A stretch of 64,000 bases of DNA from contig JNSD01000002.1 in assembly GCA_000754445.1 (NCBI GenBank), positions 1 through 64,000 of the forward strand, in the 5' to 3' direction. Under the pieces are notes generated by a model. That model had not been told where the DNA came from, ran no database searches, and worked only from the letters and a program-made list of their open reading frames with translations. Within the stretch, counting starts at the first letter, position 1. Each line of letters starts with the position of its first letter. Origin of the DNA: an actinobacterium acMicro-4 (GTDB lineage: Bacteria > Actinomycetota > Actinomycetes > Actinomycetales > Microbacteriaceae). A program made the translations under genes and the position numbers. Below are positions 1 to 64,000 of the stretch, piece after piece.

Positions 1-385
<385 letters not shown>

Positions 386-414
386 CACATGAGTGGTGCT
401 CGCGTCCACTTTGT

Positions 415-467
415 GGTTCTCGATTTACGGTCGAGAACCGATCGATTACCAGCTGAGGCTGGTAATC
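415..467 (+). other. Two perfect stem-loops in the 23S-5S spacer
   Basis: ggttctcga(415-423)/tcgagaacc(431-439), and gattaccagc(444-453)-tgag-gctggtaatc(458-467). Confidence 0.8.
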
Positions 468-488
468 CTCAGACTGAAAAATCAATAG

Positions 489-607
489 TGTTTCGGCGGC
501 CATAGCGAAGGGGAAACGCCCGGTTACATTCCGAACCCGGAAGCTAAGACCTTCAGCGCCGATGGTACTGCGAGGGTGACCTCGTGGGAGAGTAGGACAC
601 CGCCGGA
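489..607 (+). rRNA. 5S ribosomal RNA
   Basis: 'gtttcggcggccatagcgaaggggaaacgcccggttacattccgaacccggaagctaagaccttcagcgccgatggtactgcg...gtgggagagtaggacaccgccgga' matches the canonical 5S layout; exact ends approximate. Confidence 0.95.
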
Positions 608-618
608 CTTCTTTGTGA

Positions 619-647
619 AATGGCCACCCCCAGGGGTGGCCATTTTG
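619..647 (+). terminator. Rho-independent terminator of the rRNA operon
   Basis: tggccacccc-c-aggggtggcca followed by ttttgcgtt, directly after 5S. Confidence 0.85.
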
Positions 648-664
648 CGTTAACAAGGACAACC

Positions 665-1768
665 ATGACAGACAACGACCGACCCAGAACGCCAAAGCGT
701 GCCTCCGAGGAGAGAAAACCCCAGGGACCGCGCCCTGCACGTCCCCGCCCCGCGCGTTCCGGTGCGGACGGCGCCTCCGGCGCATCGAGTGATCGTCCGC
801 GGCGGGACGGCGAACGTTTTGGCCGGAAACCCGCCGAGTCCGCAGGCGAGCGCCCCTCGAGACCGAGGCCTCCACGAGACGGAAAGCCCGGTGAGGCCAA
901 GCGCACCGATGGCCCACGCCGGTCAGACAGTCCACGTCGCACGGGTGACACTCCGGGCGCTCCGCGTCGGAGTTTTGGACCACGACGCGACGGGGCGTCC
1001 AGTGCTGACCGAGCTGCCCGGCCGCCACGCGATCGGGAGCCTCGCGAGGAGCGCGATGATGCCCCTCGCCACAATGACCCGGCGGTTGACGCCGATGCGC
1101 TACCCGCTGAGCTGGATCGTGCTGCTTGGCGTGAGCTGAAGGCCCTCACCAAAGAGAATGCTGAGTGGGTTGCTGGTCACCTTGTGATGGCAAGCCGAGT
1201 TGTTGATGAGGACCCCGAGCGAGCTCACCAGCATGCGCTCGCTGCTGCGCGCAGAGCGGGTCGGATCCCGGTTGTTCGTGAGACCGTAGGTATTACTGCC
1301 TATGTGAACGGAGATTTTGCCCTGGCACTGCGGGAGCTTCGCACCTATCGGAGGCTTTCCGGCAGTAATGACCAGTTGCCTCTGATGGTGGATTGCGAGC
1401 GCGGACTGGGCCGGCCCGATCGCGCGTTGGAGTTGGCGGGGGATGTGGCACGAGCGACCTTGCCGGTCGCTGTTCAGGTGGAGTTAGCCATTGCGCGCTC
1501 CGGAGCGAGGCTGGATATGAATCAGCCTCAGTTGGCCCTGACTGAATTAGAGATTCCCCAGCTCACCCCGGATACCGCCTACTCCTTTTCTCCTGCCCTG
1601 TTTGATTCTTACGCTGTGGTGTTAGCGGAACTGGGTCGCGACGAGGAGGCAGAGCTCTGGGGCGAGCGAGCCAACCGCGCAGCTCTTGCGCTCGCCGAAG
1701 CGTCGGCGCCAGATGACGAAGAGGACAGTGTTCTTGTGGTCGAAATGCCAGAGGACGATCAGGCGTGA
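665..1768 (+). CDS. TPR-like protein with long Arg/Pro/Asp-rich disordered N-terminus (Rv1691-like by position)
   Basis: ORF 620..1768; the ATG at 620 lies inside the rrn terminator stem, so start reassigned to the in-frame ATG at 665 (MTDNDRPRTPKR). C-terminal helical-repeat character (ALRELRTYRRLSG..., AVVLAELGRDEEAELWGERA). Confidence 0.8.
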   Translation: MTDNDRPRTPKRASEERKPQGPRPARPRPARSGADGASGASSDRPRRDGERFGRKPAESAGERPSRPRPPRDGKPGEAKRTDGPRRSDSPRRTGDTPGAPRRSFGPRRDGASSADRAARPPRDREPREERDDAPRHNDPAVDADALPAELDRAAWRELKALTKENAEWVAGHLVMASRVVDEDPERAHQHALAAARRAGRIPVVRETVGITAYVNGDFALALRELRTYRRLSGSNDQLPLMVDCERGLGRPDRALELAGDVARATLPVAVQVELAIARSGARLDMNQPQLALTELEIPQLTPDTAYSFSPALFDSYAVVLAELGRDEEAELWGERANRAALALAEASAPDDEEDSVLVVEMPEDDQA

Positions 1769-2784
1769 TCGAATCTGGGTCCACCCCGTTGGAGGGCATT
1801 GCGGTTCTCCTGCTGGATCTCGACGGCGTGATTTATCGAGGCCCTGAGGCAATCCCGCACGCTGTCAAGTCTTTGTCCAAAGCCGCAGGGGCGCTTCGTC
1901 TTGGCTATGTCACCAACAATGCCTCCAGGACCCCGGAGCAGGTGGCAACCCAGATTGCCGGCTACGGGCTTCCCGCCGAGGCGGCGGATGTGGTGACGTC
2001 GCCACAATCGGCGGCACGGATGCTCCGCTCACTGTTGCCCGCGGGTTCGCTTGTTCTCGTTGTCGGTGGCGTGGGGTTGGTCAGCGAAGTTGAGGCAGCC
2101 GGATTTCGGGTGACCAGACTGGCTGATGATGTCCCCGACGCCGTTGTTCAGGGTTTCTCTCCAGAAGTCGGGTGGGAACAGCTCGCGCAAGCCTCATTTG
2201 CTCTCCAGCGCAGACCAGAGATTCCGTGGGTCGCCACGAACACCGACTGGACGATTCCGTTGCAGGGCGGAGTGGCGCCAGGCAATGGCGCCTTGGTCTC
2301 TGCCGTCCATCTCGCCGTGGGAAGACTTGCGACCTTTGCTGGAAAACCAGAGCCAGAGATTTTCGAGGTCGCTACCGAGCGTTTTGGCTCCGCGCCAGAG
2401 GAGACTCTGATGATTGGCGATCGCCTGGACACCGATGTTCTCGGCGCCAATCGGGCCGGGATGAAATCCGCTCTGGTGTTGACCGGAATTGACTCCGCGA
2501 AAACGTTGCTCGCAAGCGACGCCAGCATGAGGCCAACCTACGTCTTCCAAGACCTTCGTGATCTGCACACGCCCTATCCGAAAACCATCAGGCACACGGA
2601 TGCCGATGGGGTTCACACGGTCGAGGTAGGTAGGGCTGTTGTTCGGAGGAAGGACAATGTCGTTCGTGTTGCGCGGGCGGGAGCGCCGATTGACTTGGTC
2701 CGAGCCGGCGCGACGATTGTTCATGATTCAGGGCTCAAGATTTTCGGACTTGATGTCGATCCCCCGATATATTCTTCTCTATGA
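1765..2784 (+). CDS. HAD-IIA family hydrolase (NagD-like phosphatase)
   Basis: Motif I LLLDLDGVIYRGPEAI, GYVTNNASRTPEQVA, MIGDRLDTDVLGANRAGM; GTG start overlapping the previous stop. Confidence 0.92.
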   Translation: MIESGSTPLEGIAVLLLDLDGVIYRGPEAIPHAVKSLSKAAGALRLGYVTNNASRTPEQVATQIAGYGLPAEAADVVTSPQSAARMLRSLLPAGSLVLVVGGVGLVSEVEAAGFRVTRLADDVPDAVVQGFSPEVGWEQLAQASFALQRRPEIPWVATNTDWTIPLQGGVAPGNGALVSAVHLAVGRLATFAGKPEPEIFEVATERFGSAPEETLMIGDRLDTDVLGANRAGMKSALVLTGIDSAKTLLASDASMRPTYVFQDLRDLHTPYPKTIRHTDADGVHTVEVGRAVVRRKDNVVRVARAGAPIDLVRAGATIVHDSGLKIFGLDVDPPIYSSL

Positions 2785-2918
2785 CCGCGTGGACCCCCGA
2801 GCAGATGGAAGCCCGCCTTGTGGAGCTTGCGAGCCTGCCCCTTGATGAGCGGATTGCGGCCCTCAACGATGTCCATGACGAGCTCAAGGTTTTTCTCGAC
2901 GCACCGCCATCCACCTAA
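2781..2918 (+). CDS. Small conserved-position protein, 45 aa (Rv1693 position between phosphatase and tlyA)
   Basis: ATG at 2781 overlaps the stop of the HAD gene; MTAWTPEQMEARLVELASLPLDERIAALNDVHDELKVFLDAPPST; TAA overlaps the ATG of tlyA (taATG). Below the 60-aa cutoff of the supplied ORF track. Confidence 0.75.
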   Translation: MTAWTPEQMEARLVELASLPLDERIAALNDVHDELKVFLDAPPST

Positions 2919-3709
2919 TGCCCTCGATGCGCCTCGACCAAGCCCTCGTGCGTAGGGGGCTCGTTGCAAGTCGCACTAAAGCGCAGCGTCGCATCGACGC
3001 TGGTGACGTGAGGGTTGACGGCGTAGTGCAGGCCAAACACGCGTTGCCTGTGGGTGAGGAATCAATCATTGAGCTTCACGGGGTAGACAACTACGTGGGG
3101 CGCGGAGCGCACAAGCTCCTAGCAGCCCTCCATCGCTGGGATATCAGTGTCGAGGGTGCCACGGCCCTAGACCTCGGTGCCTCAACCGGAGGGTTCACCC
3201 AGGTCCTTCTCGAGCGGGGCACGACACGAGTTGTTGCCCTGGATGTGGGCCACGGGCAAATGCACCCGAGCCTGATAGCGAATGAGAGAGTGACCCTCTG
3301 CGAGGGGGTCAATGTTCGCTATCTCGATCAGCAGTGGTGGAACACTCTCGGTGTGGAGGGTATTGACTGGGTCGTCGCGGATCTCAGTTTCGTCTCCCTG
3401 ACCCATGTCTTTGCGCCTGTGACTGGCGTGGTGGGTGACGCATCCTGGATTGCCTTGGTGAAGCCACAGTTTGAGGTGGGCAGAACGGGGGTAAGCGAGG
3501 GAATCGCGACGGACCCCGCCGGTCATGCTTCCGCTATTGCCGCAGTGGTGGCGGCTGCTGAGGCCAGTGGGCTTCATTTGGCAGGTGTTATGGCCTCGCC
3601 AATCACCGGTGAAGCCGGTAACCGGGAGTACCTGTGTTGGTTTACACCCACGCGTGGGCGGAATCAGACACAATGGTCTGAGCACATCCACCACGTGACC
3701 CATTCCTGA
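2918..3709 (+). CDS. tlyA: TlyA family 23S/16S rRNA methyltransferase (hemolysin-like)
   Basis: S4-like N-term MRLDQALVRRGLVASRTKAQRRIDAGDVRVDG, then FtsJ-like ALDLGASTGGFTQVLLERGT..VVALDVGHGQ. Confidence 0.95.
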   Translation: MPSMRLDQALVRRGLVASRTKAQRRIDAGDVRVDGVVQAKHALPVGEESIIELHGVDNYVGRGAHKLLAALHRWDISVEGATALDLGASTGGFTQVLLERGTTRVVALDVGHGQMHPSLIANERVTLCEGVNVRYLDQQWWNTLGVEGIDWVVADLSFVSLTHVFAPVTGVVGDASWIALVKPQFEVGRTGVSEGIATDPAGHASAIAAVVAAAEASGLHLAGVMASPITGEAGNREYLCWFTPTRGRNQTQWSEHIHHVTHS

Positions 3710-3722
3710 GCGAGGAGACGGC

Positions 3723-4625
3723 ATGACGACCCGGCACATGCTTCTTGTTGCGCACACTGCTCGCCAGGACGCCCTCGCCGCCGCTGTTGCGGTGTGTGAG
3801 CAGTTGCGAGCCGCCGGTGCCACACCGGTGGTCGCGCCAGTGCAAGAAGAAGATTTTCGCAAAGCCGGGGCCGGCGATTGTGCGGTTCTTGGTACAGGCG
3901 TATCTCTGGGTGATCTCGAGCTCACTATCGTGCTCGGTGGCGACGGAACCATCCTTGGCGCTGTCGAATTGACCCGCGGATGTTCCGCGCCCATCCTTGG
4001 AATCAACCACGGTCACGTGGGCTTCCTCGCGGAGAGCGAGCGCGACGACCTAGCCTGGACTGTCTCCCAGGCGCTGGCTGGGGAGTATGACGTTGATGAG
4101 CGGTTGGTGTTGGATGTGTCGGTCTCCGACGCCTCTGGCGAGATCTACACGACCTTCGCCGTCAACGAAGCGGCCATTGAGAAAGCGTCGAGGGCTCGCA
4201 TGATTGAGGTGGCACTCGAAGTCGACGGGCGGCCAATCTCGGCTTTTGGCGCCGATGGTGTCGTGATGGCCACGCCGACCGGTTCGACCGCGTACTCGTT
4301 CTCTGCGGGCGGCCCGGTTGTATGGCCAGAGGTCGATGCTCTGCTGATGGTTCCGCTGTCAGCTCATGCACTTTTCGCAAGGCCTTTGGTCGTTGGCCCC
4401 CACTCGGTGTTGGCGGTTGAACTCTTGGACCGCTCGGGTGCCACCGCAGTGCTGTGGTGCGATGGACGCCGAGGCATTGACATTGAGCCAGGCTCTCGCG
4501 TTGTCGCGAGGCGCAGCGAGCACCCTTTGCGTCTAGCCCGCCTGCACCCCGGTCCCTTCACCGACCGGCTGGTTAAGAAGTTTGGCCTTCCCGTCACCGG
4601 CTGGCGCGGACCTGGAAAAGGATAA
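3723..4625 (+). CDS. nadK: NAD kinase
   Basis: GGDGTILGAVEL, GINHGHVGFLAE, ATPTGSTAYSFSAGGP. Confidence 0.95.
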   Translation: MTTRHMLLVAHTARQDALAAAVAVCEQLRAAGATPVVAPVQEEDFRKAGAGDCAVLGTGVSLGDLELTIVLGGDGTILGAVELTRGCSAPILGINHGHVGFLAESERDDLAWTVSQALAGEYDVDERLVLDVSVSDASGEIYTTFAVNEAAIEKASRARMIEVALEVDGRPISAFGADGVVMATPTGSTAYSFSAGGPVVWPEVDALLMVPLSAHALFARPLVVGPHSVLAVELLDRSGATAVLWCDGRRGIDIEPGSRVVARRSEHPLRLARLHPGPFTDRLVKKFGLPVTGWRGPGKG

Positions 4626-4631
4626 CCTCTC

Positions 4632-8061
<3,430 letters not shown>

Positions 8062-8063
8062 CT

Positions 8064-8636
8064 ATGGGGGTGTTTCTCCCCAAGGATGAGCCTCGCCACG
8101 TCGAGGCACTGAGTCGAGAGACAGTGTTTGACGGTGCTATTTGGGATGTCGTCCGGGAGACCTTCGACTACAACGGCAGCGTTTTGCGACGTGACTTTGT
8201 TGACCACACGGGCGCAGTGGGCATTGTGGCCATTAGCGACGTCGGCGATGTGATGATGATTCGCCAGTATCGCCACGCAATTCGGTCGCTGAATTGGGAA
8301 ATTCCAGCGGGTCTCCTCGATATTCCTGGTGAAGACCCTTTGGAGTGCGCCAAGCGAGAATTGGCCGAGGAAGCCGACCTGGAGGCGGATCACTGGGACC
8401 ACCTGATGACGCTCAACACCACTCCTGGCGGTTCGAACGAGTTCATTCAGATTTATGTTGCCACTGGTCTTCGCCCTCTGGCCCACGATTACGTCCGAGA
8501 GGGCGAAGAGGCAGATTTAGAAAAACGATTTATTCCCCTGGCTGATGTGGTGAGCGCGATTATGCAGGGGAATATCAGGAATCAGATTGCTGTGACCGCT
8601 GTGCTTGCCGCCTATGTCCAACAACGCCAGCTCTAG
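8064..8636 (+). CDS. NUDIX hydrolase (ADP-ribose pyrophosphatase-like)
   Basis: Nudix box GLLDIPGEDPLECAKRELAEEADL (GX5EX7REXXEE-like). Confidence 0.9.
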   Translation: MGVFLPKDEPRHVEALSRETVFDGAIWDVVRETFDYNGSVLRRDFVDHTGAVGIVAISDVGDVMMIRQYRHAIRSLNWEIPAGLLDIPGEDPLECAKRELAEEADLEADHWDHLMTLNTTPGGSNEFIQIYVATGLRPLAHDYVREGEEADLEKRFIPLADVVSAIMQGNIRNQIAVTAVLAAYVQQRQL

Positions 8637-9552
8637 TTCTCCGCGCTCGGAGCTCGAGCGAGAGCTCGAGCGCTATATCCGTTATGTGACTCTCGAGCGC
8701 GGCCGCTCACCCCACACCGTGAGTGCTTACCGAAGCGACCTAGGCCACTATCTTGCCTGGCTCGCGGCACGGGATCTTGGTCGCGCGGTTGAGCTTGGCG
8801 CGGAGCACGTTCGCGACTATGTGGGAGGCTTGCCCGGCGCTCGAACCACCGTGGCAAGGAAGCTCTCCAGCATCAAGAACTTTCACCGGTTCCTGCTCGA
8901 TGAGGGTGTGGTCCCCGATGATGTGACGCGGGAGCTCCACGCACCAAAGCTTCCCGGGCGTCTGCCGAAAGCATTGAGCGTGGCGCAGGTGCAGGACCTG
9001 CTCGATGCCATTGTCGGCGATGACCCGCTAGCGCTGCGTGATCGGGCCCTCCTGGAGCTGCTCTATGCGACAGGCGCGCGCGTCTCGGAGGTGATGCAGA
9101 TGAGCCTTGATGACCTCGTGGATGACCAGGGCCGAACCGCTGAGATGGTCCGTGTGACGGGAAAGGGCCGCAAACAGCGCATTGTTCCCGTGGGCAGCTA
9201 TGCCCGAGCGGCGCTAGATAGCTATGTGACTCGTGCGAGGCCTGCACTGATTAAGAACGCAAAGAAATCCACGCCGGTCGTGTTTTTGGGCGCCAGGGGT
9301 GCTCCACTCTCGCGCCAAAACGCGTGGCTAATTATCCACGACGCTGCCACGCGGGCGCACCTCGAGGGTCTTGTGTCCCCTCACACCCTTCGGCACTCTT
9401 TTGCCACTCATGTCCTGAGCGGGGGAGCAGATATTCGGGTTGTTCAAGAGCTTCTGGGTCACGCATCGGTCTCGACCACCCAGATTTACACAAAAGTCAC
9501 CATTGATACCCTCCGCGATGTCTATCTGGGGGCACATCCGCGTGCCAGGTAA
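8614..9552 (+). CDS. xerD: Tyrosine recombinase XerD
   Basis: RYIRYVTLERGRSPHTVSAYRSDL; ATGARVSEVMQM; HTLRHSFATHVLSGGADIRVVQELLGHASVSTTQIYT (R-HxxR-H-Y). Confidence 0.93.
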   Translation: MSNNASSSSPRSELERELERYIRYVTLERGRSPHTVSAYRSDLGHYLAWLAARDLGRAVELGAEHVRDYVGGLPGARTTVARKLSSIKNFHRFLLDEGVVPDDVTRELHAPKLPGRLPKALSVAQVQDLLDAIVGDDPLALRDRALLELLYATGARVSEVMQMSLDDLVDDQGRTAEMVRVTGKGRKQRIVPVGSYARAALDSYVTRARPALIKNAKKSTPVVFLGARGAPLSRQNAWLIIHDAATRAHLEGLVSPHTLRHSFATHVLSGGADIRVVQELLGHASVSTTQIYTKVTIDTLRDVYLGAHPRAR

Positions 9553-9574
9553 AGCGGAGCGATAGACTCACGTC

Positions 9575-10429
9575 ATGCCGAAAGTCGCGTCCCAGATAGG
9601 CCCCACCGGCCGTCCGCTGCGTGATTTTCCTGAGCCAGCAGCGCTAAAATCTCACGGACCTGCGCGGATTATTGCCCTGTGTAACCAAAAGGGTGGTGTC
9701 GGCAAGACCACCACCGCAATTAGCCTTGGCGGTGCCCTAGCGGAATACGGTCGCACCGTTTTGTTGGTGGACTTTGACCCCCAGGGAGCACTCTCTGCTG
9801 GCTTTGGGGTCAACACCCACGATGCTGTCACTATTTACGACCTTCTGATTGGCCGTGAAACAGATGTCCGCAAGGCCATCCAGCCGACGAAGACTAAGGG
9901 GGTCTATGTGATCCCCGCGAACATCGACCTCTCGGCTGCCGAGGTTCACCTGGTGAGCGAGGTGGCGCGTGAGCACATCTTGGCCAGAGTACTGAAGCCG
10001 GTGGTGGATGACTACGACGTGGTCTTGATTGACTGCCAACCCTCGCTGGGTTTGCTTACCGTCAACGCGCTTACCGCTGCACACGGGGTTCTCATCCCGC
10101 TGGAGACCGAGTACTTTGCGCTTCGTGGAGTTGCCCTCTTGATTGACACCATCGAGAAGGTTCGTGACCGTCTCAACCCTGCAATCCGCGTCGATGGCAT
10201 TGTCGCCACCATGCACGACCCGAGGACGCTCCACTCACAAGAGGTCATGGACCGGGTTGTCGAGGAATTTGGTGACATCGTGTTGCACACGGCAATCGGT
10301 CGAACCGTCAAGTTCCCGGACGCGTCGGTGGCCGCGGTCCCCATCACTGAATTCGCCCCGACTCACGCTGGTGCCCAGACATACCGCCAGTTGGCTAGAG
10401 AGCTCATCGCCCGTGGCGCGATCTCTTAA
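9575..10429 (+). CDS. ParA/Soj family ATPase
   Basis: IIALCNQKGGVGKTTTAISLGGALAEYG, LLVDFDPQGALSAGFG; next to scpA as in other actinobacteria. Confidence 0.93.
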   Translation: MPKVASQIGPTGRPLRDFPEPAALKSHGPARIIALCNQKGGVGKTTTAISLGGALAEYGRTVLLVDFDPQGALSAGFGVNTHDAVTIYDLLIGRETDVRKAIQPTKTKGVYVIPANIDLSAAEVHLVSEVAREHILARVLKPVVDDYDVVLIDCQPSLGLLTVNALTAAHGVLIPLETEYFALRGVALLIDTIEKVRDRLNPAIRVDGIVATMHDPRTLHSQEVMDRVVEEFGDIVLHTAIGRTVKFPDASVAAVPITEFAPTHAGAQTYRQLARELIARGAIS

Positions 10430-11264
10430 AGGAAACGTTCTCGACGAGCTGAAAGCCGAGGGCGAGCAGTCGTTTCGAGTCCGACTCGATAACTTTGATG
10501 GCCCTTTTGATCTTCTCCTGAGCCTGATTGGCAAGAGAGAACTCGATATCACCGAGGTTGCGCTCAGTGTCGTCACGGATGACTTCCTGACCTACATCAA
10601 AGACCTGGAGGGGGTCGCGGAACTCGATGCGGCCAGTGAGTTCCTGGTGGTGGCGGCAACCCTGCTGGATATGAAGATTGTGGGACTGTTGCCCCAGGGG
10701 GAATTCGTTGACGCCGAAGATGTGGCGCTCTTGGAAGCCAGAGACCTCCTTTTTGCTCGACTGTTGCAGTATCGCGCTTTCAAAGAGGTGTCCATGTGGG
10801 TCGCCGAACGTCTCGAGCGCGAAAGTCATCGCCACGCTCGAAGCGTTGCCCTCGACGAAAAATTTGTCGCCGCCGCTCCCGAGCTTGAGTGGACCCTTGG
10901 CCTGCAAGATTTCCAGATGCTCGCGCTTCTTGCGCTGGCACCCAAAGAGATTCCTCTGGTCAACCTTGATCACTTGCATGCTCCGCTGGTCAGCATTCGC
11001 GAACAGGCGGCCCATGTCATTGCCATGCTCAAAGGCCACGGACCCGTGAGTTTCCGTTCGTTGATTGCTGGCGTTGCCGAGCGCGGTGTTATCGTCGCTA
11101 GATTCTTGGCAGTACTCGAGCTGTATCGGGAGTCTGCCATCACCTTCCAGCAGGTGGAGCCCCTTGGCGAGCTAACACTGCAGTGGAGCGCCCAAGATTT
11201 CAGTGAAGAACATCTCGCTACCTTGGGTGATGAATGGGGCGGCGAGGAGAGAAGCAATGCCTAA
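10413..11264 (+). CDS. scpA: Segregation and condensation protein A
   Basis: FRVRLDNFDGPFDLLLSLIGKRELDITEVALSVVTDDFL. ORF 10143..11264 starts too early; likely GTG at 10413 overlapping the parA 3' end. Confidence 0.93.
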   Translation: MARSLKGNVLDELKAEGEQSFRVRLDNFDGPFDLLLSLIGKRELDITEVALSVVTDDFLTYIKDLEGVAELDAASEFLVVAATLLDMKIVGLLPQGEFVDAEDVALLEARDLLFARLLQYRAFKEVSMWVAERLERESHRHARSVALDEKFVAAAPELEWTLGLQDFQMLALLALAPKEIPLVNLDHLHAPLVSIREQAAHVIAMLKGHGPVSFRSLIAGVAERGVIVARFLAVLELYRESAITFQQVEPLGELTLQWSAQDFSEEHLATLGDEWGGEERSNA

Positions 11265-11844
11265 AGAAAAAACAGAGACCCCGGTGACCACCACGGAAAA
11301 TCTTGAGCGTGAGTTGGAGGCAATCCTGATGGTTGCAGACCAGCCTCAGAGCATTCTTGAGCTCTCCAGCGCGCTCGAGGTGCCCGTCGCGCAGGTGAAG
11401 GCCGCCATCCAGAGTCTTGTCGCTGACTTCAACGGTGAGGCAGCAGGCCCCGAGCGCGGATTTGAACTGCGTGAAGTGGGTGGGGGTTGGCGGATATATG
11501 TTCGAGAGCGTTACGACGCCGTTGTTTCGCGGGTTATCCACGAGCAGACGCCGGCAAAGCTCTCACCGGCTGCCCTGGAAACGCTTGCGGTTATCGCCTA
11601 TAAGCAGCCGGTGACCAGGGGCCAGGTGTCCTCGATTCGCGCGGTGAACGTGGATAGCGTCATTCGCACACTGGTGAACCGCGGGCTCGTGCGAGAATCA
11701 CACACCGACCCCGAGACCGGAGCAATCTTCTATGTGACGACCGATCTTCTTCTGGGAGAGCTCGGGATTGAGTCACTGGAGGCGCTCCCGCCGTTGTCAC
11801 CACTGCTCGACGACGGCGCTGATGGCTTTGACGATGTCGACTGA
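11257..11844 (+). CDS. scpB: Segregation and condensation protein B
   Basis: ELEAILMVADQPQSILELSSALEV...; ALETLAVIAYKQPVTRGQVSSIRAVNVDSVIRTLVNRGLV; ATG at 11257 overlaps scpA. Confidence 0.93.
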   Translation: MPKEKTETPVTTTENLERELEAILMVADQPQSILELSSALEVPVAQVKAAIQSLVADFNGEAAGPERGFELREVGGGWRIYVRERYDAVVSRVIHEQTPAKLSPAALETLAVIAYKQPVTRGQVSSIRAVNVDSVIRTLVNRGLVRESHTDPETGAIFYVTTDLLLGELGIESLEALPPLSPLLDDGADGFDDVD

Positions 11845-12625
11845 CCACGACGACACCGACAAGGAACGCCTCCAAAAGGTTCTCTCCAGGGCCGGGGTTG
11901 CCTCCAGGCGCCGGGTCGAACAACTTATGCAGCAGGGTCGCATCACCGTCAACGGTGTGGTGGCGGACGAACTGGGCATGCGCATCAACCCAGCAAAGGA
12001 CATCGTCGCAGTCAATGGCTCCGTGGTCTCTCTCGACACTGAGCTTCGCTACATCATGTTGCACAAGCCCTCTGGCGTTGTCTCGAGCCTGGCGGATGAG
12101 CAGGGGCGACCTGACCTTCAGACCTACATAGCCCAGATCGGCGAGCGGGTGTTCAATGTCGGCAGGCTCGATGCCGACACCACAGGCTTATTGCTGATGA
12201 CCAATGATGGCGAGGCGGCCCATCGCCTGGCCCACCCCTCATTTATTGTCGACAAGGTCTATGTGGCAACCGTGCAGGGAGAAGTCACACCCCAGGCCCT
12301 CGCGGCCCTGACGAGTGGTGTTGAACTCGACGACGGGTTAGCCCGGGCGGACCGCGCCAAATTGGTCGGTGCGCCGCGGAATGGGAAAAGCATTGTCGAG
12401 TTGGTTCTGCATTCTGGGAAAAATCGGATTGTGCGGCGCATGTTGGCAGAAATCGGCCATCCCGTGCTCGATCTTCACCGCAGAAGCTTTGGCCCGCTCC
12501 ATCTGGGCGGCCTCAAACCTGGCCACTGGCGGGACCTCAGTAGGCTGGAGGTGTCCAGTGTGTTGACCCTGGCACATCAGGACACATCTTCCACCGAGGA
12601 GCACTCGCATGACCACGATGACTAA
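11834..12625 (+). CDS. rluB: Pseudouridine synthase RluB family
   Basis: ERLQKVLSRAGVASRRRVEQLMQQGRITVNG; VFNVGRLDADTTGLLLMTNDGE; start set at ATG 11834 (MSTDHDD). Confidence 0.92.
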   Translation: MSTDHDDTDKERLQKVLSRAGVASRRRVEQLMQQGRITVNGVVADELGMRINPAKDIVAVNGSVVSLDTELRYIMLHKPSGVVSSLADEQGRPDLQTYIAQIGERVFNVGRLDADTTGLLLMTNDGEAAHRLAHPSFIVDKVYVATVQGEVTPQALAALTSGVELDDGLARADRAKLVGAPRNGKSIVELVLHSGKNRIVRRMLAEIGHPVLDLHRRSFGPLHLGGLKPGHWRDLSRLEVSSVLTLAHQDTSSTEEHSHDHDD

Positions 12626-13700
12626 CGCACCCTTCGGGCGCGTTCACATCATTGGTGCGGGCTTGCTCGGTGCCAGTATTGGGCTCGCCCTGCGAGATCA
12701 GGACGTGGTGGTGACCCTTGCCGACGCGTCACCCTCGGCGGTGGCTCTGGCCAGCGACTACGGCGCTGGTGTTGCCCTCCCACCGGGTGCCCCAGCGCCA
12801 GATTTGGTTGTCGTTGCCGTGCCGCCTGACGTGGCGATGGAGGTGACCAGGAGCGCTCTCGAGCAGTTTCCGGCAGCCACAGTCATTGATGTCACCAGCG
12901 TCAAAGCGGGTATTTACGAGGGGTTGACCCAGACCGGTGCCGACATAGCCCGCTTTGTGGGCACCCATCCGATGGCCGGTCGTGAGCGCGGGGGAGCAGT
13001 GTCCGCACGGAGCGACCTTTTCACTGCCAGGCCCTGGGTGATCTGCGAGGCTGAAGAAGACCGTCGTCAACGAGTTGACTCGTTCGTGAGAAGCCTGGGC
13101 GCAACGCCGATCATGATGTCTGCCAACGAGCACGATCGGGCCGTGGCGTTGATGTCCCACACACCCCAATTGCTCTCGTCAGTGATGGCGGCACGGCTTT
13201 CCGATGCGTCACCGGTTGCACTGTCTCTTGCCGGTGGGGGAATCCGGGATGTCACGCGCATTGCAGCGAGTGACCCTGCTTTGTGGATTCAAATTGTCCA
13301 GGCCAACGCCGAAGCCATTGGTGAATACCTCCAGGGCGTGAAAACGGATGTTGACCGTCTTCTCGAGGCTTTGGGTGATCTTGGTGCCACTGGATCGCGT
13401 AGCGCCATTGCGGATCTGCTTCACGCCGGCAACGCTGGTGTCTCCCAATTGCCGGGAAAGCACGGGGTGTCGACCACGTTTGCCTCGCTGATTGTGGTGA
13501 TTGATGACACGCCCGGACAGCTAGCGAAGCTTCTCACGCAACTGGGTGATTGGGGCGTGAACCTGGAAGACCTCCGCCTCGAGCACTCACCCGGGGCCAA
13601 CGTTGGTTTTGCCGACTTGACGGTCAAGAAAGATGTCGTTGCTGAGGTTGAATCCAAGCTAATTGAGAGTGGTTGGCGCATTGCGGGGGAGGCCAAGTAA
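12609..13700 (+). CDS. tyrA: Prephenate dehydrogenase
   Basis: VHIIGAGLLGASIGLALRDQD; VGTHPMAGRERGGAVSARSDLFTARPWV; C-terminal ACT-like region. Confidence 0.9.
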   Translation: MTTMTNAPFGRVHIIGAGLLGASIGLALRDQDVVVTLADASPSAVALASDYGAGVALPPGAPAPDLVVVAVPPDVAMEVTRSALEQFPAATVIDVTSVKAGIYEGLTQTGADIARFVGTHPMAGRERGGAVSARSDLFTARPWVICEAEEDRRQRVDSFVRSLGATPIMMSANEHDRAVALMSHTPQLLSSVMAARLSDASPVALSLAGGGIRDVTRIAASDPALWIQIVQANAEAIGEYLQGVKTDVDRLLEALGDLGATGSRSAIADLLHAGNAGVSQLPGKHGVSTTFASLIVVIDDTPGQLAKLLTQLGDWGVNLEDLRLEHSPGANVGFADLTVKKDVVAEVESKLIESGWRIAGEAK

Positions 13701-14374
13701 TGGGCGCACTCGTCGTTGCAGTGGATGGGCCAGCGGGCTCCGGTAAATCGAGTGTGAGCAAAGCCGTTGCCCGCGAGCTTGGCTATAGCTATTACGACAC
13801 TGGTGCCGCCTACCGGGCACTCGCCTATGCGGTCTTAGATGCTGGTGTTGATTCCAGCAATCAGGACGCGGTGGTCGCCCTACAGGGGAGCGTGTCCTAC
13901 GTGGCTTCTGAAGACCCGGACAATCAGCACTTCAGCGTGGACGGCGTGGATGTGACGGAGGCGATTAGGGGCCACGAGGTGTCCAGCAGCGTGTCGGCAA
14001 TCGCCAAGCACCCGCTCGTGCGCCAAGGACTCGTTGATCATTTCAGAAATGTGATTGCGGCCTGTGAGCGACCCGGGATTGTGATGGAAGGGCGAGACAT
14101 CACTACCGTTGTGGCACCAGACGCCCCGGTTCGAGTTCTGCTGACCGCCGACGAGGACACCCGCATTGCACGACGTCAGGCTGAACTTGCTGGCACCGCG
14201 TCCGCCCCGAGCGTCGCGCAGGCCTTGAGCTCGAGGGATCGCAGCGACCAAACTGTTGTGGATTTCATGAACGCGGCGCCTGGTGTGACTCTCCTGGATT
14301 CGACGCCCCTCACTTTTGACGAGACAGTGCGAGAACTCCTTCGCATCATTGCGATTACCAAGGAGACAGCATGA
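13700..14374 (+). CDS. cmk: Cytidylate kinase
   Basis: [69 protein letters not shown] overlap with tyrA. Confidence 0.95.
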
Positions 14375-15897
14375 GTACCCCAGACGATGAGTTTGACGAT
14401 TCGGCCATTCAGCCAGACTTAGAGCTGGCCAAACGGCTGGCCGAGCTCGATGAGGGCGAAAGCGACCAGCGCGCTGGTGCGCTGCGCCAAGGTCTCGATG
14501 AGTATGAACTAGATGACGAAGACCAAGCTCTTCTCTCAGGCTGGGAAGACAGCGACGGGGAGCTCCCCGCCATGGGCGCACTGCCTGTTTTGGCCGTCGT
14601 GGGTCGACCCAATGTCGGTAAGTCAGCTCTGGTCAACCGAATTCTTGGCCGGCGCGAAGCTGTGGTGCAGGACATTCCCGGCGTGACCAGAGATCGTGTG
14701 TCCTACAAAGCACTGTGGAACACCACGCACTTCACTCTCGTTGACACCGGTGGGTGGGAGCCAGACGCTAAAGGGATTGCCAAGTCGGTGGCGCTCCAGG
14801 CAGAGGTCGCCATCGACCTTGCAGACGTCATTCTCTTCGTGGTCGATGCCATCGTGGGCGCGACCTCAACTGACGAGCAGGTCGTCAAGCTGCTTCGCCA
14901 GAGCGACAAGCCAGTCATTCTCGTGGGTAACAAGGTCGACGATGTCCGCCACGAAGCCGATGCGGCCGCGCTCTGGAACTTAGGCCTTGGTGAACCGTGG
15001 CCAGTATCAGCCCTCCACGGCCGTGGAGTGGCTGACCTCCTCGACCACGTGGTCGCCCTGTTGCCTAAGGAGTCGGCAACCGCAAAGCCCGAAATGGGTG
15101 GCCCGCGCCGCGTGGCACTGCTGGGTCGGCCCAACGTGGGTAAATCGAGTTTGCTCAACAAGGCTGCTGGATCTGAGCGGGTAGTCGTCAACGAGCTTGC
15201 TGGCACAACCCGCGACCCGGTGGACGAGCTGGTCGAGATTGCTGGAACCACCTGGCGTTTTGTTGACACCGCCGGTATCCGCAGACGGGTTCACATGCAG
15301 CAGGGCGCGGATTTCTATGCAAGCCTGCGCACCACCGCTGCTTTGGAAAAGGCCGAAGTGGCAGTTGTGCTCCTAGATGTGTCCGAGCCGATTAGCGAAC
15401 AGGATGTTCGCATCATCGACTTGGTGTTGGAATCAGGTCGAGCGCTTGTTCTTGCGTTCAATAAATGGGATCTGCTCGATGATGACCGCAGGCGCTATCT
15501 CGAGCGCGAGATTGAGCAAGACTTAGCCCACGTGGCGTGGGCTCCGCGGGTCAATATTTCTGCCACCACTGGTCGCCACATTGAGAAGCTCGTGCCAGCC
15601 CTGGAGGTTGCGCTGGACTCATGGGACACCCGGGTCGCAACCGGCAAGTTCAATGCTTTCCTTGCCGAACTTGTTGCTGCCCACCCGCACCCTGTGCGGG
15701 GAGGGCGGCAGCCAAGAATCTTGTTTGGCACTCAGGCCACGACCAGGCCACCGACGTTCGTCTTGTTCACGAGTGGCTTTCTGGACCCCCAATACCGACG
15801 CTTTATTGCCAGGCGTCTGCGGGAAATCTATGGGTTTGAGGGTTCACCCATTCAGATCAATGTTCGAGTTCGAGAGCGACGCGGGAAGAAGAAGTAA
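14371..15897 (+). CDS. der: GTPase Der (EngA)
   Basis: Two G domains: [18 protein letters not shown] and [27 protein letters not shown]. Confidence 0.96.
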
Positions 15898-15899
15898 CT

Positions 15900-16394
15900 G
15901 TGTCCGCCCAGCCCCCGCCGCTTCCGCCAGAGCACCTGAGAGACCCGGGTGATGCCTGGGTTGAAGGCCCGGATGGGAAGCGCTACTGGGGGCGCTTTGG
16001 CGCAGCTGGGCTTCTCGTTGTGCATCCACCGCTGGGGGTTCTCTTGCAGTTGCGCGCTGACTGGTCGCACCACGGTGGAACGTGGGGAATACCTGGTGGG
16101 GCGCTGAAGATGGGGGAGGACGCTGTGTCAGCAGCCTTGCGAGAAGCCCACGAGGAAGCCATGGTGCCTGGCCACCAGGTTCGCGTACTCGAGACCACGA
16201 TTTTGGACCTTGGCTTCTGGTCCTATACGACCGTCATTGGAGTCAGCGACGACTACTTCGAACCCGACGAGACAGATGCTGAGAGTGCTGCCCTCGAATG
16301 GGTCCCCATTGACGAGGTGTCGCTTCGAGACCTGCATCCTGCGTTTGCTGCAGCATGGCCGGAATTGCGCCAGCGCTTGCTCCTAGCGCGATAG
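15900..16394 (+). CDS. NUDIX hydrolase
   Basis: GIPGGALKMGEDAVSAALREAHEEAMV. Confidence 0.88.
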   Translation: MSAQPPPLPPEHLRDPGDAWVEGPDGKRYWGRFGAAGLLVVHPPLGVLLQLRADWSHHGGTWGIPGGALKMGEDAVSAALREAHEEAMVPGHQVRVLETTILDLGFWSYTTVIGVSDDYFEPDETDAESAALEWVPIDEVSLRDLHPAFAAAWPELRQRLLLAR

Positions 16395-16431
16395 ACTCGT
16401 CAAGTTGCCGGCGAGAAATTGCCGTCTGCCA

Positions 16432-16505
<74 letters not shown>

Positions 16506-16557
16506 CGTTGAAATCTCTCACGACATAGGAAACTCTTGAACCCTCAGGGGTGCGCGA

Positions 16558-16848
16558 GTGGGTCCGGAAGGAGACGACGTGGTTGAGAAACGAAAGGTCT
16601 CCATGCTCAAAATCTCAGTGTGGCTAACGCTGGGAGGAGCACTTTTTGCTTTTGGCCCACTTCTCCTTGCTCTCCTCCTGGGCGGGCTGTCGGGTGATTT
16701 CGAGAGTGCTTTTAACGAGGGAGATGGTTTTGGCGCCTTCATATGGCTGATGATCGTAACCTTGCCGCTTGGCGCCATAATTGCCCTCGTCGGATTGGTC
16801 CTGTTGGTCGTGTCGCTTATTCGCAGGACGAGAGAGCCTCGCCCCTGA
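16558..16848 (+). CDS. Small two-TM membrane protein of unknown function
   Basis: ISVWLTLGGALFAFGPLLLALLLGG...FIWLMIVTLPLGAIIALVGLVLLVVSLIRRTR; GTG start. Confidence 0.6.
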   Translation: MGPEGDDVVEKRKVSMLKISVWLTLGGALFAFGPLLLALLLGGLSGDFESAFNEGDGFGAFIWLMIVTLPLGAIIALVGLVLLVVSLIRRTREPRP

Positions 16849-16987
16849 GGACTGTGCCGGGAAGAACACACATCGCCCAGTTGCGTCGGCGCGACCACAT
16901 TGCGCGAATTACGTGCTCAGCACGACGGGGACCGCTTGTCTAGCGCTCATGCTGGCAGGACATCAGGCGCTCAGCGTTGATCAGTGA

Positions 16988-18133
16988 CTAGAGATCGAGG
17001 ATTGCCATTTTCTGGTCATCGGGTAATTCCAGAAACGCCATGAATTCAACGTCGAAGGCTTCCGGCGTCATTCCGAAGGCTTCCTCAAAGGTGGCCTCCC
17101 ACCCGAGTTCCTCGGCTTCTGGGTAAACGTTCTCGAGCAGGACATCTGGGCTAGAGCCGTCCACCAAGTAGGCGATGGCCCACGCTCCCATGGAGTAGGC
17201 CAAGGCTTCGCAATCGTCACCGTAAGAATCGAGAGAAAGCAAGGTCCGTCCAGAGCACTCCCCAGCGAGCGACTGGTCAATACTTGCGAGGTACTCTTCC
17301 ATCACTGAGTCCATGGTGACCACATAATCGTTATACACCGCGGGTAGGGCACCGTCGTTCTGCAATTTGTGGAACAGCGTGAGCGACATGAATTCTGCCC
17401 CTCCCTCGACGAACCATACTGGCCCGTCCGCCGCTGCGCGTGTGTCCTGATCGAGGGATTCAATCTGACCTGACTGCACCCCGTGCCAGTATTCGTGGAG
17501 CACGGTAAGGAGGTCCGAGTCCCCGGAATTGCCGGGGTATCCGCTCAGGCCGAGCGGGTCCGAAGACATGAAAATGTGGGTGCCCCACTCTGGGTTGCCG
17601 GTCCATCCGGCTTCTCCGACCCACTGATCACCGCTCTGCGCTAGCTGGCCGATTTCGAGGTAATACCTCCCGTAGCCCTTGACCGCGTCTGATGCGTTTT
17701 CCGACTCGAAACAGTCCTCGTAGTTCTGGTCGCCACGGGAATCACGTCGCGCGCAGTACTCTTCAGTCAGTTCGACGCCAGCGTCGTCATCAACACCGTA
17801 GATCCAATATTCAACGGGCAGGGAATACCCCCACTCGGCAACCCCGAGGAGGAGCACCTGCTCCACAATGGAGGAAATCTCTGGGTCTAAATCAGAAGCA
17901 ACAAAAACTTCGACGGAAATCGGTGCCGCGGGGTCTAGTTCGGTGTTCCCCTCGTCGCCTACAGCCCCGGCGGTCTCACTGGTAGCACCGTCATCCACAC
18001 CAAGCGCGTCCAGGTCGGGGTCAGCAGAACACGCTGACCCAGCCAAGAGAACGATCGAGAGCCCCATGGCCATGAGCGTTTTATTCACCAGGATTGTCTC
18101 CAGCGGTCGGTTGGTTGTTGCCAGACGTTGCAC
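16988..18133 (-). CDS. Secreted lipoprotein with zincin-like HExxH metalloprotease motif
   Basis: Signal/lipobox MAMGLSIVLLAGSAC; LLTVLHEYWHGVQSG (HExxH) followed about 25 aa later by WFVEGGAEFMS (candidate third ligand Glu); start probably at the internal Met before AMGLSIVLLAGSAC. Confidence 0.75.
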   Translation of the reverse strand: MQRLATTNRPLETILVNKTLMAMGLSIVLLAGSACSADPDLDALGVDDGATSETAGAVGDEGNTELDPAAPISVEVFVASDLDPEISSIVEQVLLLGVAEWGYSLPVEYWIYGVDDDAGVELTEEYCARRDSRGDQNYEDCFESENASDAVKGYGRYYLEIGQLAQSGDQWVGEAGWTGNPEWGTHIFMSSDPLGLSGYPGNSGDSDLLTVLHEYWHGVQSGQIESLDQDTRAAADGPVWFVEGGAEFMSLTLFHKLQNDGALPAVYNDYVVTMDSVMEEYLASIDQSLAGECSGRTLLSLDSYGDDCEALAYSMGAWAIAYLVDGSSPDVLLENVYPEAEELGWEATFEEAFGMTPEAFDVEFMAFLELPDDQKMAILDL

Positions 18134-18177
18134 AAACTCTGCACTGAGCCTAGCGCTCCCCGCGATATCTGGGACGG

Positions 18178-19200
18178 CTAGCGCACTGTCACGTTGGCAC
18201 TAATCCACTGGTTATAGTTCGCGACATTTGTATATATGCCAGAGGATAGCCACGCGCACCCAGAACCCCATGAGGTCACCCCGGAGAGCACCCATCTGCC
18301 GCGCTCGAAAGTCGCGAGTGGGCCACCGCTGTCTCCCTGGCACGTGTCGACAACGTAGCCGTCGATGCTCGCGCACAACATCCGCTCATCGTCATACTGG
18401 TCTCCGTAGTCACGCGCACACTGACTATCGCTTTGCACCCAAACTTCTGCTCCCTGCAATTGCGTCGGGAATTGTGTGTCTGAATCGGAGAAGAACGGGT
18501 AGTCAAAAACTTCGTCGCTAACCCAGGTGCTTCCCCAGCCAGAAATCCTCGCCACAGTGTTGGCCGCAGGCTCCGTCGAGGGCAAGCTGAGTATGCCCAC
18601 ACTGCCCGGGCGAAGTCTCAACGGCGTGCCAAGTTTCACCAGAGCGATGTCGTTGGCATACGTGGTGTCGTTGTATGCGGGATGGAGAACCACGTCACTG
18701 ACCGTCATATCCGAGACGTCGGCCTCGTCAAGAACGTCCTCCCCTGAAACAATCCGCAAATCGCTGAGAATTTCTGACTCGGAAAGGCCATGGAGGCAGT
18801 GAGCTGCAGTTACTACCCAGGACGCCGAAATGAGAGACCCACCGCAAAACTGTCCCTGCCAGTCGGAACCGACGCTTTCCCACACCAGCGCCACCTGCCA
18901 CGGTGCCCAGCTAATGTCGCGATCATCGCCGCCAACAATCGCCGTTTGGAAATTACCCATCTCGGCAGGTTCCTGCAGTGCAGTCGACGTCGGAGAATCA
19001 CCATCAATTACAGTGCTCTTGGAATCGCCAGGAGCGTCATCCGGAGTTTCGGGCGGAGATTCAACCTCCACCATGTTTTCCATAGCGACAGGGGACAAGG
19101 ACACCGGCGAACTAGCGCACCCGAAAAGAGATGACGCAAGAATCCCGACAAGCCCAGCGCTGGCGACCACCCGCATCACGGGGAATCCCACAAGCCTCAT
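18178..19200 (-). CDS. Trypsin-like serine protease (S1A) lipoprotein
   Basis: Lipobox ILASSLFGC; AIVGGDDRDISWAPWQVAL; VVTAAHCLHG; NDIALVKL; DTCQGDSGGPL; SGVTSWGSGC. Confidence 0.93.
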   Translation of the reverse strand: MRLVGFPVMRVVASAGLVGILASSLFGCASSPVSLSPVAMENMVEVESPPETPDDAPGDSKSTVIDGDSPTSTALQEPAEMGNFQTAIVGGDDRDISWAPWQVALVWESVGSDWQGQFCGGSLISASWVVTAAHCLHGLSESEILSDLRIVSGEDVLDEADVSDMTVSDVVLHPAYNDTTYANDIALVKLGTPLRLRPGSVGILSLPSTEPAANTVARISGWGSTWVSDEVFDYPFFSDSDTQFPTQLQGAEVWVQSDSQCARDYGDQYDDERMLCASIDGYVVDTCQGDSGGPLATFERGRWVLSGVTSWGSGCAWLSSGIYTNVANYNQWISANVTVR

Positions 19201-19309
19201 CGGCTCAGTCCCAGAACACGAGAGAAACTGCTGGGAGTGCTCATGCTTGTCAGATTACCCGACGAAGGAAGGGCCACACGGGTAGATCGGCCCAACAGAC
19301 TCGCGGTCT

Positions 19310-19636
19310 TTATCCGAGGAGGCTCCACAGCCCTAGCGCAGTTCCGCCAATCCACACCTGGACAGCCAGCCAAGCCAGCAGAACAAGTCCCGCAAGAAAC
19401 CGAGAGGCGCCACTCTTGACCCAGGTGAAAGCCATCCACGGCAAAATCAACGCAACGACGGCGATTGGTACCCAGAAAATTTCCGACAGCATCAAACTCG
19501 AAAATTCGACAAACAACAGGACTGGCGTGATTACCAAGCTGATAACGGCCAAAGACAAAGCTACTTTACTGGAACGCTGTTTTTTCTCCATGCCGAAATC
19601 CTCACAGTGGTCGAAGGCTTTGTCAACAAGGGTCAC
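19310..19636 (-). CDS. Small membrane protein of unknown function
   Basis: Three hydrophobic segments (VALSLAVISLVITPVLLF; IFWVPIAVVALILPWMAF; FLAGLVLLAWLAVQVWIGG); start uncertain (internal MEKKQRSSK likely). Confidence 0.5.
   Translation of the reverse strand: MTLVDKAFDHCEDFGMEKKQRSSKVALSLAVISLVITPVLLFVEFSSLMLSEIFWVPIAVVALILPWMAFTWVKSGASRFLAGLVLLAWLAVQVWIGGTALGLWSLLG
19602..19628. repeat. 27-bp direct repeat, copy 1 (upstream of the lipase cassette)
   Basis: tcacagtggtcgaaggctttgtcaaca, identical to 20351-20377. Confidence 0.95.
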
Positions 19637-19660
19637 TCAAATCATGGCCTGAAATATTTT

Positions 19661-20272
19661 TCATGAGAGCAATTTCTCGATTGCTTTGTAGTAATAGGCA
19701 GGATTGTGGTCTTCGACCCCATCAAATCTCTTATCGTCTTCATCATGTAGATGAATCATTGGATGAGTATGAACATACCCAGTAAGGAACGGAAGAAAGG
19801 GAGCTGACCCAGGAATGATGTCATGCCCATGAACAAACCGGAGATGCTCTACATTCTTCAGTCTTTTTCTTAAACCTCTACCACCAGGACGAGGTGATCC
19901 GAGAGTAATCAGATGCAAATTTGGAGTATTGGCGAGCATCAAATCAGCGACCACAGTTGCTGTCGCACCGCCAAGAGAATGCCCTGCAAGAACTAATGTT
20001 CTCTCTTGTTCTAATGATTCATATGACAGGACCAGATTAGTAATCGTTCTGGTCGCATTTTCTTTAAATCCTCTATGGGTATCTTCACGACGGAATAGGA
20101 ACCTTAGGTTTGTCGCCCAATCACTGGTCTCGTTTGTGCCTTCAATAGCCAAGATGCAATACCCCGGGATGCTCTTGTCTATAATAAAGTCGCTCGGGTC
20201 TGCATAGACATCAACACAATTCTTTACTGCCTTGAGAATTACTTCCTTGGGTAATGTTGTGATCATTTTCAA
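19661..20272 (-). CDS. Class-3 lipase-like alpha/beta hydrolase
   Basis: Nucleophile elbow LVLAGHSLGGATATVVADLML; FVHGHDIIPGSAPF (Asp region), downstream His; AT-rich compared with neighbours. Confidence 0.85.
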   Translation of the reverse strand: MKMITTLPKEVILKAVKNCVDVYADPSDFIIDKSIPGYCILAIEGTNETSDWATNLRFLFRREDTHRGFKENATRTITNLVLSYESLEQERTLVLAGHSLGGATATVVADLMLANTPNLHLITLGSPRPGGRGLRKRLKNVEHLRFVHGHDIIPGSAPFLPFLTGYVHTHPMIHLHDEDDKRFDGVEDHNPAYYYKAIEKLLS

Positions 20273-20350
20273 TTTCCTCTTATGCCAGATTTAATGGTCA
20301 GTTTAGTGCCGTCTGACGGCAAGGTAAATAGGATTTCGAACTTCACATCG

Positions 20351-20377
20351 TCACAGTGGTCGAAGGCTTTGTCAACA
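20351..20377. repeat. 27-bp direct repeat, copy 2
   Basis: tcacagtggtcgaaggctttgtcaaca, identical to 19602-19628. Confidence 0.95.
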
Positions 20378-20608
20378 CGGAGTGCCCGCACCATCGAACA
20401 GGCTGGCTTGTGGGGGACACTGTTAAGATTTTGCGATGACTGTGGTTCTCTCGCCCTACTTCAGCAACAAACCTTTAGGTGCTTGTCCCATCGTTTCTGA
20501 TCGCAGGCGCTGGGCTGTTCGCCCCGTGGTCGAGTCCATCGTCCTGATGACTGGCATCGCAGCTGGAATGAGACGGGAGGAAGCGGGATTCTCTCCCTCG
20601 TAACAACC

Positions 20609-20923
20609 ATGTCACGCCCCTGCACCGTTGTTGTCCGACTAACGCCACTGCCTGGTCACGCTCAGTTCGTGCGGTCGCTAATTCTCGAGTTGTTGCCGAC
20701 GATCCGACGAATCGAGGGGTGCGAGGAGTATCGACTCTTCGACGCGGTCGATGGGGATTTACTCCTCATTGAAAAGTGGAGTAGCAGGGAGCACTGGAGG
20801 GCTCACTTTGAAGCCCCAGCGATCCTGAGGTTGAAAGCCGAACTTGCCGACAGAGTTGTGGTGCCGGTTGAGCGACTCGAGATGTATGAGGCTGACTCTG
20901 ACAATGGTGGCGCCAGAGACTGA
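20609..20923 (+). CDS. Antibiotic biosynthesis monooxygenase (ABM/YgiN-like) domain protein
   Basis: TVVVRLTPLPGHAQFVRSLILELLPTIRRIEGCEEYRLFDAVDGDLLLIEKWSSREHWRAHFEAPAI pattern of ABM domain dimers. Confidence 0.75.
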   Translation: MSRPCTVVVRLTPLPGHAQFVRSLILELLPTIRRIEGCEEYRLFDAVDGDLLLIEKWSSREHWRAHFEAPAILRLKAELADRVVVPVERLEMYEADSDNGGARD

Positions 20924-21042
20924 CGGTTCCAGGAGTCGTTTCAGATAGTGTCGGCCCGATAGAGAAGGTCAGTAGTTCCTCGGGGCAACCCGTCATTGCC
21001 TCATTCATGGGAGCTCACGACGGCCTGTGATAGGGATTACCC

Positions 21043-21525
21043 ATGAGAACTCCGGGTCTTGTTTTTGCCCTTGCCCTTGATGCCTCGATAATGCTCGCTT
21101 CCTGCGCCTCCCCTGCGAACCCCCCTGGCCCCGAGGATTCTGCGGTGGAAGAGCCAAGTGAGGTAGAGGAGGTCACTGACCATCGGGAGCCTCGAATGCC
21201 CCAAGCGTCTGCAGTTTTTGATTCTCCCTGGCCGACAGATTTCTTACGACAGGAGCTCTCGGACACGGCTCTCGCAAAAACGAACACCTATATCGACGAC
21301 CGGGTGGCAGTGGCCGGCCCGGCCAGCGTTGAGATGGTCTTCCAGGAGACCATCGACGAATGGCATTGGGGGTGGACGACTGATTTGGCAAAGCTCTCGG
21401 TTCAGACCTTCAGCGATTACCCCGTGCCGGATCCCCTCTTCATCATTGGGTCGGAACAGCAGTTCATGATTGATGAGCTCGAGAATCGCGGCAGAATTTA
21501 TATGGGAAGTTTGACGAGGTCGTAG
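21043..21525 (+). CDS. Lipoprotein of unknown function, possibly frameshifted at its 3' end
   Basis: Signal/lipobox LALDASIMLASCASPANPP; coding-like sequence continues in another frame after about 21500. Confidence 0.55.
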   Translation: MRTPGLVFALALDASIMLASCASPANPPGPEDSAVEEPSEVEEVTDHREPRMPQASAVFDSPWPTDFLRQELSDTALAKTNTYIDDRVAVAGPASVEMVFQETIDEWHWGWTTDLAKLSVQTFSDYPVPDPLFIIGSEQQFMIDELENRGRIYMGSLTRS

Positions 21526-21659
21526 CCAATCTGTCTGAAGATGGACTAGCACTCGAGGGTTAGCGCCTGACTCGGGTCGTTCCGGACCCCGAGGCCTGTC
21601 CACAACTCACCACACTTCGCCAACGTCGTAAGCGCCCCGACTCATCGGGCAGTCCAGCG

Positions 21660-21977
21660 ATGTCATACGTTATGTATTACGCTGTGACTAATTGTGATGA
21701 AGCTGACTGGTTGTATCGGGGTGACTACATGAGGGTGCGACACGGTGTCACCCCGGGCGAAGCTAACCAGGCGCTGTCTGATCCAGAGCGCGTGACCATA
21801 GAACCCGATCCATCAAGTCTGAGCGGCAGGGGTGTCCGGGTTATTGGCCTCACTCGCCAGGGGCGTCTTCTCACGGTCATCACTCTCCGACTTGAAGGCA
21901 CTGTGTGGGGCGTGAACGGGTGGGACGCCAATCCCACCGATCATCGACGCTATATCCAAGGAGGTGGGTTGTGGTGA
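21660..21977 (+). CDS. BrnT-like toxin of a type II toxin-antitoxin pair (divergent)
   Basis: VRHGVTPGEANQALSDPERVTIEPDPSSLSGRGVRVIGLTRQGRLLTVITLR..GVNGWDANPTDHRRY resembles the BrnT scaffold; followed directly by a DNA-binding-like ORF. Confidence 0.6.
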   Translation: MSYVMYYAVTNCDEADWLYRGDYMRVRHGVTPGEANQALSDPERVTIEPDPSSLSGRGVRVIGLTRQGRLLTVITLRLEGTVWGVNGWDANPTDHRRYIQGGGLW

Positions 21978-22297
21978 GAGAAGAGCTGGAGCGAAGCCTG
22001 AAACGTGAAGCGGAATATGCCGAAAGTCACCAGGATGAGCCGATTCGTGAGGGAAGTATCGTCACCCATCGAGGGCAGCGCTCTCAGATGTTGTCGATTC
22101 GCATGTCCGAGGCAGAGTATTCAGCTCTGGAGAGGGTTGCTCTAGCCGAGGACATACCTATCTCGAGGCTTGCTCGCGAGTGGATTGCGGAGAAGCTAGC
22201 CACCGAGGGTTCTCCCAGAGACGTTGCCGAACTAGCTGACGCAGTGGCGGTGCTGGCGCAGCGGCTTTCTGCCCTTGCGTCAAGTCGCCCACAGTAG
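21974..22297 (+). CDS. Ribbon-helix-helix antitoxin-like protein
   Basis: SQMLSIRMSEAEYSALERVALAEDIPISRLAREWIAEKL (RHH pattern). SD aaggagg at about 21958-21964; GTG start at 21974 overlaps the toxin stop (GTGA). Confidence 0.65.
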   Translation: MREELERSLKREAEYAESHQDEPIREGSIVTHRGQRSQMLSIRMSEAEYSALERVALAEDIPISRLAREWIAEKLATEGSPRDVAELADAVAVLAQRLSALASSRPQ

Positions 22298-22349
22298 CGG
22301 GCCCCAGGATCGGAGACGATGCCAGAGCCCGCTGTTGTTGGTGGTTGCT

Positions 22350-22721
22350 TTAGAGAACAGCCAACGCGAAGGCCGCAATGATTCCGAGGCTGAAGACGAC
22401 CATGAGGGCCTGCGTCAGGTTGAGGAAAGTGCCGCTTCGCGAGATGTTCTGAGCAACTGCGCCGAGTTTGCTGAGCTTTCCGAGTTCCTCGACAACGCTG
22501 CGTGCCTCACGAATGATGGCAAATTGTGTCAAGATTCCGAGCGACCCCACTGTCACCAGGAATGCTGCAGCAAAGATGATGGAACCCTGGGACGCTTCAT
22601 CAGCGAATCCCATCACGGAGAGAGCAACGAGGACGGCGAGAGCCACCAACGAGTGAAACTGAGTTTTGATGAGTTGCGAGCGCTTGTCGTTCCAAAGCTC
22701 GACGAGGTCTTTTTCTGTCAT
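22350..22721 (-). CDS. Membrane protein of unknown function
   Basis: MTEKDLVELWNDKRSQLIKTQFHSLVALAVLVALSVMGFADEAS..., three to four hydrophobic segments. Confidence 0.65.
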   Translation of the reverse strand: MTEKDLVELWNDKRSQLIKTQFHSLVALAVLVALSVMGFADEASQGSIIFAAAFLVTVGSLGILTQFAIIREARSVVEELGKLSKLGAVAQNISRSGTFLNLTQALMVVFSLGIIAAFALAVL

Positions 22722-22877
22722 GACAGTCCTTTGGGGTGAAGTGTGCTGGCTGGTCCAACATGTCCCGACAATATCTCATGGGGGCTGAGAGTGTCCTGGC
22801 CCAAACTCCGGCCTCCCGGGTACTGCTGGATTGGGCGAGAGATGCACTCGGGCCACCGCCACTCGTAAACTGCAACT

Positions 22878-23762
22878 ATGGCGGTGTACAAGGTTCTGTT
22901 GTTCTATACCTTCACGCCCCTCGCCGACCCCGAAGCAATCCGGCTGTGGCAAAGGGATCTGTGCGAATCGTTGGGTCTCGGCGGGAGAATCCTGATTTCT
23001 CCGGGTGGCATCAACGGCACCGTCGGAGGGGAACTGGGGTCCGTCAAGAAGTATTGGCGCAAGACTCGCGAGTATGCACCGTTCAAGGACATTGATTTCA
23101 AGTGGAGCGAGGGCACGAGCCCCGATGATTTCCCTCGCCTCAAGGTTCGGGTCCGAGGTGAACTGGTGGGCTTCGGCGCCCCTGACGAGCTAGAAGTCAC
23201 TGCTGCGGGAGTGATGGGGGGAGGCATTCACCTGAAGCCCGAAGAGTTGCATCAGCTTGTCTTGGACAAGGAGGTCACGTTCTTTGATGGGCGCAACAAG
23301 TGGGAGGCGGACATCGGTCGCTTCAAGAACGCGGTCGTTCCCGATGTTGCGACCTCTCATGACTTCGCTCGTGAGCTCGACAGTGGGAAGTATGACCACC
23401 TCAAGGACAAGCCCGTTGTCACCTACTGCACCGGTGGGGTGAGGTGTGAGGTGCTCTCGGCCATGATGATTAAACGCGGGTTTAGAGAGGTCTATCAACT
23501 AGATGGCGGAATCGTCCGCTACGGGGAAGCGTTTGGCGATTCTGGCCTCTGGGAGGGTTCCCTCTATATATTCGATAACCGCAAAGCGGTCACGTTCACC
23601 TCTGACGCGGCGGTAATCGGGGTGTGCTCTAGCTGTGGTGAACCATCATCGCGGATGGAGAACTGCGCTGATCTGGCATGCCGTCAACAATTGGTGGTCT
23701 GTGGCGTATGCGCCGAGGGCACGGTGAACTGTCACGACCACACGCGCACGCTTCGCACCTAA
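22878..23762 (+). CDS. trhO: Rhodanese-related tRNA uridine hydroxylase (TrhO/YceA family)
   Basis: [46 protein letters not shown] (catalytic Cys), [13 protein letters not shown]-terminal Cys-rich region. Confidence 0.93.
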
Positions 23763-23949
23763 GCGGGTTGAATCGCGCTCTCGCACGGCCGCACTGCCTC
23801 GACAGACGCCAGGTTCAAAAACGGCAACGCCACAGATTCTGAGTCCGACCAGGAGAACGAAGCCAAGGATGACTAACCCGATGTCAGCAAGAGGTATGCC
23901 TGAATTTAGGGTGTGCGATGGTGGTGTTTCTTGGGTTTGGCTGAGTTGA

Positions 23950-25761
23950 TTACTCGAGGAGCGCACCGAGCTCGAGCCAGCGTGTTTCCAGGGCAGACTT
24001 GTCGTTTTCTAGGCTGGATCGCTCCGAGGCCAGAGGGCCCATGGTGTCGTAATCATCGGGTGCCACGGCCAGCAACGCGACGTCCAAGGCCGCAAGCTTC
24101 TGGTCGATGTTGCCCATTTTGGTCTGGAGGGAGTTGAGTTCTTTTTCGGCCAGACGCCGTTCTTTGCTTCCTGCGCGCAGCGCGGACGCCACGTTGGCCT
24201 GTGAGGTGGGGGATGTTCCCGGGGCTTCGAGAGTGATGTGGGTGAGCGCTCGTGAATCCTTGGCCTTCTCGAGGGTGAGGTACTGATCGATTCCCCCTGG
24301 CATATGTCTAAACTCGCCCTCGATAATTGCGTACTGCTGATCGGTGACTCTCTCCAGGAGGTAACGGTCGTGGGAGACGACAATTAATGTGCCAGGCCAC
24401 GTATCCAGCAGGTCCTCCATCGCTCGCAACATGTCGGTGTCGAGGTCGTTGGTGGGTTCATCTAGCAACAGGACGTTGGGTTCCCTGAGGAGCTCGAGGA
24501 GGAACTGGAGACGGCGTTTCTGACCACCGCTCAACTCGAAGACTCTCGCTGAGAGGTGCGCAGAGCTAAAGCCGAGCCGCTCGAGTAGTTGGCCAGGCGT
24601 TACTTCGACCCCTCCTGCTCTGTAACTCGTCTTGTGCCTGGCGATGACCTCGCTGACGCGGTCATTGGCTACCTCGTCGAGTGTGGCAAGCCGCTGATCC
24701 AACAAACTCAAGTTCACCGTGGAGCCTCGGCTGATTCTTCCGGTCGTCGGGGACTGGGACCCGCTAAGGAGCGCCAGCAGAGTGGATTTGCCGGCACCGT
24801 TGGCGCCCAGGATGCCGGTGCGCTCGCCAGGCGCTAGGCGCCAGGTGAGTGGCTTGAGAATTACGGTGTCGCCAAAGCTCACGGAGACCTCGTCCAGCTC
24901 AATGACCTTCTTGCCTAGTCGCGTGGTCGAGAGCTGGCTGAGTGTTACAGGATCCCGTATTTCTGGAACGTCGCTGATGAGTGCCTGGGCGGCCTCGATT
25001 CGAAACTTGGGCTTAGCCGTCCTCGCGGGGGCGCCGCGGCGAAGCCACGCAAGTTCTTTCTTGAGGAGGTTCTGACGTTTTGCCTCCGAGACCTGGGAGC
25101 TGCGATCTCGCTCCACCCGTTGGAGAATATAGGCGGCATAGCCACCCTCGTAAATATCCATGGTGGTGTCGTGTACTTCCCACGTCATTTCGGTGGCCGC
25201 GTCGAGGAACCAGCGATCGTGTGTGACCACGACGAGAGCTCCACTGCCCACCGGCCAGCGCCGGTTCAGGTGATCGGCTAGCCATGCAACACCGGTGACA
25301 TCCAAATGGTTGGTGGGCTCGTCCAAGAAAATGACATCCCAGTCTTGAACCAGCAGAGCGGCGAGTGACACTCGCCGACTTTGGCCACCGCTGAGGTCGC
25401 CGATTTTTCCTGACCACGGAACATCAGAGAGTAGTCCCGTGATGACGTCGCGAACGCGAGCGTCACCGGCCCACTCATGCTCTTCTCGCTCGCCGACCAC
25501 CACTGTTTTCACGAGGTGCTCTGGGGGATAGAGGTCGGTTTGGTCGAGCATGCCCACTCGAACGCCACCGCGGAGAATCACCTCACCAGAATCAGGAGCC
25601 AATCGCCTCGCCAGAAGTCGAATCAGGCTTGATTTACCCTCGCCATTTCTTCCCACAACGCCAATGCGGTCACCGTCGTTGATGCCAACAGTGAGAGACT
25701 CGAGAACGACTTTGGTGGGGAATTCCAGGTGAAGGTTATTGGCGCCGAGTAAATGTCCCAC
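23950..25761 (-). CDS. ABC-F family ATP-binding protein (Uup-like)
   Basis: Two ABC cassettes: GVVGRNGEGKSSLIRLLA/LSGGQSRRVSLAALL/VIFLDEPTNHLD and GILGANGAGKSTLLALLSG/LSGGQKRRLQFLLE/LLLDEPTNDLD; no TM domain. Confidence 0.93.
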   Translation of the reverse strand: MGHLLGANNLHLEFPTKVVLESLTVGINDGDRIGVVGRNGEGKSSLIRLLARRLAPDSGEVILRGGVRVGMLDQTDLYPPEHLVKTVVVGEREEHEWAGDARVRDVITGLLSDVPWSGKIGDLSGGQSRRVSLAALLVQDWDVIFLDEPTNHLDVTGVAWLADHLNRRWPVGSGALVVVTHDRWFLDAATEMTWEVHDTTMDIYEGGYAAYILQRVERDRSSQVSEAKRQNLLKKELAWLRRGAPARTAKPKFRIEAAQALISDVPEIRDPVTLSQLSTTRLGKKVIELDEVSVSFGDTVILKPLTWRLAPGERTGILGANGAGKSTLLALLSGSQSPTTGRISRGSTVNLSLLDQRLATLDEVANDRVSEVIARHKTSYRAGGVEVTPGQLLERLGFSSAHLSARVFELSGGQKRRLQFLLELLREPNVLLLDEPTNDLDTDMLRAMEDLLDTWPGTLIVVSHDRYLLERVTDQQYAIIEGEFRHMPGGIDQYLTLEKAKDSRALTHITLEAPGTSPTSQANVASALRAGSKERRLAEKELNSLQTKMGNIDQKLAALDVALLAVAPDDYDTMGPLASERSSLENDKSALETRWLELGALLE

Positions 25762-25801
25762 TGCTTGAGCCTAGCCCTGGCACGGGAGGCGCCCGGTCGA
25801 C

Positions 25802-26308
25802 CTAGGAGGACTTGGCGAGTTTCTTGGGACTCGCGGGCTGGTGAGCGTTTTCGGCGTGCCGGGTTATGAGAATTGCTAGCACCAGAGCGACGACTATTCC
25901 GCCGTTGACAATCAGCTCGATAATCCCTCGGTCGAATGCTTCTGCCGTCTTTCCCGTGGAGAGCGTGAGCGAGGAACCTACCGACAATATGTGTCGGACC
26001 GAGGCGATGACACCGATGATGAGGAAGCGGCTGAGTTGGTAGAAGCCGTTGCTGAACCTGGCGATGACTGTGCGGGCGATTTCCAAGATGATGACCACAA
26101 ACAAAATGTCGTTGACTGCCTGCAACATCCCAGTGGGGAAGAAGGGTGTCGTCGTCGCGAGTCGCACCACGGCGAACACCAGTGCGCCAAGAGCTACCAC
26201 GAACAAAAGAACAGTCAAGACGACGTGGAAGACGTCCTCCGCCATGTCAAGAACCTTGGCGGGTATCATCGGTGCTTCTTCACTGCCCCGTGCAGAGTTG
26301 CTGGCCAT
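25802..26308 (-). CDS. PsiE-like membrane protein (phosphate-starvation-inducible PsiE family)
   Basis: VFHVVLTVLLFVVALGALVFAVVRLA...NDILFVVIILEIARTV...FLIIGVIASVRHIL pattern. Confidence 0.7.
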   Translation of the reverse strand: MASNSARGSEEAPMIPAKVLDMAEDVFHVVLTVLLFVVALGALVFAVVRLATTTPFFPTGMLQAVNDILFVVIILEIARTVIARFSNGFYQLSRFLIIGVIASVRHILSVGSSLTLSTGKTAEAFDRGIIELIVNGGIVVALVLAILITRHAENAHQPASPKKLAKSS

Positions 26309-26417
26309 GGAGTCCTCGTTTCTGGTCTGAGTCTAGTGTGGACCCAAGTAGCCCAAAGCGATAGAGGTGCCCTCGGCGCGTAGTCCAGCTCATTGTTGAC
26401 GGCCTTCGGTAGTTTCG

Positions 26418-27350
26418 TTGGTGAGCGAGGAAGCAGGGGTGAGGGTGGAGAGAATTGGTGGGCTCCTGCGTGCACTTGGCAATCTTGCTCGGGGCGTGGC
26501 CATCGGCGTGGCCGAGATTATCCCCGGTGTCTCTGGCGGGACTGTTGCTCTCATTGTCGGTGTGTACCAGAGCCTCATTGGCGCGGCCTCCCACGTGGTC
26601 CGCTCCTTCACACTGGCTCTCTCCGCCCATGGCCGGCGACGCATGTCCAGCGAGATCGCCCACATTCGGTTTGTGATTGTCGCGCCGGTTCTTGTGGGGA
26701 TGGTTGCTGGCATCTTTGTAGGAGCTGCGCTGCTGGAACCTGTCATTGTTGCTCACCCCGTTGAGACGAGGGCGGTGTTTGCAGGGCTGATACTTGCCTC
26801 GCTCTGGGTTCCGATCACGATGGTCGGCTCGGGGTGGAATCTGCGCATGATGGCACTGGCAGCACTCGGGGCCACCGCGAGTTTTCTCTTCACCGGCCTT
26901 CCGGTGTTGGCCGGCGCCTCTGACTCACTGTGGTGGGTTGCCCCTGCAGCGGCGATAGCGGTTTGTGCTCTTGTTCTGCCCGGCGTCTCTGGATCGTTCC
27001 TGTTGGTGACACTCGGGATGTATGAGCCAACGCTCGCCGCGGTGAACGATCGGGACTTTGGGTATCTGGGGGTTTTTGTCCTTGGCGCGATCATTGGTCT
27101 GTCGGCTTTTGTGGGCATGCTGCAGTGGCTGCTCGAACACCGCAGAGTTCTCACCTTGGTCGTCATGACTGGTTTGATGGCGGGGTCGTTGCGAGCACTG
27201 TGGCCATGGCAGGGGGAGAACCGGGAGCTTCTCGCCATGCCGGAGGGTGGTCTGGTGATGTGGGGCTGGAGCGTCGTGGCGGGGCTCGTCGTCGTTGTCG
27301 TTATTGCTCTGGAAAGGTTCCTGCAAGCTCGCGTTAACCCACAAGAGTGA
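26418..27350 (+). CDS. DUF368 membrane protein (PopT-like polyprenyl-phosphate transporter)
   Basis: GVAIGVAEIIPGVSGGTVALIVGVYQSLIGA; second half LVLPGVSGSFLLVTLGMYEPTLAAVNDRD (duplicated PGVSG motif). Confidence 0.88.
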   Translation: MVSEEAGVRVERIGGLLRALGNLARGVAIGVAEIIPGVSGGTVALIVGVYQSLIGAASHVVRSFTLALSAHGRRRMSSEIAHIRFVIVAPVLVGMVAGIFVGAALLEPVIVAHPVETRAVFAGLILASLWVPITMVGSGWNLRMMALAALGATASFLFTGLPVLAGASDSLWWVAPAAAIAVCALVLPGVSGSFLLVTLGMYEPTLAAVNDRDFGYLGVFVLGAIIGLSAFVGMLQWLLEHRRVLTLVVMTGLMAGSLRALWPWQGENRELLAMPEGGLVMWGWSVVAGLVVVVVIALERFLQARVNPQE

Positions 27351-27361
27351 CTGTAAGTCAC

Positions 27362-27763
27362 ATGTCTACCCCCACTGTTTTGTTTGTCTGCGTTCACAAC
27401 GCTGGTCGCTCACAGATGGCCGCCGGTTACCTTCGTCAGCTCGCAGGCGATCGGGTAACAGTTCTCTCAGCAGGCTCCGCGCCGGCAGATTCGTTGAACC
27501 CGGCCGCTGTTGCAGTCATGGCCGAAGAGGGCATTGATATCGCCAGCGAAGTGCCCCGACTGTTGAGCGTGGACTCTGTGAAAGCCAGTGACGTTGTCAT
27601 CACCATGGGGTGTGGCGATGCGTGCCCAGTCTTCCCGGGCAAGCGCTATGAGGATTGGGAGCTAGAAGACCCAGCAGGACAAGATCTCGATCGGGTTCGT
27701 GACATCAGAGACGATATTCGCCGGCGTATTGAAAAGCTTCTGGAGGGGTTGCTGGTTCCCTAA
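27362..27763 (+). CDS. arsC: Low-MW phosphatase-type arsenate reductase
   Basis: VLFVCVHNAGRSQMAAGYL (CX5R), VVITMGCGDACPVFPGKRYEDWELEDPAGQ. Confidence 0.87.
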   Translation: MSTPTVLFVCVHNAGRSQMAAGYLRQLAGDRVTVLSAGSAPADSLNPAAVAVMAEEGIDIASEVPRLLSVDSVKASDVVITMGCGDACPVFPGKRYEDWELEDPAGQDLDRVRDIRDDIRRRIEKLLEGLLVP

Positions 27764-27788
27764 GCGGTCACCATTCTAGGCTGGAGTG

Positions 27789-28541
27789 ATGAGCACACCG
27801 GGGTGGGCGTTGATCACAGGGGCTAGTAGCGGACTGGGGGCCGTGTACGCCAGGGCTCTTGCTGGCGCGGGGCACCCACTCGTCTTGGTCGCCCGGGACA
27901 CGACACGACTAGAGAGTCTTGCCACTGCCATCTCCCGGGAGTGGGGCGTTTTGACCACCGTGCTCCCAGCAGATCTTCACCTCGATGCCGATCGCCGACG
28001 TGTGGCGGAGCGTCTCAGGGATTCGCGGTACCCCGTTGACGTGCTCATCAACAATGCCGGCTACGGGATTAGCGGGAACCTGGCTGATAGCGATGAGCGG
28101 GAGGAAACCAATCACCTGGCCATCCACGTCACTGCGCCTCTCGAACTCACCAAAGCGGCGCTTCCTGGAATGGTGGAGCGCGGCCACGGCAGGGTAGTAA
28201 TTGTCTCCAGCGTCGCTGGTTACCTTGCTAGGGGAACGTACTCAGCCCACAAGGCGTGGGGGCTATCCCTAGCTAGGTCTCTCAACGAGACCTATCGTCG
28301 CGACGGGGTCCATGTGAGTGCTGTGGCACCTGGGTTCACGAGAACCGAGTTCCATGAGCGCATGGGCATGAACGTGTCGGGGATTCCCCACTTCATGTGG
28401 TTGAGCGCTGAGGATGTGGTGGCGAGCAGTTTGCGCGCCGTTGAAGCGGGCAAGGCCGTGGTAATCCCCAGCCTTCGCTATCGCACTCTCGTTGGGATCG
28501 CACAGATTCTTCCCCGGCGACTCCACCAGGGTGGCGTCTAG
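27789..28541 (+). CDS. SDR family oxidoreductase
   Basis: ALITGASSGLGAVYARALAGAGHPLVLVAR; LINNAGYG; SSVAGYLARGTYSAHKAW (YxxxK). Confidence 0.92.
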   Translation: MSTPGWALITGASSGLGAVYARALAGAGHPLVLVARDTTRLESLATAISREWGVLTTVLPADLHLDADRRRVAERLRDSRYPVDVLINNAGYGISGNLADSDEREETNHLAIHVTAPLELTKAALPGMVERGHGRVVIVSSVAGYLARGTYSAHKAWGLSLARSLNETYRRDGVHVSAVAPGFTRTEFHERMGMNVSGIPHFMWLSAEDVVASSLRAVEAGKAVVIPSLRYRTLVGIAQILPRRLHQGGV

Positions 28542-29041
28542 GCGGGAATGAGGTCTGAGTCTTCTCGTAGAGAGACCTTCCACGCTACGAGTTTTTGGAC
28601 AGTCGGGCTAGCGTCACTCTCCAAGAGCTCCATCGCATCAGCCGGAACGCTGTAGTTGATGGCGACGAAAGCGCGAACGGTGTCATCGCTGTCTGTGGCA
28701 AGCGTGCGCAGAACGTCGCAGGGTGTTGCCTGATTGCGAGCCAGGCACGCTCGCACTCCGGGGTCCGGGTCCTTCGCAAGCGCTTCGTACACCTCGAGGG
28801 GCGCGTGGTACGACAGTGCGGCGCTCTCCCGAATTTTGGGGTTGGCGTCTGTGGATAGCCGACGAATACGCTCCACCTTGGACGTGGTGATGGCCGGAGA
28901 GAGAAATGCTGCCACCGGGTCGTCCCCGGCGAGGCGAGTTTCACCGGAGAGTTGCTGGCGCTGGGCGGTGGTGTTAAACCTGATGCACGACATGGCTTCA
29001 TGGTAGGGGGCGGGGTTGGCCTTTTCCGGCATTGACGCCAA
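28538..29041 (-). CDS. Leucine-rich-repeat-variant/HEAT-like repeat protein
   Basis: Helical repeats: LSTDANPKIRESAALSYHAPLEVYEALAKDPDPGVRACLARNQATPCDVLRTLATDSDDTVRAFVAINYSVP. Confidence 0.7.
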   Translation of the reverse strand: MASMPEKANPAPYHEAMSCIRFNTTAQRQQLSGETRLAGDDPVAAFLSPAITTSKVERIRRLSTDANPKIRESAALSYHAPLEVYEALAKDPDPGVRACLARNQATPCDVLRTLATDSDDTVRAFVAINYSVPADAMELLESDASPTVQKLVAWKVSLREDSDLIPA

Positions 29042-29094
29042 GAATTCCGCTGAGAAATGACTGACAATCGCGCTGCGACTCCTACACTGGGCTC

Positions 29095-29736
29095 ATGAGT
29101 CTTGACAATGACGTGAGTTCGAGGGTCTTCACTCTCGCCAACCTTGTCAGCGTCATTCGACTGATGGCCATCCCGGTGTTTCTCTATCTCGTTATTGAGG
29201 ACCGGTTACTGGCAGCGTTCATCCTTCTCGTGGCGGCAGTATTGACTGACTTCGTCGATGGCCTGATTGCAAGGCGGATGAATCAGATCACCCGCCTTGG
29301 CCAGTTCTTGGACCCCTTCGCGGACCGACTTTTCATTGCCGCCACTGTCGTGGCGCTCGCGATCCAAGGTGTCGTGCCGTGGTGGTTCGTTGTTGCCGTG
29401 ATGTTGCGAGACGCGCTCTTGGGTGTTGGTGGAATCGTCATGTCCCGCTTCGGCCACGGGACTTTGCCCGTGAAGTGGTGGGGGAAGGTCGCAACGTTTG
29501 GACTGCTCTTTGTTCTTCCCCTGTTTTTGTTGAGCGTGATGGTCACCGAACACGTCTCGACATCGGTCGGCCAAACGCTGATGGCGATTGCCTGGCCCAT
29601 CGCTGTTGTGGCAGTGGCGCTCTATTGGGTGGTCGGGTTTTCTTATCTTTTTGATGCGATTCGTCTCGCGAAAGAGGTGACTCGCGAGAGTGGTGAATCT
29701 TCCGATAGGGTGAATCCGTCTAACGAGGGAGTGTGA
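29095..29736 (+). CDS. pgsA: CDP-alcohol phosphatidyltransferase (PgsA-like)
   Basis: DFVDGLIARRMNQITRLGQFLDPFADRL (DGX2ARX8GX3DX3D). Confidence 0.9.
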   Translation: MSLDNDVSSRVFTLANLVSVIRLMAIPVFLYLVIEDRLLAAFILLVAAVLTDFVDGLIARRMNQITRLGQFLDPFADRLFIAATVVALAIQGVVPWWFVVAVMLRDALLGVGGIVMSRFGHGTLPVKWWGKVATFGLLFVLPLFLLSVMVTEHVSTSVGQTLMAIAWPIAVVAVALYWVVGFSYLFDAIRLAKEVTRESGESSDRVNPSNEGV

Positions 29737-30203
29737 TGAGCGAGACACCCAAGGGCCCGGAAAATCCGGGGCTTCCCGACCAGACAGAGAAGTTTGGTCC
29801 GGATTTCCAGCAGAAGCTGCAGAACCTGGAATCTGGTGTGTCCCTCGAAGAACAGGAAGTCATCGATGCACTTCCGTCGGGATCAGCGCTCCTTATCGTT
29901 CGTAAAGGTCCCAATGCTGGGGCCCGATTCCTTCTTGACCAGGACTCCACAGTCGCGGGCCGCCATCCCGCCGCAGACATCTTCCTTGACGACGTGACCG
30001 TGTCTCGTCGTCACGCCGAGTTCGTCCGGCGCGGCACAGCTTTTGAAGTCAAAGACATGGGCTCTCTCAATGGCACGTACTTCGATGGCGTGCTTATTGA
30101 CCAGGCGCTTTTGCACGATGGGGCCGAGGTCCAGGTCGGCAAGTTCCGCATGACGTTCTTTCCCTCGCGCAGTGATGGTGATGGAACGAGGGCGGCGCAG
30201 TGA
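29733..30203 (+). CDS. garA: FHA domain protein, GarA/OdhI homologue
   Basis: SALLIVRKGPNAGARFLLDQDSTVAGRHPAADIFLDDVTVSRRHAEF...GSLNGTYFDG...VQVGKFRMTF, nearly co-linear with GarA. Confidence 0.88.
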   Translation: MMSETPKGPENPGLPDQTEKFGPDFQQKLQNLESGVSLEEQEVIDALPSGSALLIVRKGPNAGARFLLDQDSTVAGRHPAADIFLDDVTVSRRHAEFVRRGTAFEVKDMGSLNGTYFDGVLIDQALLHDGAEVQVGKFRMTFFPSRSDGDGTRAAQ

Positions 30204-30907
30204 GTGTTGCACGCTCGTCGGTTGACGTTGCTTCCACCCCCCGGAAGTCATTGCTCTCGATTGGGCAAGTCTTGGCCAAACTCACTCCAGAGTTCCCCGA
30301 ACTTTCTCCCTCGAAGCTTCGGTTCCTCGAAGACCGCGAGCTGATTGCTCCTAGTCGGACCCCTGCTGGGTACCGAACCTATTCGAGCGAGGATGTCGAA
30401 CGCCTGCGTTTCGTTCTGACCCTCCAGCGTGACCAGTACCTGCCTTTGAAAGTGATAAAGGCGTACCTTGATGATCGCGACGCGGGGAAGAACCCTTCGT
30501 TGCCCGTGGCCAACGGTCTGAATGGCGCTTCGATGGGCGATGACCAGGCCCGCTACACGAAGGCAGAAATCATCGAAGCGGCTAAGGCATCAGCTGGGCT
30601 TCTTGAGGGCGCGGTGACTGCCGGTCTCATTCAACCCAAGAAGGTCTATAGCGGGTCTGACCTGGTAGTTCTCACCTCTATCGTTGAGGCATCAAGCTTT
30701 GGCCTTGAACCCCGGCACCTGAGGGGGATGCGCCTGGCCGTTGACCGTGAAGTTGGGTTGATTTCCCAGGCTGTCAACGCTGCCAACGGGCCAACTCGTG
30801 CGATGTCTCCTTCGGAGTTGCGCGACAAGGGACGCGAGCTGTCGGGAATCTTAACGACTCTTCGGAGTGTGCTGACTCACGATGCGCTCAATCGGCTAGA
30901 GTCATAA
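30200..30907 (+). CDS. ftsR: MerR family regulator (FtsR/Rv1828-like)
   Basis: LSIGQVLAKLTPEFPELSPSKLRFLEDRELIAPSRTPAGYRTYSSEDVERLRFVLTLQRD; follows the garA-like gene as in Rv1827-Rv1828. Confidence 0.85.
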   Translation: MSVARSSVDVASTPRKSLLSIGQVLAKLTPEFPELSPSKLRFLEDRELIAPSRTPAGYRTYSSEDVERLRFVLTLQRDQYLPLKVIKAYLDDRDAGKNPSLPVANGLNGASMGDDQARYTKAEIIEAAKASAGLLEGAVTAGLIQPKKVYSGSDLVVLTSIVEASSFGLEPRHLRGMRLAVDREVGLISQAVNAANGPTRAMSPSELRDKGRELSGILTTLRSVLTHDALNRLES

Positions 30908-31006
30908 CTCTTCCCACGACACGCCCAGCGGCGTTGATGTTGCCGTCGAAGCAATTGGCCTTGGTGCCGGTATCGTGAGCAAGTGCCCTTAGAGGTCAAG
31001 TTGAAG

Positions 31007-31573
31007 ATGAAGGTTGGGCGACACATGGATTCCTCCGACAACACCACGGAGCGCTACGCCAAGGATTTGCTGTTTACCGACGGCATGCCTGTCATCACCG
31101 AGGAGCAGGGTTACCGGGGTCAGATTGCAGCTACCGCCGCCGGAATCACTTACCGCCAGCTGGATTACTGGGCGCGTACCGGATTGGTGGAACCCACTGT
31201 TCAGAGCGCGCAGGGGTCGGGTAGTCAGCGGCTGTATGGGTTCCGCGACATTTTGGTTTTGAAGCTCGTGAAGCGCCTTCTCGATACAGGTATCTCGCTG
31301 CAGCAGATTCGCGTTGCTGTTGACCAACTGCGCGCTTCGGGAATCAATGATCTTGCCCAGACGACCCTGATGAGCGATGGCGCCAGCGTGTACCTCTGCA
31401 CCTCCAACGACGAGGTCATCGACCTCGTCAGCCGCGGCCAAGGGGTCTTCGGCATTGCCGTGGGCAAGGTCCTTCGCGAAGTAGAGTCTTCCCTCGTCTC
31501 CGTCGAGGTCAGCGAAGCGGGATCGGACCCGCGTGATGAGCTGGCAAAGCGTCGTAACCAGCGCGCTAGCTAG
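31007..31573 (+). CDS. MerR family regulator (Rv1830-like)
   Basis: GITYRQLDYWARTGLVEPTVQSAQGSGSQRLYGFRDILVLKLVKRLLDTGISLQQIRVAV. Confidence 0.87.
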   Translation: MKVGRHMDSSDNTTERYAKDLLFTDGMPVITEEQGYRGQIAATAAGITYRQLDYWARTGLVEPTVQSAQGSGSQRLYGFRDILVLKLVKRLLDTGISLQQIRVAVDQLRASGINDLAQTTLMSDGASVYLCTSNDEVIDLVSRGQGVFGIAVGKVLREVESSLVSVEVSEAGSDPRDELAKRRNQRAS

Positions 31574-31581
31574 AGCTCGGT

Positions 31582-32373
31582 TTATCCGGCGATTGCAACG
31601 GAGCGAATGACTCGCTCCAGTAGCAGGTTGAAGTTGATGGCCATCTCCTCGGCGCTTTCCCCTGGCCACACGTGCACCGGGCTGGCCGCCCCCTGAGCCT
31701 GTTGCAGGGCCACGCGCTCCGGGAGTTCGGGTTGCAGAACGAGCGCCCCAAACATCTGCTTCAACTCGTCAATGCGGTACTGGTGTTCGACCGATTGAGG
31801 TCTCACGCGGTTCACAATCACACCGAGTGGTTGCAACCTTGGGGACACACCGCGGCGCAACTCATCGACAGCTCGGAAAGCACGCTGTGTTGCAGCAACC
31901 GAAAAAAGGCCAGGCTCTGTGACGACGGCCACCCGATCGCTGGCTGTCCACGCCATGCGAGTGAGCCCATTGAGTGAGGGCGGGCAGTCAATGAGCACCA
32001 GGTCATAGTCGCCCTCCACAGCGGCCAAGATTTCTTCCATGCGCCAAATCTCTCGCTTGGTCAGTGTCGGAGTGTCAAAAGCCATGGCTGCTGGTGAGCC
32101 CAACAAGACGTCCACTTTCCCGTTGCGAGCCCTCGTCCAGCCCGAGGACACGATGGCGTTACGCACATTTGATGACCGAGGGTTGGCGAGCACGTGGGAA
32201 ATATTGAGGTGGCGACCGACCGTCACGTCGAGCCCAGTCGAGGCGTCGGACTGAGGGTCCATGTCAACAACGAGTGTGCGCAGACCGCTGGCAAAAGCTG
32301 CAGAGGCTAGCCCAAGCGAGACGGTGGTCTTACCCACACCGCCTTTAAGAGAGCTCAGGCTGATTACGCGCAT
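31582..32373 (-). CDS. ParA family ATPase
   Basis: MRVISLSSLKGGVGKTTVSLGLASAAFASGLRTLVVDMDPQSDASTGL; start set at the Met codon ending at 32373 (ORF extends to 32622 without homology). Confidence 0.9.
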   Translation of the reverse strand: MRVISLSSLKGGVGKTTVSLGLASAAFASGLRTLVVDMDPQSDASTGLDVTVGRHLNISHVLANPRSSNVRNAIVSSGWTRARNGKVDVLLGSPAAMAFDTPTLTKREIWRMEEILAAVEGDYDLVLIDCPPSLNGLTRMAWTASDRVAVVTEPGLFSVAATQRAFRAVDELRRGVSPRLQPLGVIVNRVRPQSVEHQYRIDELKQMFGALVLQPELPERVALQQAQGAASPVHVWPGESAEEMAINFNLLLERVIRSVAIAG

Positions 32374-32436
32374 CTCATCTAGCTTAGCCTTCAGTAAGGT
32401 AGAGCTCAGGACTTTGGGCGGCGTTTTTGGGCGCGG

Positions 32437-35400
32437 ATGAGAGGGGCTCCATCTTTGGTCACCAAGATTCTTGTGGCGAATCGTGGCGAGATTGCGATTA
32501 GGGCTTTTCGTGCCGCTGTAGAACTTGGTAAACGGACCGTGGCGGTCTACCCCTACGAAGACCGGTACTCCCTCCACCGTATGAAGGCCGACGAGGCCTA
32601 CCAAATTGGTGAACCTGGCCATCCCTTGCGGGCGTACCTTGACATTGCAGAAATCATCCGGGTTGCCAAGCTCTCTGGCGCCGACGCTGTCTACCCGGGA
32701 TACGGGTTTCTCAGTGAGAACCCCGACCTAGCACGGGCCTGCGAAGAAGCAGGAATTGTATTCATCGGCCCACCGGCAGCCGTGCTGGAGATGGCCGGAA
32801 ACAAAGTCACCGCCAAAGAGCACGCTATTCGTGCCGGTGTTCCGGTGTTGGCCTCGAGTGAGGCCAGCAGCGATATTGAGGCTCTAGTGCGGGCTGCAGA
32901 GGAGATCGGTTTTCCAGTTTTTGCTAAGGCGGTGGCCGGTGGTGGTGGTCGTGGAATGCGCCGGGTCGATCAGCCGGAGGCACTGCGGGGTGCCCTCGAG
33001 GCAGCTATGCGAGAGGCCGAGACAGCATTTGGTGATGGGCGCATGTTTATCGAACAGGCGGTCGTGAGACCCCGGCACATCGAAGTGCAGATTCTTGCTG
33101 ATTCCACGGGCCACACCATGCACCTGTTTGAGCGAGATTGCTCAGTGCAACGCCGCCACCAAAAAGTCATTGAGATTGCCCCAGCCCCCAACCTCGACCC
33201 CGCGCTGCGCGAGGCAATCCTCAAGGACGCTGTTGCTTTCGCCTCGTCGATTGGTTATCAAAATGCGGGAACGGTCGAGTTCCTCGTCGACACCGCGGGG
33301 GAGCGGGCAGGGACCCACGTTTTCATTGAGATGAACCCCCGCATCCAAGTCGAGCACACTGTCACCGAGGAAATCACCGACGTCGACTTGGTTCAGTCCC
33401 AGATGCGCATTGCTTCGGGGGAGTCCCTGGCTGATCTGGGGCTCTCCAGTGGCACCATCGTTCCGCGCGGTTTTGCTCTCCAGTGCCGGATTACCACCGA
33501 GGACCCCAGTGCTGATTTCCGTCCCGACACGGGAAAGATCACCACCTATCGTTCACCCGGTGGTGCGGGAATTCGCTTGGATGGTGGAACGGTGAGCCAG
33601 GGCGCCCAAATTTCGCCCTACTTCGACTCGCTGCTGGCGAAGATGACCTCACGTGGCCGCGATTTCCCGACCGCCGTGGCCCGCGCGAGGCGCGGTCTGG
33701 CCGAATTTCGTATTCGCGGAGTCTCCACCAACATCGCTTTCTTGCAAGCGGTGGTTGAGGACGAAGCGTTTCTCGCCGGCGACGTCTCGACCTCGTTCAT
33801 CGATGAGCGCCCGCAGCTGGTTCGGGCTCGAGTGTCGAAGGACCGTGGGACAAAGCTTCTGACTTGGTTGGCCGACGCCACTGTCAATCAACCCCACGGG
33901 CCTGGCGAGGGACTGAGTGACCCCGTCTCTAAGCTCCCGCCTGTTCCTCTCGAGGCTCCACCTGGTGGCTCCAAGCAACTGCTGGACTCGTTGGGGCCGG
34001 TAGCTTTTGCTGGGGCTCTACGCAAACAGAAGGCCCTGGCGCTCACCGAGACCACATTCCGCGACGCGCACCAGTCGTTGTTGGCTACCCGGGTGAGGAC
34101 CAGGGACCTGGTGGCCGCTCTGCCCGTTGTCGCTCACACCACGCCACAATTGCTCTCCGTGGAGGCGTGGGGTGGTGCAACCTATGACGTGGCGTTGCGA
34201 TTCCTCGGAGAAGACCCGTGGGAGCGCCTCGTTGATCTGCGCGAAGCGCTGCCAAATGTTTGTATTCAAATGTTGTTGCGAGGGCGCAACACCGTGGGTT
34301 ATACGCCCTACCCCACCCAGGTGACAAACGCTTTTGTTCATGAGGCAGCAACCGCGGGAATCGATATCTTCCGCATCTTTGATGCGCTCAATGACGTGTC
34401 CAATATGCGACCCGCCATTGACGCGGTATTGGAAACCGGCACCACCATTGCTGAAGTCGCGCTCTGTTACTCCGGTAACCTTTCTGATCCCTCTGAGGAT
34501 CTGTACACGCTGGATTACTACCTGCGCCTAGCGGAGAAGATTGTTACCAGTGGCGCGCACATCCTGGCCATCAAGGACATGGCCGGTCTTCTTCGCGCCG
34601 AAGCCGCTGCGACCCTGGTCGAAGCTGTGAGATCGCGGTTCGATCTGCCGGTCCACCTCCACACCCACGACACGGCAGGCGGGCAATTGGCCACTCTGCT
34701 CGCTGCGAGTCGGGCCGGCGTCGACGCTGTGGACGCCGCGAGTGCGGCGATGGCGGGAACCACCAGTCAGCCGTCGTTGTCGTCGCTTGTCGCGGCACTG
34801 GAATTCACCGAGCGAGACACCGGCATCAGTCTTGAGAGCGTTTCGGCGCTGGAGCCTTATTGGGAGTCAGTCCGCAAGCTCTATGCCCCCTTTGAGTCGG
34901 GTTTACCAGGCCCTACCGGGCGGGTCTATCACCACGAGATTCCTGGCGGTCAGCTTTCTAATCTTCGTCAGCAGGCGATAGCCCTGGGCCTCGCAGACCG
35001 CTTTGAAGACATCGAAAATTGGTATGCCGAGGCGAACCGGATGCTGGGGCGTCCGACGAAGGTCACCCCCTCCAGCAAGGTCGTCGGGGACCTTGCACTC
35101 CACCTGGTCGCCATGGATGTTAACCCAACGGATTTTGAAGAAAACCCTGGCAAGTACGACGTCCCCGACTCGGTTGTGGGCTTTATGGCAGGCGAACTGG
35201 GTGACCTTCCAGGCGGTTGGCCAGAACCCTTCCGGACCAAGATTCTCAAAGGCAAGAAGCCCTCGAGAGAAGTGGGGACACTTACTCCCGGGCAGGAGCA
35301 GGTGCTGCTTGCACCGGGCCTTGAGCGAAGGGCCCTGCTGAACGAACTGCTCTTTCCTGGCCCCACCCGAGACTTTCTCGACGTGAGAGAAAACTACGGC

Positions 35401-35859
35401 GACATCTCCGTCATCAAGACTCGGGACTACCTCTATGGCTTGCGCCCGGGCGAAGAATCGGTGATCGAAGTCGAGGCGGGGGTGAGCCTGTATGTGTCGC
35501 TTGAGACAATTTCCGACCCCGACGATCACGGTATGCGCACGGTGATGGTGTCTTTGAATGGTCAAATGCGGCCGGTGATGGTCCGTGACCGTGCCGTGCA
35601 GGCTGTGGTGACTCAGACAGAAAAAGCCGACCCAGCGAACCCGAGGCACATCGCCGCACCCTTCTCGGGCGTTGTTACCCTGGGAGTTGCAGCGGGTGAC
35701 GCCGTCGCGCAGGGTGGCGTCGTCGCCACTATCGAGGCTATGAAGATGGAGGCGGCAATCAGTAGCCCGATGGCGGGAATTGTGGCTCGAGTAGCGATTC
35801 CCAAGACCCAGCAAGTTGAAGCAGGTGACCTTCTGGTGGAACTCGACGATGGCTCGTGA
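32437..35859 (+). CDS. pyc: Pyruvate carboxylase
   Basis: Biotin carboxylase (ILVANRGEIAIRAFRA, AVAGGGGRGMR), carboxyltransferase (TTFRDAHQSLLATRVRTRD), biotinyl domain (ATIEAMKMEAAI). Confidence 0.97.
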   Translation: MRGAPSLVTKILVANRGEIAIRAFRAAVELGKRTVAVYPYEDRYSLHRMKADEAYQIGEPGHPLRAYLDIAEIIRVAKLSGADAVYPGYGFLSENPDLARACEEAGIVFIGPPAAVLEMAGNKVTAKEHAIRAGVPVLASSEASSDIEALVRAAEEIGFPVFAKAVAGGGGRGMRRVDQPEALRGALEAAMREAETAFGDGRMFIEQAVVRPRHIEVQILADSTGHTMHLFERDCSVQRRHQKVIEIAPAPNLDPALREAILKDAVAFASSIGYQNAGTVEFLVDTAGERAGTHVFIEMNPRIQVEHTVTEEITDVDLVQSQMRIASGESLADLGLSSGTIVPRGFALQCRITTEDPSADFRPDTGKITTYRSPGGAGIRLDGGTVSQGAQISPYFDSLLAKMTSRGRDFPTAVARARRGLAEFRIRGVSTNIAFLQAVVEDEAFLAGDVSTSFIDERPQLVRARVSKDRGTKLLTWLADATVNQPHGPGEGLSDPVSKLPPVPLEAPPGGSKQLLDSLGPVAFAGALRKQKALALTETTFRDAHQSLLATRVRTRDLVAALPVVAHTTPQLLSVEAWGGATYDVALRFLGEDPWERLVDLREALPNVCIQMLLRGRNTVGYTPYPTQVTNAFVHEAATAGIDIFRIFDALNDVSNMRPAIDAVLETGTTIAEVALCYSGNLSDPSEDLYTLDYYLRLAEKIVTSGAHILAIKDMAGLLRAEAAATLVEAVRSRFDLPVHLHTHDTAGGQLATLLAASRAGVDAVDAASAAMAGTTSQPSLSSLVAALEFTERDTGISLESVSALEPYWESVRKLYAPFESGLPGPTGRVYHHEIPGGQLSNLRQQAIALGLADRFEDIENWYAEANRMLGRPTKVTPSSKVVGDLALHLVAMDVNPTDFEENPGKYDVPDSVVGFMAGELGDLPGGWPEPFRTKILKGKKPSREVGTLTPGQEQVLLAPGLERRALLNELLFPGPTRDFLDVRENYGDISVIKTRDYLYGLRPGEESVIEVEAGVSLYVSLETISDPDDHGMRTVMVSLNGQMRPVMVRDRAVQAVVTQTEKADPANPRHIAAPFSGVVTLGVAAGDAVAQGGVVATIEAMKMEAAISSPMAGIVARVAIPKTQQVEAGDLLVELDDGS

Positions 35860-35916
35860 GTTTCTGGGTAATATTGATCGCTGTCGACTTCACGCGAATA
35901 AGGACCTTTAGCACCT

Positions 35917-37059
35917 ATGGCAAAGCGCGAGACTAACATCAAGTCCCCCGACGCTACTGAGCCCGCAGAGACTGTGGGTGGAGATGGCGAGTTGGAGGAA
36001 TCCGCCGTTGATCCGGCTGCGTTGGAGTCGAGTGGGGCAGAGAGCATCACCCTCGTTGTCGCGGATTCTTCCGATAGTTTGTACCAGCGACGTGCCGGGA
36101 ATCGTGGCGATAGCCCAGAACCGTCGGCGATGCTCACAGATGACCGCCTTCTGGACATTTCCGGACGCAAGAGCCTCGCTCCGGAGGGCCTCTGGCAAAG
36201 TTTGGTGTACAACATTTCCTTTCACACCATCAACCTTGGTGATTCAGCCGCCGTGCGCGAACGAAAGGCCATGGATCGCCGGATTGGCGCAGCTTTTGAG
36301 ACAGGTGCGCGCTACGTTCCTGTGGTGACTCGCAAGGGCGGAGTGGGCAAAACCACCGTCACCACTCTTCTTGGTATGGCGTTAGCCGAGGTCCGCCACG
36401 ATCGGGTCATAGCGATTGATGCAAACCCCGACCGCGGAACGCTTGCGGAGCGAGTGCCGAAGTCGACCGGCGCAACGGTTCGCGATGTTGTCAATCTTGC
36501 CGCCGGCATCTCGGGCTTTACCGACTTTGCAGAGTTGGTGTCGAAAGACGCCTCACGCCTCCACGTGCTTGCTTCTGATACCGACCCACTGATGTCTGAA
36601 GCCTTCGACGAGGACGATTACAACGTGGTCGCCGATCAGGCGGCCCGGTTCTACTCCGTCATCCTTACAGACTGCGGCACGGGCATTGTTCACTCAGTGA
36701 TGAAGCCCACACTGGAACGGGCGGATGGTCTTGTGGTGGTTTCCGGCGGAAGCATCGATGAAGCCCGACTGGCTTCGGAGACGCTGACCTGGTTGGAAGC
36801 CAATGGCTACGGTGAGTTGGTCGCCCGCGCTGTGGTGGCTCTCAACACCGCGACTCAGGGCTCAAACGTGGTCAAGTTGGACGAAATCGAAGGCCACTTC
36901 ATCTCTCGGGTGAGAGAAGTTGTGCGGATTCCCTATGACCCCAATCTCGCCGCCGGTTCCGTTATTGAATGGGACCGTCTGAGCCCCTACACGCGTCAGG
37001 CTGCCCGTGAGCTGGCCGCACTTGTCGTTGAGGGTATGAGCGAGCGTCTCGGCACCTAG
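35917..37059 (+). CDS. MinD/ParA-like ATPase with about 130-aa acidic N-terminal extension
   Basis: VPVVTRKGGVGKTTVTTLLGMALAEVRHDRVIAIDANPDRGTLAERV. Confidence 0.88.
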   Translation: MAKRETNIKSPDATEPAETVGGDGELEESAVDPAALESSGAESITLVVADSSDSLYQRRAGNRGDSPEPSAMLTDDRLLDISGRKSLAPEGLWQSLVYNISFHTINLGDSAAVRERKAMDRRIGAAFETGARYVPVVTRKGGVGKTTVTTLLGMALAEVRHDRVIAIDANPDRGTLAERVPKSTGATVRDVVNLAAGISGFTDFAELVSKDASRLHVLASDTDPLMSEAFDEDDYNVVADQAARFYSVILTDCGTGIVHSVMKPTLERADGLVVVSGGSIDEARLASETLTWLEANGYGELVARAVVALNTATQGSNVVKLDEIEGHFISRVREVVRIPYDPNLAAGSVIEWDRLSPYTRQAARELAALVVEGMSERLGT

Positions 37060-37060
37060 C

Positions 37061-37558
37061 ATGGCGGTGCGTGCCATTCGGCTCTTCGGTGATCCCATTC
37101 TCAAAAGCCCGACCGAACCAGCAGAGGTCACTACTGAGCGAACCGCGCAACTCGTTGCCGACCTCCTCGACACTGTCAAACTGCCTGGTCGCGCGGGCGT
37201 TGCCGCCAATCAGATTGGCGTGGGGCTTTCTGCCTTTAGTTACAACATCGAGGGTGTTGTGGGATATCTCCTGAACCCCAACCTTGTTCGAGTCTGGGGC
37301 GAGCCTGAAGAAATGAGTGAGGGATGCCTTTCGGTCCCAGGCCTCACCTACCCGCGCCTGCGGCATCCGTTCGCTCTGGTGCGGGGTGTGACCCTGGACG
37401 GTGACGTCGTCGACGTTGAGGGCGAGGGCTTGATGGCTCAGGCCATTCAGCACGAGATGGATCACCTTCGTGGGGTGCTCTATTTCGAGGGTCTTGCGCC
37501 GGAGCACAAAAAGCACGCACTGAGCGCGCTCCGCGAATCGGAGTGGTTCGCTCTCTGA
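37061..37558 (+). CDS. def: Peptide deformylase
   Basis: GVAANQIGVGLSAF, MSEGCLSVPGL, QAIQHEMDHLRGVLY (HExxH). Confidence 0.93.
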   Translation: MAVRAIRLFGDPILKSPTEPAEVTTERTAQLVADLLDTVKLPGRAGVAANQIGVGLSAFSYNIEGVVGYLLNPNLVRVWGEPEEMSEGCLSVPGLTYPRLRHPFALVRGVTLDGDVVDVEGEGLMAQAIQHEMDHLRGVLYFEGLAPEHKKHALSALRESEWFAL

Positions 37559-37604
37559 GCTGTGCCTCCGAGGGGCGGGTCCATGCTCGCTAGACTGTCC
37601 CCCC

Positions 37605-38513
37605 GTGTACACATGCGGAATTGACATTGGTGGGACAAAGATTGCGGCGGGTCTCGTCAACGCTGGGGGAGAGCTGTCGCAGCGCAGCGAGCGCGCCACC
37701 AACGCCGAGGATCCGCTCGCCATTATTGACACCGTCGTTGAGATGGTGAGTGAGCTTAATGGCGACGAAGTAGCCAGCGCTGTAGGCGTGGCTGCTGCTG
37801 CTTTCCTCGATCGCACCAGAGAACGCGTCTATTTTGCACCCAATATCGCATGGGCTGATTTTCCTCTGCAGGATGTCCTGGAGCAGCGCCTCGGCCGTCC
37901 CGTCACCCTGGAAAATGATGCCAACGCCGCGGGTTGGGCTGAGTTTCAGTTTGGCGCCGCCAAGCATGCGCACTCTATGGTGATGCTCACCATGGGCACG
38001 GGCGTCGGCGGCGCAGTAGTCGAAGACGGGCGCCTCCTCGTCGGAGGCTTTGGATCCGCTGGTGAGCTCGGTCATATCATCATCGAGCCAGATGGCTTGC
38101 TGTGTGGCTGTGGGAACCGAGGGTGCTTGGAGCAGTATGCCTCCGGCACGGCGCTGATGAGAGAGGCCCGCAGCGACCTAGGTCGCCCCGAACTCACCTC
38201 GGAGGAGATGACAGAACTGTTGGTCGGTGGCGATAGCGCCGCCATTGCAGTGCTGAACAGGGTGTGTGACGCGATGGGACGAGGCATTACCGCTCTGGTG
38301 GCCGTCACCGACCCAGAAGTGGTGGTCATCGGGGGAGGCGTTGCCAAAGCGGGGGCTCTGGTCAGCGACCCCATTACCGAGTCCTTTAGGCGCCACTATG
38401 GCGCCTATGAGCGCAGGCCGGTGCCGCGCGTCGTTGTCGCGACCATGGGAAACAACGCCGGCGTCATCGGCGCTGCTGACTTGGCACGCCTTCAACGTCC
38501 TGCTGGGGCGTAG
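37605..38513 (+). CDS. ROK family glucokinase
   Basis: YTCGIDIGGTKIAAGLVNAGG; ENDANAAGWAEFQFGAAK; GTGVGGAVVEDG; CGCGNRGCLEQYASG. Confidence 0.93.
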   Translation: MYTCGIDIGGTKIAAGLVNAGGELSQRSERATNAEDPLAIIDTVVEMVSELNGDEVASAVGVAAAAFLDRTRERVYFAPNIAWADFPLQDVLEQRLGRPVTLENDANAAGWAEFQFGAAKHAHSMVMLTMGTGVGGAVVEDGRLLVGGFGSAGELGHIIIEPDGLLCGCGNRGCLEQYASGTALMREARSDLGRPELTSEEMTELLVGGDSAAIAVLNRVCDAMGRGITALVAVTDPEVVVIGGGVAKAGALVSDPITESFRRHYGAYERRPVPRVVVATMGNNAGVIGAADLARLQRPAGA

Positions 38514-38539
38514 TCTGAGGGAAGTCGGGAGGGGGCTAG

Positions 38540-39217
38540 ATGTTTTATTGGATTATGAAGCACTGGGTCATTGGCCCTCTCATGACGACTGTCTTTCGCC
38601 CGTGGGCGAAGGGGCTGGAAAACATGCCGCGCACCGGGCCTGCGGTCGTGGTGTGCAATCACTTGTCCTTTGTTGATTCGGTTTTTCTCCCGCTCGTCGT
38701 CGATCGCCAGATGGCATTCCTGGCAAAGAGCGACTACTTCACTGGCCGGGGAATCAAGGGGTGGGCCATTAGGTTTTTTATGACCTCGGCTGGGCAACTA
38801 CCCATTGATCGCTCCGGCGGGAAAGCATCGGAAGCCTCACTCAATGCGGGCCTTCAGGTCCTTGCCGAGGGAAAAGTCCTCTCCATCTACCCCGAGGGCA
38901 CCAGAAGCCCGGATGGTCGGATGTTTCGCGGCCGCACCGGGGTGGCGCGCATGATTCTCGATGCAAATGTTCCGGTGATTCCTGTGGCCGTCGTCGACAC
39001 TGACAAGGTCATGCCACTGGGCACTAATTTTCCGAAGGTCCACAGGGTCGGTGTGGTGCTCGGCGAGCCTTTAGATTTTTCTCGTTTTCGCGGCATGGAG
39101 AGCGATCGGTTTGTCTTGAGAGCGATCACCGATGAAATCATCTACGAAATGAACAAGCTCAGCGGGCAAGACTACGTCGATGTGTATGCCTCGACGCTGC
39201 GCAACCCAGCCACGTAG
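38540..39217 (+). CDS. 1-acyl-sn-glycerol-3-phosphate acyltransferase
   Basis: VVVCNHLSFVDSVFLP (HX4D), IYPEGTRSPDGRMFRGRTGVARM. Confidence 0.92.
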   Translation: MFYWIMKHWVIGPLMTTVFRPWAKGLENMPRTGPAVVVCNHLSFVDSVFLPLVVDRQMAFLAKSDYFTGRGIKGWAIRFFMTSAGQLPIDRSGGKASEASLNAGLQVLAEGKVLSIYPEGTRSPDGRMFRGRTGVARMILDANVPVIPVAVVDTDKVMPLGTNFPKVHRVGVVLGEPLDFSRFRGMESDRFVLRAITDEIIYEMNKLSGQDYVDVYASTLRNPAT

Positions 39218-39284
39218 GAGCCGATGTGGGGCGTTGCTGTGCTCGGCTAGGCTTGTCCTTGCACTGCACAGAGATTGAGGAATC

Positions 39285-40652
39285 GTGGACACCAGTGAAA
39301 GCGCCGTTATCCCAGCACCCGGGGTAGTCGAAGGTTTGGACCATTGGCGTTCGTTGGCGATCAAGCAGCAACCCCAGTGGCCCGATACCGCTGCTGCCGC
39401 GGCGGTATCGAGAGAGCTTCAGAGCGTTCCACCCTTGGTTTTTGCCGGAGAAGTCGATCTTCTTCGTGAGCGCTTGGCGCGCGTTGCCAGTGGGAAAGCT
39501 TTCTTGCTTCAGGGTGGCGACTGCGCTGAGACTTTCCAGGGCGCCACCGCTGACAACATTAGGAATAGGGTCAAGACCATCCTGCAGATGGCAGTGGTGT
39601 TGACCTACGGCGCGTCGATGCCCATTGTGAAGATGGGCCGGATGGCTGGCCAGTTTGCCAAGCCACGCTCCAGTGACGATGAAACCAGAGATGGCGTGAC
39701 CCTTCCCGCGTACCGCGGCGACATCGTCAATGGCTATGACTTCACTGAGGAATCGAGAACCCCAAATCCGGCGCGAATGCTCCAGGGGTACCACACGGCT
39801 GCGTCCACTCTGAATCTGATTCGGGCGTTCACCCAGGGTGGCTTCGCTGATTTGCGCATGGTCCACAGTTGGAACAGAGGTTTTGCTGAGAACCCCGCCA
39901 ACGCGCGTTATGAAGGGCTCGCCAAAGAAATTGACCGCGCGATTCGTTTCATGGAGGCCGCTGGCGCTGATTTTGATGAACTGAAACGAGTCGAGTTCTA
40001 CGCCAGCCATGAGGGTCTGCTGATGGATTACGAACGTCCGTTGACCCGCATCGATTCACGGACGGGCACGCCCTATGTGACCTCCGGACACTTCCTGTGG
40101 ATTGGCGAGCGCACTCGTGAGATCGATGGCGCCCACGTTGATTTCTTCTCCCGAGTGCGCAATCCCATTGGGGTCAAGGTCGGTCCCTCAATGACGCCGG
40201 ATGCGCTAGAAGCCCTGATTGACAAGCTCGACCCAGCCCGTGAACCGGGCCGCCTGACGTTAATCACTCGTATGGGCGCCACTGCGATTCGCGATGCATT
40301 GCCACCGCTGTTGGATGCCACCAAGTCTCTGGAGGTGCAACCCGTGTGGGTGACGGACCCCATGCATGGCAACGGCATTACGACATCCACCGGATACAAG
40401 ACCCGTCGCTTCGATGATGTTGTCGATGAAGTCCAGGGCTTTTTCGAAGCGCACCGCCTAATCGGCACGCACCCCGGTGGCGTTCACGTTGAACTCACGG
40501 GTGACGATGTGACAGAGTGCCTCGGTGGCTCTCAACAGATTGATGAGCTGGGCCTTGAGAACAAGTACGAGTCTTTGTGTGACCCGAGGCTTAACCACCA
40601 GCAGTCACTGGAGCTTGCCTTCTTGGTTGCCGAAGAACTTACCAAGCCCTAG
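39285..40652 (+). CDS. aroG: Class II DAHP synthase
   Basis: FLLQGGDCAETFQG; MGRMAGQFAKPRSS; PVWVTDPMHGNGITTSTGYKTRRFDDVVDEVQGF. Confidence 0.95.
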   Translation: MDTSESAVIPAPGVVEGLDHWRSLAIKQQPQWPDTAAAAAVSRELQSVPPLVFAGEVDLLRERLARVASGKAFLLQGGDCAETFQGATADNIRNRVKTILQMAVVLTYGASMPIVKMGRMAGQFAKPRSSDDETRDGVTLPAYRGDIVNGYDFTEESRTPNPARMLQGYHTAASTLNLIRAFTQGGFADLRMVHSWNRGFAENPANARYEGLAKEIDRAIRFMEAAGADFDELKRVEFYASHEGLLMDYERPLTRIDSRTGTPYVTSGHFLWIGERTREIDGAHVDFFSRVRNPIGVKVGPSMTPDALEALIDKLDPAREPGRLTLITRMGATAIRDALPPLLDATKSLEVQPVWVTDPMHGNGITTSTGYKTRRFDDVVDEVQGFFEAHRLIGTHPGGVHVELTGDDVTECLGGSQQIDELGLENKYESLCDPRLNHQQSLELAFLVAEELTKP

Positions 40653-42616
40653 ACGAAGCTGCGCAGGATGATGAGCGTCCCTGCGGGGACCTCTTGACCC
40701 ACCGAGGGGTCAACACTGGTGACTCGAGCGAAGGCCTTGGTCCAGTCTTCTTCGGGGAACTCTGATCTGACCTCAACGCGGAACCCCAGAGCTTCGAGTG
40801 TGCGTTTTGCTTCGGCAATGGTGTTGTCAATGACATCCGGGACCTCGATAAGTTCTGGACCACGGGACACCAGAAGCGTGAGGGTGTCGCCTGGCACAAC
40901 AATGCGGGTGTCCCGATCCAGAATCTTGACGACCGATCCTTCGGGGATTGTGTCGGAAAATTCACCATCTCCACCCACGATTCCCAGGAGGCCGATTTCT
41001 TGCAGCACGCGTCTCGCTTCGTCGGCAGAGAGCCCCGTAACATCGGGAATTGGTCCCGCAGACACCACCACGTTGAGAGTGCTGCCGGCCAAGACCTCCG
41101 TGCCGGCGCTCAACGCCACGCCCTCGGCGTTCGCAAGGCGCAGTATTGTTCCGGCGTCAACGAAGTCGTTGAATTCTTCACTGCTGGAACCAACAATGAG
41201 GTTGAGTGCTTCAAATTCGCTGGTCAGATCCTGCAGTGTTTTTCCGGTAACTGCTGGGACACTCACAGGACTCGGGCCCAAGGAGACAATGAGCCTCACG
41301 ACACTGCCCCGGTCCACTGACTCACCGGATGGAGGATTCGTGCCCTTAACGATTCCAGCGGGCAACACCAGGTCAAACTCCTCGAGGACTACCTCAGAGA
41401 CCTCAAGCTCCGCAGAAGTCAGGGTGGCGGTAGCTTCCTCGACACTCAGGCCGCCGACCTCGGGGATCTGGACGGCTCCGCTCACGCCACCCCACCACCA
41501 CGCTGCGGCCCCTCCACCAGTCACCACAGCAACGACGAGGAGTATGACAGCAGTGACTGTGCCAGCGCGGCCCCGACGATTCGCGGTCCGAATGGGCTGC
41601 TGGGGGGCCATGTCGACATCGTCCGGGGGAGGGACGACGGTTGGCTCCAATTCGTCAAACACAGCAGATCGAGGATCAAGAACCTCGGTCTCTTGCATGT
41701 CCAGGGTGGACATCCGCTGAGTCATGGCTACCGTGGCGTTGAGGGCCTGGGTTGCCTGGGTCAATGATTTAGGGCCCAGAAGTCGCTCTAATTCGACCAC
41801 GTGCTCGAGCAGCGCTCGCGCATGAGGGGGCCGGTCATCGGGGGAGCGCTCGCTGCACCACGCCACTACCTCATCGAATTGTGCAGGGATAGCTGGGTTC
41901 TTTGAGCTAGGAGTCGGGACAATATCGTTGGCGTGCTGGTAGGCGATGGTTACTGCTTGGTCGCCCTGGTAGGGCTGTTGGCCGGTGAGCATTTCGAACA
42001 TCATGATGCCGAGCGCGTAGATGTCGCTGCGCACATCGGCGATGCCACGGGAAATTAACTCTGGTGAGAGATAAGCGATGGTGCCAAGGAGCGCCTGTGA
42101 CGTCGCCGTATTGTGACTTGCAGCCCGTGCTAGGCCGAAGTCCGCAATCTTGATTCGCCCGTCATCTGCAAGCAAGACGTTCTCGGGCTTGAGATCGCGG
42201 TGGACAATTCCGGCGGAGTGTGCGGCATCCAGTCCGTACAGAATAGCCTTCACAATGTCGAGGGTTTGAGCCGGGGTGAGCGCGCCAAAATCGTTGAGCA
42301 ATTCGCGCAGTGTTATTCCTGGCAAGTACTCCATCACAATGAATGTGATGGCGCCGTCTTGCCCCTGGTCGAAAACATTAACAATGTTGGGGTGGGCAAG
42401 TCTGGCCGCCTGCCGCGCCTCTTGGATGAAGCGACGCGTGAAATCCTCATCCTCCGCCAGGTGCGGATGCATAATTTTGATTGCCACTGGCCGCTCAAGG
42501 CGTTGATCCATGGCCTCATAGACGGTCGCCATGCCACCTCTGGCAACGCGACGTTCAATGACGTAGCGGCTGTCGATTACCCGGCCGAGTAGCGGGTCAA
42601 TCGTGGGTGCGTCCAT
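40649..42616 (-). CDS. PASTA-domain Ser/Thr protein kinase (PknB/PknL type)
   Basis: VARGGMATVYEAMDQRLERPVAIKIM, GIVHRDLKPENVLLADDGRIKIADFGLAR; TM VTAVILLVVAVVTGGGAAAWWW; about four PASTA repeats. Confidence 0.95.
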   Translation of the reverse strand: MDAPTIDPLLGRVIDSRYVIERRVARGGMATVYEAMDQRLERPVAIKIMHPHLAEDEDFTRRFIQEARQAARLAHPNIVNVFDQGQDGAITFIVMEYLPGITLRELLNDFGALTPAQTLDIVKAILYGLDAAHSAGIVHRDLKPENVLLADDGRIKIADFGLARAASHNTATSQALLGTIAYLSPELISRGIADVRSDIYALGIMMFEMLTGQQPYQGDQAVTIAYQHANDIVPTPSSKNPAIPAQFDEVVAWCSERSPDDRPPHARALLEHVVELERLLGPKSLTQATQALNATVAMTQRMSTLDMQETEVLDPRSAVFDELEPTVVPPPDDVDMAPQQPIRTANRRGRAGTVTAVILLVVAVVTGGGAAAWWWGGVSGAVQIPEVGGLSVEEATATLTSAELEVSEVVLEEFDLVLPAGIVKGTNPPSGESVDRGSVVRLIVSLGPSPVSVPAVTGKTLQDLTSEFEALNLIVGSSSEEFNDFVDAGTILRLANAEGVALSAGTEVLAGSTLNVVVSAGPIPDVTGLSADEARRVLQEIGLLGIVGGDGEFSDTIPEGSVVKILDRDTRIVVPGDTLTLLVSRGPELIEVPDVIDNTIAEAKRTLEALGFRVEVRSEFPEEDWTKAFARVTSVDPSVGQEVPAGTLIILRSFV

Positions 42617-42664
42617 TTAGCCGAGTGTAGGGCGGTATGGCCACCGATACGGGTTGCCACTCCA

Positions 42665-44068
42665 TTAGGTGAGTTCGTACAACCACGCCCAGGCGCTCGG
42701 CTCCCATTTTGCGTACGCCTTGGGGAACGCTGAAATTTGAACGCGTTGGGCAGCCTCGGTGAGTGTCATGCTCTGCCAGTTGGTGATATCCAACAGCCCG
42801 CGGGTCTTTCCCATATTAGGGTTCTGCGGGCCTCCAAAGAACAAGCGGGTTGCGTAGCCCGCATCCATAATCTGTTCAACGCTTCCCCATCCGCTGGAGG
42901 GACGCTGCTGGTAGAGACCTACCGAGTCGCGGTCACCCCAGTTGATGTTGCGAAGCGAGGATTCCTGCATCGCTGTTGCGAGAGCGATAACGATTCCGTA
43001 GTCGGGAACCCCCAGCTCGCGCCCTACCGAAATAATCACCTGCGCGTTGGCTCTGCGCTCATCATTGAGTGGCGTAATCGAACCGGCAACAGGTTGCCCC
43101 ACTCCGCCAGAGGCCGTCGCCTCTGGCGCCGGAGCTGGCGCGGGGTTTGCGGCTGGGGCTTCGGTTGCCAGCACTGCTGGCTTCTTTGGAACATGGACAA
43201 CGATTAATGCTGGCGCTTCAGCCAGAGGGAGGTCTGCGGCGTCGAATGGTACCCCCGTGGATGTGTCGGCCTGAGCGGACTCATCCGTTTCGCTATCGTT
43301 GCGCGTCGAAGCGCTCAGCACGGTTGGCGCGCTCGCAATGACCGGCATCGTGGTCGAAGCTCTCCGCTCCACAGTCGGGCGGGTGGTGCCTGGCACGCTC
43401 AGCATCTGACCGGCGTAGATCGTGGAGTCGGGCTGAAGGCCATTGTGGGCGGTGAGTGCTTCAGCCGAGATTCCCAAACGTCCGGCAATCGTGGTCACGG
43501 TGTCACCCGGGGACACAACATATCCCCCAGCGGCAAGACGGGCTGGAGATCCGGCGCGCTTCTTGGTGGGCTCGGGGCTCAGCTTTAGAATCTGCCCCTC
43601 GTGCACGAGGGAGTTCCAACTCAGACCGTTGAGAGTCAATATGGCAGGGGTGGGAAGCTCAAACGCTTCAGCAATCGAGGAGACCGTGTCGCCCGCCTTG
43701 ACGGTGTAGGTGGCGGGGAGATCTGGTCGAAGGGCGGCGATGATGGAATGCGCTATTGGCAGCATTGCGTGGCTTAATCGCTGGGCGAGGCCGGGGCGCG
43801 TGTCGTCACGGGCATTGCCTGGCTGGAGGGCCGTCATCTCGGTGCCCGTCGCGGTCGGGCCAGCGGGCGCGACACCCACGCCGGCTGCCAAAGTTCCGGT
43901 CATCAAAAACGGCAAGCTGCCGAAAAGAGTCTTACGAATCCCGCCCGAGGTTTTTACCGACGCACGGTCAAAGCGTTGCCTTCGCGGGGTGAGACCCGAC
44001 AACACAACGTACTCCAGGGAATCCACGGGCGCCTCGGCGCTGCGGGGGGAGTGGTCTGCGTCAGGCAT
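42665..44068 (-). CDS. LysM-repeat secreted protein with lytic-transglycosylase-like C-terminal region
   Basis: Two LysM units (YTVKAGDTVSSIAEAFELPTPAILTLNGL; YVVSPGDTVTTIAGRLGISAEALTAHNGL); C-term IALATAMQESSLRNINWGDRDSVGLYQQRPSSGWG. Confidence 0.9.
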   Translation of the reverse strand: MPDADHSPRSAEAPVDSLEYVVLSGLTPRRQRFDRASVKTSGGIRKTLFGSLPFLMTGTLAAGVGVAPAGPTATGTEMTALQPGNARDDTRPGLAQRLSHAMLPIAHSIIAALRPDLPATYTVKAGDTVSSIAEAFELPTPAILTLNGLSWNSLVHEGQILKLSPEPTKKRAGSPARLAAGGYVVSPGDTVTTIAGRLGISAEALTAHNGLQPDSTIYAGQMLSVPGTTRPTVERRASTTMPVIASAPTVLSASTRNDSETDESAQADTSTGVPFDAADLPLAEAPALIVVHVPKKPAVLATEAPAANPAPAPAPEATASGGVGQPVAGSITPLNDERRANAQVIISVGRELGVPDYGIVIALATAMQESSLRNINWGDRDSVGLYQQRPSSGWGSVEQIMDAGYATRLFFGGPQNPNMGKTRGLLDITNWQSMTLTEAAQRVQISAFPKAYAKWEPSAWAWLYELT

Positions 44069-44255
44069 GGCTCTTATCGTCGCGTGAAAGGGGCGTTATC
44101 GCCGGGGGGCGCTCCGTATCTACGCTGTCACAGGTTTAGAGTCGAGTCAACCATTGTGACGTGTGTGGTTGCAGTTTACATATTCGTAACATAACGTGAA
44201 GGGCTCTGACGACTGCCCGGTATCGCTTGGCCCCGGGGCATGGCACTCTAGAGAT

Positions 44256-44597
44256 GTGACAGATCAGATCGACGCGGTGTGGCTCACCGTCCCCGAGGTG
44301 TGCGAGCGGCTCGGGCTTACTCCTGGCAAAGTGCACCGGCTTGTCGAAGATCGCGCTCTGCTCGGAACCAAAATTGAGGGCATCTTTAGGATTCCCGAGG
44401 TTTTCCTTGATGGCGGAGAGCCTCTCAAGGATCTGCGGGGCACGGTCGTTGTGCTTCTCGATGGTGGTTTTACTGATGATGATGCGACCCGGTGGTTGCT
44501 AGAGCACAACGACGCACTGGCTGTGGCGCCGATTGACGCTTTGCGCTCTGGGCGCAAGAGCGAAGTCCGCAGGCTTGCTCAGACCCTCGCGCTGTAG
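44256..44597 (+). CDS. Rv2175c-family DNA-binding protein
   Basis: VWLTVPEVCERLGLTPGKVHRLVEDRALLGTKIEGIFRIPEVFL; GTG start at 44256; syntenic with idsA/kinase/aroG as in M. tuberculosis. Confidence 0.85.
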   Translation: MTDQIDAVWLTVPEVCERLGLTPGKVHRLVEDRALLGTKIEGIFRIPEVFLDGGEPLKDLRGTVVVLLDGGFTDDDATRWLLEHNDALAVAPIDALRSGRKSEVRRLAQTLAL

Positions 44598-44607
44598 TCG
44601 GAAGGCA

Positions 44608-45723
44608 CTAGGCCTGACGTTGAGTCACGGCTTCGGCAAGCCGGGTAAGTTCTGCTGTGGCACCGGGTGACCAGTGGGCCCCGCGCAAAGCATCCATGGC
44701 CTGGCTGACATAGTCCGAGATCATGGCCTCAATCTTCTCGAGCGCACCTGTTGCCTGGAGCGTCTCTTGCATGACTTCGATTTGCTCGCCGGAGAGAGAG
44801 CGGTCACCCAGCATTTCGTTGAAAACTGTCTTTGCTCCGGTGGGCATTGCCGCTTCAGCGAGCGCAATGAGCACGGTGCGCTTGCCCTCACGCAAATCAT
44901 CACCGGAGGGTTTGCCGGTGACCTCTGAGTTACCAAACACTCCAAGAACGTCATCGCGCAGCTGGAACGCTATACCCAGAGGCAAACCGAACGCGCTCAA
45001 GGCACCGAGTTTCGAGGTACTGGCACCGGCGAGCGACGCTCCAATCAGTAAAGGGGCCTCCATGCTGTATTTCGCTGATTTGTAGGTGACTACCCTGAGC
45101 GCGCGTTCGAGGCGCTCTGCCTGGCTCGAGTGCAGCCAGGCCGCCTCTTCGTGGATGTCTAGGTACTGACCGACCGTGACTTCTTGGCGCATCCTGGAGA
45201 ATTCTGCACGTGTAGCCAGCGTGATTGCCGGGGAGTCGATCGCGGCAAGGGCTTGGTTCAGAAGGTCGTCACTCCAGGCCAAGAGAAGATCGCCAACCAG
45301 CAATGCTGTTGATTGCCCGAAGTGTTCCGAGCCTCCTGCATAGGAGCGCTCCCGGTGAATAGTCTCGAAGGCGCGGTGCGCCGCGGGCTTGCCACGTCTG
45401 GTATCGGAATTGTCCATGATGTCGTCGTGCACGAGAGCCGCGGCATGGAAAACCTCGAGCGATAGTGCCAGTGAAATAACGGCGTCGAGATCATCGACGG
45501 TTTCAGCACCCAAGCCTGGGTCAAGTTCGCTCGTACTACCTGCGCGCCAACCCCAATAGCAAAAGCGAGCACGGAAGCGTTTGCCCGTAGCCAACATGCC
45601 TCGGGTGTACTCCATGATGTGCAGCAGGTCGGGGGAGATGGCCTCGAGCTCACTAGCGCGGGAATCCAGGAAACTGGCGAGGCGAGTGTCGACAAGGTCG
45701 ACAAGCTTGATCGGCTCTGACAC
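44608..45723 (-). CDS. Polyprenyl diphosphate synthase (IdsA-like)
   Basis: ALVHDDIMDNSDTRRGKPAAHR (first Asp-rich motif), FQLRDDVLGVFGN (second Asp-rich motif). Confidence 0.93.
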   Translation of the reverse strand: MSEPIKLVDLVDTRLASFLDSRASELEAISPDLLHIMEYTRGMLATGKRFRARFCYWGWRAGSTSELDPGLGAETVDDLDAVISLALSLEVFHAAALVHDDIMDNSDTRRGKPAAHRAFETIHRERSYAGGSEHFGQSTALLVGDLLLAWSDDLLNQALAAIDSPAITLATRAEFSRMRQEVTVGQYLDIHEEAAWLHSSQAERLERALRVVTYKSAKYSMEAPLLIGASLAGASTSKLGALSAFGLPLGIAFQLRDDVLGVFGNSEVTGKPSGDDLREGKRTVLIALAEAAMPTGAKTVFNEMLGDRSLSGEQIEVMQETLQATGALEKIEAMISDYVSQAMDALRGAHWSPGATAELTRLAEAVTQRQA

Positions 45724-45791
45724 AGACCTAGCCTATCCTCAGGAAAACTGCGTACACTCATAGTTACTTGAATACACGCCTGGAGGCGACT

Positions 45792-46166
45792 ATGGCACTG
45801 TCTGAACGTGAGCAGCGTCTGCTCGAAGAGATGGAGCGCAACCTCTATAACAATGAGGCTGACGTCGTGACGACCCTCGGCGTGTCCAGAAACCTCAACT
45901 ATCGAGCGGTGGCCATCGGTGCCATTGTCGCTCTGGGTGGGCTCATCACCATGCTCCTCGGTGTCAATTCTGATCTCACCGTCGTGGGCATCGTCGGTTT
46001 TGCAATCATGTTCACCGGGGTGATGGTGGCAGTTGCTATCCCGGGTAAGCCAGTCGAGGGCCGCTCCGGTTCTCCTGCGCGTAAATCGCCATCTGGCTCG
46101 GGCGGGAGTTTCATGGATCAGATGAACCAGCGGTGGGAGCGCCGTAACAACGGCGAACCTCTTTAA
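45792..46166 (+). CDS. DUF3040 membrane protein
   Basis: MALSEREQRLLEEMERNLYNNEAD typical N-terminus, then two TM segments; commonly upstream of mraZ in actinobacteria. Confidence 0.88.
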   Translation: MALSEREQRLLEEMERNLYNNEADVVTTLGVSRNLNYRAVAIGAIVALGGLITMLLGVNSDLTVVGIVGFAIMFTGVMVAVAIPGKPVEGRSGSPARKSPSGSGGSFMDQMNQRWERRNNGEPL

Positions 46167-46205
46167 GTCCCCAGTGGAGGGATAGAGCCCTCCACTTGAG
46201 TGTTC

Positions 46206-46236
46206 GAAAAACCGGCCTTCGGGCCGGTTTTTGTCG
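46206..46236 (+). terminator. Rho-independent terminator between the DUF3040 gene and mraZ
   Basis: aaaaccggcc-ttc-gggccggtttttg. Confidence 0.88.
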
Positions 46237-46293
46237 TTAAAGCCCGGCATTACAGCGATGTGGGCGTGGAGACACGTGCGCAAACTTTTCCAA

Positions 46294-46340
46294 AAAAAGG
46301 CACAAAGTGGTGAATTTTGGAGCAAAGTGGAGTAGAGTGG
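46294..46340 (+). promoter_or_regulatory. MraZ operator array: 10-bp period repeats
   Basis: AAAAAGG cac AAAGTGG tga ATTTTGG agc AAAGTGG agt AGAGTGG, 44 bp upstream of the mraZ ATG; matches the AAAGTG/TGG-type spaced repeats known for MraZ. Confidence 0.8.
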
Positions 46341-46383
46341 TGCGCATCCTCAAGTACGGCCGGATACGAAAGGAGGGGCTGGT

Positions 46384-46815
46384 ATGTTCCTGGGCACCCA
46401 CGCCCCCAAGCTCGACGACAAGGGTCGAGTCATCCTTCCGGCACGATTCCGCGACGAACTCGCCAACGGTTTGGTTCTTACCAGGGGTCAAGAGAGATGC
46501 ATCTACGTCTTCACCAGCAAAGACTTCGACGCCCACGTTGAGCGCCTGCGAGAGGCTCCACTAACCAGCAAGGCTGGGCGCGACTTTCTTCGACTCTTTC
46601 TCTCGGGGGCGAGTTTTGAAATTCCGGACAAGCAGAACCGTGTGACCATTCCTCCGGCCTTGCGCGACTATGCCGGCTTGGAGCGCGACCTCACGGTCAT
46701 CGGTGCGGGTAACCGCGCCGAGATCTGGTCGGGGGCCGCATGGCAGTCCTACTACGAAGACCGCGAGCAAGCTTTCTCCGAAACCGAGGAGGAGGTGATT
46801 CCGGGACTCCTCTAG
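46384..46815 (+). CDS. mraZ: Transcriptional regulator MraZ
   Basis: [65 protein letters not shown]. Confidence 0.95.
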
Positions 46816-46923
46816 CTCCGATTTTTCGACTCCCCTCCGTTGGCCCCTGGGACACCTTCCCCGGCTCCAGGTTCATCACACGGATGGGAATCCGAAAACC
46901 GGATCTGGTGGACAGGGCACATC

Positions 46924-47883
46924 ATGATCGCCACCTATCACCACATCCCAGTCCTGCGCGAGCGCGCTCGTGAACTCTTAGCGCCGGCACTTGGTGGCGC
47001 ATCGCCGCTGCTGGTCGATGCGACGCTCGGGCTCAGCGGCCACACCGAATCGTTCCTGGAGGCCCTCCCTCGCCTGCGGGTGCTGGGTATAGATCGCGAC
47101 CAGGAAGCTCTCGAGTACTCGAGGACTCGTCTTGCCCCCTACGCAAGCCGGGTGAGCTTTGCTAAGGCACGCTACGACGAACTCGGTCGCGTGCTCGATG
47201 AACTCTTCCCCGGGCAAGAACCGGATGCGTTTCTTTTCGACCTTGGCGTCTCGTCCTTGCACTTGGATAAGCCAGAGCGGGGATTCTCATACTCCGTGGA
47301 CGCCCCGCTGGACATGCGCATGGACACCAGCGATGAGCTGAGCGCGGCTGACGTGCTTGCCCAGTACGACAAGCGCCAGCTCGCAGATATTTTCCGTCGC
47401 TATGGCGATGAGAAGTTGGCAGCCCGATATGCCGCGGCCATTATCGATGCCCGCGCCATCGAGCCGTTGCTTCGAACGAGCCAGCTAGTAGATGTTCTAC
47501 AGCGCGCAACTCCCTACGCCCTCAAGGACAAGGGCCACCCGGCCAAGCGTGTTTTTCAAGCGCTTCGGATTGAAGTCAACCGTGAGCTCGACTCTTGGGC
47601 CACCGCGTTGCCCCAGGCCCTCGACCGCCTCGCTGTGGGCGGGCGCATCGTCGTGATGTCGTATCAGTCCGGGGAGGACCGACTCACCAAACAAGAGCTC
47701 CACCGTCGCTGTCACACCACGGCTCCTCTCGGGCTTCCTCGAGAACTCCCCGAGCACCGTGCACAGTTCACCGAACTTGTCCGCGGTGCCGAGATGGCAA
47801 CCCCTGAAGAAGTAATAACTAACCCTCGCTCAGCATCGGTTCGCCTTCGGGCAGCCGAAAAACTTAGAAAGGTGACCCAATGA
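46924..47883 (+). CDS. rsmH: 16S rRNA (cytosine-N4) methyltransferase RsmH
   Basis: HIPVLRERARELL; VDATLGLSGHTESFLE; FLFDLGVSSLHLDKPERGFSYSVDAPLDMRMD; start ATG 46924. Confidence 0.94.
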   Translation: MIATYHHIPVLRERARELLAPALGGASPLLVDATLGLSGHTESFLEALPRLRVLGIDRDQEALEYSRTRLAPYASRVSFAKARYDELGRVLDELFPGQEPDAFLFDLGVSSLHLDKPERGFSYSVDAPLDMRMDTSDELSAADVLAQYDKRQLADIFRRYGDEKLAARYAAAIIDARAIEPLLRTSQLVDVLQRATPYALKDKGHPAKRVFQALRIEVNRELDSWATALPQALDRLAVGGRIVVMSYQSGEDRLTKQELHRRCHTTAPLGLPRELPEHRAQFTELVRGAEMATPEEVITNPRSASVRLRAAEKLRKVTQ

Positions 47884-48437
47884 GCGTCCTCACGGTTAAG
47901 GCAACCTCCAAGGCTCGAGAGTCGGTGGCGACACTGGTGGGGATTTTCGCAATCCTCGCGGTGCAACTCATCCTCTCCATAGCACTCTCTGGTGGCGCCT
48001 ATGAGATTGCGTCCCTCAAGGGTGAAATGCGTAACACCGAGCAGAAACGTCAGATGGTGGCAGAGGACATCAACGCTCTGATTGCTCCCGACACTCTCGC
48101 CGGCCTTGCCACCTCGATGGGGATGGTTGCCGACAACAACCCCGCGTATTTGCGTCTGTCTGATTCCAGCGTCGTCGGCGAAGCTCAACCCGCTACCGCC
48201 GATTCTGGCCAAGCGGTATACCCGGTGACTGCTGGCAGCGAAGACGTTACCCCGCCAGCGATCATTGCTGCGGTCTACGAATCCTTAACCTCACCTCAGG
48301 AAATCAGCCCCGAGGTGCCCACAAAACCCGTCTCCACCCAAGCCCCGGTGGCAACACCGGTTGCGCCAAGCGAACCCACCCCGGCTCCCACCGCCCCGCG
48401 ATTTGGCGGCTCGATTCCCTCACCGACCACTAGGTAA
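47880..48437 (+). CDS. FtsL-like division protein
   Basis: Position between rsmH and ftsI; single TM, coiled-coil EIASLKGEMRNTEQKRQMVAEDINALIAP, Pro-rich tail. Confidence 0.7.
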   Translation: MSVLTVKATSKARESVATLVGIFAILAVQLILSIALSGGAYEIASLKGEMRNTEQKRQMVAEDINALIAPDTLAGLATSMGMVADNNPAYLRLSDSSVVGEAQPATADSGQAVYPVTAGSEDVTPPAIIAAVYESLTSPQEISPEVPTKPVSTQAPVATPVAPSEPTPAPTAPRFGGSIPSPTTR

Positions 48438-48439
48438 CT

Positions 48440-50182
48440 ATGTATCACCAACGTATGTCTGGGCGCCGCGTGGCTTTTGCTCTCGCGACGGTGATGGTGG
48501 TCTCCCTCGTTTTTGTGGGACGCCTCGTTGACGTTCAAATCGTTCGAGCGGCTGAACTTCAGGAGCAATCGCTCCAAGTCCGCACAACGAGCGAGACGCT
48601 CTGGGCATCCCGAGGCTCCATTGTTGATCAGTTCGGTAACGACCTAGCCCTTGATGTCGACCGCTATGACATCAGCGCAAACCCCTCAAAAGTCAGCGAC
48701 TTCCGACGGGCCGGCGTAGTTGTTCCGCTAGCCCAAGCGGTGGCCGAGATTGCCCAGGTGACGGGTGCCAACTATGACCAGATGCTCTCTGCCATCTCGG
48801 CGGACCCCACTGTGCAGTTCACCTACCTGGTCAAAGGTGTGACCCCGGAAGCAAAAGATGCGCTGAGAGAGTTGGACATTCCGTGGCTGCAAATCGATCT
48901 CATCCGGGAGAGGATTTATCCCTTCGGACCCGTCACCGCAAACCTCACCGGAATGTTGGGCCGCGACGAACCCCTCGGTGGGGTGGAGCTAGCCGAAGAC
49001 GACTGCTTGATGGCCCAGAACGGGTTTGCTACCTATCAACAGGGTGCTGACGGGGTCAGGCTGCCAGGAACCACCACTCTGGTCGAGCAACCCATTCACG
49101 GCGGAACCGCGCATCTCACCATCGATAGTGACCTGCAGTGGTATGTCCTTCAGCAGTTGGCGGAGCACGGAGGCAGACTCCAAGCGCAGCAGGCAAGCGC
49201 GATTGTTGTGAGGGTCAGCGATGGCCACATTCTGGCCGCAGCGGATTGGCCGACCTTCGACCCCAATGACTTCAGCGATGCGCCCCCCGAGCACATGGGT
49301 GCGAGGACCTTCAGCGCCCCGTACGAGCCGGGATCGATTATGAAGTCCATGGGTGTCGCCATGCTCATTGATGCTGGCCACACCAGCGTCTCCGATCGCA
49401 TCGTCGCTCCCGGTTTTTACAACATCGGGTCCGGACGCTTCATCAAAAACATGCTGGTCTCTGATGCCCGGCAGCTCACGACCGCAGGTGTCCTTCAAAC
49501 CTCCTCCAATACCGGTATGGCGGTGCTCGGCGAGCGGATGCCCCAGCAACAGGCGTACGACTACTTCCGGGCCTTTGGCTTTGGAGAGAAAACTGCAGTG
49601 GATTTCCTTGGTGAATCACGCGGGGTTCTGAGGACTCCCGAGGATCATGACCCCTTCACTCGCTTCGCCCAGCTCTATGGTCAGGGCATCTCGGTCACCG
49701 CAGCGCAGATGGCTGGCGCATATCAAGCGCTCGCCAATGATGGAGTTCGTCTACCACTTCGCCTCTATGACGGATGCACCACGAGCCTCGGTGAGTTCAT
49801 CGAGGCACCCGTGGCAGAACCTATTCAGGTCGTCTCAGCCTCGGCTGCTCGCCAGACCGTAAATATTCTTGAGGCTGTGGTTACCCAGAGTGCACTGCGC
49901 CCCGTCCTGGAAATCCCCGGCTATCGGGTTGCAGCCAAGACCGGAACGGCCGAGATTGCCACCGCAAGCGGCTATGGTTCCGAGCGTGTCATTTCCCTGG
50001 CTGGTATGGCACCGGCAGAGGATCCCGAATACGTGGTTTTGGTCTCCTTCTACAAGCCCCAGAGCTCGAAGGTCTCCTCGGCTGCGGCGCCGGCGTTCAC
50101 AGATCTGATGTCCCATGTCTTGAAGCACTACCGCGTCGCGCCCTCGAGCGAACCAGCTGTCGTGCCCCCGCTAACCTGGTAG
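48440..50182 (+). CDS. ftsI: Division transpeptidase FtsI (PBP3)
   Basis: SxxK in YEPGSIMKSMGVAML; SSN in LQTSSNTGM; KTG in RVAAKTGTAEI. Confidence 0.94.
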   Translation: MYHQRMSGRRVAFALATVMVVSLVFVGRLVDVQIVRAAELQEQSLQVRTTSETLWASRGSIVDQFGNDLALDVDRYDISANPSKVSDFRRAGVVVPLAQAVAEIAQVTGANYDQMLSAISADPTVQFTYLVKGVTPEAKDALRELDIPWLQIDLIRERIYPFGPVTANLTGMLGRDEPLGGVELAEDDCLMAQNGFATYQQGADGVRLPGTTTLVEQPIHGGTAHLTIDSDLQWYVLQQLAEHGGRLQAQQASAIVVRVSDGHILAAADWPTFDPNDFSDAPPEHMGARTFSAPYEPGSIMKSMGVAMLIDAGHTSVSDRIVAPGFYNIGSGRFIKNMLVSDARQLTTAGVLQTSSNTGMAVLGERMPQQQAYDYFRAFGFGEKTAVDFLGESRGVLRTPEDHDPFTRFAQLYGQGISVTAAQMAGAYQALANDGVRLPLRLYDGCTTSLGEFIEAPVAEPIQVVSASAARQTVNILEAVVTQSALRPVLEIPGYRVAAKTGTAEIATASGYGSERVISLAGMAPAEDPEYVVLVSFYKPQSSKVSSAAAPAFTDLMSHVLKHYRVAPSSEPAVVPPLTW

Positions 50183-50199
50183 GGGTCCCCGGTGGGTCG

Positions 50200-51777
50200 G
50201 TGATAGGAGAGAGGGCGATGATGGCTGAGATTCCTCGACCGCAGCGACCCACGCCGCTCTCGACACTTCAGTTAGCCCGCACAGTGAATGCTCTCCACTC
50301 GGGCCCCGATGCCCTCGTAAACGGTGTTGCCCTCCACACGGGTCTCGTTCAGCCCGGGGATCTCTTCGCGGCACTTCCCGGTGCCAACCGCCACGGAATC
50401 GAATTTTGGCCAGAGGCCGCTGCCGCCGGGGCCACCGCGGTTCTTACTGACGCTGCTGGCGCCAGCCTGCTGCCGCAGACGATACCGACACTGGTGCTCG
50501 AATATCCCAGGGGCCACTTAGGCGCGATCGCTGCGGAGATTTATGGCACCGACGATGTTGGGTCTATGGCGATCGCTGCAGTGACGGGGACCAACGGGAA
50601 AACCTCTACGGCGTTTCTCTTGGACGCGCTCATGAGGGGTCTTGGCTGGACGACGGCGCTATCCACTACAGCTGAGCGCGTTGTTGCGGGCGTTCCCTAT
50701 ACGAGCACCCTGACGACACCTGAGGCCCCGGACATTCACGCCATGGTGGCACTGGCCAAAGAACAAGGCGTCAGTGGGCTTGCCATCGAGGTCAGTGCGC
50801 AGGCTCTAGAAAAAAACCGTCTGGATCGTGTGATGGTCGATGTTGCCGGGTTTACCAATTTGAGCCACGACCATTTTGAAGACTTTGGCAATATGGACCG
50901 TTACCTGGCGGCCAAGGCCGCCCTGTTTACGCCGGAGCGCTCTCACAAGGCCGTCATCTGCGTGGATACATCCTGGGGGCTAGCCCTCGCCCGCCAGAGC
51001 ACAATCCCGTTCTGGACCCTCGGCAGGGCCGGGTCGGAGGGCGTGGAGGGCGTGCCGCATTGGCGCTACGCGATTACCGGAATCTCGGGTGACACCACGA
51101 CGTTCTCGGTGAGCGGGCCCGAGGCTTGGGCCATCGAATTCTCGGCCCCCATCATGGGAGAGCACATGGTCGCCAACGCGGCTCTCGCCGCGGTGATGCT
51201 CATTCTTCAGGGGGTGCCACCCGCCGACATGGCCACGGCAATGGGCCCTGGCACTGCGGGAATTCCCGTGTTCGTTCCGGGGCGGGTTGAGCGAGTGTCG
51301 GGACCGACTGGCCCTCAAGTGTTTGTTGATGCAGGTCGTAGTGAAGACGCATACCGGGCCACGCTGGAAACTCTCCGCTCACGCACGACGGGTAAGCTGG
51401 TCATGGTGTGTGGCACCTCAGGGAATAGGGACGCCACCAAGCGGCCTCTCATGGGCGCGACTGCAGCACGACTTGCCGATGTGGTTATCGTCACTGATGA
51501 CGATCCCCGGCGCGAAGATCCGGCTGTGATTCGCGCCGGGCTGCTCGAGGGTGTGCGCTGTGTTGAGGGCTCCGTGTGGTTCGAAATTCCTGATCCGAGT
51601 GAGGCAATCCGCCACGCCATTTCGCTGGTGGGGGAGGGCGATAGCGTTCTCTGGAGTGGTCCAGGATCCCAGAACTACCGAGATATTTCTGGGCAGAAGG
51701 TTCCCTATTCAGCTCGGGATGAAGCGCGGGCTGCCCTCCGAGAAGCGGGCTATGCCCCGGAACAACCGCATGGTTGA
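50200..51777 (+). CDS. murE: MurE-like Mur ligase with divergent active-site motifs
   Basis: AAVTGTNGKTSTAFLLDALMRGLG, TTPEAPDIHAMVALAKEQGV, DVAGFTNLSHDHFEDF, KRPLMGATAARLADVVIVTDDDPRREDP; canonical DSR, EVSSHAL, DHLDFH, DYAHTPD and GKGHE not preserved. Confidence 0.85.
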   Translation: MIGERAMMAEIPRPQRPTPLSTLQLARTVNALHSGPDALVNGVALHTGLVQPGDLFAALPGANRHGIEFWPEAAAAGATAVLTDAAGASLLPQTIPTLVLEYPRGHLGAIAAEIYGTDDVGSMAIAAVTGTNGKTSTAFLLDALMRGLGWTTALSTTAERVVAGVPYTSTLTTPEAPDIHAMVALAKEQGVSGLAIEVSAQALEKNRLDRVMVDVAGFTNLSHDHFEDFGNMDRYLAAKAALFTPERSHKAVICVDTSWGLALARQSTIPFWTLGRAGSEGVEGVPHWRYAITGISGDTTTFSVSGPEAWAIEFSAPIMGEHMVANAALAAVMLILQGVPPADMATAMGPGTAGIPVFVPGRVERVSGPTGPQVFVDAGRSEDAYRATLETLRSRTTGKLVMVCGTSGNRDATKRPLMGATAARLADVVIVTDDDPRREDPAVIRAGLLEGVRCVEGSVWFEIPDPSEAIRHAISLVGEGDSVLWSGPGSQNYRDISGQKVPYSARDEARAALREAGYAPEQPHG

Positions 51778-52414
51778 GGTCACCCTTGACGAGCCGTGGA
51801 GTGACTGGGGTCGATCTGGGGGCATACTCGTCGCAGGAGAGCAGAGGCTGGCCTGGGAAGTCCCCACCATGTCACGCCGGCTCCTGGAGCGCGCACTTGA
51901 ATCGGTGCGCGCTCGCGTTGGCGCTGGGGTAAGCCTTGGCGAGGCTGTTGCAGGTGTGGTGCGTCCTGCCGAGCCTCACATACTCGAGGTTCATCGAGTG
52001 GGGGAGGGCGTACTCGTTATTGATGACACCGGCACGCTCGGAGTAAACGATGCCGCCACATCGCTCAAAATTGTGACGGGTCTCGCTGCGAGAGAACGAC
52101 GAGTGGTTGTCGCCGCGGGGGCGCTGGAGTTCGACGGAGAGTCAGACTATGACAACCTCGGGGCATTTGGGGCGTTGATGGTGCGACTCAACGTGGACCA
52201 GGTTTTTGCTGTTGGCCCCGAAGCCAGAGCGCTGTTTCTCTCGGTGGGACGGGAGGGTTCCTGGGATGGAGAGTCGCAGCACTGCGAGAGTGTCGAAGAC
52301 GCGTACGATGACATCCGTGCGTTTGTCCGGCCGGAGGATGTGGTACTCGTGATGGGTTCGACGGGGCAGTCGCTGCTTCCCCTCGCTCTGCGACTCGTGG
52401 AGGATCTCTCGTGA
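51770..52414 (+). CDS. Truncated MurF-like protein (C-terminal Mur ligase domain only)
   Basis: GVLVIDDTGTLGVNDAATSLKIVTGLAARERRVVVAAGALEFDG...DNLGAFGALMVRLNVDQVFAVGPEARALF...VRPEDVVLVMGSTGQSLLPLALRLVEDL follows the MurF C-terminal layout; no GxxGKT P-loop; sits in the murF slot. Start ATG 51752 or 51770 overlapping the murE stop. Confidence 0.75.
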   Translation: MVEVTLDEPWSDWGRSGGILVAGEQRLAWEVPTMSRRLLERALESVRARVGAGVSLGEAVAGVVRPAEPHILEVHRVGEGVLVIDDTGTLGVNDAATSLKIVTGLAARERRVVVAAGALEFDGESDYDNLGAFGALMVRLNVDQVFAVGPEARALFLSVGREGSWDGESQHCESVEDAYDDIRAFVRPEDVVLVMGSTGQSLLPLALRLVEDLS

Positions 52415-53508
52415 GGATTCTCTTGCTCGGTAGCGCTATCGCGCTGTTCTTTTCTCTATTCCTCACGCCGCTCTTCATTCGGCTCTTTGGGAAACTGGGG
52501 TGGGGACAGTTCATCCGACAGGATGGCCCCAAAACCCACTTCGTGAAGCGTGGCACACCCACGATGGGTGGCATTGTTATTTTGCTCGCCGTGGTCACCG
52601 GGTATTTCGGGGCGCACCTTATCGAGGGCGCACCGGTAACTCAGTCAGCGGTCCTCGTCATTGGGTTGATGGTCACCCTAGGTATTGTCGGCTTTTTGGA
52701 CGATTTTTCTAAAGTCCGCCGCCAGCAGTCTTTGGGGCTCAGTCCGCGAGCGAAGGTCATCGGGCAAATCGTGGCCTCTGTCGCGTTTGCGGTGCTGGCC
52801 GTGTCCTTTCCCGATAAGGACAACCAGACACCGGCGGCACTGGGTATCTCCGTGTTCCGCAACGCCGATCTGGTGTCCTTTGTTGGGCTCGGCCAGATAG
52901 GCGCAATTATTGCCTTTGCCGTGTGGGCGAGCTTGATCATTGTGGGAACATCAAACGCGGTCAATCTCACCGATGGCCTGGACGGGCTCGCCAGTGGGTC
53001 AACCATCCTGGTTTTCGTCGCCTACGTCATGATCACCTTCTGGCAGTTCAACCAATCGTGTTTCCGCGGTGTGGTCGATGAAGAGAACGTTTACAAGTGT
53101 TATGAGGTGCGCGATTCACTGGAGTTGACCTCTGTCGCGGCGATCATTTCGGCAAGCCTCATTGGTTTCCTCTGGTGGAATACCTCGCCAGCAAAAATCT
53201 TCATGGGCGACACCGGGTCGTTGAGTCTTGGTGGCGGTGTGGCAGCCTTGGCGCTGTTCTCCCGAACCGAAGTCCTGCTGCCCATTGTCGGTGGACTGTT
53301 CGTCATTTTGACGGGCTCCGTCATTATTCAACGCCTGTATTTCAAGGCAACCGGCGGAAAACGGGTCTTTTACTCGTCCCCTCTGCACCACCACTACGAA
53401 ATCAAAGGCTGGGCTGAGGTCACCATTGTCGTCAGGTTCTGGCTCATCGCTGGCCTCTTTGCCGCTGCGGGTGCAGGAGTGTTCTACTTGGAGTGGCTCA
53501 GCCGCTGA
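52411..53508 (+). CDS. mraY: Phospho-MurNAc-pentapeptide transferase MraY
   Basis: KRGTPTMGGIVIL; GFLDDFSKVRRQQSLGLSPRAK; GTSNAVNLTDGLDGLASG; FMGDTGSLSLGG; PLHHHYEIKGWAE. Confidence 0.95.
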   Translation: MRILLLGSAIALFFSLFLTPLFIRLFGKLGWGQFIRQDGPKTHFVKRGTPTMGGIVILLAVVTGYFGAHLIEGAPVTQSAVLVIGLMVTLGIVGFLDDFSKVRRQQSLGLSPRAKVIGQIVASVAFAVLAVSFPDKDNQTPAALGISVFRNADLVSFVGLGQIGAIIAFAVWASLIIVGTSNAVNLTDGLDGLASGSTILVFVAYVMITFWQFNQSCFRGVVDEENVYKCYEVRDSLELTSVAAIISASLIGFLWWNTSPAKIFMGDTGSLSLGGGVAALALFSRTEVLLPIVGGLFVILTGSVIIQRLYFKATGGKRVFYSSPLHHHYEIKGWAEVTIVVRFWLIAGLFAAAGAGVFYLEWLSR

Positions 53509-54500
53509 TGGCCTCTTCGCTGGACTCGCTGACTAGTTGGCATAGTGATTGGTCTGGCCTCAGGGTCGTAGTCGTTGGCCTCGACGCCACCGGCTTTGCC
53601 GTTGTCGACACGTTGGTTGAGCTGGGCGCAGAAGTACTGGCTGTTGCACCGGATGCCAAGAGCGATGTCGTGCGGATTAGCGAAGTCATCGGCGCCGGAG
53701 TTCACGTCTCTGGCGATGTCCTCTCGAGGGTGCAGGCAGCGCTTGGTTACACTGCGAATCTCGCCATCGTCTCTCCTGATGTTTCCAGTGACGACCCCGT
53801 CGCGCGCGCGCTTCTGGGAGGAGGGGTTCCAGTCTGGTCGGATGTGGATTTCGCGTGGAGAGTCCGAGACAAGAACGACGTTGTAGCGCAGTGGATACTC
53901 GTCGTCGGAGAGACCGACGGGCCGCGTATTGCTGATCTAGCAGCCCGGATACTGGTGGCTGATGGTCGTAGTGCCCGGCACGTCGGGCTGGAGAGCGCCC
54001 CACTACTGGATGCACTTCGTGACCCTGAGCCCTACACAACACTCATTATTGTGGCGGGGTCGACCGGCGTCGGCTGGTGGCAGCGCTATCCCGAGGCGCT
54101 GCGCAGACCCGTGCTCACGGTGTCCCTGGGAGATGCCGGCGTGACTCCCAGCGGCGTGCGGTTTGATGCCACGACCACAGCCTGTGTGTATCGCCGCAGC
54201 GTCGGCCCCACCGAAGACATGGTGAAAGACGCGGATGTACTCGAGGGCGCCCGGGCAATTGGGATTGGACTGGATTCTCCGGGGATGAGCGATCTAGGTC
54301 TCGTGGAGGGCATTCTCTGCGACCGAGCCTTCCTCGAGGATCGGGAGCACCAGGCCCTCGAAATTTCGACTACCGAGGAGCTCGAGGAGGCCGGGTGGGT
54401 GATACCCGATGACCTACCCACCATCCTGGCGGCCGTGGCTATCGCGCGTTCCTATGACGTTTCACCCGCGCTGATAGCGGGAGTGGTTACCCTTCCCTAG
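53493..54500 (+). CDS. Degenerate MurD-like protein (no P-loop, no C-terminal domain)
   Basis: Located between mraY and ftsW; MurD-like N-term LRVVVVGLDATGFAVVDTLVELGAEVLAV; P-loop position reads LVVGETDGPRIADLAARIL; VKDADVLEGARAIGIGLDSPGMSDLGLVEGILCDRAFLEDR resembles actinobacterial MurD central domain; ends where the C-terminal domain should begin. Confidence 0.78.
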   Translation: MAQPLMASSLDSLTSWHSDWSGLRVVVVGLDATGFAVVDTLVELGAEVLAVAPDAKSDVVRISEVIGAGVHVSGDVLSRVQAALGYTANLAIVSPDVSSDDPVARALLGGGVPVWSDVDFAWRVRDKNDVVAQWILVVGETDGPRIADLAARILVADGRSARHVGLESAPLLDALRDPEPYTTLIIVAGSTGVGWWQRYPEALRRPVLTVSLGDAGVTPSGVRFDATTTACVYRRSVGPTEDMVKDADVLEGARAIGIGLDSPGMSDLGLVEGILCDRAFLEDREHQALEISTTEELEEAGWVIPDDLPTILAAVAIARSYDVSPALIAGVVTLP

Positions 54501-54595
54501 AGCGCTGGCGCCCGGGCACATGTCGGCGCGCCCTATCGGGTCTATGCGCCCCATAGGTTCACACTTATAGATGGACTGTTCACCCACCTAAGAGG

Positions 54596-55846
54596 GTGCA
54601 CAGTGACCGTGAGGAAGGTGGCGATGTGACAACAGTCGTGCGACCACCGTCTCATTCTCCACCAAACAAGCCCCGCATGGTGGTCAGCGTGAGGCGTCTC
54701 TTTCAGGCGGAATCTGGCGAATATGTAGTGATGGTGGCGACCGTCTTGTTTTTGGTGGCCTTTGGTTTGGTCATGGTGCTCTCGTCGTCCTTTGTTGGTT
54801 CGGCGCTTGGCAACGACGGGAACTTTTTTGCCACTTTCTTGAGGCAGGCGTTCTGGGCGGTGGTGGGCATTCCGCTCATGCTCATCGTGTCTCGACTGAA
54901 GCCCATCCAAATCAAGCGTGCTACCCCGGCGATATTTTTGGCCGCTTTGGTGTTCCAGGCGCTCGTCTTCACCGCCCTGGGAATCACCTCTGGAGGTAAC
55001 CGAAACTGGGTCAACATTGCCGGATTCAGTGGCCAGCCCTCGGAGCTTGTGAAGGTTGCGCTGATCGCGTGGATGGCGGCGATACTGTCGGATCGCCTTG
55101 ATCGTCTCCACGACTACCGTGTTCTTCTCCGTCCGCTCGCCGTGGGTGTCGCAGTGGCGCTCGCCCTGGTCATTGCGGGTCGCGACCTGGGAACTGTGGG
55201 CATCATGACGATGATCGCCCTAGGCGTTTCATTTTTAGCCGGCGTTCGGCTGTCTCACCTGGTGGCAGTGATGGGTGCCTTGGGGGCTTTTCTGGGGATA
55301 ACTGCGCTCTTGAGTCCCTCGCGTGTGGCGCGCATCATGACGTGGTTCTCCGGGTGCACTGAGGCGGACTATCTCACAACGTGTTGGCAGTCCGTTCACT
55401 CGACTTATGCCCTGGGCTCTGGTGGCTTACTCGGGGTAGGACTTGGCAACTCTCGCGCCAAATGGTCATGGTTGCCAGCAGCCGAGACCGACTTCATTTT
55501 TGCCATTGTTGGCGAGGAGCTTGGCCTTGCGGGGACCACACTGGTGATTGTTGCCTTCGTTGTCCTCGCCATCGCGATGACGCGGATGGTTCGAGCACAG
55601 CAAGACCCCTTCGCGAGAATTGTTACGGGGGGTGTCATGGTGTGGCTGATTGGTCAGGCGCTGGTCAACATTGCGGTGGTGCTCGAGCTTTTGCCTGTTC
55701 TGGGGGTTCCGCTGCCGTTCATGTCAGTGGGCGGTTCGGCGCTGCTCTCGTCGTTGGCCGCTATTGGTGTGGTGATGGCTCTCAATCGCGCCGGGTCTGA
55801 GTCAGTGAGCGACTACCGCGCACGACGAAGGGCCGGCACTCGATGA
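54596..55846 (+). CDS. ftsW: SEDS glycosyltransferase FtsW
   Basis: Multi-TM; GGNRNWVNIAGFSGQPSELVKVALIAWMA; AETDFIFAIVGEELGLAGT; VPLPFMSVGGSALLSSLAAIGVVMAL. Confidence 0.95.
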   Translation: MHSDREEGGDVTTVVRPPSHSPPNKPRMVVSVRRLFQAESGEYVVMVATVLFLVAFGLVMVLSSSFVGSALGNDGNFFATFLRQAFWAVVGIPLMLIVSRLKPIQIKRATPAIFLAALVFQALVFTALGITSGGNRNWVNIAGFSGQPSELVKVALIAWMAAILSDRLDRLHDYRVLLRPLAVGVAVALALVIAGRDLGTVGIMTMIALGVSFLAGVRLSHLVAVMGALGAFLGITALLSPSRVARIMTWFSGCTEADYLTTCWQSVHSTYALGSGGLLGVGLGNSRAKWSWLPAAETDFIFAIVGEELGLAGTTLVIVAFVVLAIAMTRMVRAQQDPFARIVTGGVMVWLIGQALVNIAVVLELLPVLGVPLPFMSVGGSALLSSLAAIGVVMALNRAGSESVSDYRARRRAGTR

Positions 55847-56943
55847 CTCGAGTTCTTTTGGCGGGCGGAGGCACCGCCGGCCACGTGAACCCCCTGCTTG
55901 CTGTGGCGAATGAGCTTGTGCGTCAGGGTCGCTGCAACCCCGCCGAGATCATCGTGGTCGGCACCCGAGGGGGCCTGGAATCCCGTCTGGTTCCGGCGGC
56001 CGGATTCGCGCTGGCGACTACCCAACGGCTTCCTCTGCCGAGAAAACTGAGCCTTGGTGCGCTGGTGTTCTGGCCTCGTTTCGCCATTGCGGTGGGCAAG
56101 GTTGTCTGGTTGATTATGCGCCACAGGGCCGAGCTGGTTGCCGGATTTGGCGGTTATGCCTCGGCGCCCAGCTATGTTGCTGCCTGGCTCACCAGGACTC
56201 CGCTCGTGATCCACGAAGCCAATGCGGTTCCGGGCTTTGCGAACAGGCTCGGTTCGCGACTCACGCGGTGTGTGGTAACCACGTTCAGCCAGACCCAGTT
56301 GCCCCACGCCACAGTCTTGGGCATGCCCATGGCGAGGGCCATTACCCACCCTTCGTCTTCCCCCAATGCCTCCCGGGCGCGGAGCGCATTTGGGCTGAAG
56401 CCAGGGAAAAAGACGCTCCTGGTCACCGGCGGCTCTCAGGGTGCCCAGTCGCTGAACGCGACTCTGGCCGCTGTGGTGGAGGACATACTGGCTCTGGATT
56501 GGCAGATACTGCATATCGTGGGGAGTAAGAATCCGCTACCGCCGTCTTCTCCGGGGTATGTCGCTCTGTCCTATTGCTACCGAATGGATGTGGCTTTTGC
56601 GGCGGCCAGCGCGGTGATTTCCCGCGCTGGTGCGGCGACTGTGTCGGAGATTCAGATCGTCGGTATACCCGCAGTGTTCGTTCCCTATCCGGTGGGCAAC
56701 GGGGAACAAGAAAAAAACGCCGCCGACAGCCTTGCCACTGGGGCGGCTGTTATGGTGCTCGATCGGGATTTCACGCCGGAGCGTTGTCGAGCCGTGGTCC
56801 TGCCGTTGCTCGCCGATGACACGGCGCTGGCACGTATGCGCACCAACGCGATTGGCCTCGGGCGCCCCCAGGCAGCGGAGGCATTTGTTGAGACCATGAT
56901 GGAGGCGCTGTCATCACGGCGAAGCAAGGGTTTGGGCGCGTGA
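55843..56943 (+). CDS. murG: MurG glycosyltransferase
   Basis: VLLAGGGTAGHVNPLLAVANEL; LVTGGSQGAQSLNATL; ISRAGAATVSEIQIVGIPAVFVPYPVGNGEQEKNA. Confidence 0.94.
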   Translation: MTRVLLAGGGTAGHVNPLLAVANELVRQGRCNPAEIIVVGTRGGLESRLVPAAGFALATTQRLPLPRKLSLGALVFWPRFAIAVGKVVWLIMRHRAELVAGFGGYASAPSYVAAWLTRTPLVIHEANAVPGFANRLGSRLTRCVVTTFSQTQLPHATVLGMPMARAITHPSSSPNASRARSAFGLKPGKKTLLVTGGSQGAQSLNATLAAVVEDILALDWQILHIVGSKNPLPPSSPGYVALSYCYRMDVAFAAASAVISRAGAATVSEIQIVGIPAVFVPYPVGNGEQEKNAADSLATGAAVMVLDRDFTPERCRAVVLPLLADDTALARMRTNAIGLGRPQAAEAFVETMMEALSSRRSKGLGA

Positions 56944-58355
56944 AACCACTACCCGGCGGTCCACTTCCCGGAAGCATTTCCCGGGCGCATTTCATTGGAA
57001 TTGCGGGTTCCGGCATGAGCGGCATTGCGCGGGTCATGGCGCAGCAGGGAGTGATGGTCAGCGGCTCCGACCGCTCGGACTCGGAAATCGTTGACTCGCT
57101 GCGCGATGCCGGCATCACCGTGTTCATTGGTCACGATGCGAGCCACCTGGGCGATGCCGACACGGTTGTTGCCTCAAGTGCCGTCAGAGACGACAACCCT
57201 GAACTGGTGGAAGCCTATTCCAGAGGACTCGCGGTGATTCATCGCTCTACTGCGCTGCGCTTCGTCATGCGGGGCAAAACAGTCCTGGCGGTTGCGGGTT
57301 CTCACGGAAAGACAACCTCTACTGCAATGCTCGCCAGCGCGCTCCATCGCGCTGGGATTGATGCGGGTTTTGTCAATGGCGGTGTGGTGAGCCAGTGGGG
57401 CGTCTCATCACGCAACGGCTCGGCCGAACTCTTTGCGATTGAGGCTGACGAGTCAGACCGTTCGTTCTTGACCTATCTCCCATCCACAGTGCTGGTGACG
57501 AATGTCGCGCCCGACCATCTCGATTTTTACGGCGGGATGGACGCTATCTATGACGCCTTTGAAGCTTTTGCCAGAACGGCTAGCCACGGTGTTGTGCTCT
57601 GTGCGGACGACGAGGGCACGAGAGAACTGGCCTCCAGGCTCTCCGATGCTTCTGGGGTGAGAACCTACGGGGTGTCCCCGCATGCTGACTTTCGGATTCT
57701 TGGTATTGAACCTGCGCCGTTTGCTCGCGCGCGGATCACCTATGTCGGTGAGGAAGCCGAGATTGTTCTCGCGGTTCCTGGTCGGCTCAATGCCCTGAAC
57801 GCTGTTGGGGTAGCGGGGATGCTCGTTGATGCCGGACTCACACTCACGGAGGCTACCCATGCAGTGAGTGGGTTTAGTGGAGCTGATCGTCGATTCCAGT
57901 TCCACGGTGAGCGTGGCGGGGTCCGCTTCTTCGATGACCATGCTCATCACCCCACCGAGGTTGCTGCCGCGCTGGAGACGGCTCGAGCGGTCGTGGGAAG
58001 TGGTCGCGTCATTACGATGTTTCAACCTCATCTTTTCTCCAGGACCCAGTACATGTCAGCAGAGTTGGCTAGCGCATTTGCCGAGGGCAGTGACCACACG
58101 ATATTTCTCGATATTTTTGGATCGAGGGAAGACCCCATCGAGGGGGTGAGCACCCAGTTGATCCTCGAGAAGCTTCCGGCTGGGTATTCCCATGACTACG
58201 AGCCCGATTGGGCGCGTGCCTGCGAGCGTGCCGTAGCGCTGGCTCAACCCGGTGACATTATCCTCACCATGTCCACGGGTGATCTGTATCAAATCGTTCC
58301 CCAACTGTTGGCCACGAAGCAGGCCTTGGACGAAGGCGACCATGCGGCGCCCTGA
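56940..58355 (+). CDS. murC: UDP-N-acetylmuramate--L-alanine ligase MurC
   Basis: HFIGIAGSGMSGIARVM; AVAGSHGKTTSTAML; EADESDRSFL; VTNVAPDHLDFY; FFDDHAHHPTEVAAAL; FQPHLFSRT. Confidence 0.94.
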   Translation: MKPLPGGPLPGSISRAHFIGIAGSGMSGIARVMAQQGVMVSGSDRSDSEIVDSLRDAGITVFIGHDASHLGDADTVVASSAVRDDNPELVEAYSRGLAVIHRSTALRFVMRGKTVLAVAGSHGKTTSTAMLASALHRAGIDAGFVNGGVVSQWGVSSRNGSAELFAIEADESDRSFLTYLPSTVLVTNVAPDHLDFYGGMDAIYDAFEAFARTASHGVVLCADDEGTRELASRLSDASGVRTYGVSPHADFRILGIEPAPFARARITYVGEEAEIVLAVPGRLNALNAVGVAGMLVDAGLTLTEATHAVSGFSGADRRFQFHGERGGVRFFDDHAHHPTEVAAALETARAVVGSGRVITMFQPHLFSRTQYMSAELASAFAEGSDHTIFLDIFGSREDPIEGVSTQLILEKLPAGYSHDYEPDWARACERAVALAQPGDIILTMSTGDLYQIVPQLLATKQALDEGDHAAP

Positions 58356-59187
58356 CGATTTTTCTGCCAAGAAGACGCCCGGAACGCGATTCCGCGGCAG
58401 GCCGCAACGAGCCGGTGTAGCGCAAGTGGCCGTGCGAGAGGCGACACAGCGCCGACGGAGGGCCGAGAAGGCGGAATTTACGGGTTTCACCGCCGCAACT
58501 AGGCGCCGCAGGAGGGTGTGGGCGGTGTCACTGGGCAGTATTGCCGTTGTGGTCCTGGCCACCGTGGTGTTGGTTCTCTCCCCAGTGCTCGCGTTGCGCG
58601 AGGTTAAGGTGGAGGGCTCACACACCGTCGCGGAAACAGACATTCAAGAGGCGCTTTCTGGCCTCTACGGCGAGCCACTTGCGCGAATCAGTAACGACCG
58701 CGTTGCTGCTGCCTTGAGCTCCATCCGCGCAATCCAAGCTTTTGAGACCCGTATTGAACCTCCCGGGACGCTCGTGATTATTCTCAACGAACGCCAGCCT
58801 CTCGGCGCCGTGTCGCGCGGCGGTGTCTTCGTGGTGGTGGACGCTGCGGCGGTGGAACTCTGGTCCCAGCCAGAAGCACCCGAGGAGCTACCGGTCATCC
58901 TGGTTGAGGCTGATCCCACATCACCAAGCTTTGACGCTGTGTCCAGGGTGTTGCTCGCTCTTCCTCCCGAGATTTCCCGCAGTATCGAAGGCGTGAGGGC
59001 GTCAACGCTCGATGATGTGCGGTTCACCATGAGGGAGAGCTCCCACGAAATAATCTGGGGGAGCGCGGAGCGCTCCCGAGAAAAAGCCCGGGTTTTGGGT
59101 CCAGCCTTGGTGGCAGCCGGCGCCGGTCGACCCGCGATCATCGATGTGACAACGCCGGACAGTGTGGTCGTTCGCCAGCGGGACTGA
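58342..59187 (+). CDS. ftsQ: Division protein FtsQ (POTRA)
   Basis: TM followed by LREVKVEGSHTVAETDIQEALSGLYGEPLARIS; start reset to ATG 58342. Confidence 0.88.
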   Translation: MRRPDDFSAKKTPGTRFRGRPQRAGVAQVAVREATQRRRRAEKAEFTGFTAATRRRRRVWAVSLGSIAVVVLATVVLVLSPVLALREVKVEGSHTVAETDIQEALSGLYGEPLARISNDRVAAALSSIRAIQAFETRIEPPGTLVIILNERQPLGAVSRGGVFVVVDAAAVELWSQPEAPEELPVILVEADPTSPSFDAVSRVLLALPPEISRSIEGVRASTLDDVRFTMRESSHEIIWGSAERSREKARVLGPALVAAGAGRPAIIDVTTPDSVVVRQRD

Positions 59188-59332
59188 GTTTTCTTTTGTT
59201 GATGTGGGTTCTGCGACACGCCCAGAGCCTCCGGCGCCTGAACACCATTGCGCTTTAGCGTCGTGTCACGGGAAAGTGAATAAAACTCTAATCCTAAAGT
59301 AGAGGTTGAGAGTTTGATGAAAGGGAGTACCG

Positions 59333-60472
59333 GTGTCCGGTCAACACAATTATCTCGCAGTCATCAAAGTGGTGGGTGTCGGAGGTGGCGGTGTGAACGC
59401 AGTTAACCGCATGATTGACCGAGGGTTGCGTGGCGTGGAGTTCATCGCGATTAACACTGACGCCCAGGCACTTCTGCTGAGCGACGCCGATGTGAAGCTC
59501 GATGTCGGGCGTGAACTCACCCGCGGTCTTGGCGCGGGCGCCGACCCCGAAGTCGGCCGACGGGCCGCCGAGGACCACCACGAGGAGATTGAGCAGGCGT
59601 TGGCTGGCGCCGATATGGTTTTCGTCACAGCGGGCGAAGGTGGTGGCACCGGGACCGGTGGAGCACCTGTTGTTGCCCGCATTGCAAAGTCGATTGGTGC
59701 TGTCACCGTAGGAATCGTGACGAAGCCTTTTGGCTTTGAAGGCAAGCGGAGAATGGCGCAAGCGGACCTTGGTGTTGAAGCTCTGAGGGAGCAGGTTGAC
59801 ACGCTCATTGTGGTTCCCAACGATCGGCTCCTAGAGATTTCGGACCGAACGATCAGCATGCTTGAAGCCTTTGAAACGGCTGACCACGTTCTGTTGGCAG
59901 GTGTCCAAGGAATCACTGACCTCATTATGACTCCGGGTCTCATTAACCTCGACTTTGCCGACGTGAAGTCGGTGATGCAAGACGCTGGCACTGCCCTGAT
60001 GGGTATTGGGTCGGCACGGGGCGCGGACCGCGCAATCAAGGCAGCCGAGTTAGCTGTGGCGTCGCCGCTACTGGAGCTCAGCATCGAAGGGGCTCAAGGT
60101 GTGCTGCTCTCAGTTCAGGGAGGGTCCACCCTGGGGCTCTACGAAATACACGACGCTGCCAAGCTCGTTGCAGAGGCTGTCCATCCGGATGCCAACATTC
60201 TCTTTGGAGCGGTCATTGACGACTCTCTAGGCGATGAGGTGCGCGTGACGGTGATTGCCGCGGGCTTCGCTGATTCTCCCGAGCGTCGAGGAGCAGCGGC
60301 ATCCTCTGGAAGTAGTGCAGCTGAGGCGAAAGATCCGACGGTCGCAGGTGGCAAGCCTGAAGAATCCTGGTTGCTCCCTAGCGCGAATGAGCAGGTGTCA
60401 CCAGAGGCACCACTCTTCGCTACCGATGCCGATGAGTATGCCGAGCTCGATGTGCCCGACTTCTTGAGATAG
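59333..60472 (+). CDS. ftsZ: Cell division protein FtsZ
   Basis: [41 protein letters not shown]-terminal DVPDFLR; GTG start. Confidence 0.97.
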
Positions 60473-60481
60473 TGCCATTCT

Positions 60482-61156
60482 GTGGCTGACACCCTTGAAG
60501 CCCGGGTTCGTGACGTTCAGGATCGCATTGCCTCGGGCGCGCGAGCAGTGGGTCGCCAGGCATCCGAGATCACGACAATCGTCGTGACGAAGTTTCATCC
60601 TGCCGAGCTTGTCCGTGACCTTTACTCCCTGGGAATTCGCCATGTGGGGGAGAACCGCCACCAAGAGGCGGTGGCAAAACATGGCGAACTGGCGGAGCTT
60701 GATCTCACCTGGCACTTCATTGGACAGCTTCAGTCGAATAAAGCGCGCGCGGTCGCCGACTACGCCCGAGTGATCCATTCAGTCGACAGGCCATCCCTCG
60801 TCGAGGCTCTTGCAAAACAGGAGCGAGTGGTCGACATTTTCCTAGAAATCAATCTCACCGACGTCCCTGGGCGCGGTGGGGTTCTGCCGGCAGACCTGGA
60901 GTCGCTATGCGAGTTGGCCCTTGAGTCCCCGGTTCTGAATCTCCGGGGTGTCATGGCCGTGGCTCCTGTTGACGAGGAGCCGTCCCGGGCCTTTGACCGA
61001 GTGCTCAACTACGCTGCGCGCGTGCGCGCTTTGGCGCCGCAGGCACAGGACTTGTCGATTGGCATGTCGGGGGACTTCGAGGCGGCGATTGCGGCCGGCG
61101 CGACACACCTGCGCATTGGCACGGCAATAACGGGAAAACGGCCCGCTGGCACCTAG
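60482..61156 (+). CDS. YggS/PLPBP family pyridoxal-phosphate homeostasis protein
   Basis: TTIVVTKFHPAELVRDLYSLGIRHVGENRHQEA; WHFIGQLQSNKARAVADYARVIHSVDR; LSIGMSGDFEAAIAAGATHLRIGTAITG. Confidence 0.93.
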   Translation: MADTLEARVRDVQDRIASGARAVGRQASEITTIVVTKFHPAELVRDLYSLGIRHVGENRHQEAVAKHGELAELDLTWHFIGQLQSNKARAVADYARVIHSVDRPSLVEALAKQERVVDIFLEINLTDVPGRGGVLPADLESLCELALESPVLNLRGVMAVAPVDEEPSRAFDRVLNYAARVRALAPQAQDLSIGMSGDFEAAIAAGATHLRIGTAITGKRPAGT

Positions 61157-61186
61157 CCTTAAACCACACCCCGAAAAGAGGTACAC

Positions 61187-61642
61187 ATGTCGAATCCATT
61201 GCGCAAGACCCTCGAGTTTCTCGGGCTTGCGGAGGAATCCTATGATGACGCCCCTCAGCGGTCTGTCTCCCAGCAGGTCGCTCGGCAGGCCGCACAGCCC
61301 GTTGCTCAGCGTGCCACGGTGACCCCGTTACGTCGCGGCAGTAAATCACAAGGGATGAGTGACGTGAACGAGATTCTGACTGTGCACCCCAAGAAGTATG
61401 ACGACGCACGTGTCATCGCAGAGACTTTTCGCGAGGGCATTCCCGTGATCATTAATCTCACGCAGATGAGTGAGGCGGAGGCCCGTCGGCTTGTTGACTT
61501 TGCCAGTGGTCTGTCGCATGGGCTCTACGGTCACATCGAGCGGGTGACAGCGAACGTTTTCTTGCTCTCTCCGTCTCACGTTCTGGTGAGCGGCGATGGA
61601 GATGGCTTCGAATCTGAAGTTGACGCGTCGCTGCTCGATTAG
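61187..61642 (+). CDS. sepF: SepF division protein
   Basis: [82 protein letters not shown]. Confidence 0.95.
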
Positions 61643-61684
61643 GCGCCGACAACTTTCGGTTGGTTCGGAGATAATGAGTCCATC

Positions 61685-61978
61685 ATGATGTCCTTGCTCG
61701 CCACCATTGTCTATTTTGCTCTGTACGTGTTCTTTATCGCCCTCTGGATGAGATTCATTTTCGACTGGGTGAGGGTTCTCTCAAAGAACTTCACGCCGAA
61801 GGGCCCGTTGTTAGTTCTTGCCGAGGCCTCCTACAGCGTCACCGACAAACCATTAACTGCGGTGCGCCGCTTTGTGCCCACTATTCGCTTTGGCGGTGCA
61901 GCCATCGATCTAGGCTGGAGCGTTGTCATGATTGCCACGCTCTTTGCGCTGTCAATTGTTGACGGCTTTCGGGGGTAG
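61685..61978 (+). CDS. YggT family membrane protein
   Basis: FIALWMRFIFDWVRVLSKNFTPKGPLLVLAEASYSVTDKPLTAVRRFVPTIRFGGAAIDLGW. Confidence 0.92.
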   Translation: MMSLLATIVYFALYVFFIALWMRFIFDWVRVLSKNFTPKGPLLVLAEASYSVTDKPLTAVRRFVPTIRFGGAAIDLGWSVVMIATLFALSIVDGFRG

Positions 61979-62088
61979 ATAACGGGATTCTTTTTGCCTA
62001 GCGCTAGGCTAGAGGGTGCCGAAGATGAACCTGCGCGACAACCTCTGTGTCGTGCTGGGACCACACGACACTAACGAGGTAGGTTTCC

Positions 62089-62646
62089 ATGGCACTGACT
62101 CCCGAAGACATTGTCAATAAGCGCTTTCAGTCCACGAAGTTCCGCGAGGGCTACGACCAGGACGAAGTCGACGATTTCCTGGACGAGGTTGTCGTCGAAA
62201 TGCGTCGTCTTGCCTCGGAAAACGAAGGGCTTGTTAAGAAAATCACTGCCAGCGACGCCCGCATCGCAGAATTGCAGCGAAGTGGTGGATCCAGCAGTTC
62301 TGTGGGACTCATGCCCCCTGCGGGTGGCGCCGGTGGCGAGGACACCAACAACTTGCTTCAGCTCGCACGCCGCCTGCACGAGGAACACGTGCGCGAAGGT
62401 ATTTTGAAGAGAGACGAGCTGATCGCAGAGGGTCACGCTCAGGCGGCTCGCATTGTTGCGGAGGCGGAGGTTGAGCACCGCGGCCACGTTGCGCATCTTG
62501 AAACCCAGCGCGCAGCAATTCAAGCTTCTGTGGACCAGTTACGCAACTTTGAGCGCGAGTACCGTGAGAGCTTGACGTCTTTTATCAACAACCAGCTGCG
62601 CTCCCTGGAGTCGACTTCAGCCCCAGCCGCACCCCCTCAGGCGTGA
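62089..62646 (+). CDS. DivIVA/Wag31 polar growth protein
   Basis: MALTPEDIVNKRFQSTKFREGYDQDEVDDFLDEVVVEMRRLASENEGL; coiled-coil C-terminus. Confidence 0.94.
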   Translation: MALTPEDIVNKRFQSTKFREGYDQDEVDDFLDEVVVEMRRLASENEGLVKKITASDARIAELQRSGGSSSSVGLMPPAGGAGGEDTNNLLQLARRLHEEHVREGILKRDELIAEGHAQAARIVAEAEVEHRGHVAHLETQRAAIQASVDQLRNFEREYRESLTSFINNQLRSLESTSAPAAPPQA

Positions 62647-62667
62647 CCCCCGGCGCACGGTTGGTTC

Positions 62668-63588
62668 GTGGCTGAAACCCGGTCGATGGAGGTTCCCTCG
62701 GGTCTCAGTGGGGAACGTCTAGACGTCGTCCTCTCCCGGTTGTTTGGGTTTTCTCGAGCTTTTGCCCAAGAGGTAATCGAAGGCGGGGGTGCTCTCCTGG
62801 CAGGCAAGCCAGGGGTCAAGAGCGATCGGGTATCCGCTGGGGATCACCTGCACATTACTTTTGACCCCCGGGAACCTCCCCGCATTGAGCCGGTGATTGT
62901 CGATTCAATGACAATTGTCTATGACGACGACGATGTCGTTGTCGTCGATAAGCCGCCTGGTCTCGCTGCTCATCCGGCGCCCAGCTGGGATGGACCCAGT
63001 GTTCTCGGCGCTCTCGCTGGCGCTGGGTATCGCATCTCGACCTCGGGCCCTCCTGAGCGGCAGGGCATCGTGCACCGACTGGATGTCGGCACCTCAGGCC
63101 TGATGGCAGTGGCGAAGAGTGAAGTGGCCTACAGCGTGCTCAAGCGAGCATTCAAGGCTCGCGAAGTGGAGAAAATTTACCATGCCCTTGTTCAGGGCCA
63201 CCCGGACCCCAGTACCGGCACGATTGACGCTCCTATTGGCCGGCACCCCAGTTCGTCCTGGAGATTCGCGGTTGTCGCTGGGGGGCGAGATTCCATCACG
63301 CATTACGAAACGCTGGAAGCGTTCCCCGCCGCTTCGCTGATGAGCGTCAGCTTGGAGACGGGGCGCACCCACCAGATACGCGTGCACATGGCAGCGCACC
63401 GTCACCCGATTGTGGGCGACACGCTCTATGGCGCTGACCCCGTGCTCGCGCAGCGACTAGGCCTCGAGCGCCAGTGGCTCCACGCCATGGAACTCTCGTT
63501 TGTTCATCCGGTGAGCCACAAGCAGATCACCGTGCGCAGCACGTACCCTGATGACCTGCAGAGGGCGCTTGATCGGCTCCGAGGCTAA
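62668..63588 (+). CDS. RluA/RluD family pseudouridine synthase
   Basis: [88 protein letters not shown]. Confidence 0.94.
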
Positions 63589-63663
63589 CGCGCCGGGACT
63601 GCCGGCGAGGGCCGGCCCCAGCGAGGTTTACGCTAGAGGTTCAGGGTCTACGAGGAGGTGTTG

Positions 63664-64000
63664 GTGAGTTCCGCTGGTGACTCTTTTGCACATCTCCACG
63701 TTCACACTGAGTACTCGATGCTCGATGGTGCCGCAAAGATTTCAGCCCTCATCGACGAGGTTGCCCGCCTAGAAATGCCGGGCGTCGCCATCACCGACCA
63801 CGGGGTCATGTTTGGGGCTTATGAATTTTGGTGCCAAGCCACAGCATCAGGGGTCAACCCCATTATTGGCATTGAGGCATATCTCACCCCCGGCACGCAT
63901 CGTGGCGACAAAACCCGAGTGCAGTGGGGTGGCGGCGGGGAAGACGACGTCTCGGGGGGTGGCAGTTACACCCACATCACCTTGCTCTCGGAGACTACGC
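63664..64000 (+). CDS. dnaE: DNA polymerase III alpha subunit, N-terminal PHP region (partial, runs off window end)
   Basis: GTG(63664) [73 protein letters not shown]. Confidence 0.95.

Follow-up and report, generated by a model that had tools for sequence, protein, structure and literature searches.

The window analyzed here, a stretch of 64 kb, comes from a genome of 1.08 Mb (77.75% complete) that belongs to Pontimonas, a marine bacterial genus of the family Microbacteriaceae. The dcw cluster in the window has the standard gene order throughout, with nothing rearranged, as the original prediction had described. Within this cluster, the murF and murD slots are occupied by stubs, here termed pseudo-murF and pseudo-murD (Table 1). 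The pseudo-murF gene overlaps murE by 8 nt and mraY by 4 nt, and pseudo-murD is joined to mraY by a TGATG coupling. The starts of the stubs, 51770 for pseudo-murF and 53508 for pseudo-murD, were chosen from a comparison of orthologues and are likely, not certain.

Table 1. Genes from murE to murC in the window
Gene	Position	Strand	Description
murE	50200..51777	+	Full-length, three domains, intact P-loop; recognition motif altered to GPGSQ
pseudo-murF	51770..52414	+	214 aa; end of the MurF middle domain and C domain
mraY	52411..53508	+	Intact
pseudo-murD	53508..54500	+	330 aa; N domain and middle domain without P-loop and catalytic residues; no C domain
ftsW	54596..55846	+	Neighbor, intact
murG	55843..56943	+	Neighbor, intact
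murC	56940..58355	+	Intact; TIGR01082 403 bits, above cut-off

The pseudo-MurF product matches a single Pfam domain, Mur_ligase_C (PF02875, 36.6 bits). Against the MurF model TIGR01143 it covers only model positions 236–411 of 418 and scores 33 bits, where the cut-off is 288.6. The N domain is missing, the middle domain is incomplete and the NDAYNASP and KSS motifs are lost, which together with the low score places pseudo-MurF outside the MurF ligases. The C domain is the minimal conserved unit of this protein, the part preceding it being gone in several species. An AlphaFold model built from genus sequences only is confident (mean pLDDT 87.6), and its top match among solved structures is MurF (4qf5).

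Pseudo-MurD likewise falls outside the MurD ligases. Its match to TIGR01087 is limited to residues 24–185, corresponding to model positions 1–156 of 441, and scores 40.6 bits (cut-off 211.95); a domain search of the product returned neither Mur_ligase_M nor Mur_ligase_C. The middle domain has lost the TGTNGKTTT P-loop and the DHLDWHG segment, along with the conserved Lys of the AK motif, and there is no C domain. These losses are concentrated in the ATP core and the C domain, not spread evenly: in this genome, the N domain retains 33/39 family-invariant positions and the outer middle domain 39/47, as opposed to 13/47 in the ATP core and 0/57 in the C domain. The AlphaFold model, again from genus sequences only, is confident (mean pLDDT 85.5) and has MurD (3lk7) as its top solved-structure match. 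The truncations reported from the letters alone, about 215–220 aa without a P-loop in the murF slot and 335 aa without a P-loop or C-terminal domain in the murD slot, are therefore real, the murD product being likely slightly shorter than first given.

MurE, also described at first as degenerate, is a different case. That it has diverged is correct, as 54 of 207 family-invariant positions are changed (153 are kept) and the GPGHE motif near residues 487–491 reads GPGSQ in every congener whose sequence spans it. Degeneracy, on the other hand, is ruled out by the presence of Mur_ligase, Mur_ligase_M and Mur_ligase_C, all above the Pfam cut-off, by the P-loop GTNGKT within an intact ATP machinery, and by a score of 319 bits against TIGR01085 (cut-off 257), which identifies the protein as a MurE ligase. 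MurE thus looks like an active enzyme and stands outside the set of stubs. Both GPGHE and the DNPR motif of E. coli MurE are in contact with the residue at position three of the stem peptide. The MurE of the window carries DDPR in addition to GPGSQ, a combination that suggests a change in the third stem-peptide residue. Homoserine occurs in the peptidoglycan of the relative Rhodoluna but not in that of P. salivibrio (PMC4156110, Table 4), a difference that fits, but does not prove, an altered MurE specificity.

Candidate replacement ligases and their distribution

A search of the genome for full-length Mur ligases, suggested along with the original prediction, recovered six proteins with a Mur ligase middle domain: MurE, MurC, FolC, a MurT-like protein, a MurD and a MurF-like protein of 519 aa. 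No canonical dcw-type MurF is found among these six Mur_ligase_M proteins. The MurD (L066:5545-7008), here termed MurD2, scores 274 bits against the MurD cut-off of 211.95 and lies in the order MurL homologue, MurD2, rph. The MurL homologue scores 313 bits where the NF041275 cut-off is 700, the ORF being partial and the model specific to Xanthomonadales. MurI gives no match in this genome and none above cut-off in any Pontimonas genome, and is above cut-off in 39/41 other genomes of the order; MurL shows the reverse pattern, occurring in 17/18 congeners and 0/41 of the other genomes. In two relatives (G042 and G039), murI lies beside rph, at the place taken in Pontimonas by murL-murD2, and the pair therefore occupies the murI site. 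A further member of the family with a reduced genome (G044; 0.9 Mb, one contig) has neither MurI nor MurL detected.

The MurD2-MurL pathway for D-Glu is known from Xanthomonas and also from Micromonospora and Salinispora (PMC8788868, PMC5808125); Microbacteriaceae are not listed in its published distribution. As in Xanthomonas, the Pontimonas murL adjoins a murD2, in this case one above the MurD cut-off, and MurI is absent, so that the genes can be assigned to this type. Pontimonas MurD2 shares the Glu reported at position 197 of Xanthomonas MurD2. Unlike the Xanthomonas enzyme, in which the specificity residue is reported to be Arg358 (Lys348 in E. coli MurD), it has Leu at that place (DSLATN). 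Ligation of L-Glu and its epimerization by MurD2-MurL is a candidate route for D-Glu addition in Pontimonas.

In the 519-aa MurF-like protein, hydrophobic segments replace the N domain. The protein retains a P-loop, GSYGKTSTK, as well as DDTYNSNP, a motif of the MurF type, and its gene is located between an alpha/beta-hydrolase gene and ddl (cassette L065:8671-12191, G000:C12). This hydrolase-membrane MurF-Ddl cassette is conserved in four actinobacterial lineages. The P-loop, the C-domain motif, the linkage to ddl and the fact that its other carriers are without a dcw murF mark the membrane MurF as a probable functional MurF. No description of the cassette was found in the literature searched, which omits most subscription journals.

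The rest of the phylum provides natural controls, drawn from an uneven sample. In MurL genomes elsewhere in the Actinomycetota, murD is absent between mraY and ftsW in 19/19 cases, and in genomes elsewhere that carry the membrane MurF, murF is absent between murE and mraY in 15/15 cases. Where both replacements are present (families f69 and f74), the cluster reads murE-mraY-ftsW, murD and murF being both absent, and genomes with one replacement lack only the corresponding dcw gene. Clean deletion is thus the usual outcome after replacement, and Pontimonas alone, among the lineages checked, kept stubs. The co-distribution of each replacement with the loss of the matching dcw gene supports the assigned functions. 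In one genome from another actinobacterial family, outside the 19 (G136, L278), murL-murD2 lies inside the dcw cluster itself and occupies the murD slot, with mraY on one side and ftsW on the other.

With homology, genomic context and co-distribution as their basis, MurL and the membrane MurF are candidates for the functions assigned to them here, and it is very probable that the replacements carry the MurD and MurF activities. The displacement of catalysis to other parts of the genome is well supported. The original prediction had offered two explanations for the dcw copies. The first, that canonical murD, murE and murF are encoded elsewhere and that the dcw copies became scaffolds or regulators of lipid II synthesis, holds to the extent that enzymes are indeed encoded elsewhere (murL-murD2 and the membrane MurF); it fails for MurE, and the replacements are not canonical. 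A scaffold or regulator role for the two stubs would be compatible with the data. The second, an unusual stem peptide resulting from missing ligases, is not needed, since candidates for both D-Glu and D-Ala-D-Ala addition are present; a possible change of the third residue through the altered MurE motif is a different question.

Retention of the stubs across Pontimonas

Both stubs are present in 19/19 Pontimonas genomes, the window genome included, and their catalytic parts are lost in all congeners. Among the named records that hold the nearest relatives of this murD stub are metagenome and single-cell genomes of Pontimonas. At the loci checked in other Microbacteriaceae, MurF is full-length with a P-loop in 65/65 (466–489 aa) and MurD is full-length with a P-loop in 66/66. 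Genome streamlining was considered as a cause and rejected, as other small members of the family (0.9–1.5 Mb) keep a full-size MurF-type match and are without MurL and the membrane MurF.

For the stubs, dN/dS ranges from 0.047 to 0.121 in five species pairs (bootstrap upper limits ≤0.25; Fisher p ≤7e-10), similar to the range for MurE and MurG; more distant pairs are saturated, and conclusions from dN/dS are for this reason limited to the five closer pairs. Compared at equal MurE divergence, catalytic MurD and MurF are better conserved than the stubs, which are thus under a constraint that is relaxed, yet clearly present. With catalytic residues lost and the protein under purifying selection, both stubs have the sequence characteristics of pseudoenzymes, and they are probably functional proteins.

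Several other explanations for the stubs have to be weighed against this. An assembly or binning artefact that conceals full-length MurF and MurD, named at the outset as an outcome that would overturn the prediction, has a negligible chance of being correct: the window genome is incomplete, but the same stub arrangement recurs in every Pontimonas genome, one of which consists of just one contig (1,760,810 bp). The faster amino-acid change of the stubs relative to catalytic homologues might also indicate pseudogenes part-way through a slow decay and surviving by chance. This is very improbable given that dN/dS is far below 1 in each of the five pairs and that pseudo-MurD persists in congeners down to 36% identity. 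In addition, the frames are open in all genomes of the genus except G001, in which pseudo-murD is broken along with several other genes. Presence throughout the genus and purifying selection together indicate that the stubs are neither an artefact nor plain decay, in agreement with the initial view of them as retained proteins. A related proposal is that the ORFs are kept for read-through coupling from murE to mraY and from mraY to ftsW, the proteins themselves being idle. The ORFs do overlap their neighbors at both ends, or nearly so, and the length of pseudo-MurF differs among Pontimonas species from 147 to 214 aa, as a spacer would allow. Selection at the amino-acid level comparable to that on MurE and MurG would not be expected of a spacer, however, and weakens this proposal; nor would genus-specific fixed residues, such as the ten pseudo-MurF positions that are fixed across the genus and nearly missing in canonical MurF. 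In other lineages, moreover, mraY directly follows murE and is directly followed by ftsW, and we regard coupling alone as improbable.

A role for pseudo-MurD as a precursor sensor is somewhat easier to envisage, though still unlikely. Through an N domain that binds UDP-MurNAc, the protein would respond to the amount of precursor and tune MurD2, MraY or flux. Consistent with such a role, the N domain is, with the outer middle domain, the best-kept part of the protein, and most congeners retain the GxGxTGF and SPG motifs. Conservation of the nucleotide-binding motifs is not strict, however: they read GLD and SPD in this genome, and the G of SPG is present in 61% of the genus. This incomplete conservation of the nucleotide-binding glycines weakens the sensor explanation, which also leaves pseudo-MurF, with no N domain, unaccounted for. 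We also considered that the two stubs might together make up one composite N-M-C pseudo-ligase.

A proposed scaffolding role and its implications

We favor, with a probability of roughly 0.6, an explanation in which catalysis was displaced and the stubs were kept as docking or scaffolding pseudoenzymes. In the Pontimonas stem lineage, MurD2-MurL, placed at the former murI site, would have taken over the addition of D-Glu from MurI and the dcw MurD, and the membrane-anchored MurF encoded beside ddl would have taken over that of D-Ala-D-Ala from the dcw MurF. The displaced dcw copies could then have lost the ATP site, catalytic residues and whole domains, while the leftover folds, namely the N and outer middle domains of MurD and the C domain of MurF, were kept as pseudoenzymes. 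The stubs may continue to hold the original ligase contacts with MurE, MraY, MurG or FtsW as the new ligases perform the chemistry. Four points favor scaffolding: each stub retains folded parts that are not catalytic, both lie within a coupled operon between MurE, MraY and FtsW, both show constraint at the protein level, and binding of Mur ligases to MurG is known (PMC6420597). On its own, the choice of scaffolding over sensing or coupling is an even one. The more specific proposal, in which the two dead stubs are dedicated to lipid II synthesis as its non-catalytic scaffold or regulator, with the structural role split from the chemistry, is tentative and falls somewhat short of even odds. Other lineages with the same replacements have dropped these dcw genes without ill effect, and a scaffold is therefore not generally required.

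Pseudoenzymes as such are already known. The stubs share operon slots, clear homology and folds with the canonical MurD and MurF of Microbacteriaceae, and differ from them in lacking the P-loop, catalytic residues and one to two domains. A precedent for contacts of the proposed kind exists in the MurE-MurF/MurG complex of Bordetella pertussis, in which Mur ligases bind MurG (PMC6420597); unlike the Pontimonas stubs, the ligases in this case are active, and no inactive Mur scaffold is described there. PAP11, a MurE-like protein of the plastid-encoded RNA polymerase, is found among the structural matches of the pseudo-MurF model (8r6s_Q, 9epc_Q). In this protein, a Mur-ligase fold acts as one subunit of a larger complex. 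The likeness is seen in the fold and need not extend to function; PAP11 belongs to a transcription complex of plant plastids, retains a full-length Mur fold and has MurE as its parent. In its main text, the paper on the P. salivibrio genome describes the peptidoglycan genes as mostly typical and makes no mention of mur or dcw (PMC6106888). Nothing relevant on inactive Mur ligases or a retained stub pair was found in the literature searched. To that extent the retained stub pair and the membrane MurF cassette are new here; the MurL-MurD2 pathway itself is known, and Pontimonas differs from the other MurL genomes examined, in which the dcw murD is absent, in keeping the displaced gene as a stub.

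The comparison set points to the hydrolase-MurF-Ddl cassette as a recurrent substitute for the dcw MurF in Actinomycetota. Whether Mur ligases form a physical complex is a long-standing question, and tests of it are difficult, since the catalysis for which the genes are needed is essential. Pontimonas is a natural case in which the two roles come apart, with the active sites gone and the folds still under selection.
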